Source of the DNA: Verrucomicrobiota bacterium
Lineage (GTDB): Bacteria; Verrucomicrobiota; Kiritimatiellia; SS1-B-03-39; UBA6053
Direction: 5' to 3'
Assembly: GCA_020831635.1 (NCBI GenBank)
Contig: JAFIGC010000010.1
Location: 1 to 64,000 of the forward strand
Length of the DNA stretch: 64,000 bases
Each line of letters starts with the position of its first letter. The stretch's first letter is position 1. The translations under genes and the position numbers were made by a program. This document shows, in pieces, positions 1-64,000 of the stretch. The notes under the pieces were generated by a model. The model ran no database searches and had not been told where the DNA came from. It saw only the letters and a list, made by a program, of their open reading frames with translations.

Positions 1-374
1 CCGGTCATGGACGGAAACGGCAACATCGTCGCCTACCTCAACGCCAACGACGGCACCCCCTCCACCAAGTTGACTTCGGGCACGACCACGCCTCCCGCCT
101 CCACACCGTCGGCCATGCCGGCCACACCGTCACCCACGCCCGCACCCCCGCCGACGAACTCCGCCTCGCCCAGACCTTTCACAACGGCGCCGCCAACGTC
201 CTCACCGTCGAACACCGCTTCGACCGCCAGGACCGACTCACCTCCCGCCTCTCCCTCCCCGCCGGCCACGCCCCCCGTGGCTTCACATATGCCCACAACC
301 TCCTCAACCAGCGCACCCGCGCCGAGCGCAGCGACGGCACCCGCGAGGAAAACGGGTCAGCCCGTGCATTTTAA
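1..374 (+). pseudogene. RHS/YD-repeat protein remnant
   Basis: The left edge reads as RHS-family sequence in two frames. Bases 7-69 encode a piece (starting MDGNGNIVAYLNANDGT) typical of the late RHS core. From about base 69 the RHS-like reading moves to another frame (VDFGHDHASRLHTVGHAGH..., then FDRQDRLTSRLS and YAHNLLNQRTRAERSDGTRE), matching the DxxSRL, YDxxDRLTS and YNxxNQRTR phrases of YD repeats, and stops at 372-374. In intact RHS proteins the second block lies before the first, so this looks like a rearranged or frameshifted fragment, possibly a displaced C-terminal cassette. The gene begins outside the window. RHS identity comes from repeat phrasing; the pseudogene call comes from the frame change and the missing C-terminal tip. 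Confidence 0.6.
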
Positions 375-982
375 CATTCTACAAGTCGTTGATGCAGAAT
401 GTCTTTCAAAGTACAAATCATGATATTGACCTCGGTCTGCCCGCAAGACTTGCCCACTGATGTCCCCGAGCCTTCCCGACGGTCCCAGCTCCAAGTTGTG
501 TTCGCTACGGTCACTCCCATTCCGGCCCTGGGCGCCGACGCTCCTTCCGTAGCAGAGGCCGCCCCTCCGGAGATGCCCGCCGGTCTCCGCACCGGCTGGG
601 GCGGAGGGGGCAGCTTTGAATGGAAGTTTATGTTGTGCGCAACATAAAGTGCCATTCGGGGCAGCCTTTGACTTTGTCTGAAGCTCTGTCCTGAACTTTG
701 TCGATTTTTCGCCCGGACGTGTTTTCGATGCCTTTTGTTTCAGGCGTTATCAAACTGGAGGACTTTTCAAACGGGCTCCGACAAAGAACGCTTGCTTATC
801 ACCATAGCCGACAAAGCTTAAGACAAAGTTTAAGACAAAGTTCACGATAAAAGCCATGCCCCCCTGCGCCCCTGTCGGTGCGGAGACCGGCGCTCCCGTC
901 CCCGTGACCCCGAAGGCATTCCCCCATTCCATGCAGAAAAGCATTGTACTTCCGGCCCTGATTTGCAAAACAGGCCTTTCAC
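375..982. other. Intergenic region with dispersed repeats, no supported gene
   Basis: No convincing gene is seen. The stretch holds an imperfect GC-rich unit at 577-610 (CCGGTCTCCGCACCGG core), runs of the acaaagttt word family at about 668-705 and 810-848, and an inverted copy of a longer GC-rich repeat at 859-899. Short open frames here have no recognisable domain and run through the repeats. Confidence 0.6.
859..899 (-). repeat. Dispersed GC-rich repeat (GGGAGCGCCGGTCTCC type), inverted copy
   Basis: Read on the minus strand this is nearly the same about 41-base unit that occurs twice in tandem at 34770-34850 (core GGGAGCGCCGGTCTCCGCAC followed by an AGGGGCGCAGGGGG-like tail). A degenerate partial copy lies at 577-610. 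Inside the unit GCGCCGG and CCGGC can pair as a short hairpin. All copies are intergenic, which suggests a non-coding interspersed element. Confidence 0.6.
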
Positions 983-1984
983 ATGAACACACCCAAAGCA
1001 ACCTCCATTTTGGACCGCGCCCGCGCCTATTTGCGGACCGACATCGAGCAACTCACCCGGGTTGCCGATGAGCTGGATCCCGCCTTTGAGGCTGCCGTCC
1101 ACCTGTTGGCGGAAACCCTCCGAGGCAATGGCAAACTGGTGCTTGCGGGGATCGGCAAAAGTTATCATCTCGCCGCCAAAGCCGCCGCAACCTTCACCAG
1201 CACCGGCTCCCCGGCGGTTTTGCTGCACCCCGCCGAAGCGCCCCACGGGGATCTCGGCATTCTTCGTGACGGGGACGCCGCCATTCTTCTGAGCTACAGC
1301 GGCGAAAGCCGCGAAGTCGTCAACCTTGTCCCCTTCATCCGCAGAGCCAACGTCCGGATCATCGCCATCACCGGCACCCCGGAAAGCCGTTTGGCGCGTC
1401 TGGCCGACCTCAGTATCCGCGTCAATATCGAACGCGAAGCCTGCCCCTTCAACCTCGCCCCCACCACCAGTTCCCTGGTTACCCTCGCCGTCTGCGACAC
1501 CTTGGCCATGCTCGTGCAGGAGGAACTCGGCTTCACCCTCGAAGCCTACGGACGCCTCCATCCCGGCGGTGCCATCGGCGACAACCTCAGCCTCCGGGTC
1601 AGCGACATCATGCGTGATGGCGATCGCCTCCCCCACTGCCGCGAACACGATTCCGTACAGGAAGCCGTCTTGGTCATGACCCGCTGTAAATCCGGCGCCG
1701 TGGGGGTTCTGGATGAAAACGGCCTTTTGACCGGCATTTACACCGACGGGGATTTACGGCGCACCCTCACCCAATCCGTGGATCTCCACGCCGCCCTCCT
1801 GTCGGAACACATGACCCGCAACCCCATTTCCATCTCCCCGGACGCCAAAGCCTCCGAGGCCCTGAAAATTTTCTCCCGCCACAATATCGACGACCTGTTG
1901 GTCATCACCTCCGACCGGAAATTGGTCGGCATGGTGGACCTGCAGGACATCCCCAAACTGAAATTCTTCCATGAGGACGCCTGA
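983..1984 (+). CDS. kdsD: Arabinose-5-phosphate isomerase (KpsF/GutQ family)
   Basis: Interconverts ribulose 5-phosphate and arabinose 5-phosphate, the first step towards KDO, a core sugar of lipopolysaccharide; cytoplasmic. The 333-aa length matches the family (about 325-335). The N-terminal half is a SIS sugar-isomerase domain with the LVLAGIGKS and LSYSGESREVV motifs and the GRLHPGGAIGDNL stretch that ends it. The C-terminal half carries two CBS domains (about residues 205-265 and 270-330). uppP begins two bases after the stop, so the genes are probably co-transcribed, linking KDO supply with lipid-carrier recycling. Its presence indicates a Gram-negative, LPS-type envelope. No strong ribosome-binding site precedes the ATG, but the start agrees with family length. 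Confidence 0.93.
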   Translation: MNTPKATSILDRARAYLRTDIEQLTRVADELDPAFEAAVHLLAETLRGNGKLVLAGIGKSYHLAAKAAATFTSTGSPAVLLHPAEAPHGDLGILRDGDAAILLSYSGESREVVNLVPFIRRANVRIIAITGTPESRLARLADLSIRVNIEREACPFNLAPTTSSLVTLAVCDTLAMLVQEELGFTLEAYGRLHPGGAIGDNLSLRVSDIMRDGDRLPHCREHDSVQEAVLVMTRCKSGAVGVLDENGLLTGIYTDGDLRRTLTQSVDLHAALLSEHMTRNPISISPDAKASEALKIFSRHNIDDLLVITSDRKLVGMVDLQDIPKLKFFHEDA

Positions 1985-1986
1985 TT

Positions 1987-2940
1987 TTGAGATTTTTGAC
2001 CTTGTTATTCGCTTTTTTCTTCGCCCTGACCACTTTTGCCGATCTTCCCGCGCCGGACTTGGATGAGATTCCCATGGAGGAAGCCATCGAAGCCGCGGCA
2101 TCGATGTCCTTATTTGAAGCCGTGACCTTGGGCATCGTCGAAGGTTTGACCGAATACATCCCCGTCAGCAGCACCGGGCATCTCATTCTCGCCAGTCAAG
2201 CCCTGGGCATGGGGGACGATCCCGAATACCGCGCCGCCGTCAACACCTATCTGGTCGTCATTCAAGTCGGCGCCATCCTCGCGGTGGTCAGCATTTACGG
2301 CAGTTACCTCTGGAAAATGTTCCTCGGATTGTTCGGGCGCAGCGACGAAGGCCGTCACTTGCTGATCGCCGTAATCATCGCCTTTATTCCCGCCGCCGTG
2401 GTCGGGCTGCTGCTCGAAAGATGGATCGACAAATATCTTTTTGGCCTCTGGCCGGTGGTGTTTGCCTGGCTCGTCGGGGGTATCGCCCTGGTCAAGTTTG
2501 GACACCGCTCCAAGGAACACGAGGACAGCGATTGCCTGGAAATGAGCGACCTCACCGTGCACAAGGCCCTGATCATCGGCGCCTGGCAAGTGGTGGCCAT
2601 GTGGCCGGGGACCAGCCGCAGCCTCGTCACCATTCTCGGCGGACGCGTGGCCGGACTAAGCCTCCGCCACTCCGTGACCTTCAGCTTCTTGCTGGGCGTG
2701 CTCACCCTCACCGCCGCCACCTTCTACAAACTCCTTGGCCAAGGCGCGGAAATGTTCGAAGCCCTCGGCACCCAAAACATTCTCATCGGCATTTTCGTGG
2801 CCTGGCTCTCCGCTTGGGTGGCCGTCAAAACCATGCTCGCCTACCTGAAACGCCATGGGCTGGAGATCTTCGGATTCTACCGCATCGCCTTGGCCGTCAT
2901 CACCACCCTCCTGCTGCTCAACAACATCATCTCGCCCTGA
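1987..2940 (+). CDS. uppP: Undecaprenyl-diphosphate phosphatase
   Basis: Integral membrane enzyme (BacA family) that dephosphorylates undecaprenyl pyrophosphate and so recycles the lipid carrier for peptidoglycan and polysaccharide export. Two diagnostic motifs are present: EGLTEYIPVSSTGHL near residues 50-65, and PGTSRSLVTILGGRVAGLS near residue 206. Several hydrophobic segments follow. At 317 aa it is longer than the usual 265-280 because of an N-terminal extension that looks like a signal peptide or extra membrane segment (RFLTLLFAFFFALTTFA) plus an acidic linker. The frame opens with TTG two bases after kdsD; ATGs at 2074 and 2104 would give the standard length, so the true start is uncertain. 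Confidence 0.92.
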   Translation: MRFLTLLFAFFFALTTFADLPAPDLDEIPMEEAIEAAASMSLFEAVTLGIVEGLTEYIPVSSTGHLILASQALGMGDDPEYRAAVNTYLVVIQVGAILAVVSIYGSYLWKMFLGLFGRSDEGRHLLIAVIIAFIPAAVVGLLLERWIDKYLFGLWPVVFAWLVGGIALVKFGHRSKEHEDSDCLEMSDLTVHKALIIGAWQVVAMWPGTSRSLVTILGGRVAGLSLRHSVTFSFLLGVLTLTAATFYKLLGQGAEMFEALGTQNILIGIFVAWLSAWVAVKTMLAYLKRHGLEIFGFYRIALAVITTLLLLNNIISP

Positions 2941-2950
2941 TCCGCGTGAC

Positions 2951-3892
2951 ATGACCACCATTCTGCTGACCATTTTTCCCGTCTTCGGACTCATCCTCCT
3001 CGGGGTGTTTTTGCGGAAAATCGGGTTCATGAACCCGGAGATGGAAAACGCCATCAACCGCCTCTGTTATTGGGTCTGCCTGCCGGTGTTCATCACCTGG
3101 CGCATGGCCACCGCCCCCGCCATCGACGACCGCGCCCTGCAAAGCATTCTCGCATTGTTCATCGTCACCGCGGGCATGGTGATCCTGGGCGTGTTGCTGA
3201 CGCACATCCTGCGGCTGCCCCCGAAATCCCGGGGCACCTTTTTGCAGGCGGGGTTTCGCGGCAACCTCGCCTATGTCGGCATTCCCGTCATCGTTTTCGC
3301 CCTCCGGGATCAGGGCGAAACCCAACAAGCCGCCGGAGAAAGCCTGGCCGTGCTCACCATGGCGCCCATCGTGCTACTTTACAATCTCCTAGGGGTCATG
3401 GCCCTGGAATGGGACCGCCGCCACCAAAGCACCCATCATCCCGTCAAAGTCTGGGCCAAATCCACCCTGCGCAATCCCTTGATCATCGCCTGCCTTCTCG
3501 GCCTCGTCTGGAATTTCACCCGCATTCCCACCCCCTCCCTCATCGAACGCATGGCCACCCCCATCGGTGCGGCCGCCTTTCCCCTGGCCCTGCTCGCCAT
3601 CGGCGCCCGCATCGCCTCCCTGCCCTGGAAACACGCCGGACGCGGCGTCGCCGGGGTATGCCTGATCAAAAATTTCCTCGCCATCCCCCTCGCTCTCGGC
3701 GCCTGCCACCTCCTCGGTGTCGACGAACTCACCCGAATGGTGGTCCTCATCCTCGCCACCGTCCCCACCGCCGTCGCCTCTTACGTCTTGGTGGACCAAT
3801 TGGACGGCGACCGGGATCTCGGCGCCGCCACCATCGCCGCCACCACCCTCGCCTCCGTACTCAGCCTCTCCGCCGCCCTTTGGTTGGTGTAG
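2951..3892 (+). CDS. AEC-family (auxin efflux carrier-like) permease
   Basis: A 313-aa polytopic membrane protein of the AEC/BASS-type transporter fold. The protein starts MTTILLTIFPVFGLILLGV, followed by the family's KIGFMNPE and NRLCYWVCLPVFI stretches, a GFRGNLAYVGIPV segment in the first half, and a C-terminal block (PIGAAAFPLALLAIGA, VPTAVASYVLVDQ, ATIAATTLASVLSL) that repeats the first in pseudo-symmetry. Bacterial members export small carboxylates or amino-acid-like compounds; the substrate cannot be read from sequence. The ATG at 2951 lies 10 bases after the uppP stop. A longer in-frame opening upstream would translate uppP in the wrong frame and is rejected. Confidence 0.85.
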   Translation: MTTILLTIFPVFGLILLGVFLRKIGFMNPEMENAINRLCYWVCLPVFITWRMATAPAIDDRALQSILALFIVTAGMVILGVLLTHILRLPPKSRGTFLQAGFRGNLAYVGIPVIVFALRDQGETQQAAGESLAVLTMAPIVLLYNLLGVMALEWDRRHQSTHHPVKVWAKSTLRNPLIIACLLGLVWNFTRIPTPSLIERMATPIGAAAFPLALLAIGARIASLPWKHAGRGVAGVCLIKNFLAIPLALGACHLLGVDELTRMVVLILATVPTAVASYVLVDQLDGDRDLGAATIAATTLASVLSLSAALWLV

Positions 3893-3902
3893 GGGGGTGA
3901 AC

Positions 3903-4223
3903 ATGCTCAAATTCGTTCCTTTCATCTTGAACGCCCTGTATATCCTTGCCTGCTGGTGGATGTTCCTATCCGGCCGCTTTTTCATGGGGATTGCTCTGTT
4001 GTGTTTGTATTTTCTCGTGTTTTTACTCTACTTTTTACTTTATTGGCTGCCTGGTTATTTGAAGGCAAAGAATGAACATGGGCGTCCCGTCCCTCCTTTG
4101 ACACTGGCCATGGGACAAAATGATACTTTCATGAAAGGTGTATTAGGGAAATCGAACAGAAAAGAGACGAAAATGCGAAAAACCCTTTCCGGAAATGAGG
4201 ATATGGGTCCAGGGGGGGGCTGA
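3903..4223 (+). CDS. Small two-TM membrane protein, unknown function
   Basis: A 106-aa protein beginning MLKFVPFILNALYILACWWM, with two hydrophobic segments (about residues 3-20 and 27-55) and a hydrophilic basic tail from about residue 60. The ATG follows the permease stop by 10 bases and is preceded by a G-rich run that can serve as a ribosome-binding site, so it is probably the last gene of the kdsD-uppP-permease operon. The tail ends in a glycine run next to intergenic repeats and may be partly eroded. No domain is recognised. Confidence 0.55.
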   Translation: MLKFVPFILNALYILACWWMFLSGRFFMGIALLCLYFLVFLLYFLLYWLPGYLKAKNEHGRPVPPLTLAMGQNDTFMKGVLGKSNRKETKMRKTLSGNEDMGPGGG

Positions 4224-4260
4224 CTCACCGGCAGAGAACTCATCCTGCAACTGAAATAAT

Positions 4261-4292
4261 CCGTGCAAATCCGTGCCCATCCGTGGTTCCTT
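4261..4292 (+). repeat. Dispersed ATCCGTGCCCATCCGTGG repeat
   Basis: One of at least three same-strand copies in the window (others at 8129-8160 and 9202-9235). An inverted version (accacggatggacacggat) forms the 3' end of hsdM at 37469-37499. This copy and the one at 9202 also share the preceding tgaaataa word. Short modular repeats of this type sit between genes. Confidence 0.65.
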
Positions 4293-4313
4293 CCAAACTC
4301 AATACCGACCCAC

Positions 4314-4341
4314 AAAAACGCACGCCGGGGTGACCGGCGCG
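4314..4341 (-). terminator. Rho-independent terminator of the PEP-CTERM protein gene
   Basis: Read on the minus strand, a GC stem (CGCCGG pairing with CCGGCG around a small loop) is followed by TGCGTTTTT. It lies about 70 bases beyond the stop of the minus-strand gene at 4408-7923 and faces the right way to end that transcript. The weak, interrupted T run lowers confidence slightly. Confidence 0.7.
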
Positions 4342-4366
4342 CGGAGGGAGGAGAATAAGATGGATT

Positions 4367-4404
4367 CCGTGGAGGGCGACAAGCGATGTTGCCGCCCTCC
4401 ACGG
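4367..4404 (-). terminator. Perfect 12-bp stem-loop downstream of the PEP-CTERM gene
   Basis: CCGTGGAGGGCG at 4367-4378 pairs exactly with CGCCCTCCACGG at 4393-4404 around a 14-base loop. It starts four bases after the minus-strand stop codon and has no T run. It is probably a first-stage transcript end or mRNA-stabilising hairpin in front of the terminator at 4314-4341. Confidence 0.6.
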
Positions 4405-4407
4405 ATA

Positions 4408-7400
4408 TCACACGCGACGGCGGCGGAAGATCGCCAACGCCATGAGACTGAGCCCCACGAGAAGGAGGGTGGAGGGTTCGGGGATGGCCACAAATGCCAA
4501 ATCACCAGTGTTGTGGTTGAAACTCCAGGTGTTGCCAACATTGTCAATGGAGCTGAAGCTGTTCCCACTGTCAAGGGTAGCCAGATAATTGCCGCCGATG
4601 CTGATGGTGCTGAAGCCGCCGCTAAAGCTGTCGAAGTTGAACAGGTTGAAGTTGGCGCTGTTCAGCAACATGGCGCTGACATCGACGCTCATGGTACCGC
4701 CATAGGTCAGCAGTCCACCCACGTCCACCGCATCATACTGGCTGCCGCGAAGCAGTCCCGCGATTTCCATCAGCGTGTCGGTCCCCAAGGTGAGGTCTCC
4801 TCCAAAGGTCAGCAGACCGGGGCTGTTGCCGGGGGACAAAATCCCCGCGATCGTCGTGTTTCCGTTGATGAACCCGGAACCGCCCAGGGTCGCGCCGGCG
4901 GCTACGGTGACCGCGCCGGGACCCGACAGGGAACCGTTGATCAAGAGGATGCCGGCGTTTACACTGGTTGTCCCAGTATGGCTGACGATCCCCGATAGTT
5001 CCAAGGTCCCATCTCCGCTCTTCAGGAAATTGCGGATGCCACCGGTTTCGCCGATGTCTCCGCTGATTTGGTAAGCGCCCAATCCAAGGGTCTCAAAGGT
5101 GACGGTCGCCGCGTTCATTGCCACTGGGCCTGAAAGGGTCAGCGCATTGGCTCCGTCAAACCCGATGCCGCTGCTCAACACGAAGGCGTTGCCGAGCACG
5201 ATGTTCGGATTCAAGGCTGTGAATACGTTTCTGGACCCGAGGTTCGCGGTACCCGTGCCAAGCGCCTGGTTGTGTCCCACGCCAATGCCAATCGCCCGGG
5301 CCTGCCCTCCCGCCGTGGTACTCAACCCGCCGGTAAAGGTGTTGGCCGCATGGAAATTGACCGAGGCCGTGGAGGCATTGTCCGTGTTGTTGATCGCGAG
5401 GGCAGCCCCTCCGCTGATCAACCCGTACAGGTCCAAAGTGCCTTTGGTAGCGTTGCCACCCATGTTGATGTTTCCACTTTGTGTGGTGATGTCGCCATTC
5501 AGCGTGAAGACCGCCGTATTCGATGTCACACCGCGCAGCGAACCGCCGGTGGTGCCAAACACAATATCGTTGTCCACGGTTTGGGTGGCACCAAATGAAA
5601 GCGTACCTCCATACACATTCATAGTGCCCGCACCCGAGATCGCGCCGTTGGCATTGATGGTCAAAGTCGCACCCGAATGAATAAACGCGTCCCCGAACTG
5701 GTTGTTGACGTTGGAGAGCAAAACCACCGCGCCACTCAGATGCAGCGCTCCGCTTGTGCTCAGCCCCAATCGGGTCCCGATACCAAAGGTTCCTCCGGAG
5801 AAATAGAACTCGTCGGTGCCGCTGGCCAGGGTTCCGGTGGTTCCATTGATACTCCGGGTGTTGCTGGTGCCCCCGCCAATGATGCCTCCACTGGCCACCG
5901 TCAGGGTTTGCCCGGCCCCGATGGTGATCAGGGTCGAGTTATTCCCCAGCGTGGTGCGCATGGAGTTGATGGTTAAATCCGAAGCCAGATTCACGCTGGC
6001 AACCTGATCGAAAACCACGTTGGTTGCGCTGGTCCATCCGGCGGTGTTGGGGTCAGAGCCCGCACCGACCAACACCTCGTTGGTGGTGTTGGCGATGACG
6101 TTGTTGGAGCCATCGAGGGAGGCGAAGGTGTTGGCGTTGAATGTGGCCCATCCGCCGATCAGGCCGTGGGTCAGCGTGGGAGCCGTGGTAAAGGTGGTGG
6201 TCCCGGTGCTGGTGAAGTTCAGCGTGGAACCGGCCGCACGGCTTGCCAGGCTGGCGATGGTCAGGGTTTGGCTGGCGGAGGTGTTGATGGTGCTGCCGCC
6301 CGCTTGCAAGTTCAAAGCCCCAATGGAGGTGCTTACCGTGGTCACCAGATTCACACCGCCGAAGTTCGTGCCCCCGAGGGTGACAGGGGCGGCACTGCCC
6401 AGCGCCCCCGCGTTGGAGAGCGTCAGGGTGCCGCCACCCCGCGCCGTGACGCCCGAAGTGCTGGCGATGGAACCAGTAAGTGTCAAACCGCCGCGATTCA
6501 CGGTGGTGAAGCCTGTGTAGGTGTTTACACCGGACAGGGTTTGGGTGTTGGTGCCCAATTTCACAAGATTTACGGCCACCGTGCCCCCATCGCTGATCAC
6601 CCCGGCGTAACTGCGGTCCGTTCCGGTGGTGTCAATGCTTAGGGTGTTTGCACTACCCGTGGCATTGCCCTGAATGTTACCGCCGGTCGTGCCGCCTGTG
6701 GCGAGCCCCCGGACGGTCACATCGCGCCCATTCATGTCAAACAGGACCCCGCTGTTGTTCGCCAAGGTCAGCAACCCAAAAGGGGTGCCGGGCAATACCG
6801 CCGATGAGCCCACGCGAAGGGTGCCTTGGTTCACCGTCAGCCCCCCGGAATAATTCGACATGTTTCCGTCGAGAATCACCAGCGAGCCACTTCCCGCACC
6901 GCCATGGGTTAAACCCCCAACGTTTCCCGTATCCCCGTTCACGGTCAAGGTGACCGTGGAAGCCCCGGAGATGGCACTGTTGACGGTGAGGGTTCCGCCG
7001 TTGGTGACCCCAATGCCGCCGCTGCCGGTCAGGGCAATCGCGCGGCTGGTGGAAAAGGTCGGGGAAACCGCGGATGAGGTGAACTGCAGAGTCCCGCCAC
7101 CACTCAGCGCCAAGGTATTTGTGGCCTGACCAAGGGCCGTGTCATGGATCACGGTCAATGAACCAGCACTAGTCAGGGAAATGACCTGGTTTCCGCCAAA
7201 ATCGTTCCCGGCATTGGAAAGGTAAATGTCCCGGGTCCCCGTCCGCGTAAAAGATCCCGCACCGGTCAAAATCCCGGAATAGATGATGTCACCGCCACTG
7301 CCATTGTTCAGCCGGTTGCCGGCGACATCGTTCAACTGGATGCCGCGGGATATGGTGATGTTTCCATTATTAGATGAATCGAGTCCACCACCATTTAAGG

Positions 7401-7923
7401 TAATCGTCCCCGCACCCAGGGTGCTGTTTCCCGTGGCCGCCACGTTCACGGAAGTGCGCACAATTCCGTCGGATATCACCAAGGATGTGAAACTGTTGGA
7501 GCCGCTGGAGAGGGTCAAGGTCCCCGCCCCGGTTTTATTCAGGCTGTTTCCGGCGAGAACACTGCTGATCGTCGCGGCGCGGTTGATGACCTGAATGTTG
7601 GAAACCCCGCCCGTCGCACTCAGGGTGACGGTGTTGCCAGCCAGGGTCCAATCATGGCTTGCGACAGTCGAATCCTCAAAGACCAGATGCCCGATGGTGC
7701 CGCTCCACAACCCGCCCGGATCATTGGTAATGCTACGGTTGCCGGTGATGTTGAAGGTGAAGTACGCGGTGGAATCCGCGCCGTTCGCCACCGTGCCGCC
7801 CAGCCAATTGGCGGAGTTGGACCAAGAGCCGGCTTCCGTATTCCAGGTGCCGTCGGCAGCCTGGAGGGACAGGGGGGCGATGCAAAGAACCAAGGCAAGT
7901 AAAAGAAAACGCTTTACGTTCAT
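4408..7923 (-). CDS. Autotransporter-associated beta-strand repeat protein with PEP-CTERM anchor
   Basis: A 1171-aa secreted protein. Residues 1-22 are a signal peptide (MNVKRFLLLALVLCIAPLSLQA). The body is a long series of Gly/Thr/Ser/Asn-rich beta-helical repeats with phrases such as LNKTGAGTLTLSSGSN, NLVKLGTNTQTLSGVNTYTG and FLKSGDGTLELSG, the signature of autotransporter-associated repeats. A segment near residue 1040 (LSPGNSPGLLTFGGDL) is typical of the last repeats. The extreme C-terminus is a PEP-CTERM signal: IPEPSTLLLVGLSLMALAIF followed by RRRRV, which exosortase-type enzymes cleave and anchor. No outer-membrane translocator barrel is present, so despite the repeat name it is not an autotransporter. 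It is probably a surface or exopolysaccharide-associated structural protein. No exosortase gene is visible in the window. Confidence 0.9.
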   Translation of the reverse strand: MNVKRFLLLALVLCIAPLSLQAADGTWNTEAGSWSNSANWLGGTVANGADSTAYFTFNITGNRSITNDPGGLWSGTIGHLVFEDSTVASHDWTLAGNTVTLSATGGVSNIQVINRAATISSVLAGNSLNKTGAGTLTLSSGSNSFTSLVISDGIVRTSVNVAATGNSTLGAGTITLNGGGLDSSNNGNITISRGIQLNDVAGNRLNNGSGGDIIYSGILTGAGSFTRTGTRDIYLSNAGNDFGGNQVISLTSAGSLTVIHDTALGQATNTLALSGGGTLQFTSSAVSPTFSTSRAIALTGSGGIGVTNGGTLTVNSAISGASTVTLTVNGDTGNVGGLTHGGAGSGSLVILDGNMSNYSGGLTVNQGTLRVGSSAVLPGTPFGLLTLANNSGVLFDMNGRDVTVRGLATGGTTGGNIQGNATGSANTLSIDTTGTDRSYAGVISDGGTVAVNLVKLGTNTQTLSGVNTYTGFTTVNRGGLTLTGSIASTSGVTARGGGTLTLSNAGALGSAAPVTLGGTNFGGVNLVTTVSTSIGALNLQAGGSTINTSASQTLTIASLASRAAGSTLNFTSTGTTTFTTAPTLTHGLIGGWATFNANTFASLDGSNNVIANTTNEVLVGAGSDPNTAGWTSATNVVFDQVASVNLASDLTINSMRTTLGNNSTLITIGAGQTLTVASGGIIGGGTSNTRSINGTTGTLASGTDEFYFSGGTFGIGTRLGLSTSGALHLSGAVVLLSNVNNQFGDAFIHSGATLTINANGAISGAGTMNVYGGTLSFGATQTVDNDIVFGTTGGSLRGVTSNTAVFTLNGDITTQSGNINMGGNATKGTLDLYGLISGGAALAINNTDNASTASVNFHAANTFTGGLSTTAGGQARAIGIGVGHNQALGTGTANLGSRNVFTALNPNIVLGNAFVLSSGIGFDGANALTLSGPVAMNAATVTFETLGLGAYQISGDIGETGGIRNFLKSGDGTLELSGIVSHTGTTSVNAGILLINGSLSGPGAVTVAAGATLGGSGFINGNTTIAGILSPGNSPGLLTFGGDLTLGTDTLMEIAGLLRGSQYDAVDVGGLLTYGGTMSVDVSAMLLNSANFNLFNFDSFSGGFSTISIGGNYLATLDSGNSFSSIDNVGNTWSFNHNTGDLAFVAIPEPSTLLLVGLSLMALAIFRRRRV

Positions 7924-8410
7924 AGAGGATTTCTCAGGTGTGTTGTTGGGTTCATGGTGCCCTGAAAACTGTGATCAGGGCTATTCATAATCCTGCGCAT
8001 AATATACCCGATCCGCATTAGGAAGCATACCCGTCTTGGGGACAAATGATTTTATCCCCGGAGACATTTTAACTTTTCCCGGAGCGGAGGCTTGGTTGAT
8101 TTCCTGCGAATATTCCCTCCCCAAAAATCCGTGCCCATCCGTGCCCATCCGTGGTTCCTTTTTCAAGAGGTCAGAAGGAGAGAAGGAGAGAAGGAGAGAG
8201 AAAACGGATCAAAATTATGATCGGGAGTCTGACTACGACCGAAATAAAGCATTCCCAATTCCAATCGCAATCCGAATCACAACCCAAGATCAGTGGCCAT
8301 CAGTGTAATCAGTGGTTGGTTCCCTGCGGATGCTACGCCGACCTGCGGATATTCACTACCCCAAAAAGGCTTGACATGACGCCACGACAGAGGGCACGTT
8401 AGATGACAAC
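7924..8410. other. Intergenic region with repeats, no supported gene
   Basis: It holds the upstream region of the minus-strand PEP-CTERM gene. Further right are a CCGTGCCCATCCGTGG repeat block (8129-8160), a purine-rich agaaggagag microsatellite-like run near 8170-8200, and an aagatcagtggccatcagtg/cagtggttgg block (about 8285-8325). The phrase CTGCGnATATTCnCT followed by CCCCAAAAA occurs near 8105 and again near 8343. Confidence 0.5.
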
Positions 8411-8917
8411 ATGAAAACAAAGATCTCCCCCTTAATATTCTGCGTCATCACTCTGATGATGCCATCCTGTGCGCACAAACAAAGACACGCACACGATGGG
8501 AAAAAGGCGGATAAAGCTCATATCGAGGTTGTGCCAGACAAATACAAGGAAGTGAACGGGGTGTCTTTGCACTTTGAGGGCTGGGAGGAGCGGCATGGAT
8601 CCAGTAGAGTGAAATGTCGTCTCGTCAACCAATCCGATGCCACGGTGTACTTCACTGGATACGGAATTCCATCTCCTTGGTATCGGATACAGAAGGCGGA
8701 AAATGGCGCGTGGATCGAACACAATGTAGGTTGGTTTTGTGGCACAGGTCTTCGGACACCAGCGTTGCCTTCGGGTAAATCGAGTGTATTTTGGGTGTTT
8801 TTTCCGGAAAATACCGAGGTGATTCGTGTTGGCCTGACCTTCTCATCAAATCAATTCGACCCGGAAGAAAAAGATGTCGATATTGTATGGACAGACGAAA
8901 TTACAGCGCCCCCATGA
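8411..8917 (+). CDS. Putative lipoprotein, unknown function
   Basis: A 168-aa protein with a lipoprotein-type signal (MKTKISPLIFCVITLMMPSC), predicted acylation at Cys20 and a basic, His/Lys-rich region after it. The rest is a compact soluble domain rich in aromatics and Gly, with the blocks SRVKCRLVNQSDATVYFTGYG and PALPSGKSSVFWVFFPEN resembling an immunoglobulin-like beta sandwich. Members of such families often describe post-translationally unremarkable secreted proteins; no function is claimed. Its stop overlaps the next start by four bases. Base composition is visibly less GC-rich than the flanking operons, and the pair lies between two repeat blocks, consistent with later acquisition. 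Confidence 0.7.
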   Translation: MKTKISPLIFCVITLMMPSCAHKQRHAHDGKKADKAHIEVVPDKYKEVNGVSLHFEGWEERHGSSRVKCRLVNQSDATVYFTGYGIPSPWYRIQKAENGAWIEHNVGWFCGTGLRTPALPSGKSSVFWVFFPENTEVIRVGLTFSSNQFDPEEKDVDIVWTDEITAPP

Positions 8918-9195
8918 ACGCGATACGATCTATCATCTTCGCTGCGGGAATCGGCTTCATCATCTTTGCCGGAGGTTTACTCGGGATGATTTGGTACAAC
9001 GCATGGTGGGTTTGGCGGATAACCCCAACGCCCCCTTTCACTCGCTATCTTTTACCAGAGCGTTTCGTCGGATACCACACGATTCGCTTTGAAATGATCT
9101 GCTGGGCAACCGCGACCTTGTTTCTACTCGCATGGTTGGTTTGGAGCATGTTAAACAGAACAATCCTGAAGCACCAACAAACAAAAAACAAATGA
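8914..9195 (+). CDS. Small two-TM membrane protein paired with the lipoprotein
   Basis: A 93-aa protein starting MNAIRSIIFAAGIGFIIFAG. Hydrophobic segments lie at about residues 5-28 and 62-82, with a loop containing RYLLPERFVGYHTIRFE between them and a Lys/Gln/Asn-rich cytoplasmic tail. The start lies in an ATGA overlap with the upstream lipoprotein gene, implying translational coupling and a joint role at the membrane. The longer in-frame opening upstream reads through the lipoprotein gene and is not used. No family is recognised. Confidence 0.65.
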   Translation: MNAIRSIIFAAGIGFIIFAGGLLGMIWYNAWWVWRITPTPPFTRYLLPERFVGYHTIRFEMICWATATLFLLAWLVWSMLNRTILKHQQTKNK

Positions 9196-9458
9196 AATAA
9201 CCCGTGCAAATCCGTGCCCATCCGTGGTTCCTTCTCCTCAAACCCAAAGCCAAAACCCAAGATCAGTGTAAATCAGTGTTTTCAGTGGTTGATTTTTCAG
9301 AGCCATGGGGATCAGTGGCCTTGTGGGACAAAGTTTAAGACAAAGCTTGAGACAAAGTTCAATGTCCAAAACCCATCGCGATTTCAACTTGTGATTGGCA
9401 TCACACGGTATAAGAAAACAGGCAACCTCCCTCTTTTCACTTTTTCAGAAAGATTTTT
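9196..9458 (+). repeat. Repeat block right of the lipoprotein pair
   Basis: It contains, in the same order as the block at 8129-8325, the CCGTGCCCATCCGTGG word (9202-9235) and the aagatcagtg...cagtggttg word (about 9260-9293). These are followed by an acaaagtttaagacaaag run (about 9327-9361). The last 60 bases are the leader of asnB. No gene is seen. Confidence 0.6.
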
Positions 9459-11339
9459 ATGTGCGGTATTTGCGGTTTTACCTGGAATGACGAAGCCTTG
9501 GTGCATCGGATGACGGAACAACTGGCCCATCGGGGCCCGGACCAACATGGCATCCATTGCGAAGACAAGGTCTCCCTCGGCCATCGGCGTCTGAGCATCA
9601 TCGACCTCTCGGAGATGGGCCGACAACCCATTGCCAACGAAGACGGCAATGTCATCGTGGTCTTCAACGGCGAAATCTACAACTTCGCCGAAATCCGCGT
9701 CAAATTGGAGGCCAAAGGCCACGTGTTCCGGGGACACTCGGACAGCGAAACCATCGTGCACGCCTTCGAAGAATACGGCAAGGACTGCGTCAACCACTTC
9801 CAGGGCATGTTCGCCTTTGCCGCCTGGGACCGCACCACCGGCGAATTGTTTATCGCCCGCGACCGCATCGGCATCAAACCCCTTTATTACGCGGTCGTCA
9901 AAGGCCAACTGCTCTTCGCCTCCGAAATCAAATCCCTGCTCGAACACGATCAACTGGAGCGCCGCCTGAACCGTCAGGCCCTCTATCACTACCTCGGACA
10001 CGAATTCGTTCCCGCGCCCATGACCATGTTCGAGGGCATCCACAAATTGCCCGCCGGCCATACCCTGAGCTGGAAAAACGGCGACATGAACATCGAGGAA
10101 TGGTGGGACCTGAAATTTGAAGAGCCCCCCACCCTCACCGACCCCGAGGAAGCCGTGCGTCAAGTACAGGAACTGCTCGAAGACGCAGTCAAATCCCGCC
10201 TCGTCAGTGATGTGCCCCTGGGCGCGTTTTTGTCCGGCGGTCTCGACTCCAGCGCCATCGTGGCCATGATGCGAAAGCACGTCACCGGCACCCTCCGCAC
10301 CTTCACCATCGGCTACGAAGACAAAAGTTTCAGCGAATTGGACTACGCGAAAACCGTCTCCGACCGGTTCGGCACCGAAAGTCATATCCTCATGGTCAAC
10401 GAAATGACCCCGGAACTCATCGAGAAATCCATCTGGCATCTCGACGAACCCATGACCGACCTCTCCTCCATTCCCCTGATGCTGCTCTGCGAAAAAGCCA
10501 AACAGGATGTCAGCGTCATCCTCAGCGGCGAAGGCGGCGACGAGGTTTTCGCGGGATACGACCGCTTCAAGGCTTCGAAAATGAACCGCATGTATTCCAC
10601 CCTCCCCAAGGTAATCCGGGAAAAAATGGTGGCCCCGCTTTTACTGGCCATGCCCGACCGCCCCCAGAAAAAAGGCACGGTCAACATGCTCAAACGCTTC
10701 GTCGAAGGCAGCCTCCTCCCCGGAGAGGCGGAACAGATCCGTTGGCAGTTTTTCCTCTCCAAATCCCTGGAGGAAAACCTCTTCAGCGACGCCTTCCGCG
10801 CCGACGTCAATTTCGACCCCTTCGGCCCCCTGCGGACCTGCCGACAAAAATGCCATACCCGCGACCGCCTCAACGCCGAATTGTACACCGACACCCGCTT
10901 CATCATGGTCGACAGCGTCCTCATGAAAGTTGACAAAATGAGCATGGCCAGCGCCCTCGAAGTCCGCGTCCCCTTCCTCGACTACCGCCTCGTCGAATGC
11001 GTGGCCCGCATGCCCGGCAGCCTCAAGCTCAAAGGCATGGAAACCAAACACATTTTCCGCAAAGCCCTCGAACCCTATCTGCCCAAACACATCGTCTATC
11101 GCGGAAAACAAGGCTACAGCCTGCCCGTCAAACACCTGCTGCGCAATCAGTTGAAAGACTATATGACCGAATTGCTGATGGACTCGCCGGTCATTCGCGA
11201 AAACATGAACCCCGGCTATGTCGAACAATTGATCCAAGAACACGTGGAAATGAAACACAACCACAACCACGTCCTCTGGGGCATGATCAACACCGCCATC
11301 TGGCATCGCCGCTTTTTGGAGACCTCCCATGTCCAATGA
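9459..11339 (+). CDS. asnB: Asparagine synthetase B-like glutamine amidotransferase
   Basis: A 626-aa two-domain enzyme. The N-terminal Ntn glutaminase starts at the catalytic Cys (MCGICGF) and has RGPDQHG, LGHRRLSIIDLS and FNGEIYNF. The C-terminal ATP-pyrophosphatase domain carries the LSGGLDSS P-loop near residue 258 and the SGEGGDEVFAGYDRF block. Family members transfer glutamine-derived ammonia to aspartate, or, in polysaccharide and exosortase-linked loci, to sugar or glycan substrates. The next gene is an acyltransferase overlapping by 11 bases, followed by a membrane hydrolase and an epimerase. This context favours a role in surface polysaccharide or spore-coat-like modification over plain asparagine supply, though sequence alone cannot decide. 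Confidence 0.88.
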   Translation: MCGICGFTWNDEALVHRMTEQLAHRGPDQHGIHCEDKVSLGHRRLSIIDLSEMGRQPIANEDGNVIVVFNGEIYNFAEIRVKLEAKGHVFRGHSDSETIVHAFEEYGKDCVNHFQGMFAFAAWDRTTGELFIARDRIGIKPLYYAVVKGQLLFASEIKSLLEHDQLERRLNRQALYHYLGHEFVPAPMTMFEGIHKLPAGHTLSWKNGDMNIEEWWDLKFEEPPTLTDPEEAVRQVQELLEDAVKSRLVSDVPLGAFLSGGLDSSAIVAMMRKHVTGTLRTFTIGYEDKSFSELDYAKTVSDRFGTESHILMVNEMTPELIEKSIWHLDEPMTDLSSIPLMLLCEKAKQDVSVILSGEGGDEVFAGYDRFKASKMNRMYSTLPKVIREKMVAPLLLAMPDRPQKKGTVNMLKRFVEGSLLPGEAEQIRWQFFLSKSLEENLFSDAFRADVNFDPFGPLRTCRQKCHTRDRLNAELYTDTRFIMVDSVLMKVDKMSMASALEVRVPFLDYRLVECVARMPGSLKLKGMETKHIFRKALEPYLPKHIVYRGKQGYSLPVKHLLRNQLKDYMTELLMDSPVIRENMNPGYVEQLIQEHVEMKHNHNHVLWGMINTAIWHRRFLETSHVQ

Positions 11340-12081
11340 CATCGAAGTCAAAACCAACGAAAACGAAGAAGCCCAATTCAAAGTCAAGGGACAAAAAAAG
11401 GGCGGGTTCGCCACCTACCGCGCCCTCGTCCATGGCGACCAGTCCATGGGGAAAGTCATCCTCGGCGAATGCCTGACCCTGTTTTTTGGCGGCATCCCCG
11501 GTGCCCTCGGACTCCTGCTCCGCGCCAAACTGTACCCCCTCATGTTCCCCCACATCGGACGCAAGGTGATCTTTGGCCGCAACCTCACCCTCCGCCACAC
11601 CCATAAAATTCATCTCGGCGACAACGTGGTCATCGACGACAACGCCGTCATCGACGCCAAAGGCGTCAACAACCGCGGCATCGAAATCGGCGACGGCGTC
11701 TACATCGGACGCAACACCATCGTCTACTGCAAAGGCGGCAATATCAAACTCCGAGACCGCGCCAACCTCTCCTCCAATTGCCAGGTCTTTTCCTCCAACG
11801 ACCTCACCATCGGCGCCGGCTGCATGATCGGCGCCTACAGTTACCTCCTCAGCGGCGGCGAATACGACCACAAAAGCGAAGTCCCCTTCGCCGATCAAGA
11901 CGGCATGGAAACCAAAGGCCCCTGCGTCCTCGGCGACAACTGCTGGCTCGGCGCGCGTGTCACCGTCCTCGACGGCGTCACCATCGGCGAAAACAGCGTC
12001 CTCGCCGCCGGCGCCGTGGTCACCAAGTCCTTCCCCGCCAAGTCCATTGTCGGAGGCGTTCCCGCGAAGGAGATCGGCTGA
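11329..12081 (+). CDS. Hexapeptide-repeat acyltransferase (LbH/WbbJ type)
   Basis: A 250-aa protein whose residues from about 85 to the end form a left-handed beta helix of hexapeptide repeats (IHLGDNVVIDDNAVIDAKG, IEIGDGVYIGRNTIVYC, VLGDNCWLGARVTVLDGVTIG). The end is VVTKSFPAKSIVGGVPAKEIG, the standard C-cap of O-acetyltransferases of the CysE/LacA/WbbJ group. A hydrophobic stretch near residues 45-65 may associate with the membrane. It probably acetylates a sugar in a polysaccharide precursor. The start overlaps the asnB 3' end by 11 bases, so the genes are translationally linked. Confidence 0.85.
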   Translation: MSNDIEVKTNENEEAQFKVKGQKKGGFATYRALVHGDQSMGKVILGECLTLFFGGIPGALGLLLRAKLYPLMFPHIGRKVIFGRNLTLRHTHKIHLGDNVVIDDNAVIDAKGVNNRGIEIGDGVYIGRNTIVYCKGGNIKLRDRANLSSNCQVFSSNDLTIGAGCMIGAYSYLLSGGEYDHKSEVPFADQDGMETKGPCVLGDNCWLGARVTVLDGVTIGENSVLAAGAVVTKSFPAKSIVGGVPAKEIG

Positions 12082-12082
12082 C

Positions 12083-12646
12083 ATGCCCTCCCCCGTGGCC
12101 CATTTTTCCATGGGCGCCTTTTTGTGGTTTTTTCTCAAAGACCACATGGGCGCCGGATGGCAGCGCACCCGACTGCCGCGTTGGACCCTGCTCGGCCTGT
12201 TTTTGCTTTTTTCCATCCTCCCCGACTTCGACGCCGTCCTCGGCATCCTCGCCGGGGACATGTACCGCTTCCACAACCAACAATCCCACTCCATTTTCTT
12301 CGGCATCCTCGTTTCAGCCGTCTTGGCCGTCGGACTCCACGCCCTACTCAGGGTCATGAGCTTTGCCCGATTCCCCGAAGTCTCCCGCAAAAAGTGGATT
12401 TTCGTCATCTGCCTTTCCTACCAACTCCATTTGCTCATGGACCTTTTCACACACGGAAGAGGCTTGCGCCTGTTTTGGCCCCTCACCTCCGAACGCGTCC
12501 CCGCCCCCGTCGAACTATTCGTGGGACTGCGCTGGTCCAAAGGCATTTGGTCCTCCGCCCATTGGCTCACCTTGGCCAACGAACTGCTCTTTTCCCTGTG
12601 TTTGTTTTTGATTTGCCTGCTTGCTTCCCGCAGACGTTCCCGCTAA
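12083..12646 (+). CDS. Metal-dependent membrane hydrolase (YdjM/DUF457 type)
   Basis: A 187-aa membrane protein with the YdjM pattern: an N-terminal PSPVAHFSMGA, then SILPDFDAVLG after the first TM segment, RFHNQQSHSIFFG, and YQLHLLMDLFTHGRGL. The conserved His/Asp residues are the presumed metal ligands. The last 25 residues form a TM helix with a basic end. Family members are inner-membrane hydrolases of unclear substrate, often near polysaccharide genes. It starts one base after the acyltransferase stop, in the same operon as asnB. Confidence 0.78.
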   Translation: MPSPVAHFSMGAFLWFFLKDHMGAGWQRTRLPRWTLLGLFLLFSILPDFDAVLGILAGDMYRFHNQQSHSIFFGILVSAVLAVGLHALLRVMSFARFPEVSRKKWIFVICLSYQLHLLMDLFTHGRGLRLFWPLTSERVPAPVELFVGLRWSKGIWSSAHWLTLANELLFSLCLFLICLLASRRRSR

Positions 12647-12716
12647 ACAATTCCACATTCCATGTCCCCATGGGCAAACTTTCACAAACAAGCATTCATA
12701 CACGCAGGAGAAACAC

Positions 12717-13700
12717 ATGAAAATTTTGGTTACAGGCGGCACCGGGTTCACCGGAAAAGCATTGGTCAAACGCTTGCTCGACGACGGGCACGAAGTCGTG
12801 GCCCTCGACTATAAAGAAGGCCTCAAAACCCGCGAACTCAGCGACTGGGGCGCCAAAGTCGTCATCGGCTCGGTCACCGACGCCGAAGTCGTGAAATCCT
12901 GCATGGAAGGCGTGGACGTCGTCCAGCACCTCGCCGCCGCCTTCCGCGAAATGAACGTGCCCGAATCCCATTACGACGACGTCAACGTCGGCGGCACCCG
13001 CACCGTTCTCGCCGCCGCCGAAGCCGCGAAAGTGAAAAAGTTCATTTATTGCTCCACCTGCGGCGTCCACGGCAACGTCGAAAACCCGCCCGGGGACGAA
13101 ACCTCGCGCATCGATCCCGCCGACTATTATCAACGCACCAAATACCAGGCCGAACCCCTGGTGGTGGAAGCCGCCGCCCGCGGTCTCGACGCCACCATCC
13201 TCCGCCCCGCCGCCATTTACGGACCCGGCGACCCCGAGCGCTTCCAAATGATCTTCCGCAAAGTCAAACAGGGCAAATTCCCCATGTTTGGCGACGGGAA
13301 AACCCTGTATCACCCCCTGTACATTGACAATCTCGTCGACGCCCTCGTCCTCGCCATGGCCCCGGAAAAAGGAAAAGGCGAAGCCTACCTGATTGCCGAC
13401 GAAGATTACGTCGAAATCGAAGACCTCGTCAAACGCGCCGCCAAAGCCCTCGGCGTGGAAGTCAAAATCCCCCATTTCCCCGTGCTCCCCGTGGTCATTG
13501 CCGGACACGTCTGCGAAAAAATCTGCAAACCCCTCAAGATCGCCCCCCCCATTTTCCCCCGCCGCGTCGACTGGTATCGGCAAAACCGAGCCTTCAAAAT
13601 CGACAAAGCCAAACGAGATTTCGGGTACAATCCAAAAGTAGGTCTCGACGAAGGATTGAAAAAAACCGCCGATTGGTATCGCGAAGAAAATTTAATTTGA
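12717..13700 (+). CDS. NAD-dependent epimerase/dehydratase (extended SDR)
   Basis: A 327-aa extended short-chain dehydrogenase. The Rossmann dinucleotide motif is KILVTGGTGFTGKALVKRL at the N-terminus. DVVQHLAA follows, and the catalytic triad is met by the Ser/Thr of YCSTCGVHG and the YxxxK of YYQRTKYQAE near residue 140. RPAAIYGPGD and LYHPLYIDNLVDALVLA are conserved downstream. The length is normal for nucleotide-sugar epimerases/dehydratases and 3-beta-HSD-like enzymes. The ATG at 2.5 residues past a leader with an AGGAGAAA ribosome-binding site is used. It ends the asnB cluster, 70 bases after the hydrolase gene. Probable role: sugar modification for surface glycan; exact substrate unknown. 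Confidence 0.82.
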   Translation: MKILVTGGTGFTGKALVKRLLDDGHEVVALDYKEGLKTRELSDWGAKVVIGSVTDAEVVKSCMEGVDVVQHLAAAFREMNVPESHYDDVNVGGTRTVLAAAEAAKVKKFIYCSTCGVHGNVENPPGDETSRIDPADYYQRTKYQAEPLVVEAAARGLDATILRPAAIYGPGDPERFQMIFRKVKQGKFPMFGDGKTLYHPLYIDNLVDALVLAMAPEKGKGEAYLIADEDYVEIEDLVKRAAKALGVEVKIPHFPVLPVVIAGHVCEKICKPLKIAPPIFPRRVDWYRQNRAFKIDKAKRDFGYNPKVGLDEGLKKTADWYREENLI

Positions 13701-13811
13701 ACGCAAAGTATTCAGTTTTTTGGTTTACATTCACCATTCTGAAATTTCAAAAAAAGTTGAAAATACATGCGAAAAAAGTTGAAAATAAATCAGCATAACT
13801 TCATTTTATTT

Positions 13812-13839
13812 TTGACATAAACATATTGATAGGTATGAA
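13812..13839 (+). promoter_or_regulatory. Sigma-70-type promoter of the first duplicated lipoprotein gene
   Basis: TTGACA at 13812-13817, a 16-base spacer and TATGAA at 13834-13839, embedded in an AT-rich stretch and 87 bases ahead of the ATG. The same hexamers and spacing occur before the paralogue (14770-14797), which supports the call. Confidence 0.65.
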
Positions 13840-13926
13840 AAAACTATTCCCGTGATCCGGCTGCCTTTGGGCCCCTCACAAATCAGTGCGCGAACTAACG
13901 TGCATTCACCCCCCAAAAGTACTTAT

Positions 13927-14538
13927 ATGAAGAAAATCCTTCTTTTCTTATCACCCTTGTTGATTGTCGCATACATGACCGGTTGCTCGCTGGATGATTC
14001 CAACAGCGCCGAGTTGACGGACATTGACTTGTCCGAGTTGGACCTTGAAGCCGCCGAACAGGCCATCCGAGAAGCCATTGGTGGCGGAGGCGGTTCGATC
14101 ATCAACAATACCGGAGAAAGTATTGATTTGAGGCCCGACCTCTCCAACGTCACCTTCCTGCACGCGAACGTTTCCAAATGGCCGGTAACCTCCAACCTGC
14201 CCAAGGTGACCGTTTCCGGCGGCACCATCTCCATGCCCTACGACAAAGCCCGCGTATGGCCGGGTCGCAACACCGCCGGCGCCAACGTGAACGCCAACCC
14301 CTGGATTCTGGTCAAGCAAGACGGCAGATGGTATGCCGCAACCTGGGAATGGCTGCGCACCGGACAGACCGCAAAAAGTTCAAGTTCCGTGGAAGGCGGC
14401 CACATCGGCCAAAGCCCGCTGAACAATTTCCGCCCCCAATCCGGCCAAGTGTACGGGTTCATGGTGAGCGGACTTGCGCGCAGCGGTGTTCGCAACGTGC
14501 AAGAACGGACCAACGTGGTCATGGTTCGCTGGCCCTAA
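13927..14538 (+). CDS. Putative lipoprotein, copy 1 of a tandem pair
   Basis: A 203-aa protein with a lipoprotein signal (MKKILLFLSPLLIVAYMTGC; lipobox MTGC, Cys20). A short acidic helix-like segment (residues 29-50) and a Gly run lead to a soluble domain with blocks NTGESIDLRPDLSNVTFLHA, NPWILVKQDGRWYAATWEWL, GGHIGQSPLNNFRPQSGQVY and FMVSGLARSGVRNVQERTNV, ending in RWP. It is the clear paralogue of the next gene, differing by roughly 24 substitutions and one missing residue by my count. It has its own promoter and terminator. There is no canonical ribosome-binding site, but AAAGTAC lies just before the ATG, as in copy 2. The family is not recognised; an outer-membrane or periplasmic location is inferred. 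Confidence 0.78.
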   Translation: MKKILLFLSPLLIVAYMTGCSLDDSNSAELTDIDLSELDLEAAEQAIREAIGGGGGSIINNTGESIDLRPDLSNVTFLHANVSKWPVTSNLPKVTVSGGTISMPYDKARVWPGRNTAGANVNANPWILVKQDGRWYAATWEWLRTGQTAKSSSSVEGGHIGQSPLNNFRPQSGQVYGFMVSGLARSGVRNVQERTNVVMVRWP

Positions 14539-14591
14539 TCCGATACATCATTCAATTCACCCAAATTTTGGGTCCGGATTGAAACTTCAAA

Positions 14592-14620
14592 AACCGCGCC
14601 TCAGGAGGCGCGGTTTTTTT
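14592..14620 (+). terminator. Rho-independent terminator after lipoprotein copy 1
   Basis: AACCGCGCCT pairs with AGGCGCGGTT around a tiny loop and runs into seven Ts. It lies 54 bases past the stop codon and isolates this gene from its paralogue. Confidence 0.9.
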
Positions 14621-14769
14621 GTGTCCCGCTTTTCGACGAATTTCAAACGAATTTTCCGCAAGGCGTTTGGTTTACAATTACATTCAAAAGGTTGACAATA
14701 AGATGGGATATACCGGAAATAAAGTTTGGAATACAAGCGAAAGAATTCTAAAAAAAGTTGTTTTACCTT

Positions 14770-14797
14770 TTGACATGAGTTCGTCGCCATGTATGTA
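14770..14797 (+). promoter_or_regulatory. Sigma-70-type promoter of the second duplicated lipoprotein gene
   Basis: TTGACA at 14770-14775, a 16-base spacer and TATGTA at 14792-14797, lying 93 bases before the ATG. It mirrors the promoter of copy 1 in hexamers, spacing and distance. Confidence 0.65.
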
Positions 14798-14890
14798 AAA
14801 GTTATTCCTTGATACACTCGACCTGCCGAGCGCATCACATATAAGCCCCCGTTCCTATATTGTACATTTAACCTCACGAAAGTACCCTCT

Positions 14891-15505
14891 ATGAAGAAAT
14901 ACCTCCTTTATCTGTCGCCCTTGATCATTGCAGCCTACATGACCGGCTGCTCGCTGGATGACTCCAGTAGCGCGGAATTGACCGACATTGATTTGTCCGA
15001 GTTGGATCCCGAAGCCGTGGAACAAGCCATCCGGGAAGCCGCCGGCGGCGGCGGTGGCGGCGCCATCATCAACAACACCGGAGAAAGCATTGACTTGAGG
15101 CCCGACCTCTCCAACGTCACCTTCCTTCATGCAAACGTTTCCAGTTGGCCCATCACCTCCAACCTCCCCAACGTCACCGTCGGCGGCGGCATGATCTCCC
15201 TGCCCTTCGACAAAGCCCGCGAGTGGCCTGGTCGCAACACCGCCGGCGCCAACGTAAACGCCAATCCTTGGATTCTCGTCAACCAGGGCGGACAATGGTA
15301 TGCCGCAACCTGGGAATGGATGCGCACCGGCCAAACCGCCAAAAGCTCAAACTCCGTCGAAGGCGGCCACATCGGCCAAAGCCCGCTCAACAACTTCCGT
15401 CCGCAGTCCGGACAAGTTTACGGATTCATGGTCAGTGGACTTGCGCGCAGCAACGTCCGCAACGTCCAGGAACGGACCAACGTGGTCATGATTCGCTGGC
15501 CGTAA
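14891..15505 (+). CDS. Putative lipoprotein, copy 2 of a tandem pair
   Basis: A 204-aa paralogue of the preceding gene with the same layout: signal MKKYLLYLSPLIIAAYMTGC, acidic segment (SAELTDIDLSELDPEAVEQA), a six-glycine run, and the same C-terminal domain with WYAATWEWMRTGQ and NNFRPQSGQVYGF. Substitutions cluster in the N-terminal half; the last 60 residues are nearly unchanged, suggesting constraint on that part. AAAGTACCCTCT precedes the ATG where a ribosome-binding site is expected. The gene has its own promoter and terminator, so the whole transcription unit was duplicated. The domain is not one I can name. Confidence 0.78.
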   Translation: MKKYLLYLSPLIIAAYMTGCSLDDSSSAELTDIDLSELDPEAVEQAIREAAGGGGGGAIINNTGESIDLRPDLSNVTFLHANVSSWPITSNLPNVTVGGGMISLPFDKAREWPGRNTAGANVNANPWILVNQGGQWYAATWEWMRTGQTAKSSNSVEGGHIGQSPLNNFRPQSGQVYGFMVSGLARSNVRNVQERTNVVMIRWP

Positions 15506-15557
15506 GCCGGTTTATCATTCATTCCGCCCGAAACATCGGGCCGAATCAAACCTTCAA

Positions 15558-15587
15558 AACCGCACCTCTCCGAGCTGCGGTTTTTTT
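15558..15587 (+). terminator. Rho-independent terminator after lipoprotein copy 2
   Basis: AACCGCA pairs with TGCGGTT around an 11-base loop and is followed by a T run. Its position relative to the stop codon matches the terminator of copy 1; the stem is shorter. Confidence 0.82.
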
Positions 15588-15613
15588 ACAATCGGAAGCC
15601 TCATCCCCGCATC

Positions 15614-15721
15614 TTCCGAGCGTCGGAAGAAATGTTTCAAAACATTCCGAGCGTCGGAAGAATATTTTCAACACGTTCCGAGCGTCGGAAGAATATTTTC
15701 AACACGTTCCGAGCGTCGGAA
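15614..15721. repeat. Four-copy 31-bp tandem array with palindromic core
   Basis: TTCCGAGCGTCGGAA occurs at 15614, 15645, 15676 and 15707, an exact 31-base period. Each core is an inverted repeat with a three-base centre. The 16-base segments between cores are AT-rich; the second and third are identical and the first is close, so it is a tandem repeat and not a CRISPR array. Related palindromes occur at 43929-43972. Confidence 0.8.
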
Positions 15722-15936
15722 GACGGTCCAAAACGAAACCCGAAACCAGCAACAAGCAACCCGAAACCAGCAACAAGTAACAAGCAACCAGCAACAAGTA
15801 ACAAACAACTGAAAACCAACCCTGCATCAGTGTGAATCAGTGTCCATCAGTGGTTTCCTCTCCTCTCTGCCCCCTTCGCCCTCACCAGTGCCTAAAGGCA
15901 CGGGTATGAAGCCGGATAAATCCGGGACTCCAAAGC
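15722..15936. repeat. Low-complexity and dispersed-word intergenic region
   Basis: Runs of CAACAAG/GAAACCAGCAACAAG words fill about 15735-15825. A TCAGTGTGAATCAGTGTCCATCAGTGG block (same family as near 8290, 9265 and 28955) follows at about 15829-15860. No gene is seen before the methyltransferase stop at 15937. A reverse-oriented relative of the CAACAAG text appears at 63945-64000. Confidence 0.5.
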
Positions 15937-16692
15937 TTATGCTTTCGAAACTCTGCGGGCTTCCAGCACCACCGGGCTTCCGAAAAACCGGGTCAGTCCG
16001 ACGGGTTTGGCGAGCGCTTCCAAAAATTTACTGACTCCGGGACGCTTCAACATCCGGTGCAATACCATCGGCCAGAAAAACTGGGGATGGCGTTGTACTT
16101 CGAATCCTTCCGCTTCGAAGGCCTCGCGAACTTCCCGGTGTGAAAACAGCGTGAAGGTACGGGTGTTTTTCTCGATTCCTTTTTTCAGGCCGAACAGGGC
16201 GTCGGCCAGAAAGTTGACGCTTTGCTTGGCGGGATAATCAATGATCACCCGCTTGTCCGCCACCCGACACAGTTCTTTGATCAGGACTTTCCACTGCTCG
16301 CAGTGCGGCAATAGCCGAAAGGAAATGACCACGTCCATGGAGCGGTCCCCGTGCGGCAATTCCAAATGGTTGGCGATTTCGAAGGGCGTGTCCGGCGGCA
16401 AACGCTCCCGACAGGATTCGGCGCTACCGGTGACCAGCACCTCGAACCCGCGTTCCCGGAGGACGGATTCAGTTTGACCGTGTCCGCCACCCACGTCCAA
16501 GGCTTTCCCGCCCGCGGGCAACCCGTCCAGGGCGGCCCGGAGTTCGCGGGACTGCACGTCCAGCAGCCATTGACCGGCGGGACCCGCGAAACGTTTCGCG
16601 TAGTCGTCGTTGGCGGTTTCAATGTCAGCGGTTTCGGGGAAATTGGCGGGAGGGGTGGTGGAAATGGGATCGGGCGCTTCAGTGGGGTCCAT
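15937..16692 (-). CDS. Class I SAM-dependent methyltransferase
   Basis: A 251-aa methyltransferase. SAM motif I is KALDVGGGHGQTESVL near residue 65, and the acidic motif DVVISFRLLPHCEQW matches the post-II region of the Methyltransf_11 group. The C-terminal part is rich in aromatics and basic residues and could bind an acceptor such as a lipid or sugar. It lies 11 bases downstream of a GT4 glycosyltransferase in the same operon, which points to modification of a glycan or lipid-linked intermediate. The substrate is unknown. Confidence 0.8.
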   Translation of the reverse strand: MDPTEAPDPISTTPPANFPETADIETANDDYAKRFAGPAGQWLLDVQSRELRAALDGLPAGGKALDVGGGHGQTESVLRERGFEVLVTGSAESCRERLPPDTPFEIANHLELPHGDRSMDVVISFRLLPHCEQWKVLIKELCRVADKRVIIDYPAKQSVNFLADALFGLKKGIEKNTRTFTLFSHREVREAFEAEGFEVQRHPQFFWPMVLHRMLKRPGVSKFLEALAKPVGLTRFFGSPVVLEARRVSKA

Positions 16693-16703
16693 GGGATGTC
16701 CGG

Positions 16704-17876
16704 TTATTCGGCGTTGAGCAAAGGGGTGTATACGGCTTTGAGTTGTCGGGTATAGTTGCCGAAATTGTAGGTTTCGTCAATCAAATGCCGCCCTTTTGCG
16801 GCCAGGGAGGCGCGCGGCTCAGGGTTCAGCGCCAAGGTGGCAATGGCTTCGGCAAAGGCTTTGGCATTGGGGGCGGCAAAGACGGCGGTTTCTTCGTTGA
16901 GAATCAGGCGGTTTGCTTCCAGGTCCGTGGCCACAATGGCTCCACCCGCTTTGAGATAGTCGAGCAGTTTCAGCGGGGTGTTGTTCCCGGAAATGCGGGG
17001 TGACAACAGGATATCGGATGCGGCCAGATAATCGGGCAGCGCGTCGGGATTGACTTTGCCGAGAAAACGCACGGATTCGGCCACGCCTTCGCGCGTCAGC
17101 AATTCCCGACGTTCCGCGATCTCGGCATCCGTTCCGCCGATAATGCAAAACTGCAGCTTGGGCGCGGTCCGCACGGCTTCGGGGATGGCGGCAAACAACA
17201 AATCGATTCCCTGATAGGTCGCGAACGAGCCCACGTAGGTGGCCAGCACCTCCTCCGGGTCCGCCTGCAGCTCCTCCCGCAATTTGCGGGTGGCCTCGGC
17301 ATCGGCCTCCCGCAGCGACGAGGGGATGTCACAAATATGGGCACAGGGCGTTTCGGCGGAGATGCCCCGCACCTGGGCCTCCAAACCCGCGCCGGTGGCA
17401 ATCACGGCATCCGCGCGGCGGATGGTGAAGTTTTCCACTTTCGCGTATAACCACATCACCAGATTCACGAGCGCGTTTTTCCCCTTGTAGGAACCGGGAT
17501 CGGAATGTTTTTCGTAAATCAGCTTTGTTTTGTGTTTGCGGGCCAGGAAGCTCCCGAAAAATCCGGCGTCCTCCACCCCGTGGACCACCGCGTAGGTTTG
17601 GGATTTCATCAGTTTCCGACCCAGCAAATACAATTTGAAATCAAACATCAGCTTCCAAAACGACGGTCCGATGGACAGGGACTTCACCCCTTTGTAGCCG
17701 GAGACCCGGTGAAGGGTCACTCCCGGAATTTCCACGTCCTCGCCAAACGGAAAGGTGATCAAATCCACCTCGTATCCCAGATCCGACAAGGCCATGAGAT
17801 TGTATCGCACCCGGATGGGAGAGCCCCGCCATTGGAAAAAAGGTTGGGGCGATAAAAACAAAACCCGCTTGCTCAT
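16704..17876 (-). CDS. Glycosyltransferase family 4
   Basis: A 390-aa GT-B glycosyltransferase. The N-terminal domain starts KRVLFLSPQPFFQWRGSPIR with the family's Gly-rich acceptor-side loop. The C-terminal donor domain has LATYVGSFATYQGIDLL, FLGKVNPDALPDYLAASDI and the nucleotide-sugar block LLDYLKAGGAIVATDLEANR. The ATG at 17876 overlaps the upstream stop by four bases (ATGA), and a longer frame upstream is rejected for that reason. With the following methyltransferase and the preceding conserved gene it forms a three-gene minus-strand operon, probably for a surface polysaccharide. Confidence 0.86.
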   Translation of the reverse strand: MSKRVLFLSPQPFFQWRGSPIRVRYNLMALSDLGYEVDLITFPFGEDVEIPGVTLHRVSGYKGVKSLSIGPSFWKLMFDFKLYLLGRKLMKSQTYAVVHGVEDAGFFGSFLARKHKTKLIYEKHSDPGSYKGKNALVNLVMWLYAKVENFTIRRADAVIATGAGLEAQVRGISAETPCAHICDIPSSLREADAEATRKLREELQADPEEVLATYVGSFATYQGIDLLFAAIPEAVRTAPKLQFCIIGGTDAEIAERRELLTREGVAESVRFLGKVNPDALPDYLAASDILLSPRISGNNTPLKLLDYLKAGGAIVATDLEANRLILNEETAVFAAPNAKAFAEAIATLALNPEPRASLAAKGRHLIDETYNFGNYTRQLKAVYTPLLNAE

Positions 17877-18655
17877 TTCGAGGCTTCCCGCTTCTGTTGA
17901 CGATGGGCGAACATGCGCTTGCCCATCTCCGCCGCCGAATTGCGCCGCCCGATGCGGGAGAGCTGGCATTGCGGATCTTTAAGGGCTTTGCGAACGGAAG
18001 CTACGGGAGCCTCCCGGTCAAAATTCAGTTCCATGCGGATCCCGTAGGCACCCGCCCATTTTTCCTCGCCGGGAACCGGGAGGGGATCCGATCCCGCGAG
18101 CACGGGATATGCGGAAGCGCCCATCGCCTTGGGTTCCGGCCATCCCCGGCAGCGAAGGGCGGAATCGCCGATGTGCAAACATTCCCGGGCCGTCCCCAAC
18201 AAGCCTTCCACCACCTTGGCGCGCGAAAACATCCACTTGCCCGGCGCCCAGGCCAGAACCGGGATCGCGCCCCGTCCATCCACATCCGCCACCACGTCGG
18301 CGGCGCGAAGTCCGTCATTCGGCACCGACGCCATGGTCAACGCCAGAATTTCCACCCGTTCCGCTGCCACGATCTGACGTCCGGCGAACACATGGATTTC
18401 TTCAGACCCCCAGGAAATGCGCACTGCCTCTTCCTCGTCGCAGGGCGAAACCTTGAAAGCCTCAGGCAATCCGTGAGAGCCGTCCCTAAGCGCGGCAAAC
18501 CAATTAAAATCACGCCCTTCGGTCAAAAACACCGCGCAGGCCGCTGCGGGCGAATTCGCGGCATGTCGCAAACGTTTCACGGTTCCGGTCAACAGGACCG
18601 CCGGATCGTGATCAGGGTAAACATGTACATGGGTGTCGGCAAGCAGTTGCATGAA
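17873..18655 (-). CDS. Conserved uncharacterised protein (LLADTHVHVYP type)
   Basis: A 260-aa protein starting MQLLADTHVHVYPDHDPAVL. The opening resembles a PHP-type metal motif, but the rest does not show the remaining PHP signature. Later blocks include AVFLTEGRDFNWF, IVAAERVEILALTMA, IPVLAWAPGKWMFSRAKVVE and VLAGSDPLPVPGEE, a pattern I associate with an uncharacterised family near glycosyltransferase and exosortase genes. GCGGAG six bases before the ATG supports this start over a GTG 22 codons upstream. It is the first gene of the operon with the GT4 and methyltransferase genes, so a role in the same surface-glycan pathway is inferred. Function unknown. Confidence 0.65.
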   Translation of the reverse strand, partial: FMQLLADTHVHVYPDHDPAVLLTGTVKRLRHAANSPAAACAVFLTEGRDFNWFAALRDGSHGLPEAFKVSPCDEEEAVRISWGSEEIHVFAGRQIVAAERVEILALTMASVPNDGLRAADVVADVDGRGAIPVLAWAPGKWMFSRAKVVEGLLGTARECLHIGDSALRCRGWPEPKAMGASAYPVLAGSDPLPVPGEEKWAGAYGIRMELNFDREAPVASVRKALKDPQCQLSRIGRRNSAAEMGKRMFAHRQQKREASK

Positions 18656-18923
18656 ATTCTCCGCGATGATGTGGGCGAATTCCCCATACCCGATCTTCCG
18701 GATGATGACACGAAAAAACACGCGCTTCCCGGTCTTGTCTGCCTTCTTTGCAAATATCTCACGGATTCAGGCAAGAATTCAGAGAAGGATTCCTTGACTA
18801 AACCCTTCCCATTTGGAAATACGTTGTCACCAACCTGAAAACAAAATCCACGTGTACACCGGGCAATGCCAGAAAACCATTTTTGCATTTACCGCCCGAC
18901 TCTAACGGGGATGAGCAATATTT

Positions 18924-19655
18924 ATGAGTCCTTCTCCCAAACTTTCCGTCGTCCTTCCGATTTACAATGAATCCGAAGCCATTGTGCCCGTGTTGCGCGA
19001 ACTCGCGGAGGTGTTGGTGCAGGGGTTTCCCGATGCCTGGGAGGTGCTGGCGGTGGATGACGGTTCCTCGGACGATACCGCCGAACGCATTCGGGACGTG
19101 TCCGCGGACTTTCCCGGCATTCGCTTGGTCTCCCTGGAAAAAAACGTCGGCCAAAGCGGGGCTTTGTGGATGGGCTTTCGGGAAAGCCGCGCGGAATGGA
19201 TTGCCACTTTGGATGCGGACGGGCAAAACGACCCCGCCGATTTGCCCAAGCTTTGGGCGCAAAGGGCGGATGCGGACGCGGTTTTCGGGTATCGGGCCGT
19301 CCGCAAAGATACCTGGTCCAAACGAAAAGGCAGCAAATTGGCCAATGGGGTGCGCAATCTCATCCTCCGGGAGGAAATCCGCGACACGGGCTGCGCGGTG
19401 AAAATTTTCAAAAAGTCGCTCACGGAACGCCTCATGCCTTGGAATGGCATGCACCGCTTTTTCGGTTCTTTGTTCCGGATGCAGGGCGCCCGCATCGTGC
19501 AGGTCGCGGTCAACCACCGCCCGCGTACCGCCGGGACCAGCAAATACACCAATTGGGGTCGTTTGAAAAAAACCGTGCGCGACCTCTTTGCCATGCGCTG
19601 GCTGCGGGATCGCTACGTGCATGTGCAACTTCGTTCACCCGCAAACGAAGCGTAA
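18924..19655 (+). CDS. Glycosyltransferase family 2 (DPM1/ArnC type)
   Basis: A 243-aa GT-A glycosyltransferase with LSVVLPIYNESEAIVPVL, the VDDGSSDDT nucleotide-binding motif near residue 46, the DADGQND metal-binding (DxD) motif near residue 98, and DTGCAVKIFKKS and HRPRTAGTSKY near the end. This pattern belongs to polyprenyl-phosphate sugar transferases, which load mannose, glucose or aminoarabinose onto the lipid carrier. There are no C-terminal TM helices, so it is the soluble or peripheral form. It is divergent from the GT4 operon and lies three bases before a methyltransferase gene. The donor sugar is not known. Confidence 0.87.
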   Translation: MSPSPKLSVVLPIYNESEAIVPVLRELAEVLVQGFPDAWEVLAVDDGSSDDTAERIRDVSADFPGIRLVSLEKNVGQSGALWMGFRESRAEWIATLDADGQNDPADLPKLWAQRADADAVFGYRAVRKDTWSKRKGSKLANGVRNLILREEIRDTGCAVKIFKKSLTERLMPWNGMHRFFGSLFRMQGARIVQVAVNHRPRTAGTSKYTNWGRLKKTVRDLFAMRWLRDRYVHVQLRSPANEA

Positions 19656-19658
19656 ATC

Positions 19659-20837
19659 ATGCTCCCCGCCGAAACCGCGTTTCTGGAAACGCTTTCTTCC
19701 AGTCTGTCTGAAAAGCGCTTTGTCAAACTCGTGCTCAGCCGTCCGCGTCAAGCAAGCGCGGGACCGAACGACGCGAAACAAATCCGGGCGAGGAACATTC
19801 ACCTGCGTGGCGAGGAGATGCTGTCGCTGGTGACCCGCTTTCCGACCCGCGAGGAAACCCACAACCTGACGCACCCGGACGGAATCTCCTTTCTCCACGC
19901 GCAGTTGAACACCCACTTCCGCAGCGCCCATTTGTTTACCGAAACCGAAACCCTGCAACTGGATTACAGTAAAAAGGGCAAGCCGATGCTGAAGCGGACC
20001 CGGGAGACCGCCCCGGCCAAGGAAGCGCCGACTTCCCGGAGCGAACATGATCGGCAAAAACGGCGGTACATCCAAACGGACGCGGCTTGGCTCATGGAAA
20101 TGGGGGTGACCCATTCCAAGCACGAGATTTTCCCCACCATGTCCAAAAAATGGAAGCAAATCAATAAATTCGCGGAAATCCTGTCCGGGATTTTCGGCAA
20201 ACTGCCCCCAAATGACGACGAGATGCACGTCATTGATTTTGGCTGTGGACGGGGTCTGCTCACCTTCGCAACCTACGAACTGTTGCGGGATCATTTTGGG
20301 GACAAGGTCCGCGTGACCGGGGTGGAACTCCGCGAACATCTGACCCGGGAAGCGGAGAACACCGCCCGCAAACTGGGCATGGACGGGCTTCGCTTTGAAG
20401 CCGGTGACATTGCCGACTATGCCACGGGAACCCTCACCGGCATGATCGCCCTGCACGCCTGCGACACGGCCACGGATCTGGCCTTGTTCTCAGGCATCAA
20501 CGCCAAGGCCGACTTTCTCATCTGCGCCCCCTGCTGTCACAAGGAAATCCGCCCACAAATGACGGTTCCGTCCCCTCTGAACGCGGTAACCCGCCACGGC
20601 ATTCATCTCGGACAGGAGGCGGATATGGTGACTGACGCTCTGCGGGTGCTTTTTCTCGAATCCCGGGGATACGACACCCAGTTGTTTGAATTCATCTCCC
20701 TCGAACACACCGCCAAAAACAAAATGATCCTCGCCGTGAAAGGCAAAGGCGACCCGGACGCATTGGCAAAGGCCCAAGCCCTGAAATCGTTTTACGGGAT
20801 TGAACGCCACACGCTGGAAGAATTGCTTTTGGCTTGA
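19659..20837 (+). CDS. SAM-dependent methyltransferase, GSTCD/Methyltransf_32 type
   Basis: A 392-aa protein. The N-terminal about 150 residues look like an accessory RNA- or substrate-binding segment, and the C-terminal half is a SAM-binding domain with VIDFGCGRGLLTFATYE, VTGVELREHL, MIALHACDTATDLAL and LICAPCCHKEIRPQM. The APCCHK block is characteristic of the Methyltransf_32 family. Family members are thought to act on RNA or proteins; the substrate here is unknown. It follows the GT2 gene by three bases, implying co-transcription, but the functional link is unclear. Confidence 0.75.
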   Translation: MLPAETAFLETLSSSLSEKRFVKLVLSRPRQASAGPNDAKQIRARNIHLRGEEMLSLVTRFPTREETHNLTHPDGISFLHAQLNTHFRSAHLFTETETLQLDYSKKGKPMLKRTRETAPAKEAPTSRSEHDRQKRRYIQTDAAWLMEMGVTHSKHEIFPTMSKKWKQINKFAEILSGIFGKLPPNDDEMHVIDFGCGRGLLTFATYELLRDHFGDKVRVTGVELREHLTREAENTARKLGMDGLRFEAGDIADYATGTLTGMIALHACDTATDLALFSGINAKADFLICAPCCHKEIRPQMTVPSPLNAVTRHGIHLGQEADMVTDALRVLFLESRGYDTQLFEFISLEHTAKNKMILAVKGKGDPDALAKAQALKSFYGIERHTLEELLLA

Positions 20838-20839
20838 GC

Positions 20840-21262
20840 TTATCCGCCCGACGCCCAGTAAATGCAGTACAAGACCACCGCGATGGTCGCGGCCAGGAAA
20901 ATAATGCGGTTGCGGTGAACGTTCAGTTCCCAATTCACATTGCCGGGCTTGATCTTGATACCGGTGCCCAACTCAAAATAATCGTTGAATTTGGCTTTTT
21001 CCCGGCTGTGTACGGTGGGGGCGCTGAGTCCGTTGGATTCCATGCCACGGTTTTTCACTTTGACTTTGCGACCATGCAGGGGGCGTACCCAAGCGAATAT
21101 TCCGTGACACAGGGCCACGCGGGCGGTGTCCGGTTGCACATAACGCCTTTCGGGATCAAGGGGTTCCAAGGATCTGGACTTGATCACCCGCCGCTTTTGG
21201 GCCACTACGACCGAGCGTTCGGGCTCGGTGTGCATTGTGGTGTTGGCGGGTTTTGTGTTCAT
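20840..21262 (-). CDS. C-terminally anchored protein, unknown function
   Basis: A 140-aa basic protein with a single hydrophobic segment at the very C-terminus (about residues 118-135, IIFLAATIAVVLYCIYWA). The N-terminal part is hydrophilic with no recognised domain. It is the last gene of a minus-strand trio with the coiled-coil protein and the LysM lipoprotein (gaps of 19 and 61 bases), so a cell-envelope role is likely. Its stop is two bases from the convergent methyltransferase gene. Confidence 0.65.
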   Translation of the reverse strand: MNTKPANTTMHTEPERSVVVAQKRRVIKSRSLEPLDPERRYVQPDTARVALCHGIFAWVRPLHGRKVKVKNRGMESNGLSAPTVHSREKAKFNDYFELGTGIKIKPGNVNWELNVHRNRIIFLAATIAVVLYCIYWASGG

Positions 21263-21281
21263 AACGACTCAATATCTTGTA

Positions 21282-21962
21282 TTATTGCAGGTAGGTCAAG
21301 AGATAAACCACCAAAATCGCGGTGGCGCCCAACAAGAGGGCAATGGGCAAACCCACGGCCAGGCCGACCAGCATCCATCCGGTAAAACCGCGTTCGTCAA
21401 CGACCTCGTCCTCCGCTTCGGACGCGGCGGCGGCTTCGGGCGTCCATCCCAAGGCGTCCAGGCGGGCCAGGGTCTTGTTGAACTCCATTTTCAGGCCTTT
21501 GAGCTGATCGTGGGCGCGGGCGAGATCCTCGTCAAAATTTTCTTCTTCCCATTCGTTTTCGTCCAATTCCTCCAAACGATCCTGCAAGCCGGCAAAAATG
21601 GAGCGACTGTCGGTGTACAGGTCCGTGAGCCGGGCGGTGCGGATTTCTTCTTTTTCCAACAATACCTGGCTTTGGTGGAGACGTTGGCCGATGGATTTCT
21701 TTTCCTTGAGAAAATCAGCCTGCAAGGCGCGGATTTCCTCGAGGCTTTTTTTCTGGGCCTCGAGGTTTTCCCGCCGCTGGCGCAGGCGTTCCAGCTCCTG
21801 CGCGGTGGTGGCCACCTGGTCTTCCAGGCGGTCCCGCTGACGACTCATGCGCTCCAAATTGGATTCGGCCGCACGCCGGGCGGCGATGGGGTCGATCATG
21901 CCATCGACGCCTACGGTGCGCCGGGTCAAGTCCTCATCCACAAAATCGGTGTGTCGGCTCAT
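21282..21962 (-). CDS. Coiled-coil protein with C-terminal membrane anchor
   Basis: A 226-aa protein. Residues about 25-160 are strongly alpha-helical and heptad-like (NLERMSRQRDRLEDQV, RLRQRRENLEAQKKSLEE, LQDRLEELDENE), followed by an acidic linker and a C-terminal TM segment (GWMLVGLAVGLPIALLLG). The layout fits a tail-anchored envelope scaffold. Its neighbours are a LysM lipoprotein upstream and another tail-anchored protein downstream. No family is recognised. Confidence 0.7.
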   Translation of the reverse strand: MSRHTDFVDEDLTRRTVGVDGMIDPIAARRAAESNLERMSRQRDRLEDQVATTAQELERLRQRRENLEAQKKSLEEIRALQADFLKEKKSIGQRLHQSQVLLEKEEIRTARLTDLYTDSRSIFAGLQDRLEELDENEWEEENFDEDLARAHDQLKGLKMEFNKTLARLDALGWTPEAAAASEAEDEVVDERGFTGWMLVGLAVGLPIALLLGATAILVVYLLTYLQ

Positions 21963-22023
21963 GTTGTTTGGGGGCTCATGGGTTGCGGGCTCGTGGGTTG
22001 CGGGGCCTTGGTCGGGTCATGGA

Positions 22024-22887
22024 TCAGGGAATGACCAGGGTTTGTCCAATGCGAAGACGGTTGGGGTTGACGTTGGGGTTGGCGTCCTGAATTTCGCGCC
22101 AACGGTGGGGCGTGTTGTACACGCGTTGGGAGATGACACTCAAATTGTCACCGGAACGGACCGTATAGGTCCGCGACGCGCTTTCCGAGGCGCCTTCCGA
22201 ACTCGAAGTCCGGGTTTCGGTGCCGCCGCCGGTTTGGGTGCGCGTCTGGAGACGTTGTTTTTCCCGCCGAACCTCGGCCAGCTCGCGCTCCAGGGTTTCC
22301 AGTCGGGCGAGTTCCGCCGCGGTAGGGCTTTCGCCGCCGGCGTCCCCGCCGCGCCGCTCGCCATTCCGGCGACGGGCCTGCTCCAGTTCGAGGTTCAAAC
22401 GGGCCACATCGGTTTTCCGGGCGTCCAATTCCGCCCGCACGGCATCCAATTCATCCCGCAACTCAATGACATCCGGCGGCTGCATGGCCCGGACGGAGGG
22501 ATGATTGTCGACGATGCGGATGAGTTCCCGCTGAATCATGCGCTCCACTTCGATGGCGGTCTGCGGTTTTTCCGCCCCTTCCTCGCCCCCGCGCTTCTCC
22601 AAGTACCGTTCAAAATGGTAGATGGCGGAAACGGGGTTCCGACGAGTCTGGTACATGGTGCCCAACATCAGATGGGCGTAGGCAAAATCGGGATCTTTGC
22701 GAAGGCGCTCTTTGCAAAGGGCAATGGCGCCTTCCAAATCTTGGCGCTGCATCAATTCCGCCGCTTCGACCAGATCGGGATGACGCTTTTCTTCGGCGTC
22801 CGAGCCTTGATAGTTCCGACAACCGCCCGCACCCAGCAAAAGTCCGGCGAATAAGAAAAAAATGGAAGTGCGAAGGGGGGAAATCAT
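22024..22887 (-). CDS. LysM-domain lipoprotein with TPR-like N-terminus
   Basis: A 287-aa secreted protein. The start MISPLRTSIFFLFAGLLLGA leads to a probable lipoprotein Cys (AGGC; a weak lipobox). Residues about 35-110 have a TPR-like look (EAAELMQRQDLEGAIALCKE, LMLGTMYQTRRNP), followed by a coiled-coil region. The C-terminus (about residues 240-287) is a LysM peptidoglycan-binding domain (RTYTVRSGDNLSVISQRVY, IGQTLVIP). It probably links an outer-membrane or periplasmic complex to the cell wall. A GGGAG ribosome-binding site precedes the chosen ATG. First gene of the trio. Confidence 0.82.
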   Translation of the reverse strand: MISPLRTSIFFLFAGLLLGAGGCRNYQGSDAEEKRHPDLVEAAELMQRQDLEGAIALCKERLRKDPDFAYAHLMLGTMYQTRRNPVSAIYHFERYLEKRGGEEGAEKPQTAIEVERMIQRELIRIVDNHPSVRAMQPPDVIELRDELDAVRAELDARKTDVARLNLELEQARRRNGERRGGDAGGESPTAAELARLETLERELAEVRREKQRLQTRTQTGGGTETRTSSSEGASESASRTYTVRSGDNLSVISQRVYNTPHRWREIQDANPNVNPNRLRIGQTLVIP

Positions 22888-22938
22888 GGGGCTCCCGTAC
22901 CCAACGAATGGCCCTTTCGCAAGCGGAAAACACAATCC

Positions 22939-24084
22939 TTATTGACCGGGCAAAGCTTTCCCCAACCTATCCAACCCTTCTTCAAGCACTTGCGTCGGAC
23001 AGCCAAAATTCAATCGCAAAAATCCCTTGGCGGCGCCAAAATCCATGCCGTTGGAAAGTCCGAGGCCGTGCGCCTCGAAATGGGCGGCGGGATGCTCGAA
23101 ATCATAGGCGCGAAAGTCCAACCAAGCCAAATAGGTGGATTCCATGTGCGGCATGGTGACCTTGGGATGACGGGTGGCGAGGGTTTCGCGAATGAGGTCA
23201 CGGTTGGTCCGCAAGACCTTCAGCATTTCCTGCCGCCAAGGCTCTCCGTGTCGATACGCGGCCGCACAACCGGTGTAGCCGAAGCAATTCACTTCGGTAA
23301 TGACGCCGCGGCAGGCTTTGCGGAAGGCGTTCCGGAGTTCGGGGTTGGGGATGACGGCGTAGGCGCAGGCCAGTCCGGGCAGGTTGTAGGTTTTGCTGGG
23401 GGAGTAAAAGGCGATGGTGCGCCGGGCGGCCCGCTCGCCCAATGCCAGCATGGGCACGTGGGGCACGTCCTCGAAGATGAGGTCGCAGTGAATCTCGTCG
23501 GAGCAAATCCAAAGATCATGCCGCTCGCAAAAATCCAGCAACCATTCCAACTCCTCGCGGGAAAAGACCCGCCCCACCGGATTGTGCGGGTTGCAGAGGA
23601 TGAAAAGGCGGGTGTCCGGGGTGACCGCCCTCTCCATGCCTTCCCGATCAAAGGTCCAGCGTCCGTTCTTCTCAATCAGGTCCGAGGTGATGCGCTTGCG
23701 ATCCGAGAACACGGGCGCGGAGAGGAAGGGGGGATAAACGGGGGTGTTGACCATGACGCCGTCCCCGGATTTCCCGGAAGCCCGGCAAACGAGGTTCAAT
23801 CCCTGCACCAGCCCCGGCAGCCAAACCAGCTCCCCGGCATCGACGCCTAGTCCGTGACGGCGTTGCAAATAGGCCAGGGTTTCCGTTTCCGCTTCCCGGG
23901 TCGGTACCGTGTAGCCAAACACGCCGTGGTCCACCCGGTCCCGGAGCGCATCGATGACTTCCGGCGGGGAAAAGAAATCCATGTCCGCCACCCACATGGG
24001 GAGGATTTCGCGGTCTTCGTATTTCTGCCATTTCAAACTGCCGGTGCCTTTGCGGTTCATCCGCGTGGTAAAATCATAGGTCAT
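22939..24084 (-). CDS. MalY/PatB-type PLP-dependent C-S lyase or aminotransferase
   Basis: A 381-aa fold-type I PLP enzyme. Family features include ILPMWVADMDF near the N-terminus, LFILCNPHNPVGRVF, and the cofactor lysine in FYSPSKTYNLPG near residue 226. The C-terminal YLAWLDFR and LRLNFGCP are the usual substrate-binding end. MalY/PatB enzymes cleave cystathionine and similar C-S bonds, making homocysteine, pyruvate and ammonia; some act as aminotransferases. The ATG at 24084 overlaps the 3' end of the upstream membrane-protein gene by 11 bases. No methionine genes are nearby to confirm the role. Confidence 0.85.
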   Translation of the reverse strand: MTYDFTTRMNRKGTGSLKWQKYEDREILPMWVADMDFFSPPEVIDALRDRVDHGVFGYTVPTREAETETLAYLQRRHGLGVDAGELVWLPGLVQGLNLVCRASGKSGDGVMVNTPVYPPFLSAPVFSDRKRITSDLIEKNGRWTFDREGMERAVTPDTRLFILCNPHNPVGRVFSREELEWLLDFCERHDLWICSDEIHCDLIFEDVPHVPMLALGERAARRTIAFYSPSKTYNLPGLACAYAVIPNPELRNAFRKACRGVITEVNCFGYTGCAAAYRHGEPWRQEMLKVLRTNRDLIRETLATRHPKVTMPHMESTYLAWLDFRAYDFEHPAAHFEAHGLGLSNGMDFGAAKGFLRLNFGCPTQVLEEGLDRLGKALPGQ

Positions 24085-26008
24085 CTTCGGTTTCCTCGGT
24101 AAGGGTGTTGACGTCAAGCCCGACCGGCCCGCGTCGTTTGATTTCAATTTTCCGCAATTCCAGAGTGCCGGAGCCCCCAAAATGAACCCGGGGCTCCACT
24201 TGGGTGGTTTCGAGAAGCTGGAAAGAAACGCCGGAGGGATCCAGCCCGCCGGAAATTTCCTGTTCGCCCAAAAGCACGCGTCCGTAATCGGTCACGACTT
24301 CAATGCGTACCGGGGCGTCCGTGGACACATCCCGCCAGCGCATGTCAAAACGGACTTCATAGTCGCCCGGAGGCAGGATGGGATACCAGCCATAGAACAA
24401 AAGTCCAGCGGCATTTCGACCATCGGCCACGCGGTGCTCCCCGGATATTTCGCCCACGCCGCGCGAACTTCTGCCCCCCGAGCCCGGGCGCATGAGATCG
24501 GTGAAGGGCGTTTCGAAGGGATCAATCCGCACCTCCGGCTCGTCCACCAAAATGAAAGCCTGACGTTCCGGGTACCCGGCGGCGATCGCGGGTTGATCCT
24601 CCGGGGGCACCTGTACCCGCAAAACCGCCGTCTCCAGGCCCCTGGGGTTCAGCCCGATGTAACTTCTCAATTGTGGATTTTGGGGGAACGTGCCGTCGAT
24701 CAAGAGCAAAGACGGTTCGGGCAAGGCTTTGATTTGCCGTTCCAGGGCCCAGGCTTCCCCGTGGAGGTCTTCGATGCGGTCCACCCGTTCCCTGCAAAAG
24801 ACCAGCGAATGCCAGAGCACCAAAAGGGCGGCCAGCACGAACAATCCCAGTCGCAGGGAAGCGTGGGCATGGGACCGCCTCCAGATTCTGGAGAGGCCCA
24901 GCGAACCCAGCACCACGAAATGCGGGAAAATTTCCGCCAGGTACAAAGGGCCCGCGCTGTAGTCCGACATCCGCCACCAGGCCACATGGCCGAGAAGTAC
25001 GGAAACCAGGCACCCAAACAAAATGCCCGACCATCTGCGGCTCCAACCATGGCCGGCCAGACCCAGCCAAATCAAAAGCGTAAATCGGGGCGTGCCCAAC
25101 ATCCATTGGTCGAGATTCCGCACGTTTCGCCACAACAACCGAAAACCTCTTTGCACGGTGTGCTCCACCCGTGCCGGCGTGCCGTCCCGCATCTCCCGGA
25201 ACCCAAACCCCAGTTTGTCCCCGGGCTCGTCAAACAAATGCGAAGCCAGGCGGGGATCTCCGGTGGAGAGTTCATTGTAGCGGAGATACAGCCCCACCCC
25301 CACGGCCAAGGCCATCGCGAATAAAAGCAAACCCAGCCATGCGGAAAAATATTTTCGGTTTCGCGCCAACTCCAACCAAGCGTCCACGGCAAACGGAATG
25401 AAAATCAACCAAGCGGTCAAGGGACGGTTCAAATACAAAAAGCTCCAACACAGTCCGGCGACAAAACCCCAGAAGGGTTTGCGATCCTGTCGCCAGACCA
25501 TGTAGCCCAACAACATCAGCGACGAAAAGGCCATGCCGCTGGTCTGGCTGAGCAAAGTGCCGTGGAGCAACAGAAAAAATGGGCTGATCAAGAACACCAC
25601 CGGCACCAAAAATCTGGGGATCCGCAAACGCCTTCCGATTTCATACCCGGCCATGACCGTAATCGCCGCCGCCAGCGCGGTCATGATGTGCGGATGGTTC
25701 AGCCAGAGTCCCGGCACCAGCCAAAGGGAGTGCCCGGGCGGTAGGCGGGAGAGCCAGCCGTGCTCCGGACGCAAAACAATCGCCTCGTGGTCCATCATGC
25801 CATCAAAAGGCGGGACTTCGCGGCGGACCACGCCATCGAAAAAATTCCAGGCTTGGAAAAGATATCCCCCCTCGTCCGGCGACACGCGTTCCCCTTGAAA
25901 CACCCAATGTGAAACCGCCAGAGATGCCAAAAAAGCACACAATCCGAAAAAGACCAACTCAAGAGGTCTGTACGGGTGCGCTTGAATCGGAGAGCGGGGG
26001 GTGATCAT
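24074..26008 (-). CDS. GT-C-like polytopic membrane protein
   Basis: A 644-aa membrane protein. About ten hydrophobic segments lie in the first 420 residues, and a soluble beta-rich C-terminal domain of about 200 residues follows. The first extracytoplasmic loop holds an acidic motif (SPDEGGYLFQAWNFFDG), as in PMT/ArnT-type GT-C glycosyltransferases that use lipid-linked sugars. The C-terminal part has WYPILPPGDYEVRFDMRW, resembling a carbohydrate-binding or jelly-roll domain. AAGGTGG just before the ATG supports the start. It lies 23 bases downstream of the LamG protein gene. Family assignment rests on topology and the loop motif. Confidence 0.6.
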   Translation of the reverse strand: MITPRSPIQAHPYRPLELVFFGLCAFLASLAVSHWVFQGERVSPDEGGYLFQAWNFFDGVVRREVPPFDGMMDHEAIVLRPEHGWLSRLPPGHSLWLVPGLWLNHPHIMTALAAAITVMAGYEIGRRLRIPRFLVPVVFLISPFFLLLHGTLLSQTSGMAFSSLMLLGYMVWRQDRKPFWGFVAGLCWSFLYLNRPLTAWLIFIPFAVDAWLELARNRKYFSAWLGLLLFAMALAVGVGLYLRYNELSTGDPRLASHLFDEPGDKLGFGFREMRDGTPARVEHTVQRGFRLLWRNVRNLDQWMLGTPRFTLLIWLGLAGHGWSRRWSGILFGCLVSVLLGHVAWWRMSDYSAGPLYLAEIFPHFVVLGSLGLSRIWRRSHAHASLRLGLFVLAALLVLWHSLVFCRERVDRIEDLHGEAWALERQIKALPEPSLLLIDGTFPQNPQLRSYIGLNPRGLETAVLRVQVPPEDQPAIAAGYPERQAFILVDEPEVRIDPFETPFTDLMRPGSGGRSSRGVGEISGEHRVADGRNAAGLLFYGWYPILPPGDYEVRFDMRWRDVSTDAPVRIEVVTDYGRVLLGEQEISGGLDPSGVSFQLLETTQVEPRVHFGGSGTLELRKIEIKRRGPVGLDVNTLTEETEDDL

Positions 26009-26031
26009 GTTCCACCTTCCGGATGACAGTT

Positions 26032-27282
26032 TCACTCTCCTCCCGCGGCGCGGTAAAGCGCTTGAATATCCTCGGGAGGAAGGGCCGCGGAAAAAATCAT
26101 CACTTCGTCCAACATGCCCTGAAAAGATCCCGCGTACCCGCGCCCCAGCACCAGGGGAGCGGACGAGGCCCGGGCCCGGTCGAACTGGGCATCGGCTTCC
26201 GCGACTTGTTCACCATTCATGTACCATCGAAGTTTGCCGCCAGTCAAATCGCGCACCACCGCCAAATGGGTCCATTCCCGAAGGGGGATCTCTTTTTCCG
26301 AGTTGAAGCCCTGATACGGGTGACTGTTGCCGCCCGCGGTTCCGTAATAATAGTTCAACCGCCCGTCCGGCTCCAAGGTAATGGTCCCCTCCCCCCCATA
26401 GGCTTTGTTCAGCGGATTGCGTCTCGCATCCAACACGTCGGGATAAATCCAAAAGGCAATGGTTTGGTCCCCGGTGATTTGCAGGGATTCGTCGTTGCCC
26501 ACCACCACCCGGTCCTGTCCCCCGTCAAACTGCATGGCCGCGCCCTTTTTTCCGCGCGCCACCCATTCCGCCCCGTGCGGAACCCCATGGTTGCGGGCCC
26601 GGCTCGAATCAGGCACCCGGTTGCGCATGCGTTCGAACCGATCAAATGACAAATGGAGTGCGAGTTGCGGCGCGTATTTATTCATGACCGGTACCACCGG
26701 AGCATGTGGGGCGGGCATCCGGGGAGTGTCCGCGTCCTCCCGAATGGCCTTGATCATCTCCCGCATCTGTTGCAACTCCTCGTTGGCCGCCACGGCACGA
26801 CGTTCCTCTTGCACGGTCAATGCCTTTTCGATTTGTCCCTCGCGGGTCAGCCGACGTTGCAATTGTTCCAAAGCCTGATCATAGCCTTGGTAGAGATTGA
26901 CCATCCGCTCAGCCCGGTTCTGCAATTGCTCGTCATAGAGCCGTTGCCAAGTGTCCTGCAAGCGGGCGAAGTCCGGATTTTCGCTCAAAGGCGGGCCAAC
27001 GGGTTCGGGGGTCTCCTCCTCGAATTTCCTCATGGTTTCCCGCAACAACAGCACCTTGTCCAAATCCCCTTCCTCCACCGCCTGATTGGCCAAATTGCCA
27101 ATGGAACCGATGTACATCCGCTTGAGAGATTCGACTTCATGATGGAAGCGCTGATCAATCACCTCGGTTTGCATTTTCAAATAATCCTTGAACTCCTCTA
27201 GCTCGGCCGCAAACAAGTCAGCCGGAGCGATCCAAAAAATGACCGCGGTCAGGGTAATGCGAAAAAAATCACAGGATTTCAT
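26032..27282 (-). CDS. Secreted coiled-coil protein with LamG-like C-terminal domain
   Basis: A 416-aa protein with a signal peptide (ITLTAVIFWIAPADLFAAEL), a long alpha-helical region of about residues 28-190 (VESLKRMYIGSIGNL, EEGDLDKVLLLRETM, LQRRLTREGQIEKALTVQEE), and a C-terminal LamG/concanavalin-like domain from about residue 205 (LALHLSFDRFER, MQFDGGQDRVVVG, TIAFWIYPDV, WTHLAVVRDL, GMLDEVMIFSAAL). This architecture is frequent in Verrucomicrobiota and Planctomycetota and probably binds carbohydrate outside the cell. It lies between rex and the GT-C gene. Confidence 0.8.
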   Translation of the reverse strand: MKSCDFFRITLTAVIFWIAPADLFAAELEEFKDYLKMQTEVIDQRFHHEVESLKRMYIGSIGNLANQAVEEGDLDKVLLLRETMRKFEEETPEPVGPPLSENPDFARLQDTWQRLYDEQLQNRAERMVNLYQGYDQALEQLQRRLTREGQIEKALTVQEERRAVAANEELQQMREMIKAIREDADTPRMPAPHAPVVPVMNKYAPQLALHLSFDRFERMRNRVPDSSRARNHGVPHGAEWVARGKKGAAMQFDGGQDRVVVGNDESLQITGDQTIAFWIYPDVLDARRNPLNKAYGGEGTITLEPDGRLNYYYGTAGGNSHPYQGFNSEKEIPLREWTHLAVVRDLTGGKLRWYMNGEQVAEADAQFDRARASSAPLVLGRGYAGSFQGMLDEVMIFSAALPPEDIQALYRAAGGE

Positions 27283-27301
27283 TCAGTCCTCCGGTAGACG
27301 T

Positions 27302-27982
27302 TTAGGTGAGGGATTTCATTTGGCCGGCCCGGTTTTTGCCCAAGGCATAGGCGAGCTCCTGCAGGCTTTCCATGATTCGGGCATCCACCACTTGCACGCC
27401 CTTGGGCACATGCACGTGTTTGTAAGCCAGATTCAAAATGGCGCGGATCCCCGCGTCCACCATGGCATCCGCAACCGATTGCGCGGCCTGAAACGGTACC
27501 GCGATCAGTCCGATGTCAATGGTCAGCTTTTGAGACAAGGTTTTCAATTCCTCCACGGGTTTGACCTCCACGTCGCCAAAGGTTTTGCCGAAGAGGGCGG
27601 GATCGCGGTCAAACAGCCCGCAAATTTCAAAGCCCCGCTCCGTAAAAGCGCCGTGTTCCGCCAAGGCCCGGCCCAAATGCCCGGCCCCCACGATCACCAC
27701 CCGGTGCACGATGTCCGCCCCGAGAATCTGGCGCAACACCGCCTCCAACTGCACGATCTCATACCCTTTTTTGGAGATGCCGCTCAACTCCATGTGCGAC
27801 AGATCCTGCCGCACCGTCGAACTGGTCAACCCCAACGCATCCGCGATTTGATGGGACGACGCCCAGGTCACGCCTTCGTCGCGAAGCTCCTGCACATGCA
27901 CAAGATACTTCGGCAACCTGCGGATCACCGGGTTGGGAATATGGTTGTTGGCACGGGATGTGGATGAAGCTGAAGAAGGCAT
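27302..27982 (-). CDS. rex: Redox-sensing transcriptional repressor Rex
   Basis: A 226-aa repressor that senses the NADH/NAD+ ratio. The N-terminal winged helix (PNPVIRRLPKYLVHVQELR, TSSTVRQDLSHM) is followed by a Rossmann domain (VVIVGAGHLGRALAEHGAF near residue 92, FEICGLFDRDPALFG) and the domain-swap region IDIGLIAVPFQAAQSV. Typical Rex is 210-225 aa. The ATG at 27982 is preferred; a TTG three codons upstream is possible. It controls fermentation and respiration genes in many bacteria. I saw no clear TTGTGAAnnnnnnTTCACAA operator in the flanking region, so its targets are probably elsewhere. Confidence 0.92.
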   Translation of the reverse strand: MPSSASSTSRANNHIPNPVIRRLPKYLVHVQELRDEGVTWASSHQIADALGLTSSTVRQDLSHMELSGISKKGYEIVQLEAVLRQILGADIVHRVVIVGAGHLGRALAEHGAFTERGFEICGLFDRDPALFGKTFGDVEVKPVEELKTLSQKLTIDIGLIAVPFQAAQSVADAMVDAGIRAILNLAYKHVHVPKGVQVVDARIMESLQELAYALGKNRAGQMKSLT

Positions 27983-28105
27983 AGACACCAATCATGGCAG
28001 ATAAACCGCGCCGGGTAAAGGGTTACGTCAAAATTTTATCGAAAGATTTCAAGTCGCCCGCATTCCCCGCTTGCGCTTCCGTCCCGGTCATGCTACCGAA
28101 ACCGC

Positions 28106-28717
28106 ATGATGAACTTTGTCGCTTTTGATCTCGAAACCACCGGCATCCAGCCGGAAACCGATGCCATTGTCGAAATTGGCGCGGTCAAATTTGTCGAGGG
28201 GCTGCCCCAAAGCCCCTTCTCCGCCCTCGTCAACCCCGGCTGTGAAATTCCCGCCGACGCGATTGCCGTCCACGGCATCACCAACGAGGAAGTCCGCCCC
28301 CAGCCGCCCATCCGCGAATTTCTCGGCCCCTTGGCCGATTATTGCGGGGACCTTCCCCTGGTGGCCCACAACGCCCGCTTCGACTTCAAATTTCTCGAAG
28401 CCGCCATCAAAAAAGAAAAAGGCAAGGCCCCCAAAGGCGTGGTCCTCGACACCTACACCCTCTCCAAAAAAGTGTTTCCCGGGCTCCTGAATTACCGCCT
28501 CGAAACCCTGACCCGCCATTTCGATTTCCCCAACACCGTGTTCCATCGCGCCTACGAAGACGCCGAATACTGCGGGAAAATCTTTCTGCGCATTCTCGAA
28601 ACCCTCGAGAAAAACCGCCTGTCCATTTCCGTTCCCGCTCTGCTGGACCTTTCGGAAATGAAAGAATTGCGTTTCCCGCAAATCGCCGTCCAAGCCGAAC
28701 AGCTCGGCTTGTTTTAG
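28106..28717 (+). CDS. DnaQ-like 3'-5' exonuclease
   Basis: A 203-aa DEDDh exonuclease. ExoI is FVAFDLETTGIQPETD at the N-terminus (Asp8, Glu10 and Thr), ExoII is VAHNARFDFKFLE near residue 92, and ExoIII is HRAYEDAEYCG near residue 149 with the His and Asp. The size and single domain match stand-alone PolIII epsilon-type proofreading proteins and exonuclease-like RNase T relatives. The role could be proofreading, repair or RNA processing. The gene is alone between rex and the Mrp operon, with a repeat-rich stretch downstream. Confidence 0.85.
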   Translation: MMNFVAFDLETTGIQPETDAIVEIGAVKFVEGLPQSPFSALVNPGCEIPADAIAVHGITNEEVRPQPPIREFLGPLADYCGDLPLVAHNARFDFKFLEAAIKKEKGKAPKGVVLDTYTLSKKVFPGLLNYRLETLTRHFDFPNTVFHRAYEDAEYCGKIFLRILETLEKNRLSISVPALLDLSEMKELRFPQIAVQAEQLGLF

Positions 28718-29083
28718 AAAAAACTTTGTCTGAAGCTTTGTCGGAAACTTTGTCGATTTTCCTCGCATCCCCTCCGTGCCTTTGTGCCTCTGTGAGAGCC
28801 AATCACCCATGATGCGTGCGGAATGCGGTTCCGTCTAAAAGGTTGTTTTAAGTTCTGGAATCCTGTTCAACCCTTCGGGAAGCCAACCACTGAGCACACT
28901 GATAATCACTGAGCCCGTACGATGGAAATTGTAGATTTTCCACAACCCAAGATCAGTGTGTATCAGTGTTTTCAGTGGTTCATTCCTGACCTACGCTTCA
29001 CGCGGTCGGGTCAAAATCTCACGCTTCTGGATTGCCTGAAACGAGATCGGTCTCTATGGTTCCCCAAAAAACCCGCCACAAAC
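28718..29083. other. Intergenic repeat-rich region upstream of the Mrp operon
   Basis: It contains an acttigtct-type word run (about 28727-28758, aaactttgtcgat), a CTCCGTGCCTTTGTGCCTCTGTG block (about 28769-28797), and an AAGATCAGTGTGTATCAGTG...CAGTGGTT block (about 28950-28983). A palindromic ACTGAGCACACTG..CACTGAG word lies near 28890. The same words recur at several other intergenic sites. No gene or clear promoter is seen. Confidence 0.55.
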
Positions 29084-29614
29084 ATGCAGCCTCCCCATGA
29101 ATCCAGAACGGACATCCCCGCACCCCCGACACGCTTGATCCGCGTGGCGGGCACCTTCGCGCTTGCCCTCATCCTCTGGCAAATTTGCACGGGCCACGAC
29201 CCGGCGGGCTGGATCCTCGGCCTGCCCGCCGCCTGCATTTTCACGTACATTGTCGTGAAAAACAACGAGGAGGCCCACCACCTCCACTTCAGGGCCCTGC
29301 CCGCGTTTTTGCTCTATTTTCTCACCCAATCCTTTCGCTCTGGCCTCGACGTGGCCCATCGGGCCCTGCACCCCGAACGCGAAATCAACCCCGGCTTTTG
29401 CACCTATCCGGCCCGACTGCCCGAAGGCACCCCCCAAGCCGTTTTCGCCAACATGATCAGCCTGCTGCCCGGCACCCTGAGTTGGTCGCTGGTGGACGGC
29501 GTCCACAAGGTCCACCTCCTCTCCGGTCACCCCTTGGTCCTCGAAGAACTCGCGCAACTGGAATCCCGGGTGGGCAAACTCTTTGGCATCGAACTTTCGG
29601 AGGAACTGTTTTGA
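29084..29614 (+). CDS. mrpE: Mrp/Mnh cation antiporter subunit E
   Basis: A 176-aa membrane protein of the MnhE/MrpE family: two or three N-terminal hydrophobic segments (LIRVAGTFALALILWQI, GWILGLPAACIFTYIVV), then the family's SFRSGLDVAHRALHPEREINPG and MISLLPGTLSWSL motifs and a cytoplasmic tail. Mrp complexes are multi-subunit Na+(Li+)/H+ antiporters. It is the first gene of the operon and its TGA overlaps the TTG start of the next gene. The chosen ATG at 29084 excludes an upstream extension that lies in repeats. Confidence 0.88.
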   Translation: MQPPHESRTDIPAPPTRLIRVAGTFALALILWQICTGHDPAGWILGLPAACIFTYIVVKNNEEAHHLHFRALPAFLLYFLTQSFRSGLDVAHRALHPEREINPGFCTYPARLPEGTPQAVFANMISLLPGTLSWSLVDGVHKVHLLSGHPLVLEELAQLESRVGKLFGIELSEELF

Positions 29615-29961
29615 TTCCCGAACGCTTTGCCACCCTCGCCGCCTTCGCCATCCTCTGCACCCTGTTGCTGGCGTTCATCCGCGTGTGCCGCGGCCCCACC
29701 GCAGAGGACCGCCTCCTCGGCATTCAATCCTTCGGCACCGTGGGCACCGCCGTGGTCATCCTGCTTTCCCTCGAAGGCCACCGCCCCGGCTTCCTCGACG
29801 TGGCCCTGATCATGGCCATGCTCGCCGCCGTCACCATCATCACCTTCACCCGCATCCTGCCCGGCGCCGGGGATGTGGACCCCGATACCGAACCCCATTT
29901 GGAATCAACGGGCGACCCGACTTCGGACGCGACCCCGAACCCGGGAGACCCGTCCCCATGA
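29611..29961 (+). CDS. mrpF: Mrp/Mnh cation antiporter subunit F
   Basis: A 116-aa protein with three TM segments: FATLAAFAILCTLLLAFIRV, the conserved CRGPTAEDRLLGIQSFGTVG, and DVALIMAMLAAVTIITFTRIL. This is the MrpF pattern, usually about 90 aa; the extra C-terminal about 25 residues are hydrophilic and Pro/Asp-rich. Translation appears to start at a TTG within a TTGA overlap with mrpE. Confidence 0.86.
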   Translation: MIPERFATLAAFAILCTLLLAFIRVCRGPTAEDRLLGIQSFGTVGTAVVILLSLEGHRPGFLDVALIMAMLAAVTIITFTRILPGAGDVDPDTEPHLESTGDPTSDATPNPGDPSP

Positions 29962-30260
29962 TTGTACTGGAACTCCTCTCCGCCTTCCTCATTTGCCTCG
30001 GCATTTTCTTCTTTTTCGCCTCCGCCGTGGGTCTGTTGCGCTTCCCCGACACCCTCTGTCGCATGCACGCCCTCGCCAAAGCCGACAATTTGGCCCTGGG
30101 CTGCGTGATCATGGGGGCGATGCTGCGCCAAACCGATCTTTACGCGGTGGGCAAACTGCTGCTCATCTGGGTCGTCACCTTGCTTTCCTCCGCCACCGGC
30201 GGCTTTCTCCTCGCACAACGCATCCGCCGCAAGAATCTGGCCTTGGAAAGGGACATATGA
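29958..30260 (+). CDS. mrpG: Mrp/Mnh cation antiporter subunit G
   Basis: A 100-aa membrane protein with the MnhG signature FFFASAVGLLRFPDTLCRMH followed by KADNLALGCVIMGAML and WVVTLLSSATGGFLLAQ, giving three TM segments. The start is in an ATGA overlap with mrpF. It completes the EFG module of the antiporter. Confidence 0.9.
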   Translation: MIVLELLSAFLICLGIFFFFASAVGLLRFPDTLCRMHALAKADNLALGCVIMGAMLRQTDLYAVGKLLLIWVVTLLSSATGGFLLAQRIRRKNLALERDI

Positions 30261-31228
30261 GTCCGGGCCTGGTGTTCGATACCGTCCTGGCTTTTTCCCT
30301 GGTGGTCCTCGCGGTCATCACCTTGCGCCAGCGTACCCCCGGCGAAGCCGTGGTGCAGTTGATGATTTTCGGGCTCTTGCTGGCTCTCTCCTGGTTGCGG
30401 GTGGACGCCCCGGACCTGGCCCTCACCGAAGCGGCCATCGGGTCCGGCGTCACCGGTGCCCTCCTGCTCGCGGCCCTGCGGCGCACGGGCTTTGGCAAAC
30501 CCTTCCCCGCCCCCGTCTCCGCATGGCTCCGCTACCCGGTCACCCTCGGATGCGCCGTGCTGGGCCTGATCCTGAGTCTGGTCGTGATGCAATCCTGGCA
30601 CCACCCCGCCGGGCTGACCGAGCTGACCCGGCAATACATGCCGGAAACCGGCACCGAAAACCCCGTCACCGCCGTGATTCTCAACTACCGCGCCTACGAC
30701 ACCCTGCTCGAAATCGGGGTCCTTTTAGTGGCCGCCCTCAGCGTGTACACCCTTTCCGGTCCCGCCTCCGGCACCCCCGTCAAACCGCCCGGCCCCATTT
30801 TCCGCTTTTACATGCGCATCATGACCCCCGTGTTTTGGCTGGTCGTCCCCTACATGGTCTGGGTGGGCGGACGCGCCCCCGGCGGCGCTTTTCAGGCCGG
30901 AGCCCTGCTTTCCGGACTCGGAGCCCTCACTCTCCTCGGTCCCAGCCCTTGGCCCATGCGCCTCCGTCGCCGCGTGGTCCGCTGGGGACTCACCCTCGGA
31001 TTCACCCTCTTCCTCGCCGCCGCCGCATGGATGTGGCAACACGGCAACTTCCTGGGCTATCCCCCCGAGCAGGCCAAAAACTGGATCCTGCTCATCGAAA
31101 TCGCCTGCACCCTCAGCATCGGCATCTCTCTCACCGTCATGTTCGCCGGCTGCGCGGGCTGGCTGCACGAAGACCCCAAAATCGCCCCCGAGTCCGCCGC
31201 GCAAGCTCCGAAAAGGAGGCACCCCTGA
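30257..31228 (+). CDS. Fused MbhD (DUF4040)-like and MnhB-like antiporter subunit
   Basis: A 323-aa membrane protein. Residues 1-75 resemble the DUF4040/MbhD domain found at the C-terminus of MrpA (VVQLMIFGLLLALSWLRVDAPD, LTEAAIGSGVTGALLLAALR). The second half resembles MnhB (IMTPVFWLVVPYMVWVGGRAPGGAFQAGALLSG). In ordinary Mrp operons these are part of MrpA and a separate MrpB. Here they are one chain, and a full-length MrpA is not found, a configuration related to group 2 Mrp and Mbh-type complexes. Start and stop overlap the neighbours. Confidence 0.8.
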   Translation: MSPGLVFDTVLAFSLVVLAVITLRQRTPGEAVVQLMIFGLLLALSWLRVDAPDLALTEAAIGSGVTGALLLAALRRTGFGKPFPAPVSAWLRYPVTLGCAVLGLILSLVVMQSWHHPAGLTELTRQYMPETGTENPVTAVILNYRAYDTLLEIGVLLVAALSVYTLSGPASGTPVKPPGPIFRFYMRIMTPVFWLVVPYMVWVGGRAPGGAFQAGALLSGLGALTLLGPSPWPMRLRRRVVRWGLTLGFTLFLAAAAWMWQHGNFLGYPPEQAKNWILLIEIACTLSIGISLTVMFAGCAGWLHEDPKIAPESAAQAPKRRHP

Positions 31229-31545
31229 TGCCGTCTCCCGCCCTGATTTACGCCCTTGCCGGCATCTGGATCACCGTCATCGGCCTGCGCAGCGTGCTGG
31301 TGGAAGAGGACTTCTTCCGTAAAATCATCGCCTCGAACATCTTGGGCAGCGGCGTATTCCTCGTGCTCGTGGCCATGGCCCGACGCAATCCCGACCTCAA
31401 TGTCCCCCCCGACCCCGTCCCCCACGGCATGATTCTCACCGGCATCGTCGTCGCCGTCAGCGCCACCGCCCTCATGCTCGCCCTGTTGGGTCACCTCAAT
31501 GATCTCGAAAAAAACAAACATCAAAGCCAGGAGGACGACACATGA
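31228..31545 (+). CDS. mrpC: Mrp/Mnh cation antiporter subunit C (NuoK-like)
   Basis: A 105-aa three-TM subunit homologous to NuoK. The pattern is IYALAGIWITVIGLRSVL, then RKIIASNILGSGVFLVLVAM, then the DPVPHGMILTGIVVAVSATALML block that marks MnhC. Its start overlaps the previous stop (TGATG). Confidence 0.9.
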   Translation: MPSPALIYALAGIWITVIGLRSVLVEEDFFRKIIASNILGSGVFLVLVAMARRNPDLNVPPDPVPHGMILTGIVVAVSATALMLALLGHLNDLEKNKHQSQEDDT

Positions 31546-33086
31546 TGCCGCCCCCTTGGTTGTTGACCCTGCCGGTGGTCCTGCCGCTGACCTTTGGCAT
31601 TCTCACCCTGCTCTTCCCCTCCGATTGGCTGGCTCGGGCCGGACGCCATGGAGCCCTGCTCTGCGCCGCCACCGTGGTGCCCTGCACCCGCTGGATCTGG
31701 CAGGCCGGCTCCCTGCATCAGTCTCTCGGCGGCTGGGTCGCCCCCCTGGGCATTGACCTCTACTTGGACGGCATGGCCTGTCTCTTCCTGATTTTCGGGG
31801 CCCTCATGGGCCTGGGCATCAGCTTTTACGCCGCCGCCTATTTCCCGCCCTCTCCCGACGGCGCCCGCACCCGCAACGACCTGTTCTGGCCCCTCTGGTT
31901 CGTCACCTGGGGCGGCATCAACTCCCTGTTTCTGACCCTCGACCTCTTTAACATTTACGTCACCCTCGAACTCATCAGCGTCGCCGGCGTGGGCCTGATC
32001 CTCATCGCCGGCACCCCCGGCGCCACCCGCGCCGCACTCCAATATCAAATGCAGGCCCTCATCGCCGGCCTCGTCTATCTGCTCGGCGTCGGACTCATCT
32101 ACAACGTCGTCGGCACCCTCGACCTGCAACTCATGGGCGCGGAACTCCAACCCGGCCCCATGAAAAACATGGGCATGGCCCTGATGACCTCCGGCATCCT
32201 CATCAAAGCCGCCCTCTTTCCCATGCATTTTTGGCTGCCCCGCGCCCACGCCGACGCCCCCGCTCCCGTCAGCGCCGTGCTGTCCGGACTCGTGGTCACC
32301 GTCGCCTTCGTCATTCTCACCCGCATATGGTTCGCCGGACTCCACCGCCTCGCCCCCTTTCTCCTCCCCCGCCTTCTCGGCGGGCTCGGCGCCACCGGCA
32401 TCCTCTGGGGCGGCATACTCGCCCTTCGCCAGACCCGCCTCAAACGCGTCCTCGCCTACTCCACCGTCAGCCAGATCGGCTATCTTTTCCTCGTCTTCGC
32501 CCTCACCTTCCACGACGCCCCCGGTCAAGGCCTGGTCTGGACCGGAGCCGTCTATCTCGCCATTTCCCACGGACTCGCCAAAGGCGCCGCCTTTATGGCC
32601 GCCGGATACCTGCAAAAGGCCGAAGGCAGCGACAGCCTGCAACACCTACGCGGATGCGCCCGCAAACACCCCGTCGCCGTCATGGTCCTCGCCGTCGCCT
32701 CTATCAACCTCATGGGCCTCCCCCCCTCCACCGGCTTTATCGGAAAATGGATGATGCTCAAAGCCTCCTTTTACACCCAACAATGGATGCTCGCCGTGGT
32801 CATGCTCGGGGGCGGACTCCTCGCCGCCGCCTACCTGTTCCGCGTGTTCGAAATCCTCCTGCAGCCCGCCGAAACCGAATTCGACAAAACCCAATCCGAC
32901 GCCCCCCAAACCGAAAAGAAACCCACCGCCCTTGGATATTCGCCCCGCGGCATGCTCATCCCCGCCATGCTCCTGGCCCTCGCCACCCTCGTGCCCGTCC
33001 TCTTCATCACCGCCCCCGAAGCCCTTCTCCGCATCGGCGCCCCCGTGCCCTTCACCGATTTCATCAGCCCCGGAGGCGCGCCATGA
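31542..33086 (+). CDS. mrpD: Mrp/Mnh cation antiporter subunit D (NuoM/N-like)
   Basis: A 514-aa, about 14-TM proton-pumping-type subunit of the NuoL/M/N family. The core is visible: LFNIYVTLELISVAGVGLI, ALFPMHFWLPRAHADAPAPV with the conserved Lys/His region, TRLKRVLAYSTVSQIGYLFL, HGLAKGAAFMAAGYLQ and GLPPSTGFIGKWMM. It forms the ion path of the antiporter. It overlaps mrpC (ATGA) and the next mrpD-type gene (ATGA). Confidence 0.9.
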   Translation: MMPPPWLLTLPVVLPLTFGILTLLFPSDWLARAGRHGALLCAATVVPCTRWIWQAGSLHQSLGGWVAPLGIDLYLDGMACLFLIFGALMGLGISFYAAAYFPPSPDGARTRNDLFWPLWFVTWGGINSLFLTLDLFNIYVTLELISVAGVGLILIAGTPGATRAALQYQMQALIAGLVYLLGVGLIYNVVGTLDLQLMGAELQPGPMKNMGMALMTSGILIKAALFPMHFWLPRAHADAPAPVSAVLSGLVVTVAFVILTRIWFAGLHRLAPFLLPRLLGGLGATGILWGGILALRQTRLKRVLAYSTVSQIGYLFLVFALTFHDAPGQGLVWTGAVYLAISHGLAKGAAFMAAGYLQKAEGSDSLQHLRGCARKHPVAVMVLAVASINLMGLPPSTGFIGKWMMLKASFYTQQWMLAVVMLGGGLLAAAYLFRVFEILLQPAETEFDKTQSDAPQTEKKPTALGYSPRGMLIPAMLLALATLVPVLFITAPEALLRIGAPVPFTDFISPGGAP

Positions 33087-34759
33087 TGACCTCCGCCTGG
33101 ACTTCCCCCTGGCTCCTCCCCCTCGCGGCCCTCTTCCCCCTACTGCTCGCGGCTCTCCCCGCCATCCCCGCCCTCCGCCGCCACCAGTTGCATTTGCTCC
33201 CCATCGCCGCCATTCCCGCCCTGTGGGCCGGACTTTTCGTACCCGACGAAGCCACCGTCACCCTCACCCACGCCCTCATGGAATCCACCTGGACCATGGA
33301 TCATCTCGGGCGCGTTTTTCAACTCTTCACCGCCTTCGGCTGGCTGGTCGCCGGCCTCTTTTCCATATCCTATCTCCGGGATCATCCCCGCAAAGGCCCC
33401 TTCGCGATCCCCTTTCTGCTCGCCATGTCCGGCAACCTCCTTCTCCCCACCGCTGCCGACGCGGTCACCTTTTACACCGGATTCGGGGTCATGAGCTTCG
33501 CTTCCTGGGGACTCGTCGTACACGCCGGCACCCCCGAAGCCCGACGGGCCGGACGCGTCTACATGACCCTGGTGCTCCTCGGCGAACTCATGGTCTTTCC
33601 CGGCCTCGTCAAAGGCACCCTTTGGGCCGAATCCTCCCTCCTGTCCGCCATCCGCACCCACTGGACCCTCGACCCCGATCCGCGCTTCCAGATTGCCCTC
33701 ATCTTTTTCGGATTCGCCCTCAAAGCCGGACTCTTTCCCTTCCACTTCTGGTTGCCCCTCGCCCACCCCGCCGCGCCCGCGCCCGCCAGCGCCGTCTTGT
33801 CCGGTTGCATGATCAAAGCCGGACTCCTCGCGTGGTTGCGACTGCTCCCGCTCGGCGAATTCGCCATGCCCATCCTCGGACAAACCATCACCCTGCTCGC
33901 CGGAACCAGCATGATCGGCGCCCTCGTCATCGGCCTCACCCAGACCCATCCCAAAGCCCTGCTCGCCTACTCCAGCCTCAGCAAAATGGGCATGATGATG
34001 CTCTTGCTCGCCCCGGCCATGATCGAACCCCAACTCGCCCCCGCCGCCATTGCCGCCGTCCTCGTCTACGCCACCTTCCACTCCCTCCACAAAAGTGCCC
34101 TCTTCCTCGGAACCGCCCTCCCCCCCTCCCGCGGAAAAACCGGCCTCATGATCCTCCTCTGCGCCTCCTTCGCCGGCCTCCCCTTTCTCTCCGGCGCCCT
34201 CGCCAAAACCTCCGTCAAAACCCTCCTCGACCACCCCGCCTTCCCCAACGGACAACCCTTCGCCCCCCTCTTCGCCCTCAGCGCCCTCTTAACCCTCCTC
34301 CTAATGTTCCGCTTCCTCCTCTTAACACAACTCCGCCCTTCAAACTCCAAGCCCCAAGCTCCCAGCTCCCAGCTCCCAGCTCCCCACTCCGCACTCTCCT
34401 GGACTCTCGCCGTCCTCGCCGCCCTGCTCTTCCCGCTTTTGGCCCAACACTTTGACCTCTCCACCAACCCCGGCTACGCCTACCGACCCGTAACCGCCCT
34501 CACCGCCGAGCCCGCCCTGTGGGGCGGCCTCCTCCTCATCGCAGTTTGGGCCATTTTCAAACCCAAACTCCCCTTTCACATTCCCCCCGGCGACCTCCTC
34601 AACCTCCTCCCCCGCATCTCCCGCCCCTGGCTCGCCCGCATGGAGACCCTGCTCGAAGAAACCGAAACCCGCCTCAACGGCGCCCCCGGCGGCCTCGCCT
34701 ACCTGATCATCACCCTGCTCCTCGTCGGACTCATGGTCTCATTCAGCGCGCTGATTTGA
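33083..34759 (+). CDS. Second MrpD/NuoL-like antiporter subunit
   Basis: A 558-aa NuoL/M/N-family subunit, paralogue of the gene before it. The core includes IALIFFGFALKAGLFPFHFW, HPAAPAPASAVLSGCMIKAG, KALLAYSSLSKMGMMML and FHSLHKSALFLG. It probably takes the place of the missing MrpA N-terminal region as the second proton or cation channel. Residues about 418-440 are encoded by a tandem 7-base repeat (RPSNSKPQAPSSQLPAPHSA), a proline/serine-rich stretch between TM segments, apparently inserted in frame. It is the last gene of the operon. Confidence 0.8.
   Translation: MMTSAWTSPWLLPLAALFPLLLAALPAIPALRRHQLHLLPIAAIPALWAGLFVPDEATVTLTHALMESTWTMDHLGRVFQLFTAFGWLVAGLFSISYLRDHPRKGPFAIPFLLAMSGNLLLPTAADAVTFYTGFGVMSFASWGLVVHAGTPEARRAGRVYMTLVLLGELMVFPGLVKGTLWAESSLLSAIRTHWTLDPDPRFQIALIFFGFALKAGLFPFHFWLPLAHPAAPAPASAVLSGCMIKAGLLAWLRLLPLGEFAMPILGQTITLLAGTSMIGALVIGLTQTHPKALLAYSSLSKMGMMMLLLAPAMIEPQLAPAAIAAVLVYATFHSLHKSALFLGTALPPSRGKTGLMILLCASFAGLPFLSGALAKTSVKTLLDHPAFPNGQPFAPLFALSALLTLLLMFRFLLLTQLRPSNSKPQAPSSQLPAPHSALSWTLAVLAALLFPLLAQHFDLSTNPGYAYRPVTALTAEPALWGGLLLIAVWAIFKPKLPFHIPPGDLLNLLPRISRPWLARMETLLEETETRLNGAPGGLAYLIITLLLVGLMVSFSALI
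34338..34394 (+). repeat. In-frame AGCTCCC tandem repeat inside an mrpD-type gene
   Basis: A run of the 7-base unit AGCTCCC with imperfect flanks (tccaagccccaagctcccagc...), clearest at 34355-34385. It has the look of the low-complexity text seen between genes elsewhere in the window, but here it lies inside a coding region and keeps the frame, producing a hydrophilic Pro/Ser-rich loop between hydrophobic segments. Confidence 0.7.
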
Positions 34760-34769
34760 GAATCAGGGG

Positions 34770-34850
34770 ACGGGAGCGCCGGTCTCCGCACCGGCAGGGG
34801 CGAAGGGGGCACGGGAGCGCCGGTCGCCGCACCGGCAGGGGCGCAGGGGG
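34770..34850 (+). repeat. Two tandem copies of the GGGAGCGCCGGTCTCC repeat
   Basis: Copies at 34770-34809 and 34811-34850 differ at a few positions (TCTCC versus TCGCC, gcgaag versus gcgcag). An inverted copy lies at 859-899. Confidence 0.7.
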
Positions 34851-34867
34851 GAGGCCTTTAAAGAGTT

Positions 34868-35023
34868 GCATCCCGTTGGGATGCGATTTCCGGGTGAAAC
34901 CCCATACCCCATCGACTCCAACGGGGACCCCATTCCCCGACCCCAACGGGGTCACACCCGTCAGCCCGGCGGCAACGCCCCGGGAAACGGCCCCCGTCCC
35001 CATTTCCCGACCCCAACGGGATC
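34868..35023. repeat. REP-like cluster of CCCGTTGGG palindromes
   Basis: Three 15-17-base palindromes with a three-base AAC/GTT centre: 34868-34884, 34939-34953 and 35009-35023 (one arm mismatch), separated by about 55-60 bases that also contain CCGGGTGAAACCCC and AACGGGGACCCC-like words. The layout resembles repetitive extragenic palindromes. No transposase is nearby. Confidence 0.6.
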
Positions 35024-35195
35024 GCACGCTTCGTCGTTGGGTCTTGACTCTCACGGAGGCACCAAGGCACGGCGGGGTTCGGTAAATGGTTTGTGCGGAT
35101 TGCGATTCCGTTCCCATCTCTGCGCGCTCTGCGTCCTCCTGTTCAAAAAACTCGGAAGAGATTGCAATTTTCCGGTGGCATGATTGGAAGAGGCG

Positions 35196-37490
35196 ATGGA
35201 TCATGCCGCTCACAATAAAATCGTTTCGTTTATCTGGTCGATTGCCGATGACTGCCTGCGGGATGTCTTTGTGCGGGGCAAGTATCGGGATGTGATCCTG
35301 CCGATGTTCGTTTTGCGGCGCATCGACTGCCTCTTGGAGGACAGCAAACAGGCGGTGCTCGACGAGGTGGATTTCCAGAAACGCGAGGCCCGCATGGCCG
35401 TACTGGATCCCGAAGGCCTGCGCGACGCCGCCGGACAGGTATTTTACAACACTTCGAAATTCACCCTCAAAACCCTCCTGGGCAATCCCTCCCAACTCGA
35501 AGCCAATTTCGCCCACTATCTGGACGGCTTCAGCGAAAACGTGGCCGAAATCATCGACAAATTCGACCTGCGCAACCAGATCCGCAAAATGGCCGCCGCC
35601 GATGCCCTGCACGGTGTGATCGAAAAATTCGTCTCCCCCGAAATCAACCTCTCCCCCCACGACACCACCGCCCCGGACAGTCGCAAGCTTCCCGGCCTCA
35701 GCAATCTCGGCATGGGACACGTGTTCGAGGAGCTGATCCGCAAATTCAACGAAGAGAACAACGAGGAGGCCGGGGAGCATTTCACCCCCCGCGAGGTGAT
35801 CCAGCTCATGGTGCATCTGCTCTTCGAACCCGTGAAAGGCGATCTGCCCCCCGTCATCACCATCTACGACCCCGCCTGCGGCTCCGGCGGCATGCTCACC
35901 GAGGCGCAGGACTACCTGCTCGACCCCGAGGGCGCCTTCCGCTCCGACGCCGCCATCTACCTCTACGGCAAGGAGGTCAACCCCGAGACCTACGCCATCT
36001 GCAAATCCGACATGATGATCAAGGGCAACAACCCCGAAAACATCAAATACGGCTCCACCCTCGCCACCGACGCCTTCGCCGGACTCCGTTTCGACTTCGC
36101 CCTCTCCAATCCTCCCTACGGCAAAAGCTGGAAAACCGACCAGGGGCAGATCCTCGAAAAACAGGGAAGCAAAATCGAAGTCATCGATCCCCGCTTCGAA
36201 GTGGTGGTGAACGACGCCTTCGGCGCCCCGCAAACCGTGAACGCCACCCCGGCGGTGGACGACGGTCAGCTCCTCTTCCTTATGGAGATGGTCGACAAGA
36301 TGAAAACCCGGACCGACTCGCCCCGGGGCGGACGCATCGCCAGCGTCCACAACGGCTCCGCCCTCTTCACCGGCAACGCCGGCGGCGGAGCCAGCAACAT
36401 CCGGCAGTATCTAATCGAAAACGACCTCCTGGATGCCATCATCCAGCTCCCCAACAACATCTTTTACAACACCGGCATCACCACCTACATCTGGGTGCTC
36501 AGCAACCACAAACCCGCCGCGCGCCAAGGCAAGGTACAGCTCATCGACGCCTCCGGTCTCTACGAAAAACTCCGCAAAAACCTCGGCGAAAAAAACTGCG
36601 CCTTCACCGCCGCCCACATCGAACAGATCACCCGGGCCTACCTGGAGATGAGCGACACCGGCAAAGAGGCGGTGGACGGCCTGAAAAGCAAGATCTTCGA
36701 CGGACGACAGTTCGGCTACTGGAAAATCACCGTGGAGCGTCCTCTACGCAAAGCCGCCAAATTCACCCCGGAACGAGTGGACACCCTGCGTTTCGACAAA
36801 CGCATGACCGAAGAAATGGCCTGGATCCACGCCCAGTGGGGCGACGCCGTGTACGAACCCGGATTCCTCAAGCAAAAGAAGGCGGAGTTGGACCGCTGGC
36901 TGGAGGAACAGGGCATTGAACGCAAAGCCTCGGACAAAAAGAAGCTCCTGGACGTGAAATTCTGGGCCGCCAAACGCGAGTTGCTGGAGGCCGCCCGGGC
37001 CCTGGCGGCGGAAGTGGGCGACGCGGAAAGCCGCGACTTCAACAAATTCGAAAAGCGGGTCAAAAAAGCCGCCAAAACCCTGGGCCTTAAACTCGGTGCG
37101 CCGCAGCTCAAACAAATCCTCGACGCCGTCTCCTGGACCGATCCCGACGCGGAGCCGGTGCGGGCCAAGGACGGTTACGAAGCCGACAGCGACCTGCGCG
37201 ACACCGAAAACGTGCCCCTCGACTGGTTGGAAGACGAAACCGACGCCCGCACCGTCATCCAAGCCTACTTCGACCAAGAGGTAAAACCGCACGTGCCCCA
37301 AGCCTGGATCGCCTGGGACAAAACCACGGTCGGCTACGAAATCAGCTTCAACAAATATTTTTATGTTCACCAGCCCCTGCGCGACCTCGCCGAGGTGGTG
37401 CGGGAAATCCGCGAACTCGAGGCGGAAACCGAGGGGCTGCTGGAGAAAATCCTGGATTTTGGAATTTCAACCACGGATGGACACGGATGA
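35196..37490 (+). CDS. hsdM: Type I restriction-modification methyltransferase subunit
   Basis: A 764-aa N6-adenine methyltransferase of a type I system. The N-terminal HsdM_N domain (VSFIWSIADDCLRDVFVRGK, ILPMFVLRRIDCLLED) is followed by the catalytic domain with FTPREVIQLMVHLL, SAM motif I YDPACGSGGMLTEAQDYLL near residue 227, and catalytic NPPY in FALSNPPYGKSW near residue 305. HsdM is usually 480-560 aa; here about 200 extra C-terminal residues include charged, helix-rich segments. The ATG at 35196 follows a good ribosome-binding site. The last eight codons lie in a dispersed intergenic repeat, so the original C-terminus may have been replaced. Confidence 0.93.
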   Translation: MDHAAHNKIVSFIWSIADDCLRDVFVRGKYRDVILPMFVLRRIDCLLEDSKQAVLDEVDFQKREARMAVLDPEGLRDAAGQVFYNTSKFTLKTLLGNPSQLEANFAHYLDGFSENVAEIIDKFDLRNQIRKMAAADALHGVIEKFVSPEINLSPHDTTAPDSRKLPGLSNLGMGHVFEELIRKFNEENNEEAGEHFTPREVIQLMVHLLFEPVKGDLPPVITIYDPACGSGGMLTEAQDYLLDPEGAFRSDAAIYLYGKEVNPETYAICKSDMMIKGNNPENIKYGSTLATDAFAGLRFDFALSNPPYGKSWKTDQGQILEKQGSKIEVIDPRFEVVVNDAFGAPQTVNATPAVDDGQLLFLMEMVDKMKTRTDSPRGGRIASVHNGSALFTGNAGGGASNIRQYLIENDLLDAIIQLPNNIFYNTGITTYIWVLSNHKPAARQGKVQLIDASGLYEKLRKNLGEKNCAFTAAHIEQITRAYLEMSDTGKEAVDGLKSKIFDGRQFGYWKITVERPLRKAAKFTPERVDTLRFDKRMTEEMAWIHAQWGDAVYEPGFLKQKKAELDRWLEEQGIERKASDKKKLLDVKFWAAKRELLEAARALAAEVGDAESRDFNKFEKRVKKAAKTLGLKLGAPQLKQILDAVSWTDPDAEPVRAKDGYEADSDLRDTENVPLDWLEDETDARTVIQAYFDQEVKPHVPQAWIAWDKTTVGYEISFNKYFYVHQPLRDLAEVVREIRELEAETEGLLEKILDFGISTTDGHG

Positions 37491-37499
37491 ACACGGATC
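37469..37499 (-). repeat. Dispersed ATCCGTGtcCATCCGTGG repeat, inverted, at the hsdM stop
   Basis: ACCACGGATGGACACGGATG is the reverse complement of the repeat at 4261-4292. The hsdM reading frame enters it and stops inside it (37488-37490), encoding the final STTDGHG. A further accacggaacacacagaatac word follows at about 37538. Confidence 0.7.
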
Positions 37500-37998
37500 A
37501 AGTACCATCTGAAGGCATTTTTCCTGGGGTGGATAAACCACGGAACACACAGAATACACAGAAAAAGGTTAACGGTGTCTTTTCTTGGAGGCCCTTAATA
37601 AAAGAAACGCCCATTTTCTTTATTAAGACCTCCTCTTATTTAAATCCGGTTTATTTTCTTTATCAAACCGCCTCCCCCGCGTCGCGTAGCGACAGAACCA
37701 CACATAGCCGTGGGTTTCAGCGCAATGGCCAATCGTCCGCACCTGTGTCGCGTAGCGACAACCCCACGCATAGCCGTGGGTTTCAACCCACGGAATCTGC
37801 GCCATCCAATGGAATTCCGTCGCGTAGCGACGGTTCACGGACCTGGGGATTTCAATCCCATCATGGGAGTGCGGAGGTTAAAACCTCCAGGTCCCTCAGC
37901 CGTCGCTACGCGACGAACCGGCCTGCCCGCACACAAAACCGTGGGTTGAAACCCACGGCTACGCGTCAAACGTCGCTACGCGACGGGGGGAACCCCGC
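37491..37998. other. Spacer between hsdM and hsdS with inverted-repeat array
   Basis: About 190 bases of repeat words and AT-richer sequence precede an array of palindromes (37681-37984). An open frame spans the spacer, but it translates repeats (SRSDxxTHSRGF phrases) and is not considered a gene. The hsdS ribosome-binding G-run lies at the array's right edge. Confidence 0.6.
37681..37984. repeat. Array of GTCGCGTAGCGAC palindromes with CCGTGGGTTTCAACCCACGG hairpins
   Basis: GTCGCGTAGCGAC occurs at 37681, 37747 and 37819, and its reverse form GTCGCTACGCGAC at 37902 and 37972. Hairpins with arms CCGTGGGTT/AACCCACGG lie at 37774-37793 and 37939-37958, and a partial copy near 37710. The left and right halves are arranged as mirror images, so the array could fold into a large cruciform or RNA structure between the two subunit genes. 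Confidence 0.8.
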
Positions 37999-39300
37999 AT
38001 GACCTCCACCACCCTACCCACCTACGACACCTACAAAGATTCCGGCGTGGAATGGCTCGGCCGCGTCCCGGCGCATTGGGGGGTAAAACGCAATCTGGGC
38101 GTGTTTGACGAACGCAACGAACGGGGACGTCCGGATGATGAACTCATTTCCGTCACGATTGACCGGGGGGTGATCCCGCAGACGGAGATCACAACCAAAA
38201 AAGACTCCTCAAATGAGGACAAATCCAAATACAAGGTATTGAAAAAGGGGGACTTGGTATACAACAAGATGCGGGCATGGCAGGGTGCCTTGGGAATTTC
38301 TCCATACGATGGCATCGTCAGCCCGGCCTACATCGTTCTTCGACCCAAGAATCCCAATCTTGCAAAATATTTTCATTACCTTTATCGGACCCCCCAATTT
38401 ATCACGGAAGCCAACCGACTGTCCTACGGCCTTTGCGGTGATATGAACAGTCTTCGATACGAGCATTTCAAAGGATCGTATTCCCCCATTCCGCCGGATG
38501 ATGAAGTGGACCGCATCGTCGCCTTTCTGGACGAGAAAACGGCGATGATAGACGAACTGATCGCAAAGAAAAAACGGCAGATCGAACTGCTGGACGAGCA
38601 GAAAAACATCCTCATCAACCGCGCCGTCACCCGCGGCCTCAACCCCGACGCCAAACTCAAACCCTCGGGCATCGACTGGATCGGGGAGATTCCTGAGGGG
38701 TGGGAGGTCAAACGATTGGGTTATATCGGTAGAGTGGGGAATGGCTCGACACCCTCCAGGAGTAATACACGATTTTGGGATTCACCTGACTTCCCTTGGT
38801 TGAATAGTTCTTCGGTGAACCAAGATGTGGTCACTGACTGTGATCAATATGTTTCAACCGCTGCCTTGCGGGAGTGTCACCTACCAAAACTTGATCCAGG
38901 CACTGTAATCGTTGCGATCACAGGACAGGGGAAAACCCGAGGCACTGCGGCACTCATGAAGGTACACGCCACGATCAACCAGCATCTCGCCTATTTGGCC
39001 GTTCAAGATCGGGAGATCCTGCCGGAATTTGTACATCTCTCCCTTAAGGCGCAGTACTATCAGTTACGCTCTATCAGTGAAAGCGGAAGCACCAAAGGAG
39101 CACTTACTTGCCAAGACATTAAAGAGTTCAAGATAGCAATGCCACCTCGGCAAACCCAAGAGCAAATTATCAAAAAATGCCAGGAAATCAGAACAACCGT
39201 TCGAGAGGCCAGTTGTATTTCAGAATCAAAAATCAAGTCGCTAACGTCATTCTGCAGCACCTTGATTGCTCATGCCGTCACCGGGAAAATTAAAATTTAA
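37999..39300 (+). CDS. hsdS: Type I restriction-modification specificity subunit
   Basis: A 433-aa specificity protein with two target-recognition domains. The first begins with YKDSGVEWLGRVPAHWGVKR near residue 10 and the second with PSGIDWIGEIPEGWEVKRLG near residue 218. The central helical spacer is FLDEKTAMIDELIAKKKRQ followed by IELLDEQKNILINRAVTRGL, and a matching second helix ends the protein. The target sequence cannot be predicted here. It is separated from hsdM by a 508-base repeat-containing spacer. Its start follows the G-run after the last palindrome. Confidence 0.92.
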   Translation: MTSTTLPTYDTYKDSGVEWLGRVPAHWGVKRNLGVFDERNERGRPDDELISVTIDRGVIPQTEITTKKDSSNEDKSKYKVLKKGDLVYNKMRAWQGALGISPYDGIVSPAYIVLRPKNPNLAKYFHYLYRTPQFITEANRLSYGLCGDMNSLRYEHFKGSYSPIPPDDEVDRIVAFLDEKTAMIDELIAKKKRQIELLDEQKNILINRAVTRGLNPDAKLKPSGIDWIGEIPEGWEVKRLGYIGRVGNGSTPSRSNTRFWDSPDFPWLNSSSVNQDVVTDCDQYVSTAALRECHLPKLDPGTVIVAITGQGKTRGTAALMKVHATINQHLAYLAVQDREILPEFVHLSLKAQYYQLRSISESGSTKGALTCQDIKEFKIAMPPRQTQEQIIKKCQEIRTTVREASCISESKIKSLTSFCSTLIAHAVTGKIKI

Positions 39301-39317
39301 CAAACCGAGAAACCGTT

Positions 39318-39656
39318 ATGAAACTAACCACAGAAAAATTCCAGCAAATCTTGAGACTCCAGAAAAAGGTCGAACATCAAAAAAACGAAAACCAGCCTTT
39401 CGGTGAAAATCAGAAGATTCGTTTTGACTGGTCCTCCGAACACGAACAGGCTTTGTATGACTATTGGGACGGACTTGAAGAACTTGAGAGGCAGGAGTTG
39501 GTTGCGATGAAATGGATGGGTGAAATGGAGGAACCTCCTGAAGAATTCCCAGCACTGGTGACAGAAGCGCGGATGCATACAAACATCGCCGAGCTTCACA
39601 AATCAAAACTTTCCGAGTATTGGGAGAAGGCTTGGGAAACGCTGCATGATGCATAA
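39318..39656 (+). CDS. Acidic small protein, unknown function
   Basis: A 112-aa protein rich in Glu, with a predicted mostly alpha-helical character (MKLTTEKFQQILRLQKKVEH, NEHEQALYDYWDGLEEL-like acidic stretch, ELHKSKLSEYWEKAWETL). No domain is recognised. It lies 17 bases after hsdS and 26 bases before the dCTP-deaminase-like gene, so it is cotranscribed with defence genes and could be an accessory or inhibitor; that is inference from position alone. Confidence 0.6.
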   Translation: MKLTTEKFQQILRLQKKVEHQKNENQPFGENQKIRFDWSSEHEQALYDYWDGLEELERQELVAMKWMGEMEEPPEEFPALVTEARMHTNIAELHKSKLSEYWEKAWETLHDA

Positions 39657-39682
39657 ACCTTGAACCATCGGCGGAGAATGAA

Positions 39683-41227
39683 ATGTCAACGGAATCGAAA
39701 CCCACATATCAGACATATAACGACCAGGCAACGGAACTGGTCGTGGCGGTTGTTGCACCACTCGGGCTAAACAAGCCCGTCGTAATTGACGCGATTATCA
39801 ATGAAGCCAAGCAGTATGGATACCACGCTGAAGTCATAAAAATAAGTGAGTTTCTGGAGCAGTTATATCCATTGGAGAAGTCCACATACCACCTTGATCG
39901 GGTGAAGCACTTGATGGACAAAGGAGACGAAATACGGGAAGAATCGAAAAACAACGCTATTCTTGCGATGTTTGCGGTGTTGGAGATTCAAAAACGCAGA
40001 GAGGAAAATCGATCAGAAAAATGGCAGGAAGGGAAAGTCGTTTGGATTATTGACTCATTGAAACACAGTGAAGAGGTGCTTGAGCTTCGAAAAATTTACT
40101 CGAATGGTTTTTTCCTTGTCGCCACACATGTCGACAGAAATGAAAGGCTAGATTACTTAAAGAGCCGTAATGATTCAGAATCCCCAAAACGTATTGAGGA
40201 TCTTCTGGACAGAGATGAGCGTGGTGGAGTGAACCATGGACAACAAACGGAAAAAGTTTTCCAGTACGCGGATTATTTCATCCGATACACCGGGGTCTTG
40301 GCAAAGACCTCGGAAAGCGTAAAGCGCTTTTTCGGACTGGTTTTCGGCCACCCATATATTAACTCCACATTCAATGAGCATGCCATGTATCTGGCGTATG
40401 TAGCCGGGATGCGGAGCGGAGATTTATCGCGCCAGGTAGGTGCCGTGGTCACGAAAGATCTGGAGATTCTTGGGCTGGGTGCGAATGAGTGTCCGCGTTT
40501 TGGCGGCGGTTTGTATTGGCCATTGTATGACGAGGAATCGCATGCCATTCAAGAGGCTGAGAAAGGGAAGGACCATGTAAGGGGCGAGGATTTCAACCAT
40601 ACGGAACGGCTAAGGATGTATGATGAGATATGTGATGCTTTGGGACTTCCCCAGAATGAGGAAAACCATAAGCACCTTGATTCCACAGGCCTTTCGGCCT
40701 TAACGGAGTACGGGCGAATGGTACATGCCGAGATGGAAGCCTTGATGAGCTGTGCTCGCAAGGGTGTTTCTCCTGTCGGTGGCACACTTTTCTGCACCAC
40801 CTTTCCATGCCACAACTGCGCCAAACACATCGTCGCTGCGGGAATCCGGAAAATTTTCTACATTGAGCCCTATCCCAAAAGCAAAGCCGTCGAAATGCAT
40901 GATGATTCTTTAAGTCTCGACGATTCAAATTCCGACAATAAAGTTGTCTTTGAGCCTTATGTCGGGGTTGGTCCCTGCAGATATGTGGACCTTTTTTCGA
41001 TGGGACTTGGGATTGGGGTGCCGATTCAGCGGAAAGACAAGAAAACAGGTAAAACGATCGACTTTGTCAAAAAATATGCACTTCCCCGACTACGGATGCT
41101 ACCAGGAAGCCTGAGCGAGGTGGAAAAACTTGTGGTTGCAAAACTTAAGGAGTATGATTTAGGAAGCTCGAACCGAAACCCGAACGGAGAAAGACATGAC
41201 ACAGGAACGAAAGACGCAGCCGAGTAA
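39683..41227 (+). CDS. DcdV/AvcD-like anti-phage dCTP deaminase
   Basis: A 514-aa protein with an N-terminal P-loop-kinase-like domain (TELVVAVVAPLGLNKPVVID) and a C-terminal zinc cytidine/dCMP-deaminase domain: GMVHAEMEALMSC-type HAE near residue 348 and TFPCHNCAKHIVAAG (PCxxC) near residue 375. This architecture is that of the AvcD/DcdV family, which depletes dCTP and halts phage replication. The Walker A-like loop is degenerate: Gly and Lys are there, but not the usual GSGKS/T. A CGGCGGAG ribosome-binding site precedes the start. Known AvcD systems use a neighbouring inhibitory RNA; only 26 bases separate this gene from the one before, so any such RNA would overlap other sequence. Confidence 0.82.
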   Translation: MSTESKPTYQTYNDQATELVVAVVAPLGLNKPVVIDAIINEAKQYGYHAEVIKISEFLEQLYPLEKSTYHLDRVKHLMDKGDEIREESKNNAILAMFAVLEIQKRREENRSEKWQEGKVVWIIDSLKHSEEVLELRKIYSNGFFLVATHVDRNERLDYLKSRNDSESPKRIEDLLDRDERGGVNHGQQTEKVFQYADYFIRYTGVLAKTSESVKRFFGLVFGHPYINSTFNEHAMYLAYVAGMRSGDLSRQVGAVVTKDLEILGLGANECPRFGGGLYWPLYDEESHAIQEAEKGKDHVRGEDFNHTERLRMYDEICDALGLPQNEENHKHLDSTGLSALTEYGRMVHAEMEALMSCARKGVSPVGGTLFCTTFPCHNCAKHIVAAGIRKIFYIEPYPKSKAVEMHDDSLSLDDSNSDNKVVFEPYVGVGPCRYVDLFSMGLGIGVPIQRKDKKTGKTIDFVKKYALPRLRMLPGSLSEVEKLVVAKLKEYDLGSSNRNPNGERHDTGTKDAAE

Positions 41228-41746
41228 GGCTGAGGGCTTTACGCTCCGTAGCGATGCGCCATTGACTCAGTATATACGGAATTTTTCCGCTAACGATGTA
41301 TCTCCATCCACCCGCGCTTTTTACACGGAATACCGTGTGAACACTCCTCAAACTCAAACCACCTCAAACCATCAACCCCATCGCTAACCACCCTTCAGTC
41401 CTCGCCTCTCCATCGAAATCTTCCGCGACCACCTGACCACCTGTTGGGCGGATTTGCTGGAGATTACAGCCACCCGCAACTGCTTCGCGGTTTCCCTGCC
41501 CTCCGCTTTGCCAAACGGGTGGCAGTTTGATTTTATCCACAGACAAGGACGGGTGTTCGTCTTCATGGAGCTGTGGGGCTGGCGCTGAACAGACATCCGC
41601 CACAAAACCCGGACCTCCAAGCCACCAGGATCTACGATCCCTACCTCCAGGACATCGACGACTCCAGCCTCGCCAACGGCGATGAAGTCTGAGATCCGTT
41701 CTGCTCCTACGAGGGACCGTATCCATGCCTTTTTGGGGGAAACGAA
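41228..41746. other. Intergenic region with possible coding remnants
   Basis: No intact gene is supported. A 63-codon frame at 41196-41387 starts inside the deaminase gene after a GGAG and could be a small protein, but its end is low-complexity. Phrases such as ALPNGWQFDFIHRQGRVFVF and NPDLQATRIYDPYLQDIDD occur in different frames between about 41470 and 41690, interrupted by stops, which suggests a decayed gene. The HNH gene's GGGGGAA ribosome-binding site ends the region. Confidence 0.4.
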
Positions 41747-42958
41747 ATGAACTGGCAAACCCACCATTCCTACCGCGTCTTCGACGAGTTCCTCCAGCGT
41801 TTCGTGCTGGAGCGGAAGAGCTACATCACCACCCATGAGCAGGTGTTGGATTTCGATACGGCTTTTGCAGACATACACCAACGCTTTGTGGAAGGTGCGG
41901 ATGAGTCGGATGACAAATTTGACGAGAAGGTGGAGCGTCAGTTCGCTGACGCGGCGGAGAACACCCGGATTGTGTTCACGAATGTGGAATATCTGTGGTG
42001 TCTGCCTTCAAGCAACATCGGCGGGCCACGGAAGCAACACTATGCGACCCGGTGGTTTCCACCGCAATGGGTTCAACAGGGTGGAGAGTATTTTTTCGGG
42101 GATGATCACGGGATCGGCAACACCGGGCAGTGGTACCAGCAAAACAAATATTTCGAGATTCGGGCCCTGCTCCGCATTCTCCAGCTGGTGACCCGGGACA
42201 GTTCCCTCGATTCAGTCTCCAAACTCAAGGAACGGATCGCGCAGATCTGCTATGATTCGATTTATAGCGGGGTCGCGGATTCGGATCCTTTTTCGCCCAT
42301 CCCCAACAAATGCAGCGCCCATTCGGTTTTCCTGCATCTTTCCGCTCCTGACACGTATGAATCCATCAGCGCGGACAACCACAAAGACCGCATCGTGGGG
42401 GTGTTCGGGCATTTGCTCGATCCCGGCATCACCTGCCGTGAGCAGAAACTGCGCGAGCTGAGGAGGATTCTGTACAATGAGTATGCCTTGGATGCTGACC
42501 CGGAGCGGAAGGAGCGATGGTTCTTCTACATGGAGGACATCAAGCGCGAATGGATCGGGGCAAGAAGCGTACGCTCCCAGAAAAAAAACTCCATTCTGTC
42601 CGAAATCCTCCAGGAAGAACTCGCGGGGGAGTTGGAGGGCGGAAAAGAGGCGTTTTCAGGGTACCGGATTCGCCGCAATGGCAAACTGGTTCAGCAGGTC
42701 AAGGTACGGGACCAACACACCTGCCGGGCCTGTGGCTTTCATTTCAAAAATCTGATCGTACACGTTCACCATCTAGACCCCATTTCTGAACGGAAAGGCG
42801 AGTCGGAAACCAAACAGGAAGACCTGATCACTCTCTGCCCCAACTGCCACTACCTGGCGCACTACCTCCTGCGCCAGGAGAATAACGACCGTTACAAACT
42901 GCTTCTTCCTTTGCTTTCTTCATTGAAGAAAATTCATGCAAAACACCATCCACTTTGA
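41747..42958 (+). CDS. HNH endonuclease-domain protein, probable defence nuclease
   Basis: A 403-aa protein. The C-terminal HNH nuclease domain is clear: zinc-binding CRACGFHF near residue 324, catalytic HVHHLDPIS near residue 340, and LCPNCHYLAHYL near residue 364. The N-terminal about 320 residues contain a conserved-looking segment ENTRIVFTNVEYLWCLPSSN near residue 75 but no domain I can name with confidence; it may recognise DNA or sense infection. The gene is in a defence island between a dCTP deaminase and an AbiE pair, and its 3' end overlaps the next gene by 23 bases. A restriction-like role is inferred. Confidence 0.78.
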   Translation: MNWQTHHSYRVFDEFLQRFVLERKSYITTHEQVLDFDTAFADIHQRFVEGADESDDKFDEKVERQFADAAENTRIVFTNVEYLWCLPSSNIGGPRKQHYATRWFPPQWVQQGGEYFFGDDHGIGNTGQWYQQNKYFEIRALLRILQLVTRDSSLDSVSKLKERIAQICYDSIYSGVADSDPFSPIPNKCSAHSVFLHLSAPDTYESISADNHKDRIVGVFGHLLDPGITCREQKLRELRRILYNEYALDADPERKERWFFYMEDIKREWIGARSVRSQKKNSILSEILQEELAGELEGGKEAFSGYRIRRNGKLVQQVKVRDQHTCRACGFHFKNLIVHVHHLDPISERKGESETKQEDLITLCPNCHYLAHYLLRQENNDRYKLLLPLLSSLKKIHAKHHPL

Positions 42959-43721
42959 GACTAAAGAGGGCATCCTCGAGAATATTTCAAAACTCACCGG
43001 AGTAAATGCAGGTGATATTGAAGCCTTCATCTCATCCATGGCGGATTGGTCAAAATCAGAGCGTGATTCACGCAGGGTTTGGCCGATGTTTCAGGCTGCG
43101 TTTGGGTGTGCTCCTACAATTCAACGTGCAGTTTGGTACCATGGCTGCCGGTGTCTGCCTGGAACCACCTTTGAGGATGGACTTTTGCCCAACGTACAAG
43201 CTTTATCTGAAATTTGGCACCAGCTCTGGAAGGTGATTGGGAAAGCGGTTAGTTCTTCAAGCCCAGAGGATTTGCGTTCCGTATTCGAAGCGCATACCGC
43301 TTCTATGACCGGGGGAGGTTATCACCAGCGCTTGATGGATTCGCGCCAGAATGGGCCATGGGGGAAACTGGTCAGGGAGGACTGGTTTCTCGAAGGTTCA
43401 GACAGTGATCATTATTTAAAATCAGGTCCGGAACTTGTTTGCTTTCCCCTGCGTCATTTTTCTCCGGATGGAGAATTGGAAAAACTTTATCTTAAAAGCA
43501 CTCAGGCATGTCTCGTTCATTTTAGTGCGCCGTGCAGTGATCCTCAGTTATTGGGCCATGGGTTGAATTTTCTTCGGGACACTCGGTTCTGTGAGCATCC
43601 AATCGAATATGTGGGCTATTATGGTTTGGAATCTATGGAAGGAAAGATTGTTCCGTTCAAGGATATCCTCAATGTCGAATTTTTATCTCCGGATTGTGGC
43701 TATAACGAAAATTTGACTTGA
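42936..43721 (+). CDS. Unknown protein coupled to the HNH nuclease
   Basis: A 261-aa soluble protein beginning MQNTIHFETKEGILENISKL. It has no signal peptide, TM segment or recognisable motif; tryptophan- and cysteine-containing blocks such as VWYHGCRCLPGTTFEDGLLP and SDHYLKSGPELVCFPLRHF stand out. The start lies inside the HNH gene (23-base overlap), so the two proteins are likely made together and may form one defence module. GC is lower than in the housekeeping operons. Possible roles as regulator, immunity protein or second effector cannot be separated by reading. Confidence 0.65.
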   Translation: MQNTIHFETKEGILENISKLTGVNAGDIEAFISSMADWSKSERDSRRVWPMFQAAFGCAPTIQRAVWYHGCRCLPGTTFEDGLLPNVQALSEIWHQLWKVIGKAVSSSSPEDLRSVFEAHTASMTGGGYHQRLMDSRQNGPWGKLVREDWFLEGSDSDHYLKSGPELVCFPLRHFSPDGELEKLYLKSTQACLVHFSAPCSDPQLLGHGLNFLRDTRFCEHPIEYVGYYGLESMEGKIVPFKDILNVEFLSPDCGYNENLT

Positions 43722-43975
43722 AGCACATGGCTGGCCAAAGGTCCGCGCCGATACCAGCCCGGCCCGTCGGCACGACGGACCGGGTATGCTGCGCAATCAT
43801 ACGTGGCGGGCTGAAAGTCCGCCCAGATCACCCGCGCCATGGCCGAGGGGGAAGCTATGCGGGCATATAGCCCGCGCGCCGCCTCAACAGTCTTTGTCCA
43901 AACCCTCGGACGGAACGCCGGCCTTTCCGACGGTCGGAAAGACCATCAGAGAGTTTTCCGGCCTTCGGAAAACAC
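43722..43975. other. Intergenic region with hairpins
   Basis: Convergent gap between the unknown gene and the AbiE toxin gene. Several short inverted repeats occur (GGCGGGCTGAAAGTCCGCCC near 43806, GGGCATATAGCCC near 43860). Two palindromes related to the 15614-15721 array lie at 43929-43945 (TTTCCGACGGTCGGAAA) and 43954-43972 (TTTTCCGG..CGGAAAA). They may end the transcripts from both sides. No gene is seen. Confidence 0.5.
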
Positions 43976-44821
43976 TCAAGAACCGCGCAGATCCGGCAGC
44001 ACGTCCTTCACCAGAAACCGGGCGTGTTCGAGGTAGTTTTCGAAGGGGTAGAGGGTTCCCCGCACGTTTTCGCGGACTTCGTTAAAACCGCGGGCGAAGG
44101 TATCTGTGAAGTTCTCGTCCCAGAGGGCGTTCAGGAAGTTTAAGGGAACCTCTTTGGCGTCGAAGACTTTATCGATTTCGTTCCGGCAGGTTGCGAAAAA
44201 TGCCTCGTCGGCCTCCTGAGTGAGCTGCAGGATGTCATAGAAATCCCGGGCTCGGTTTTTGTCTTTGCTGTAGGGGTAGTCGGGGTGCTGCTGGCAGATG
44301 GCGCGGAGTTTTTCCAGCACCAGCAGTTCGCGGGTGTAGCCATGGATTTCCACTCCGGCGATGACTTTGCTCCGCCCGGTTCCGCAATATTCATGATCAC
44401 TGATGTCGAGGGGAATGGTGGATTTTTTCGTGCCGGCCGGCACCAGCGCATTGCGTCGCCGGGTTTCCAGGGGTTCTTTCCGAAACGAAATGGGACAGAG
44501 TTTGAATTCGCAGACCCAACCGCCCCACCAGTCCGGCTTGTCGGGGTGGGCTTTTTGGGGTTTTCTGCGATGTTTGAAATCGAGGATGTCGTAGTCATGA
44601 GGTTCGAAACGGCGGATCAGGCTCTGGTGGATTATCCCGAAAAATTCATCAGGATCCTCCAGAGGATGGTCGAGGGAGAAGTCGGCATCCATGGAGAGGC
44701 GGGCGGTGAGGTCGTCCAGCAGCCGCAGGGCCGCACCTCCTTTAAGGTATATGTGCTCGGCCAGTTCCGCGTCGCCATAAACGGCCAGGACGGCTTCGGT
44801 AATCACCTGCTCAATCCGCAT
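43976..44821 (-). CDS. abiEii: AbiEii-type nucleotidyltransferase toxin
   Basis: A 281-aa nucleotidyltransferase-fold toxin of type IV/AbiE toxin-antitoxin systems. The family motif is IYLKGGAALRLLDDLTARLS followed by MDADFSL near residues 24-50 (the GG/S and DxD-type positions that bind nucleotide and metal). RARDFYDILQL near residue 200 is typical of the C-terminal half. AbiEii enzymes nucleotidylate tRNA ends and halt growth during phage infection. The gene overlaps its antitoxin gene by 11 bases and is transcribed opposite to the surrounding island. Confidence 0.85.
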   Translation of the reverse strand: MRIEQVITEAVLAVYGDAELAEHIYLKGGAALRLLDDLTARLSMDADFSLDHPLEDPDEFFGIIHQSLIRRFEPHDYDILDFKHRRKPQKAHPDKPDWWGGWVCEFKLCPISFRKEPLETRRRNALVPAGTKKSTIPLDISDHEYCGTGRSKVIAGVEIHGYTRELLVLEKLRAICQQHPDYPYSKDKNRARDFYDILQLTQEADEAFFATCRNEIDKVFDAKEVPLNFLNALWDENFTDTFARGFNEVRENVRGTLYPFENYLEHARFLVKDVLPDLRGS

Positions 44822-45506
44822 TCACCAGACCCCGGGGATAGTGCACCTGCCATTTGGGATCATAGGGCCATGACGATTTCGCGTCTTTATCGACAAAAAA
44901 ACGGTTGGTGGGGGGGAAGTGTTCCCGCCACCGGGCTGCCGATTCCTCTTGTCCGCTGTGGTCGAGAAAAAAACCCAGTGTCTGATGATATGGATAGAGA
45001 AAATCCAGTTCCCTGTAGTGTTCGATCAGTTTCAGGATGTCGAGCTGTTCGACAGCCTCCTCGAACAGACCGGGCAACGTTGTAATCCCCCCATTGTAGT
45101 GCGGGGCCACCACCGCATCGATCAAGCAGCGCTCCAGATTGGTGATCCGGGAACCTTGAGGAAATCCAGAATCGTCGGAAGGAACGGAAACGACTCCAAT
45201 TTCATCATGCAGTCTTCCCGCGATGAATACGATGGTGCCCCCACCAAGATTCTCAGTGTCACCACTTCGCCGATGAGGTTTCAGGAACTGGGTTCGGATT
45301 TGTAAATCACTGAGTCGATCAGGTCTTGATCGGTTTGAACCCACATCTCGTTTTCGGATGTAGACACGGTTGGGTACCTGGTTGGTCAGTCCGTGGTATA
45401 CCACGGATGTGTAATGACAGAAATGGCCACTGGGCACACGATCATAAGCCTTCTTCAAAAGGCTGCGTATATCGACGACCTCGGTATTTAAGGTGGGGAA
45501 TTTCAT
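44811..45506 (-). CDS. abiEi: AbiEi-type antitoxin
   Basis: A 231-aa antitoxin. The N-terminal region (VDIRSLLKKAYDRVP, GHFCHYTSVVYHGLTNQVPN, RVYIRKR) fits the AbiEi winged-helix/C-terminal pattern, and the block RITNLERCLIDAVVAPHYNG is typical of AbiEi proteins. Its 3' end overlaps abiEii by 11 bases. Known AbiEi proteins repress their own operon by binding inverted repeats upstream. Here a near-perfect 46-bp palindrome starts only seven bases before the ATG, and a 58-bp perfect palindrome with the same core lies about 107 bases further. No good ribosome-binding site is seen. Confidence 0.78.
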   Translation of the reverse strand: MKFPTLNTEVVDIRSLLKKAYDRVPSGHFCHYTSVVYHGLTNQVPNRVYIRKRDVGSNRSRPDRLSDLQIRTQFLKPHRRSGDTENLGGGTIVFIAGRLHDEIGVVSVPSDDSGFPQGSRITNLERCLIDAVVAPHYNGGITTLPGLFEEAVEQLDILKLIEHYRELDFLYPYHQTLGFFLDHSGQEESAARWREHFPPTNRFFVDKDAKSSWPYDPKWQVHYPRGLVNAD

Positions 45507-45512
45507 TTTTAT

Positions 45513-45558
45513 AGCTCTAACATGATAACCGTGCTAGCACGGTTATCATGTTCGAGCT
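45513..45558. promoter_or_regulatory. 46-bp palindrome at the abiEi start, probable operator
   Basis: Perfectly self-complementary except for one mismatched pair (45518/45553), centred on CTAG at 45534-45537. Its core AACCGTGCTAGCACGGTT is shared with the palindrome at 45614-45671, but the outer arms differ. It lies seven bases before the abiEi ATG. A possible minus-strand -35 (TTGACT, 45563-45568) is next to it, so a bound protein would block that promoter. Confidence 0.75.
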
Positions 45559-45613
45559 TAAAAGTCAATACCTCGGGATGGTTTTATTTTAGAAAGTCAA
45601 AAGGAATTGATTT

Positions 45614-45671
45614 TCCACATGCCTGGTGTAGGCAACCGTGCTAGCACGGTTGCCTACACCAGGCATGTGGA
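45614..45671. promoter_or_regulatory. 58-bp perfect palindrome with the same core
   Basis: Fully self-complementary across 58 bases, centred on CTAG at 45641-45644, with arms built on CCACATGCCTGGTGTAGG. Its 18-base core is identical to the palindrome at 45513-45558. The centres are 107 bases apart. It ends 73 bases before the AlbA_2 gene, so the pair sits in the divergent control region of both units. Confidence 0.8.
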
Positions 45672-45744
45672 TTTCCGTGTCTTGAAGTCCGTAAGTTGAA
45701 AATTTGTTTTCTCTTTATCCAAGGGAGATTAGATTCGGAAAGTC

Positions 45745-46983
45745 ATGGATCTTATGATATTGGAAAGAAAATCGATCATCATCATGCCTTTAACTGTAGA
45801 AAACCTAAAACAACTACTGAGCCACCCTGAGGCTGACCGGGTGGAGTGCACACGATCCACCACGGACAAAGACAAATTCCGAGAGGCGATTTGTTCGTTT
45901 TCCAATGACATGGCGGGACATGGGCTCCCGGGGTATTTGTTGGTGGGTGTGGATGAGAAGGATCCTTTATTTCGCTTGCAGGCCACAGACGATTTGCTGA
46001 AACAATTCGTCGGATATCGTTCCGACGGCGCGATACTCCCTTTGCCGGTCATGACGGTTTACACCCTGCCGCATCCGGACGGCGGTGGGGATGTGATTGT
46101 GGTGGAAGTCACCCCGCACGACCTCCCCCCGGTTCGATACAAAGGCCGAATTCACATCAGGGTCGGACCGCGAAAAGACACCGCCAGCGAAGCGGAGGAG
46201 CGCGTGCTCATGGAACGACGCAGCTCCAATTTCCCCACTTTCGATGCGACCCCGTGCCCGGAAGGAGAACTGTCTCGGTTGGATTTGGATATGTTTCAGC
46301 ACACCTATCGTCCGGCGGCGATTGACCGGGAGGTGATCGAAGAGAATCATCGAGAGGTGGTGGAGCAACTTGCCGCTTTACGCTTTTACAACCTGAGACG
46401 GTCTTGTCCTACCAACGCCGGGATGCTGGTTTTCGGCGACGATCCATTGGATATTTTCCCGGGGGCCAAAATTCAGTTTGTTCAGTTCGACGGACCGGAT
46501 TTATCCGACGAGCCTTTGGCCGAAAAACTTTTCACGGGGAACCTTCTGACTCAGTTGCGCGAACTGGAGGTATTTCTCTCGGGAAGATTCTCCCAAAAGC
46601 CGGTCACGGCGGGAGCGCTGCGGGAAAAGGCGGTGTTCGACTGGCATCCGGACGCGGTGAGGGAATTGTTGATGAACGCAGTCCTCCACCGGAACTATGA
46701 ATCCACCAGCCCCATTCGACTCTACCAATTTTCGGACCGTATCGAAATCCAAAATCCGGGTGGGTTGTATGGCGACGCGTCACCCGAGAATTTCCCCAGG
46801 GTCAATGCCTACCGCAACCCCATTCTGGCCGAGGTGATGAAAGTGCTGGGATACATCAACCATTTCGGACGTGGTATCGCCCGGGCCAGGCGCGTATGCC
46901 AGGAAAATGGTAGTTCCGAGCCCGGGTTTGAATTGAAGACAAACCATTTCCTGGCGATTTTACCAAAGCACCCCCAACGATGA
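45745..46983 (+). CDS. AlbA_2 (Schlafen-like) DNA-binding domain protein with ATP-binding C-terminus
   Basis: A 412-aa protein of the type annotated as ATP-dependent DNA helicase-like or transcriptional regulator. The N-terminal AlbA_2 domain has DRVECTRSTTDKDKFREAIC followed by LPGYLLVGVDEKD near residue 60 and RYKGRIHIRVGPRK near residue 132. The C-terminal part (VRELLMNAVLHRNY, FSDRIEIQNPGGLYG, GYINHFGRGIARARRVC) matches the HATPase_c_4-like domain common to this family. The start could be ATG 45745 or 45784; neither has a strong ribosome-binding site. It overlaps the ParA-like gene by four bases and stands beside the two palindromes. The role in the island is unknown. Confidence 0.78.
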   Translation: MDLMILERKSIIIMPLTVENLKQLLSHPEADRVECTRSTTDKDKFREAICSFSNDMAGHGLPGYLLVGVDEKDPLFRLQATDDLLKQFVGYRSDGAILPLPVMTVYTLPHPDGGGDVIVVEVTPHDLPPVRYKGRIHIRVGPRKDTASEAEERVLMERRSSNFPTFDATPCPEGELSRLDLDMFQHTYRPAAIDREVIEENHREVVEQLAALRFYNLRRSCPTNAGMLVFGDDPLDIFPGAKIQFVQFDGPDLSDEPLAEKLFTGNLLTQLRELEVFLSGRFSQKPVTAGALREKAVFDWHPDAVRELLMNAVLHRNYESTSPIRLYQFSDRIEIQNPGGLYGDASPENFPRVNAYRNPILAEVMKVLGYINHFGRGIARARRVCQENGSSEPGFELKTNHFLAILPKHPQR

Positions 46984-47966
46984 AAACGATCGCATTTTTT
47001 AATAACAAAGGCGGGGTGGGGAAAACCACTTTGGTCTACCATTTGGCTTGGATGTTTGCAGGCATGGGACGTCGGGTCCTCGTCGCGGATCTGGATCCAC
47101 AGGCGAACCTGACCTCGATGTTTCTGGCGGAGTCTGAGTTGGAGAAGCTCTGGGACCCGGACCGGGAGGAGCACCCCAGCATTATGGCTCCGTTATCACC
47201 AATGACCCGTGGACTGGGTGACATTGGCGAGACGCCGACCCAACGAATCACAAACGCAATCTGGTTGATTCCGGGGGATTTGGCTTTGTCGAATTTCGAA
47301 TCGAACCTTTCCGAAGCTTGGGGAAAGTGTTTGGATGGTCAGGAACCCGCCTTTCGAACCACCAGTGCATTTCACCGGGTGATGTTGGACGCTTACCAAA
47401 AAACGGATGCGGATGTGGTGCTTATTGACGTGGGTCCGAACTTCGGCGCGATCAATCGTGCCGCGCTGATCTGTGCGGAATCGGTGGTGGTGCCTCTCGC
47501 CCCGGATTTATTTTCCATTCAGGGGCTTCGCAACTTGGGCCCGACCTTGAAAGACTGGCGAACTCAGTGGAAAAGACGGTTTGCGGAGAATCCCGCTATA
47601 GACCTTCCCTTGCCTAAAGGAATGATGAACCCGGTGGGCTACACGGTGATCCAGTTCGGGATTCGAGACAGTCGCCCCGTCAAAGCCTACCAGAAATGGT
47701 CCAATCGTATTCCTTCGACATTTGACTCATTGGTCTTGGAAAATCCGAAGGAAGATATTTCAAAAACCTACGAAAATGATCCGAATTGCCTGGGTATGCT
47801 CAAGCACTATCGCAGTCTGATGCCCATGGCCATGGAAGCGAGAAAGCCCATTTTCAATTTGAGTGCTGCTGACGGAGCCATTGGTGCCCATGCGAAAAGT
47901 GTCCAAGATTGTAAAGATGACTTTAAAAACTTGGCAAAAAATATTCTTGCGAAATACAAATTTTAA
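46980..47966 (+). CDS. ParA/MinD-type ATPase
   Basis: A 328-aa deviant Walker ATPase: IAFFNNKGGVGKTTLVYHLA (deviant Walker A, both lysines) at the N-terminus, VLVADLDPQANLTSM (A'), and VVLIDVGPNFGAINRAAL (Walker B region). Usual ParA proteins partner with ParB and a centromere; no parB, parS or replication gene is nearby. It is coupled to the AlbA_2 gene (ATGA overlap) and lies 38 bases before hsdR. The pair may regulate or accompany restriction, or be a separate defence element. Confidence 0.82.
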   Translation: MKTIAFFNNKGGVGKTTLVYHLAWMFAGMGRRVLVADLDPQANLTSMFLAESELEKLWDPDREEHPSIMAPLSPMTRGLGDIGETPTQRITNAIWLIPGDLALSNFESNLSEAWGKCLDGQEPAFRTTSAFHRVMLDAYQKTDADVVLIDVGPNFGAINRAALICAESVVVPLAPDLFSIQGLRNLGPTLKDWRTQWKRRFAENPAIDLPLPKGMMNPVGYTVIQFGIRDSRPVKAYQKWSNRIPSTFDSLVLENPKEDISKTYENDPNCLGMLKHYRSLMPMAMEARKPIFNLSAADGAIGAHAKSVQDCKDDFKNLAKNILAKYKF

Positions 47967-48003
47967 GATGCAAAACCCAATCATTATGCTTTGAACAGAA
48001 TTC

Positions 48004-51000
48004 ATGAGCCCGTCGGACACATCTGAAAAAGCATTGGAAACCCACATTGAATCGTTTTTGACCGGTTTGGTGGTGGCGACGACTGGACAGGCGGGCGACG
48101 CGAAGGAGGAAGGGCAATTCCGGACGCGGGGCAAAGGCGGGTATGAGAAGGGTGATCCGAAAAATTTCAATGCGGAGTTCGCGCTGGACGAGGCGATGTT
48201 CTGGCGGTTCCTGGAGTCCACCCAAGCGGAAGAATGCAAAAAACTGCACTACAAGCCGGATTGGAAACAGCAGGTGGTGGAGCGGCTGCATCGAAAACTG
48301 AAAAAAGATGGTCTGCTGGCGGTTTTGAAACGGGGCTTGGAGGTGGACGCGGCGCATTTTACCCTGCTGTATCGACTGCCATACAATCTACTGAACCCCG
48401 AGGTGGAGGCGCGGTTCGAGTCGAACGTGTTTTCGGTTACCCGTCAGGTGGCGTTCTCGTCCGACACCCGGCAGACGGTGGACATGGTGCTTTTCATCAA
48501 TGGTTTGCCGGTGGTGACGATGGAGTTGAAAAATCCGTGGACGGGACAAACGGTGCATCACGCCCGCAGGCAATATCGGGAGGACCGGGATCCGAGGGAA
48601 ACGCTTTTCCAGTTTCGGCGTTGTCTGGTGCATTTCGCGGTAGACCCGGACGAGGTGTGGATGACCACCCGCCTGGAGGGAGACAAGACCCACTTTCTTC
48701 CCTTCAACCAGGGGTACAAGCACGGGAAAGGGAATCCGCCCAACCCCGCAGGTCACCGCACCGCCTATCTTTGGAAAGAGGTGCTGATCCGCAAGAGTCT
48801 CTGCAACATCATCGAGCATTTCGCCAAATACACGGAGGTCAAAGACAAGAAGTCGGGCAAGGTGAAGCGGACCCTGTACTTTCCCCGGTATCACCAATTG
48901 CAGGTGGTGCGCACCCTGTTGGAGGACGTGAAGTCCAAGGGGCCGGGACACCGATACTTGGTGCAGCATTCGGCGGGATCGGGCAAATCGCACTCCATCA
49001 CGTGGCTGGCGTATCAGTTGGTGGAGCTGTTCGACCTGCGGGGCGAGCAGAATCTGTTCGATTCGGTGGTGGTGGTGACGGATCGTCGGGTGCTGGACCG
49101 TCAGATCGACCGGAATATCCGCCAGTTCGCGGAGGTGAAAAATCTGCTGGCACATGCGGAGAGTTCCTCGGAACTGCGGGCGCATCTGGAGAACGGTAAA
49201 AAGCTGATCACCACCACCATTCAGAAATTTCCGTTCATCGTGGACGGTATCGCGGACATGAGTGGCAGCACCTTTGGCGTGATCATCGACGAGGCGCATT
49301 CTTCGCAGGGAGGACAGTCGGCCGACAAGCTCAACATGTCCCTGGGCGCTTCGGAAGCCGAAGAGGAAGCCGAGGACATGGAGGAGCTGATCCTGCAGGC
49401 GATGGAACGGCGCAGAATGGGGAAGAACGCCTCTTTCTTCGCGTTCACCGCCACGCCAAAGGCAGCCACCCTGGAAAAATTCGGTGCCCGCACCGCAGAC
49501 GGCAGGTTTGTGCCGTTTCACTTGTATTCCATGAAACAGGCCATCGAGGAGGACTTCATTCTGGATGTCCTGGCCAATTACACCACTTACAAAAGCTATT
49601 ACGAAGTCCGGAAATCGGTGGAGGATAATCCCCAATTTCAGACGGCGCGGGCGCAAAAGAAATTGCGGAGCTTCGTGGAGGGCGATCAGCAGACCATCGA
49701 CGCGAAGGCCTCGATCATGATCGACCATTTTCTGCTCAAGGTTGTGGCCGCGAAAAAGCTGAAGGGACAGGCCCGGGGCATGGTGGTGACCCGAAACATT
49801 GAAAGCGCGATTCGGTATTACCAGGCCATCCAGCGTTTATTGAAAGAACAAGGAGCGCGGTTCCAAGCGATTGTGGCGTTTTCTGGCTCGAAAACGGTGG
49901 ATGGGATCGAGCACACGGAGGAGTCCATGAACGGATTTCCCTCCAAAGACCTTACGGAGAGGTTCGCGCAACCCTGTACGGCGGAGGATCCGGGCTATCG
50001 TTTGCTGGTGGTGGCCAATAAATTCCTTACCGGGTTCGATGAACCCTTGCTGCACAGCATGTACGTGGACAAGCGGTTGCAGGGCGTACAGGCCGTGCAG
50101 GCGCTTTCCCGGCTGAACCGCTGCAACGAAGCCATGGGCAAGCGGGACACGTTTATCCTGGATTTTTACAACAGCGCGTCGGAAATCCAGAAGGCCTTCG
50201 ATCCGTTTTACACCGCCACCTCCCTGTCCGAACCCACGGACGTGAATGTGCTGCACGATCTCCGGGAAGCCTTGGAGGAAGTCCAAGTGTATACGCAGGA
50301 GGATCTGGATCGATTCAACAGCCTGTTTTTCAAAGGGGAGGATGCCGAGAAATTGCATCCGATCATCGACGGGGCGGTGGCCCGATTCGATTTGTTGGAC
50401 GAAGAGCCCCTGAAAATCGATTTTAAAATCAAAGCCAAGCAGTTCGTGAAGTTATATGGTCAACTGGCCTGTATCATTCCCTTCCTCCAGGTGGAATGGG
50501 AAAAGCTTTTCTGGTTTCTGAAGTTTCTGATCCCGAAACTGCACGTCAACGATCCGGACGTGGACGAGTTGAACGGCTTGCTGGAAAGCGTGGACCTCTC
50601 CACCTACGGGCTCGAACGGGTGCAGTTGAACCAGCCCATTCCTTTGGATGACGGAGAGACGAGTGTGGATCCCGTGAATCCGAACATGCGCGGCTACCAT
50701 GAGGAACCGGAGGATGAATCCCCGCTGGATGAGATTATCCGGGCGTTTAATGAAAGATGGTTCTCCGCTTGGGACGCCACGCCCGAGGAACAGCGGATCA
50801 AACTGATCAACATTCTGCGGCATGTGAAAAAAAGCGCGAAATACGACGCTCAGGTCGTGAACAACCCTGATCAGCAGAACCGGCGCATCGCACTCGAATC
50901 CCTCATTGGAGAGGCGATCAACCGGGAGCGGCGCCGGGAATTGGATCTCTACAAACTCTATGCCGGAGATGCGGAATTCAAAAAAGCCTTGAACGAAAGC

Positions 51001-51045
51001 ATCATGCGCATCCTGGCGCTGGAGGTAGAGGAACCTCCGGCATAG
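48004..51045 (+). CDS. hsdR: Type I restriction endonuclease subunit
   Basis: A 1013-aa restriction and translocase subunit. The N-terminal nuclease domain shows VDMVLFINGLPVVTMELKN near residue 160 (PD-(D/E)xK Asp and ExK-like end). The SF2 helicase motor has HSAGSGKSHSITW (motif I, near residue 322), VVVVTDRRVLDRQID, IIDEAHSSQGG (motif II, near residue 427), FAFTATPK (motif III), and QALSRLNRC near residue 698. The C-terminus interacts with the methyltransferase. It lies 38 bases after the ParA gene and over 8 kb from hsdS, an unusual separation filled by other defence genes. Confidence 0.94.
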   Translation: MSPSDTSEKALETHIESFLTGLVVATTGQAGDAKEEGQFRTRGKGGYEKGDPKNFNAEFALDEAMFWRFLESTQAEECKKLHYKPDWKQQVVERLHRKLKKDGLLAVLKRGLEVDAAHFTLLYRLPYNLLNPEVEARFESNVFSVTRQVAFSSDTRQTVDMVLFINGLPVVTMELKNPWTGQTVHHARRQYREDRDPRETLFQFRRCLVHFAVDPDEVWMTTRLEGDKTHFLPFNQGYKHGKGNPPNPAGHRTAYLWKEVLIRKSLCNIIEHFAKYTEVKDKKSGKVKRTLYFPRYHQLQVVRTLLEDVKSKGPGHRYLVQHSAGSGKSHSITWLAYQLVELFDLRGEQNLFDSVVVVTDRRVLDRQIDRNIRQFAEVKNLLAHAESSSELRAHLENGKKLITTTIQKFPFIVDGIADMSGSTFGVIIDEAHSSQGGQSADKLNMSLGASEAEEEAEDMEELILQAMERRRMGKNASFFAFTATPKAATLEKFGARTADGRFVPFHLYSMKQAIEEDFILDVLANYTTYKSYYEVRKSVEDNPQFQTARAQKKLRSFVEGDQQTIDAKASIMIDHFLLKVVAAKKLKGQARGMVVTRNIESAIRYYQAIQRLLKEQGARFQAIVAFSGSKTVDGIEHTEESMNGFPSKDLTERFAQPCTAEDPGYRLLVVANKFLTGFDEPLLHSMYVDKRLQGVQAVQALSRLNRCNEAMGKRDTFILDFYNSASEIQKAFDPFYTATSLSEPTDVNVLHDLREALEEVQVYTQEDLDRFNSLFFKGEDAEKLHPIIDGAVARFDLLDEEPLKIDFKIKAKQFVKLYGQLACIIPFLQVEWEKLFWFLKFLIPKLHVNDPDVDELNGLLESVDLSTYGLERVQLNQPIPLDDGETSVDPVNPNMRGYHEEPEDESPLDEIIRAFNERWFSAWDATPEEQRIKLINILRHVKKSAKYDAQVVNNPDQQNRRIALESLIGEAINRERRRELDLYKLYAGDAEFKKALNESIMRILALEVEEPPA

Positions 51046-51103
51046 GGGATGCATATAAAAAATCCGCCACTATCTTTTTCAGAAGCCTATCGCCCGATTC
51101 CCA

Positions 51104-51643
51104 ATGAATGCCCCAACCATCCGACCTTCAACCCCAGCGGACCTCGAATCCATTCGGCAGGTTCATCTACACGCGTTCCCGGAAAGTGAAAACGAACGGG
51201 TGGCACGCCTGGCTCTGGAGTTGTGTGCGGAGACCGGGACGCGCCCTACCGTCTCCCTTCTGGCGGAACAGGAGGGCAAGGTTGTGGGACATGTGGTGTT
51301 CAGTCCGGTGACGCTGACGGGTGCCGAGGAGGTTTCCTGCTACACTCTGGCTCCACTGGGCGTAATGCCTGACATGCAAAAGCGCGGGATCGGGACCGGT
51401 TTGGTGAAGGCAGGATTGAAACAACTCGAAAATGACGGGGTTCAACTCGTTTTCGTCTATGGAGACCCCGCCTACTATGGCCGGTTCGGGTTTTCGCAGG
51501 AACTCGCGCGAACCTACGTGCCGCCCTACCCGCTTTCTCTCCCGTTTGGTTGGCAGGCTTTGGCTTTTTCCGACCCCGGATCCATGGCGCATCCTATCCA
51601 CATGCGTCTGGCGGACGCTTTGTCCCACCCCGATTTGTGGTGA
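51104..51643 (+). CDS. GNAT family N-acetyltransferase (YhbS type)
   Basis: A 179-aa GNAT protein. The acetyl-CoA-binding motif A is visible as LAPLGVMPDMQKRGIGTGLVK near residue 90, followed by VFVYGDPAYYGRFGFSQEL near residue 118, the YhbS-type end. Such proteins acetylate small molecules or proteins; the substrate is unknown. It begins about 60 bases after hsdR and is probably not part of the restriction system. Confidence 0.84.
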   Translation: MNAPTIRPSTPADLESIRQVHLHAFPESENERVARLALELCAETGTRPTVSLLAEQEGKVVGHVVFSPVTLTGAEEVSCYTLAPLGVMPDMQKRGIGTGLVKAGLKQLENDGVQLVFVYGDPAYYGRFGFSQELARTYVPPYPLSLPFGWQALAFSDPGSMAHPIHMRLADALSHPDLW

Positions 51644-51734
51644 AGAGGTTCGTCGAAATAAAATGCAATGGGTCAAAACCCAAAGGCGGCGCTTCCCCTT
51701 GACTTGCCACCCGCTTTCGGTCATTCTCACGGGC

Positions 51735-54314
51735 ATGAAACCCTCCGCCACAACCCGAATTCCGCCCCTCTCCCACTCGGTGCGCAAGACGATTTCCCAA
51801 CCCGTCAACCTCATGCGCATGCTCGCCGCCTGCCTCCTGGGCGGCGCGATTGGTTTGTTCCCGGCCATTCAGGCGTCCGCATCCGATCTTTTTTACGACG
51901 ATTCCGAGGGGCTGGTTCGCGCCAATCTCCCCACGGTCCCGTCCGCCCTGCAAAACCCGCCCTGGCCGGAAGACCTGGAATCGGCTTTCTGGGCGCGGGC
52001 CAATGCGGCCATGGAAAAGTTCCAACATCGTCGAACCGTCAACACCTCCGGCGAGCAGGAAAAATACGCCTACCCCGCAGTCATGTACGCCTACATGGCG
52101 GGATTCACCGAGGAGGCCATCTCCGCCCTGCAAACCGAGGATGTGGACCAGACCGACCACGCGTGGACCCTCGGCATCGACTATTATTGGGGATTTACGC
52201 TCAAGGGGCAAATGCGCAAATTTTTCTTTTACGGCGCTTCCCTGGACGAGGCCTACCGACAACGGATGGAGGATGCCGCCGCAATCTGGACCGCGGAGGA
52301 CCCCCGCGTTAGTCTCGAACTCGTCCACAGTTTGAATTCCTCGGATGCCCTCGTCCGCCAGTACGCCCTCTCCCTCCTCGGGTCCCTCAAGGAGGCCTAT
52401 GAGGCGGAGAATGAGATCGACGGTCCCGACCTCGGGGACGATTACGAGGCGTGGTTGGGCTGGTGGCAACCGATTGCCGACCAAGGGTGGCAATCCTACG
52501 AGGATATCGAGCGACGCTTCAATCCTTTCCCCCATCCGCATTGGGGGATCGGCTCCGGACCCGTGGGAGCCACTTGGGAACCGAAGACCCGGGGGATGCG
52601 GGCGGACGCCCGCAACACCGACAACCTCCGCGCCATGCGGGAAACCAGCGTCTATCTGATGGCGGAGGCGTCCGGCAACGAAAAGGTCCGGCGGCTCTAC
52701 AAAGACAAAATCATGCGACACGTCCGGGACATGTATCACGTCGGACTGGGGGAATGGGACAGCGAAAACTACATGCACCACACCATGGGACCGTATCACA
52801 ATCTCTACGATTTCGCGGAGGATCCCGAGGTGGTGGCCCTGGCCAAGGCGGCACTCGACTTTCTCTACACGTCCGGCGCCCTCAAGTATTTGAACGGCGT
52901 GTACGGCGGTCCGGTCAAGCGGACTGGCGGCGGCATTCAGCGTTTTCTTGAACTCGCCTTCGGCACCAGTCCCGATCCTCTCGGACACGATTACGACGAG
53001 GACACCCAATTCGCCGCGACCAGCGCCTACCGGGTCCCTCTTGCGGTCCTCGCCCTGGCACGCCGGGAATTCGAGCCGGTGGAAATCCTCGGCACCAAAC
53101 CCACCTACTCCCACTGGTTGCCCGGAGCCGCGGAACAACCCGAAACCTGGGAAACCCTCTACTTCGGGGAATCCTATTCCCTCGGCACCGCCAACGCGCG
53201 GATCAGTCCCGGGGATGTCCGCGCCTGGCATCTGCTTGCCCGCGATCCGGTCCAAGGAGCCGTCTCCATGCTGGCCAATTCGGGAACGAATCCCTCAAGG
53301 AGCATGAGATCGGACGACCAGATCGGCCAAGCCGAGAACCTCGCCCTCTGGTTGCGCCCCGGCGACAGCCGCGCATTCTCCTTCCTCTTCCCCGCCGGAG
53401 CCGGACGGGAAATGCAGGACGGGGTGTGGTTTGTGGAAATGGCCGAAACCTGGCTGGCAATCCGGCCCATCGGCTTGGCATCCAATTCTTTCCAAAATTA
53501 TATCGATTACACGGGAAGCTCGCCCTACACCCTCTCTGCGAGCTTGGAAGGCGCCCCATACCGAGGATTCGCCTTGGAAATCGGCGAGGCCACCACCCAC
53601 GGCACTTACGCCGAATTCAAACAGGATGTGCTCGACAATCAGGTCCTCGACCTGACCTCACTGAACGATGGCGTGGCCAGCCTGACCGGAACAAACGGAA
53701 GCACCCTACGCCTTTCCCACAGTGGATCGAATCTACTTCCCGGGGTTCGGGTCAATGGCGTGGATCGAGACTGGACCCGCCATGACCTCTGGTCGCCCTC
53801 CGGCGATTCCGCCCCGGTTCAACTTGGCTGGCGGGAAGGAACCCTCCGGGTGGAGGCGGGGGGACATCTCTTCGTGCAAACGGTCACCGAGGAAGGCAAG
53901 GTCATTCCCCTCCCCACCTCCTATGCGGACTGGGCCCATGCGGCCACCGATCATGCACAGGGACAAACAGCCCCATTTGAGCGCGTGGCGGGAAGCGGGG
54001 TCCTCAATTTCGTCCGCTACGCCATGGGCGGATCTCCCGACCAGGACACCGCTTCCACGGAACTGCCCAAGCTGGTCTGGACGGAGGGGGACGCCCCCCC
54101 GACTTACACCTTCACCCGTCCGCGCCCCGAATACCGAACCGACGTCCTCTATACCATCCGGATCTCCCACGACCTCATTGACTGGGAGGATGTTGAAGAG
54201 GAGGACCTCGAAATCGAGCCGCTCGATCCCATGACCGAAGCCATACATCTAAACCTAGCCGGCAGTCAGCCCCCCGTTTTCATCCTACTCAAAGTCACCA
54301 AAGTCGAACCTTGA
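51735..54314 (+). CDS. Large secreted protein, probable polysaccharide-degrading or binding function
   Basis: An 859-aa protein with a signal-like segment (MRMLAACLLGGAIGLFPAIQ) at about residues 27-46; ATG 51813 is an alternative start. The middle is alpha-helical with many aromatic residues (WDSENYMHHTMGPYHNLYDF, YLNGVYGGPVKRTGGG), reminiscent of alpha/alpha-toroid polysaccharide lyases, but no complete catalytic motif could be confirmed. The C-terminal about 60 residues (YTFTRPRPEYRTDVLYTIRI..., ending FILLKVTKVEP) resemble a C-terminal module found on many secreted Verrucomicrobiota proteins. No sulfatase or other carbohydrate genes are adjacent. Confidence 0.55.
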   Translation: MKPSATTRIPPLSHSVRKTISQPVNLMRMLAACLLGGAIGLFPAIQASASDLFYDDSEGLVRANLPTVPSALQNPPWPEDLESAFWARANAAMEKFQHRRTVNTSGEQEKYAYPAVMYAYMAGFTEEAISALQTEDVDQTDHAWTLGIDYYWGFTLKGQMRKFFFYGASLDEAYRQRMEDAAAIWTAEDPRVSLELVHSLNSSDALVRQYALSLLGSLKEAYEAENEIDGPDLGDDYEAWLGWWQPIADQGWQSYEDIERRFNPFPHPHWGIGSGPVGATWEPKTRGMRADARNTDNLRAMRETSVYLMAEASGNEKVRRLYKDKIMRHVRDMYHVGLGEWDSENYMHHTMGPYHNLYDFAEDPEVVALAKAALDFLYTSGALKYLNGVYGGPVKRTGGGIQRFLELAFGTSPDPLGHDYDEDTQFAATSAYRVPLAVLALARREFEPVEILGTKPTYSHWLPGAAEQPETWETLYFGESYSLGTANARISPGDVRAWHLLARDPVQGAVSMLANSGTNPSRSMRSDDQIGQAENLALWLRPGDSRAFSFLFPAGAGREMQDGVWFVEMAETWLAIRPIGLASNSFQNYIDYTGSSPYTLSASLEGAPYRGFALEIGEATTHGTYAEFKQDVLDNQVLDLTSLNDGVASLTGTNGSTLRLSHSGSNLLPGVRVNGVDRDWTRHDLWSPSGDSAPVQLGWREGTLRVEAGGHLFVQTVTEEGKVIPLPTSYADWAHAATDHAQGQTAPFERVAGSGVLNFVRYAMGGSPDQDTASTELPKLVWTEGDAPPTYTFTRPRPEYRTDVLYTIRISHDLIDWEDVEEEDLEIEPLDPMTEAIHLNLAGSQPPVFILLKVTKVEP

Positions 54315-54366
54315 AGTCTCCCCCGTGCTTGAGAGGTACCCACTGACAATCAATGAAATGGCGCAT

Positions 54367-54402
54367 CGATCTGTCGGATCCGTCTGATCGGTCGGATCGG
54401 TT
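54367..54402. repeat. Dispersed GATCGGTCGGATCGG-type intergenic repeat
   Basis: Imperfect tandem words around TCGGATCNGTCNGATCGG fill the gap between the secreted protein gene and hflK. They resemble other intergenic words in the window in being short, tandem and non-coding. Confidence 0.45.
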
Positions 54403-54512
54403 GGAGCCTTCTGGAATAGCCGCAAAAAAGTATCGGCAAGGGGCTGCCGATCTACGAAAAGGAATGCCCGAAAAGGTTTGCCTCTGAAAAAAGTGCGCGT
54501 ACGATCCCTCCC

Positions 54513-55520
54513 ATGAGTCAATATCAACAAATGCCGGAATTTTCACCGGAATCCATTCGCAAGAGCATTCGCCTCGGGGTTATCGTGGCCGTTGCCGTCC
54601 TGCTTTTGGCGGGCATCCGTTCCATGTTTTTCACCGTCGAACCTGAAGGGCGGGCGGTCATTCAACGCTTTGGCAGGGTGATCGACATCAAGGGACCGGG
54701 CCTGCACTTCAAACTGCCGCTCGGCATCGACCGGGCCACTTTCGTCCCCACCGAACGGGTTCTGAAAGAGGAATTCGGTTTTCGAACCACCGCGGCCGGA
54801 CAACGCTCCCAATACGAGAAAACCCAGTCCATGACCGATGAATCGCTGATGCTGACCGGCGACCTGAATGTCATCGACGTGGAATGGGTGGTGCAGTTCC
54901 GGGTCACCGACCCGGTGAAATATCTCTTCCAGGTGCGGGAACCCCGGGAAACCATTCGCGATGTTTCCGAATCGGTCATGCGCCGCATTGTCGGCAACCG
55001 GCTCGGCAGCGATGTGCTGACCGTGGGGCGCGTGGAAGTTGCCCACGAAACCCGGGAGGACATGCAGCGGATTCTCGATGGATTTAACCTGGGCATCCAC
55101 ATCGAACGCATCGAATTGCAGGACGTCACCCCGCCCGGCAAAGTGAAGCCCGCGTTCAACGAAGTGAACGAAGCCCGCCAACAGCGGGAACGGCTGATCA
55201 ACGAAGCGGAAAAACAACGCAACCAGATCATTCCCCGCGCCCGCGGCGAAGCCGATGAAATCATCGCCGAAGCGGAAGCCTACCGCGCCGAGCGCACCAA
55301 CCAAGCCCATGGCGAAGCGGCCCGATTCCTCTCCGTGTTGGCGGCCTATCAAGAACAACCCGAAATCACCGCACGCCGTTTTTATCTGGAAATGATCGAT
55401 GAGGTCCTCCCGAAAATGCGGAACATCTATATTTTGGAAGAGGGCATGAACGCCCCCCTCCCCCTACTCAATCTTGGCCAAAACCCCGGCCAAACCCAAC
55501 TGACCGGAGGTCAACGATGA
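54513..55520 (+). CDS. hflK: FtsH protease modulator HflK
   Basis: A 335-aa SPFH/stomatin protein. A short N-terminus is followed by a TM segment (LGVIVAVAVLLLAGIRSMFF), the SPFH domain (VEPEGRAVIQRFGRV near residue 48, GDLNVIDVEWVVQFRVTDP, LGIHIERIELQDVTPPGKVK) and a long helical region (EARQQRERLINEAEKQRNQI). HflK and HflC form a cage around the FtsH protease and control membrane-protein turnover. It overlaps hflC by four bases. Confidence 0.92.
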   Translation: MSQYQQMPEFSPESIRKSIRLGVIVAVAVLLLAGIRSMFFTVEPEGRAVIQRFGRVIDIKGPGLHFKLPLGIDRATFVPTERVLKEEFGFRTTAAGQRSQYEKTQSMTDESLMLTGDLNVIDVEWVVQFRVTDPVKYLFQVREPRETIRDVSESVMRRIVGNRLGSDVLTVGRVEVAHETREDMQRILDGFNLGIHIERIELQDVTPPGKVKPAFNEVNEARQQRERLINEAEKQRNQIIPRARGEADEIIAEAEAYRAERTNQAHGEAARFLSVLAAYQEQPEITARRFYLEMIDEVLPKMRNIYILEEGMNAPLPLLNLGQNPGQTQLTGGQR

Positions 55521-56494
55521 GCGCGTCCCCCAAAAATTCCATCGCCGGCGGCATGCTGCTGGTTCTGCTGGCTGTCGGCGGCTTCCTGTTGGTTTCCTCG
55601 GTGTACATCATTCAAGAAGCGGAACAGGCCATCGTCCTGCAGTTCGGCAAACTGATTGGCGAGCCGGTCACCACCCCCGGCATACATTTCAAGATCCCCT
55701 TTATTCAGGAAGTGCGCCGTTTTGACAAAAGACTGATGGTTTGGGACGGATCCCCCAACCAAATCCCCACCCTGGGTCGGGAATTCATTTCCATCGACAC
55801 CACCGCCCGCTGGCGCATCGTCGATCCCCTCCGCTTCTACAACAGCGTGCGCGATGAAGCCGGGGCCCAAGCCCGACTGGACGATATCATCGACTCGGCG
55901 GTCCGCGATCAAATTTCCGCCACCGAACTCACCGAAATCGTCCGCTCCGAAGATTGGGAGATCACCGAGGAAGACCTCCGGCAAATTGATGTGGTCAACC
56001 CCGACTCCGAGGACCTCAGCCTCACCGGGGAAACCAAAATCGGGCGCAATGCCCTGACCCGCGCCATTCTGGAGGATGCCGGTCGCGACATGCCTGCGTT
56101 GTTGGGCATCGAATTGGTGGACGTGCGCATCAAACGGCTGAATTACATCCCCTCGGTCCGCGAACAGGTCTTCCAGCGCATGATTTCCGAACGTCAGCGC
56201 ATCGCGGAGCAGTTCCGTTCCGAAGGACAGGGCGAAGCCTCCCGCATCAATGGCGACACCGCCCGCCAGTTGGCCACCATTCGCTCCGAAGCCCTTCGCA
56301 AGGCCGAAGTGGTCCGCGGCGAAGCCGACGCCGAAGCCACCCGCGTCTACAATGAGGCCTACCAAAAGGAACCCGAGTTCTATGCCTTTTTCCGCACCCT
56401 GGAAAGCTATGGCAAAACCCTCGGCAAGCAAACCGATCTGTTCATCGGCTCCGACTCCGAATACTTCCGTTTCCTGAAGCACACCCCCGAATAA
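55517..56494 (+). CDS. hflC: FtsH protease modulator HflC
   Basis: A 325-aa SPFH protein and partner of HflK: N-terminal TM segment (GGMLLVLLAVGGFLLVSSVY), IIQEAEQAIVLQFGKLIGEP, TTPGIHFKIPFIQEV, LMVWDGSPNQIPT, and a C-terminal helical ERQRIAEQFRSEGQGEAS region. The AT-GA overlap with hflK implies coupled translation. It precedes a 703-aa membrane protein by seven bases. Confidence 0.93.
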   Translation: MSASPKNSIAGGMLLVLLAVGGFLLVSSVYIIQEAEQAIVLQFGKLIGEPVTTPGIHFKIPFIQEVRRFDKRLMVWDGSPNQIPTLGREFISIDTTARWRIVDPLRFYNSVRDEAGAQARLDDIIDSAVRDQISATELTEIVRSEDWEITEEDLRQIDVVNPDSEDLSLTGETKIGRNALTRAILEDAGRDMPALLGIELVDVRIKRLNYIPSVREQVFQRMISERQRIAEQFRSEGQGEASRINGDTARQLATIRSEALRKAEVVRGEADAEATRVYNEAYQKEPEFYAFFRTLESYGKTLGKQTDLFIGSDSEYFRFLKHTPE

Positions 56495-56501
56495 ACATGC
56501 G

Positions 56502-58613
56502 ATGAAATTCCTGCTGCAGGGCAAAGCCTACCACATGGTCCTCCAAAACGCCGCCGACCTTAAGGTGGCCCGCGAAACCGATGAAACCCTTTGGGTGGCC
56601 ACGGCGGCGCCGATCAGCGCGTTTCGTCTGGATATGGAATTTCTGCGCTACTTGGACCAAGCCCAAGACCAGCGCATCAAATCCGGGGAAGTCAAAAACG
56701 CGGTGGACTGGCTCTTGGCGGTGCTCACCGATCACAGCGGCATCGACGGCGCCGCAACCGATCTTCGCCCCAAAGCGGTCAACGAACTGCATCCCGACGG
56801 TAAATTCATTCGCCCCCTTCTGGAGCGCATTCGTGGGGACGATCCCACCGTCTCCCTCGCCAAAATCCGCAAATGGCGGGCCCGCCTCGAATCCCGCCCT
56901 GTCAGCGAAGCCGGGGTGGTCCTCCCCGAAGCCGCCGAACGCGAGGACGTCCGCAAGCTCATGGAGGATCTCCTCAGGGTTATGCCCGGCGCCCCGCACC
57001 CCTCTGGCAAAAACGGCGTGGACGAAGCCACCCTCAACAATTTCGTCTCCCTTGCCAAGGCCCGACAGGCTTGGCGCGCCCAAGCCGCAAGCGATGAACC
57101 CGGCGGACGTTCCGAAGTGCGTCCGCTCGGGGACGACTCCGCCGCCGCCCACGCCATTTACCTGCAAATCCGAGATGCCATCGACCGCTTCTACGCCCTC
57201 TGCGATGTGGTGGCCATGAACCCAGAAGCCCTTCCGCAGCTTTGGCCGGGCCCGCCCCTCCCCGAAAATACCGCCAACGCCACCGACATTCAGGCCCACC
57301 TCCGCACCGCGCCCCCCGCCAAACCCAACCCTGAAGGCCTGCTCCGCATCGACAACCGGGTCAACCCCGCCTTCGCCCGCCTCCTCCACGAATTCCGCGC
57401 CAAGCTCATCGTCCCCTATTTCGACAAAACCGACGAAGTCCTCAACCGCAACGACTGGAACCGTCTCCGTACCACCATGGAACGCCACGGCGAATGGAAA
57501 GCCGCCGAGCCCGGTCCCCACCTCGCCCCCCTGGGCCCCGAACGCGTCCGCGAAATCGCCGAAAGCCCCCGCCTCCAGGATGTCCGCAACCTGATCAACA
57601 CCCAAATCAGCGCCGCCGTGGATCTCAATCAGGTGCGCCTCACCGAAAAGCTGGCCCTGTTCCAGGGACACCTGCTCGAGTTCGCCAACAACTTCATCAG
57701 TTTTCCCAAGCTGTATGCCCCCGACAAACGCGCCGCCTTCGAAGAGGGTTCCCTGATTCTCGACGGACGCCGTTTCAATCTCGCGGTACGCGTCCCCGAC
57801 CGGGCCCAATACCTCAAAGGGGTCGAAGGCGGGACCATGTTCATCATGATCCTCAAACTCGAACATCCCCGCCGCCCCGAAGGCTGGGAAATTGCCGTGC
57901 CCGCCACCAGCGGACGCCAGGGAAACCTCAAGGTCGGCAAACACGGGATTTTCCAACATGTGGACGGCACCGAATGGTTCGCCACCATCCTGCACATTGT
58001 CGAAAACCCTATCAGCCTCAACGAAGCCATGGCCGCGCCTTTCGTTCGGCTCGGCCAAAGCTTCACCCGAAAAGTCGAGGCCATCACCCAAGCGGCGGAA
58101 AAGCGGCTCGACCAAAGCGGCGAACTCCTGGAAGCGCCTCCCCCGCCCCCTCCTCCGCCACCGCCCACCCCCGGCGCCAACGGACAAATGCTCGCCGGAG
58201 GCGGCATCGCCATCGCCGCCCTGGGTTCGTCCCTCGCCTTCATGACCAAAACCTTTGCCGGGCTCACCCTCCCGCAAATTCTCGGCGGGCTCTTGGTTGC
58301 CGTCCTCGCCTTCCTCATTCCCAGCGCCATCATCGCCGCCATTCGCCTGAACAAACGCGATCTCAGCGTGCTTCTCGAAGCCGGTGGCTGGGGCATCAAC
58401 GCCCGGATGCGACTCAGCCGCGCCCAGCGTTTCGCCTTCACCGGCAAACCCGCCTACCCCGAAAACAGCAGTTTCCAACGCGACCGAATCTGGTGGCTCG
58501 TCCGGGCGCTTTGGATCGTCTTTGCGATTTACATCGTCATTCAAACCGTCGCCTACCTCAACCGCCCCCCGAAACCCGTGCCGTCTGCCGTAGAAGTATC
58601 GAGCGAAGCTTAA
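56502..58613 (+). CDS. Large membrane protein coupled to HflKC, unknown function
   Basis: A 703-aa protein with a long soluble N-terminal region (about 540 residues, charged, no recognised domain), a proline run of ten residues near residue 547, and C-terminal hydrophobic segments (GGGIAIAALGSSLAFMT, ILGGLLVAVLAFLIPSAIIA, LWIVFAIYIVIQTVAYL). The proline run probably separates the soluble part from the membrane anchor. It starts seven bases after hflC and is almost certainly in the same operon, so it may be an adaptor or regulator of the HflKC-FtsH complex. I cannot assign a family. Confidence 0.65.
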   Translation: MKFLLQGKAYHMVLQNAADLKVARETDETLWVATAAPISAFRLDMEFLRYLDQAQDQRIKSGEVKNAVDWLLAVLTDHSGIDGAATDLRPKAVNELHPDGKFIRPLLERIRGDDPTVSLAKIRKWRARLESRPVSEAGVVLPEAAEREDVRKLMEDLLRVMPGAPHPSGKNGVDEATLNNFVSLAKARQAWRAQAASDEPGGRSEVRPLGDDSAAAHAIYLQIRDAIDRFYALCDVVAMNPEALPQLWPGPPLPENTANATDIQAHLRTAPPAKPNPEGLLRIDNRVNPAFARLLHEFRAKLIVPYFDKTDEVLNRNDWNRLRTTMERHGEWKAAEPGPHLAPLGPERVREIAESPRLQDVRNLINTQISAAVDLNQVRLTEKLALFQGHLLEFANNFISFPKLYAPDKRAAFEEGSLILDGRRFNLAVRVPDRAQYLKGVEGGTMFIMILKLEHPRRPEGWEIAVPATSGRQGNLKVGKHGIFQHVDGTEWFATILHIVENPISLNEAMAAPFVRLGQSFTRKVEAITQAAEKRLDQSGELLEAPPPPPPPPPPTPGANGQMLAGGGIAIAALGSSLAFMTKTFAGLTLPQILGGLLVAVLAFLIPSAIIAAIRLNKRDLSVLLEAGGWGINARMRLSRAQRFAFTGKPAYPENSSFQRDRIWWLVRALWIVFAIYIVIQTVAYLNRPPKPVPSAVEVSSEA

Positions 58614-58884
58614 TGGCATTAGAGACCAGAAGGAGAGAAGGAGAGAGGCCTAATCGTAACATCCGCTCCAATCCCCCGAATTTTTTGAACAGGAGGACGC
58701 CAAGAGCGCAGAGGGAAACGGAATCGCAATCCAATCGATCCCTTTACGAATTCCCTCCGTGCCTTGGTGCCTCTGTGAGAACCAATACCCAACAACCAGT
58801 ATTCTCCAACGAGTATTCTCAGGGAGGCACAAAGGCACGGGGTTTTACACAATTCTGGTTTTTCGGTTGCGGATGAGATCTGCG

Positions 58885-58926
58885 TTAGGATTAGGATTAC
58901 GATTACGATTACGATTAGGATTACGA
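58885..58926 (+). repeat. Telomere-like hexamer run TTAGGA/TTACGA
   Basis: Seven uninterrupted hexamers, three TTAGGA and four TTACGA. A simple-sequence tract in intergenic DNA; its length may vary between strains by slippage. Confidence 0.8.
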
Positions 58927-58939
58927 GCGATGCACCTCA

Positions 58940-59055
58940 CCATTCTGTCCTCCCATCATTCTGTCATCCCATCATTCTGTCCTCTATCCCTCAAACCATC
59001 ATCATTCTGTCCTCCCATCATTCTGTCATCCCATCATTCTGTCATCCCATCATTC
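58940..59055 (+). repeat. 16-bp tandem repeat CATTCTGTCcTCCCAT
   Basis: Units of 16 bases with one variable position recur at least six times in two blocks split by a ctctatccctcaaacc spacer. No coding frame or known element matches. Confidence 0.7.
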
Positions 59056-59171
59056 TGTCCTCTCTCCTTCTTTACTTCTCTCCTTCTTCCGATCCCCCAT
59101 CATTCTGCCCTTACCCCATCCGCCATGATTCTGCACTTGATTTAGAGCCCCTCTGCAAATAGGATAAAAGC

Positions 59172-60896
59172 ATGCATCTCATCACGGAAAACCATTTGCT
59201 GCTTTTCTTTATCCAGATCGGGGTTTTGTTGGCCTGTGCCAGAGGGTTGGGCGAACTGTTCCGCCGCTGGGGGCAGCCCTCTATCACCGCCGAAATTCTC
59301 GTGGGCATTTTTTTCGGCCCCAGCATTTTCGGGCGCATGGCCCCGGACTTGCAGATGCGGATGTTTCCCGATGACCCGACACAGCTGAAAATGCTGGGCA
59401 CCGTGGCTTGGCTCGGCATCCTCCTTTTCCTCCTGAAAGCAGGCCTTGAAACCAACTTCGCCACCGCGTGGCGCCAGCGGAATCAGGCATTGACGCTGTC
59501 GTTCTCGGATTTGATCATTCCCATGGTGATCGCCTTTATCCCCTGCTATTTTCTGCCGGAGGCCTATATCGGCGAAGAGGGAAACCGCTTGGTCTTCTCG
59601 CTCTTTATTGCAGTGATCATGACCATCAGCGCCTTGCCGGTGACCGCCCGGGTTTTGCAGGACCTCAAAATCTACCGGACGGATCTCGGACTCCTGATCA
59701 TGTCTGCGCTCACCATCAACGATGTGGCCGGCTGGATTGTCTTTGCCATGATTCTTGGCGTGGTTTCGGATGCGGGCATGACCTTGGTACAAATGGCCTT
59801 TGTGCTGGGAGCCACCCTGGTGTATGCCACCCTGTCGCTCACCGTGGGCTCCCATCTTTTCAACCGCGTCTTGGGCATTTTCAAAAGCCGCCGGGTACCC
59901 GAACCGGCCGGATCGCTTACCCTGGTGTTCGTTTGCGGCATCATCGGCGGCACCATCACCACTTGGATCGGCATTCACGCCCTTTTTGGCTTCTTTATCG
60001 CCGGCATCATGGCGGGCGAATCCCCCTTGCTCTCGGAAAGAGCCCGACACATCTTCGATCAAATGGTGCAGGCCCTACTGGTACCAATCTTTTTTGCGTC
60101 CATCGGCCTGCACCTCGACTTCCTCGGAAATTTTGATCTGCCGCTGATCAGTTTCATCTTCGTCATCGGTTTCGCCGGACGGTATATCGGGGCCTATGTC
60201 GGGGGACGCCTGATCCGGCAATCTTCCCTCCACAGCCGCCTCATCGCCGACGCCCATGTCCCCGGCGGCGAAATGCAGATCATCATCGGCATGTTGGCCC
60301 TCGAATACGGCGTGATCAGTGAACGCGTGTACGTGGCCATCATTTTCGGCGCCATTGCCACCTCGGTCATCGCGGGTCCTCTCATGGGACGCCTCCTCCG
60401 CAAAATCGAACGCGTGGATTGGCTGGCCTTTCTGCCCGTGGACCAGATCATTCCCCAAGTAAAGGCCACCCAACGGGAGGGTGTCATCCAAGAACTCTGC
60501 GCCGCCGCCGAAAACATTCTGGTGAACCTCGACCCCAAGACTGTCTCCGATGCCGTCCAGGAACGGGAACGACAGATGAGCACCGCCCTCGAGGACGGCA
60601 TTGCCGTGCCACATGCCCGCTTGGAAAATCTCGACCGCCCCGTCGTCGTATTCGGTCACTGCCCGGGGGGGGTGGACTGGAACAGCAGCGACGGCAAACC
60701 CGCCCGCCTCGTTTTTGTGATCCTCACCCCCACCGATGATCCCAACATCCAGTTGCAAATTCTCCAAGGCATCACCAAAACCCTCGGCACCCCCGGAGTC
60801 CCGGCGGAACTCATGAAAGCCAAACGGGCCTCCGACATGCTGGAGATTCTCCGAAAAGGCCAGGTACAATCCGTCAGTTCGAAAAAGTCGGCCTAA
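59172..60896 (+). CDS. Cation:proton antiporter fused to a PTS EIIA domain
   Basis: A 574-aa CPA2/Kef-type antiporter with about 12 TM segments (HLLLFFIQIGVLLACARGLG, ITAEILVGIFFGPSIFG near residue 40, IGIHALFGFFIAGIMAGESP) ending near residue 400. The C-terminal about 150 residues are a PTS EIIA type-2 domain with the phosphorylatable His in GIAVPHARLENL near residue 479. The fusion suggests that antiport of K+ or Na+ against H+ is tuned by the phosphotransferase system. No other PTS genes are visible. Its stop overlaps the convergent small gene by four bases. Confidence 0.9.
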   Translation: MHLITENHLLLFFIQIGVLLACARGLGELFRRWGQPSITAEILVGIFFGPSIFGRMAPDLQMRMFPDDPTQLKMLGTVAWLGILLFLLKAGLETNFATAWRQRNQALTLSFSDLIIPMVIAFIPCYFLPEAYIGEEGNRLVFSLFIAVIMTISALPVTARVLQDLKIYRTDLGLLIMSALTINDVAGWIVFAMILGVVSDAGMTLVQMAFVLGATLVYATLSLTVGSHLFNRVLGIFKSRRVPEPAGSLTLVFVCGIIGGTITTWIGIHALFGFFIAGIMAGESPLLSERARHIFDQMVQALLVPIFFASIGLHLDFLGNFDLPLISFIFVIGFAGRYIGAYVGGRLIRQSSLHSRLIADAHVPGGEMQIIIGMLALEYGVISERVYVAIIFGAIATSVIAGPLMGRLLRKIERVDWLAFLPVDQIIPQVKATQREGVIQELCAAAENILVNLDPKTVSDAVQERERQMSTALEDGIAVPHARLENLDRPVVVFGHCPGGVDWNSSDGKPARLVFVILTPTDDPNIQLQILQGITKTLGTPGVPAELMKAKRASDMLEILRKGQVQSVSSKKSA

Positions 60897-61285
60897 TCAA
60901 TGCCGCGGATCACGGAAAGCGCGAATTGCCGGGCCGCGCCCTGATCGCGGAAACGAAAGCTGTAGGTCTTGTTTTCACTGGCGGCGCCCACGGCTTCGTC
61001 CGTCCGCCGCAGTCCGTGTTCGGTTCTGGAAATACGGGCCGCTACCTGCTCGGCACTGGTGATGACCACCATGACGCCATCCGCCTCCTCCCCTTCTTCG
61101 GGCTGAATTCGCACGCTGAGCACGGCGTCTTTCCGGAGATAAATGATTTCGGTTTCGCTGGCATTGAGGACCAGGAACGACTCCACCCGCTCGACGCGGG
61201 GCACAAAGCGGTCAGGCAGCCGGCGACTGGTCTGGGCAAAACCCAACAGAGGCAGAAATAAAATCAGAATGAGAGTGGCTTTCAT
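60893..61285 (-). CDS. Small secreted protein, unknown function
   Basis: A 130-aa protein with a signal peptide (MKATLILILFLPLLGFAQ) and a soluble beta-rich remainder (RVESFLVLNASETEIIYLRK, TYSFRFRDQGAARQFAL). No domain is recognised. It is transcribed towards the antiporter gene and away from the OMP gene, so its promoter region is the shared 158-base gap 61286-61443. Confidence 0.7.
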   Translation of the reverse strand: MKATLILILFLPLLGFAQTSRRLPDRFVPRVERVESFLVLNASETEIIYLRKDAVLSVRIQPEEGEEADGVMVVITSAEQVAARISRTEHGLRRTDEAVGAASENKTYSFRFRDQGAARQFALSVIRGID

Positions 61286-61443
61286 CGTTTCTCCTAATTC
61301 AAGGGTTCATTGTGAGCATACATTCTACACCATCTCCCGAGGAGATGCCATGTGTTTATGTATAATTCCTGTAGATTCTTGACATTCCACCCTATTCCCA
61401 ATTAGGGTCGAGACAAACAACACACCCCAACCGGAGCCGGCAC

Positions 61444-62355
61444 ATGCATAAACCCATTCCCATTCTCACTTTCCTAACCTCTTCTGCCTTCACCATCCTT
61501 GCGCCCCTCCCCCTCTTCGCACAGGTGCCGGGGTTGTATCCCGATGCTTCCGGAGGACATTTTGGCGTTGAACTCGTGCGCACCAAGGACGAGATCAAGG
61601 CGCTGGAAACCGTGGACGGGGTTGAAACGGACGTCACCCAAACCGATGAGAACGATTATCTGGTCCTGCGCCTGGGCATGGTGCGCAATGATGAGTGGTA
61701 CTTCAAAATCGGCGGCGGCGTGGGGTATTCGCTGGACGGAAAGACCCAAACCCGGGGCGAAAGCCGCTTTATGGGCGAATCCATCAGCTTGGACGAGGAT
61801 TTGGGACGTGACAGCGGCATATACGTCAATCTCGGCGCACGGCTCGGCTATAATTACGACATCAGTCCCACCGTCCGCATCCGCCCGGTCCTGGGATACA
61901 AACTGGAACACAAACGATATTCCACAAAACGCACCTTCGAGTTTGAAACCCGGGAAGGCCCGGTGAGCCAAACCGTCGGCGTGGATTTCGAACACACTTG
62001 GCTCGGCTACACCCTGGGCATTGAAGGCGATATGCAGATCGGAGAGTCCATCGTTTTCGCCGGCATTGATTACTTTGGAGCCTCGCCAGACCTAACCGTG
62101 CGCGGGCCCGCGGCCATGGCCAACGGAGATGCCTCGCGCAGTCTCGACGGCGACGGATTCGAATTCCACATCGGCATGATCCGACAATTCGGCGGCGGTA
62201 CCTTTTTTCTGCGCTTTTTCCACCAGAACTGGTCCGGCGACGGCAGCGGAAATCTTCCCAGCCAACTCGAAAACGGGGGCGAAGCCGGCAGTGGACGCTA
62301 CACGTGGGACGTCTCCAACACCGGCTTCATGATCGGCGCCGGTTTCGGATTTTAA
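61444..62355 (+). CDS. Outer-membrane beta-barrel protein
   Basis: A 303-aa protein with a signal peptide (ILTFLTSSAFTILAPLPLFA) and alternating amphipathic strands (GIYVNLGARLGYNYD, IRPVLGYKLEHKRYS, VFAGIDYFGASPDL, EFHIGMIRQFGGGTFFLRFF). It ends in an aromatic-terminated strand (GFMIGAGFGF), the barrel-assembly signal of Gram-negative outer-membrane proteins. It could be a porin-like or opacity-type protein; function unknown. A TTGACA at 61379-61384 is a possible -35 with only a weak -10. Confidence 0.78.
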   Translation: MHKPIPILTFLTSSAFTILAPLPLFAQVPGLYPDASGGHFGVELVRTKDEIKALETVDGVETDVTQTDENDYLVLRLGMVRNDEWYFKIGGGVGYSLDGKTQTRGESRFMGESISLDEDLGRDSGIYVNLGARLGYNYDISPTVRIRPVLGYKLEHKRYSTKRTFEFETREGPVSQTVGVDFEHTWLGYTLGIEGDMQIGESIVFAGIDYFGASPDLTVRGPAAMANGDASRSLDGDGFEFHIGMIRQFGGGTFFLRFFHQNWSGDGSGNLPSQLENGGEAGSGRYTWDVSNTGFMIGAGFGF

Positions 62356-62535
62356 TTTTTTTCATTGCCTATTGCATTCTTTTCGTGCTATAGACACCCG
62401 CTCTCCCGGCAGTGGGTGGAACCCGCGACAATTTTCGCGCTCGAATCACAACGATATTTTCCGTTTGCTGCTCACTCTCCGCCCCCAGTCCGATGGCCGG
62501 AAAGTTATACAGCTCCGGACGTTGGAATTTGAAAA

Positions 62536-63942
62536 ATGAAATACGCAGAAAAACCACGGCACGAACGCCGTGCCGAACGCAGTGGCAGTCGCAGCAATCA
62601 TCGTGGACGCAATCCCGGTCGCGGCGCCAGCGCCAAACCCGCGCCCGTCGCCCTGACCCCCGAACCGCCCCGTGACCGCAAGGTCACCCCCGAAGGCGAG
62701 TTCAAACTTTTAATCCCCGAACTGGAACAGGCCCTGGCCGAAGAAGGCTACCTGACCCCCTCCCCCGTTCAGGCCCAGGCCATCGCCCCGATCCTCGAGG
62801 GACGCGACATGATTGGCACCGCCCAGACCGGCACCGGCAAAACCGCCGCCTTCCTGTTGCCCATCCTACAGCGCTTGCACGCAAACGCCAAGACCGTCAA
62901 ACCCGGCTATCCCCGCGTGGTCATTCTCTCCCCCACCCGCGAACTCGCGGCCCAAATCGGCGAGAGCGTGCGCACCTATGGCCGTCACCTGGCCCTGCGG
63001 CACACCGTCATCACCGGCGGCGTCAGCCCCGTGCCCCAAACCCGCGCCCTCCGTCAGGGCGTCGACATCGTCGTGGCCACCCCCGGACGCTTTCTGGATC
63101 TGAACCGTCAGAAAAAACTGTTCACCGAAGAAGTGGAGGTCTTTATTCTCGACGAAGTGGACCGGATGCTGGACATGGGCTTTTTGCCCGACATCAAGTC
63201 CATTCTCAAAAACATTCCCCCGAAACGGCAATCCCTGTTTTTCTCCGCCACCCTCAGCCCCGTGCTCGAAGAACTGGCCGGAAAAATCACCCAAAACCCG
63301 GTGCGAGTTTCCATTGCCCCCGAAAAAACCACCGTGGACAAGATTTCCCAATCGGTGCTTTTCGTCGACAAGAGCAACAAAAACGATCTCCTGCTCTCGC
63401 TGTTTGACAAACCCGAGGTGAACAAAGTCATGGTCTTCACGCAAATGAAGCACATGGCCAACAAAGTCACCGAACACCTGTCCCGCGCCGGCATCAAAGG
63501 CGCGGCCATTCACGGCAACAAGAGCCAGGCCGCCCGAACCGCCGCCCTGAACCGCTTCACCCGCGGGGAAGTCCGCGTCCTCGTGGCCACCGACGTGGCC
63601 GCGCGGGGCATTGACGTGGACGGCATCACCCACGTGGTCAACTACGACCTGCCCATCGAAGCCGAAAACTATGTGCACCGCATCGGACGCACCGCCCGTG
63701 CCGGTGCCTCCGGAACCGCCATCTCCTTTTGCAGCGCCCAGGACCGCAACTTGTTGCGTGGCATCGAACGTTTGCTCGAAAACAGCATTCCCGTCGATGA
63801 AGACCACGCCTGGCATTGCGAAACCTCACGCCACGCCCGCGGCGAATCCCCCATGATGCGCGGACGCGGTGGACGTGGCGGCGGTGGCGGTGGTGGCCCG
63901 CGCGGACGCGGTGGCCGCGGCGCCCCGCGCGGTCGAAGATAG
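62536..63942 (+). CDS. DEAD-box RNA helicase, DEVD variant
   Basis: A 468-aa RhlE-type RNA helicase. In order: Q-motif region (LTPSPVQAQAIAPILEGRDM), AQTGTGKT (motif I, near residue 96), PTRELAAQIG (Ia), ATPGRFLDL (Ib), LDEVDRMLDMGF (motif II with Val in place of Ala), FFSATLSP (III), VATDVAARGIDVDG (V) and YVHRIGRTARAG (VI). The last about 25 residues are an RG-rich RNA-binding tail (GRGGRGGGGGGGPRGRG). It probably unwinds structured RNA in ribosome assembly or decay. It is followed by repeat text to the window end. Confidence 0.92.
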   Translation: MKYAEKPRHERRAERSGSRSNHRGRNPGRGASAKPAPVALTPEPPRDRKVTPEGEFKLLIPELEQALAEEGYLTPSPVQAQAIAPILEGRDMIGTAQTGTGKTAAFLLPILQRLHANAKTVKPGYPRVVILSPTRELAAQIGESVRTYGRHLALRHTVITGGVSPVPQTRALRQGVDIVVATPGRFLDLNRQKKLFTEEVEVFILDEVDRMLDMGFLPDIKSILKNIPPKRQSLFFSATLSPVLEELAGKITQNPVRVSIAPEKTTVDKISQSVLFVDKSNKNDLLLSLFDKPEVNKVMVFTQMKHMANKVTEHLSRAGIKGAAIHGNKSQAARTAALNRFTRGEVRVLVATDVAARGIDVDGITHVVNYDLPIEAENYVHRIGRTARAGASGTAISFCSAQDRNLLRGIERLLENSIPVDEDHAWHCETSRHARGESPMMRGRGGRGGGGGGGPRGRGGRGAPRGRR

Positions 63943-64000
63943 TTGCCGGTTGCCGGTTGAAGGTTGCCTGTTAATCGTTGCCGGTTGTTGGCTGCGATGC
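63943..64000. repeat. GGTTGCCGGTTG low-complexity repeat at the window end
   Basis: Tandem variants of TTGCCGG/GGTTGAAGG follow the helicase stop. They resemble, in reverse complement, the CAACAAGCAACC-type text at 15735-15825. The window ends within it. Confidence 0.55.

Follow-up and report, generated by a model that had tools for sequence, protein, structure and literature searches.

Paired gapless palindromes at an AbiE toxin-antitoxin locus in Verrucomicrobiota: a probable operator pair whose arms drift in sequence and keep their symmetry

The stretch of DNA analysed here (the window; 64 kb of Verrucomicrobiota contig JAFIGC010000010.1) carries on its minus strand two adjacent, overlapping genes of an AbiE system: abiEii (43976-44821), encoding a nucleotidyltransferase toxin of 281 residues (PF08843, DUF1814, 7.6e-18; also AbiEii by PADLOC), and abiEi (44811-45506), encoding an antitoxin of 231 residues that has the C-terminal domain only (PADLOC AbiEi, 1.9e-11). 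On the plus strand lie genes for a protein with SLFN_AlbA_2 and HATPase_c_4 domains (45787-46983, an upstream ATG at 45745 also being possible), a ParA-like ATPase (46980-47966) and the HsdR of a type I restriction system (48004-51045); the first two are neighbours, the SLFN gene standing outside the conserved unit. Several hallmarks of a type IV AbiE system are found together in the window, namely AbiEii beside AbiEi, an AbiEi C-terminal domain, and inverted repeats over the predicted promoter. PF09407 (AbiEi_1) matches weakly in 4 of 8 members of this AbiEi subfamily. Sequence alone barely ties the subfamily to the AbiEi of Streptococcus agalactiae, a PDB profile search reaching the S. agalactiae protein at E 0.3 only; the tie through PADLOC is better. 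Elsewhere in the window, a deaminase-domain protein (39683-41227; PADLOC dCTPase defence model, 5e-150) is encoded between hsdS-like and HNH genes, and at 41747-43721 a gene for an HNH endonuclease (403 residues) overlaps that of a 261-residue protein with no family match; these two may constitute an undescribed pair.

Between the divergent units are two palindromes. P1, proximal to abiEi (45513-45558), has 23-bp arms with one mismatch, the inner 17 bp of each arm being free of it, and lies over the predicted -10 region, start site and leader of abiE. P2, the distal palindrome (45614-45671), has perfect 29-bp arms, the longest among the palindromes of AbiEi subfamily loci, and lies upstream of the SLFN-ParA-hsdR unit. 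Both are gapless (spacer 0), their centres are 107 bp apart, and they share the 18-bp core AACCGTGCTAGCACGGTT (45527-45544 in P1, 45634-45651 in P2). Recomputed coordinates agree with the initial annotation, which had described a 46-bp palindrome with one mismatch and a 58-bp perfect one around the same core. It had also placed the first of these on the start of abiEi; P1 does cover the predicted promoter and leader, but the coding start falls outside it, 6 bp separating P1 from the ATG at 45506. On the other side, 116 bp lie between the end of P2 and the likely SLFN start at 45787, or 74 bp if the upstream ATG is used. When 3 mismatches are allowed, the window contains the core at only two sites (0.01 expected); with up to 2 mismatches, the P1 and P2 copies are the only ones in the 6.0-Mb genome, and a search of viral contigs returned no copy. 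The window holds no other gapless palindromes with arms of at least 11 bp.

Promoter positions given here are predictions from consensus scanning. For abiE, the scan placed an extended -10 (TGA-TAACCG; 45540-45545, minus strand) inside the upstream arm of P1 and, at a 17-bp spacer, a -35 (TTGACT; 45563-45568, minus strand) between P1 and P2. Homologous loci of the sigma70 type likewise have the predicted -10 in the upstream arm of P1 and the -35 just beyond P1, and in these loci abiE transcription should by this prediction start near the P1 centre; predicted abiE promoters include TTGATT-17-TATAAT in Bacillus subtilis (L022) and TTGACA-16-TACAAT in Planococcus (L019). In subfamily loci, the distance from the centre of P1 to the abiEi start is mostly 15-57 bp. 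Towards SLFN, the window has a weak predicted -35 (TTGATT; 45607-45612, plus strand) and a weak predicted -10 (TAGGCA; 45629-45634, plus strand) in an arm of P2. This outward promoter, weak in the window (score 3.1 against a null of 1.6), is strong in relatives: P2 is accompanied by a predicted one in nine loci (L003, L008, L009, L010, L007, L033, L019, L021 and L027), with the predicted -35 between the two palindromes in all nine, as in TTGACA-17-TATAAC of L003 and TTGACA-17-TATAGT of L009. No clear outward promoter was found by the scan in several Bacillota loci. Four palindromes in Paraburkholderia L021 form two back-to-back pairs, each 111 bp apart. P1-P2 distances showed no helical phasing that might be a sign of looping (Rayleigh p 0.2-0.6).

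AbiEi homologues were gathered from GTDB genomes and plasmid records with a single family seed and should not be taken as independent samples. Between -600 and +10 of abiEi, 36 of the 38 subfamily loci have one or more gapless perfect palindromes with an arm of at least 10 bp, as compared to 0.09 loci expected from shuffled sequences. Most loci have two palindromes and some three or four; most are 24-42 bp long with perfect arms of 12-17 bp, and copies of the P2 type sit 50-190 bp further upstream. The hosts belong to the window's own class, Bacteroidota, Bacillota, Burkholderiales and Campylobacterota. Planctomycetota are represented only by one of the two exceptions, L024, which has an imperfect palindrome (17-bp arm, two mismatches); the other is L079, a Streptococcus suis plasmid with broken abiE genes. 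Loci of AbiEi_4 antitoxins, taken as controls, have no upstream palindrome (0 of 30). In 145 kb of locus surroundings, used to gauge background density, 11 of 12 gapless palindromes with arms of at least 11 bp belong to abiE, and a search for relatives in phages and viral contigs gave none.

It had been proposed that the palindromes also belong with the AlbA_2-ParA unit, and this link failed: gene neighbours vary among the 38 subfamily loci, SLFN-ParA is found in the window alone, and loci of 18 SLFN relatives have no palindromes, on which ground SLFN or ParA was rejected as the palindromes' partner. In comparison with L013 and L033, only the window has SLFN_AlbA_2 and ParA genes (45745-47966) between palindromes and hsdR; in G154, a genome of the same genus, hsdR directly adjoins the palindromes, and in G388 just the first hsdR codons are left. 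SLFN-ParA-hsdR is thus a local neighbour. Several observations were made on the side. The only palindrome in the 145 kb that is not of abiE is a perfect 30-bp one, GACTATCACATATAATTATATGTGATAGTC, close to where an rplT-like gene ends (genome G231, L014 8513-8542). The window's own genome (G000) has three more matches of the AbiEi_4 type (contigs C2 and C150); one locus examined, L057, has no upstream palindrome. Within the subfamily, convergent or divergent arrangements of the antitoxin and toxin genes are common (L018, L019, L020, L023, L029 and others), in contrast to the textbook bicistronic operon, and in L074, an Aliarcobacter plasmid, an abiEi-like gene with palindromes has no annotated abiEii adjoining and a HipA family toxin gene on its opposite side.

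At distances 4 and 5 from the centre, copies within one locus are identical; they diverge increasingly outward, yet each copy stays symmetric despite these outer-arm differences. In the least biased count, second sites were located by the exact central 10 bp of P1 only, leaving the arms unused; this sequence recurs upstream in 22 of 32 loci, giving 24 second sites. Their arm positions 6-12 are Watson-Crick paired in 167 of 168 cases. Of the 44 positions at which they are unlike P1, 41 pair in each of the two copies; joining an arm of one copy to an arm of the other would leave only 1 paired. Counted over 59 sites, 350 of 354 cells at arm positions 7-12 hold Watson-Crick pairs and one holds G-T or A-C, this one belonging to the broken locus G154. 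The initial annotation had suggested from two palindromes that the arms vary and stay paired around one core, and had called for a search for covariation in relatives; the suggestion is borne out by these counts. G-U pairs, which a stem in RNA ought to tolerate, are nearly absent, and this argues for a constraint on duplex DNA or on its copying.

Homologous AbiEi proteins have about 290 residues, whereas that of the window has 231, lacking some 60-80 N-terminal residues, and its open frame has room for 9 more only. The first 80 or so residues of homologues follow the order helix-helix-helix-strand-strand, that of a winged helix, in a low-confidence model (pLDDT 37) that is read for order only; this N-terminal DNA-binding domain is absent from the AbiEi of three members of a single genus, those of the window, G154 and G388, in which abiEi starts immediately past P1. 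A full-length AbiEi of the subfamily is encoded, for instance, on the Bacillus subtilis plasmid NZ_CP015223.1. Searching the window's own genome with a profile of the lost region gave no match, a weak negative run with no positive control. Because this region is missing, another protein or a DNA structure has to be assumed as reader of the palindromes in this genus; the palindromes persist in the window and in G388 despite the truncation. In G154, P1 is asymmetric and P2, with hsdR on its outward side, is still perfect, which in this one case points to selection acting on each promoter separately. The abiE locus of G154 is, as read from its genes, decaying: in abiEii the stretch bearing the nucleotidyltransferase motif is gone and a stop interrupts the frame (L013 9640-10340), while hsdR beside P2 has an intact frame. 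In S. suis L079 the genes are fragmented and both palindrome sites are lost. L077 carries an uncorrected P1, and the broken loci L078, L087 and L088 retain their palindromes.

The abiE operator of S. agalactiae was reportedly the subject of Hampton et al. 2018. S. agalactiae AbiEi binds two inverted repeats over the -35, -10 and +1 of abiE and represses it (Dy et al. 2014, PMC3985639). The subfamily loci resemble that operator in having inverted repeats over the abiE promoter; they differ from it in geometry, as the S. agalactiae element is one 23-3-23 repeat with 4 mismatches whose perfect part is the outer 11 bp (PMC3985639), whereas the subfamily palindromes are gapless, usually two, 50-190 bp apart, and have a conserved centre with variable but mirrored outer arms. 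In the window, the spacer is 0 and there are two copies 107 bp apart in place of the 23-3-23 plan. In Mycobacterium tuberculosis, the AbiEi protein Rv2827c binds inverted repeats in its promoter and represses (Beck et al. 2020, PMC7319586). As in the subfamily, the Rv2827c-Rv2826c pair is preceded by two sets of inverted repeats, but the repeats are 23 bp long, separated by 13 bp within a pair and by 4 bp from one pair to the next (PMC7319586), and are not gapless. AbiEi of ICESsuHN105 from S. suis binds the palindromic IR1 and IR2 of its own promoter and represses; the element is of the S. agalactiae type, and long gapless palindromes are not described in the parts of that report consulted (PMC11062541). 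No description of a gapless paired-palindrome abiE operator was found in the open-access library searched. Since position and conservation fit the known AbiE role and geometry does not, the gapless twofold arrangement is, as judged from sequence, a distinct operator type within AbiE.

Together, these findings make it probable that P1 and P2 are a paired operator serving a type IV (AbiE) toxin-antitoxin operon. This reading draws on the occurrence of the palindromes in nearly all subfamily loci and their absence from AbiEi_4 and SLFN loci, on the share of background palindromes that belong to abiE, on promoter overlap, on the paired arms of second sites, on published AbiEi repression through promoter inverted repeats, and on the loss of symmetry in two broken loci (P1 of G154; L079). 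Counted against it are the truncated AbiEi, the weak outward promoter of the window, the palindromes retained in L078, L087 and L088, the lack of helical phasing and the non-independence of the loci. A regulator bound at P1 would block polymerase, P1 overlapping the predicted -10 and start of the abiEi-abiEii promoter. P2 would be a second operator copy, which in several lineages would lie on a promoter firing in the opposite direction, in the window's genus that of hsdR or of SLFN-ParA-hsdR. The palindrome centre would confer locus specificity, and the outer arms would be free in sequence under strict twofold symmetry. In homologous systems the N-terminal winged helix of AbiEi is the probable reader, by analogy with S. 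agalactiae and M. tuberculosis. What the sequences establish is the anatomy of the palindromes, their conservation and symmetry, and their restriction to this AbiEi subfamily; where the promoters lie, that they are repressed and what binds them are inferred. Of the initial proposal, the idea of two operators sharing one core between the divergent units is upheld, though the assignment to AlbA_2-ParA is not.

A process of mutation offers a partial account, for the arms only, that is compatible with an operator. The core would be the operator, and neutral outer arms would stay mirrored through the repair of quasipalindromes by template switching as the DNA replicates, a process known to create and repair inverted repeats (PMC8794818). 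Such copying would yield mirrored, sequence-free arms and now and then an overlong one such as P2; being a mutational process, it leaves the tie to abiE promoters unexplained. It should also outlast the death of the genes, but neither P1 of G154 nor L079 has kept its symmetry (few cases), and P1 of L077 was left uncorrected. That this accounts for the arms is considered possible, if on the improbable side. Less likely is a switch driven by structure, in which negative supercoiling would make the palindromes extrude into DNA cruciforms that block the promoters, or a protein would recognise the extruded form, pairing being selected and outer-arm sequence irrelevant. The arms do vary and remain self-complementary; folded as single DNA strands, P2 and P1 form stable hairpins of -36.1 kcal/mol (z -13.9) and -19.7 kcal/mol (z -8.9); and the genus with no DNA-binding region in its AbiEi still has the palindromes, those of the window being the longest. 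Perfect arms, however, mostly stop at 12-17 bp, resembling a protein footprint, and the core sequence is conserved within a locus, invariant at distances 4 and 5. It is slightly more doubtful still that the AbiE promoters of the subfamily at large are controlled by cruciforms or by readers of the extruded form, with symmetry as the conserved signal and, in the window's genus, independently of AbiEi.

Outer arms acting as hairpins in RNA or DNA were also part of the initial proposal, and the DNA form is the likelier of the two. For RNA hairpins in the abiE and SLFN leaders to act in translation or attenuation is very improbable: P1 does stop 6 bp ahead of the abiEi start, and Bacteroidota promoters, on inspection of the sequence, would transcribe most of P1, but in sigma70-type loci the start predicted near the palindrome centre would leave half of it in the transcript, pairs of the G-U type are nearly absent, and Rfam matches are sub-threshold and mostly to microRNA precursors, as for any perfect hairpin. 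A mobile palindromic element (REP or MITE-like) or a terminator can practically be dismissed, long and perfect as the palindromes are, as the core is not scattered over the genome in the way that the initial annotation had held would speak for a mobile element, having two copies where a dispersed repeat has many, as palindromes recur upstream of abiEi in homologues, and as neither hairpin is followed by a T-run, both lying between two gene starts with no gene end there.

As for what keeps the arms mirrored, a protein with symmetric half-sites fits the sharp limit on arm length, and does not fit the free sequence of copies that a single protein would read; cruciforms would fit that freedom and the persistence in the genus whose AbiEi has no DNA-binding domain; template-switch copying fits the mirrored drift and the overlong P2, and does not fit the decay of symmetry in some broken loci. 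The three may be jointly at work.

In summary, AbiE is a widespread defence and toxin-antitoxin family whose operator has been studied in few species only, and the paired palindromes represent a different operator plan, conserved across several phyla and recognisable from DNA alone, which helps in annotating AbiE loci. They provide a strict case of sequence that drifts while symmetry is kept, and so make it testable why long operators stay palindromic, be it through the needs of a protein, extrusion of DNA, or copying of arms by replication errors; the genus with the truncated AbiEi is a natural experiment on this question.
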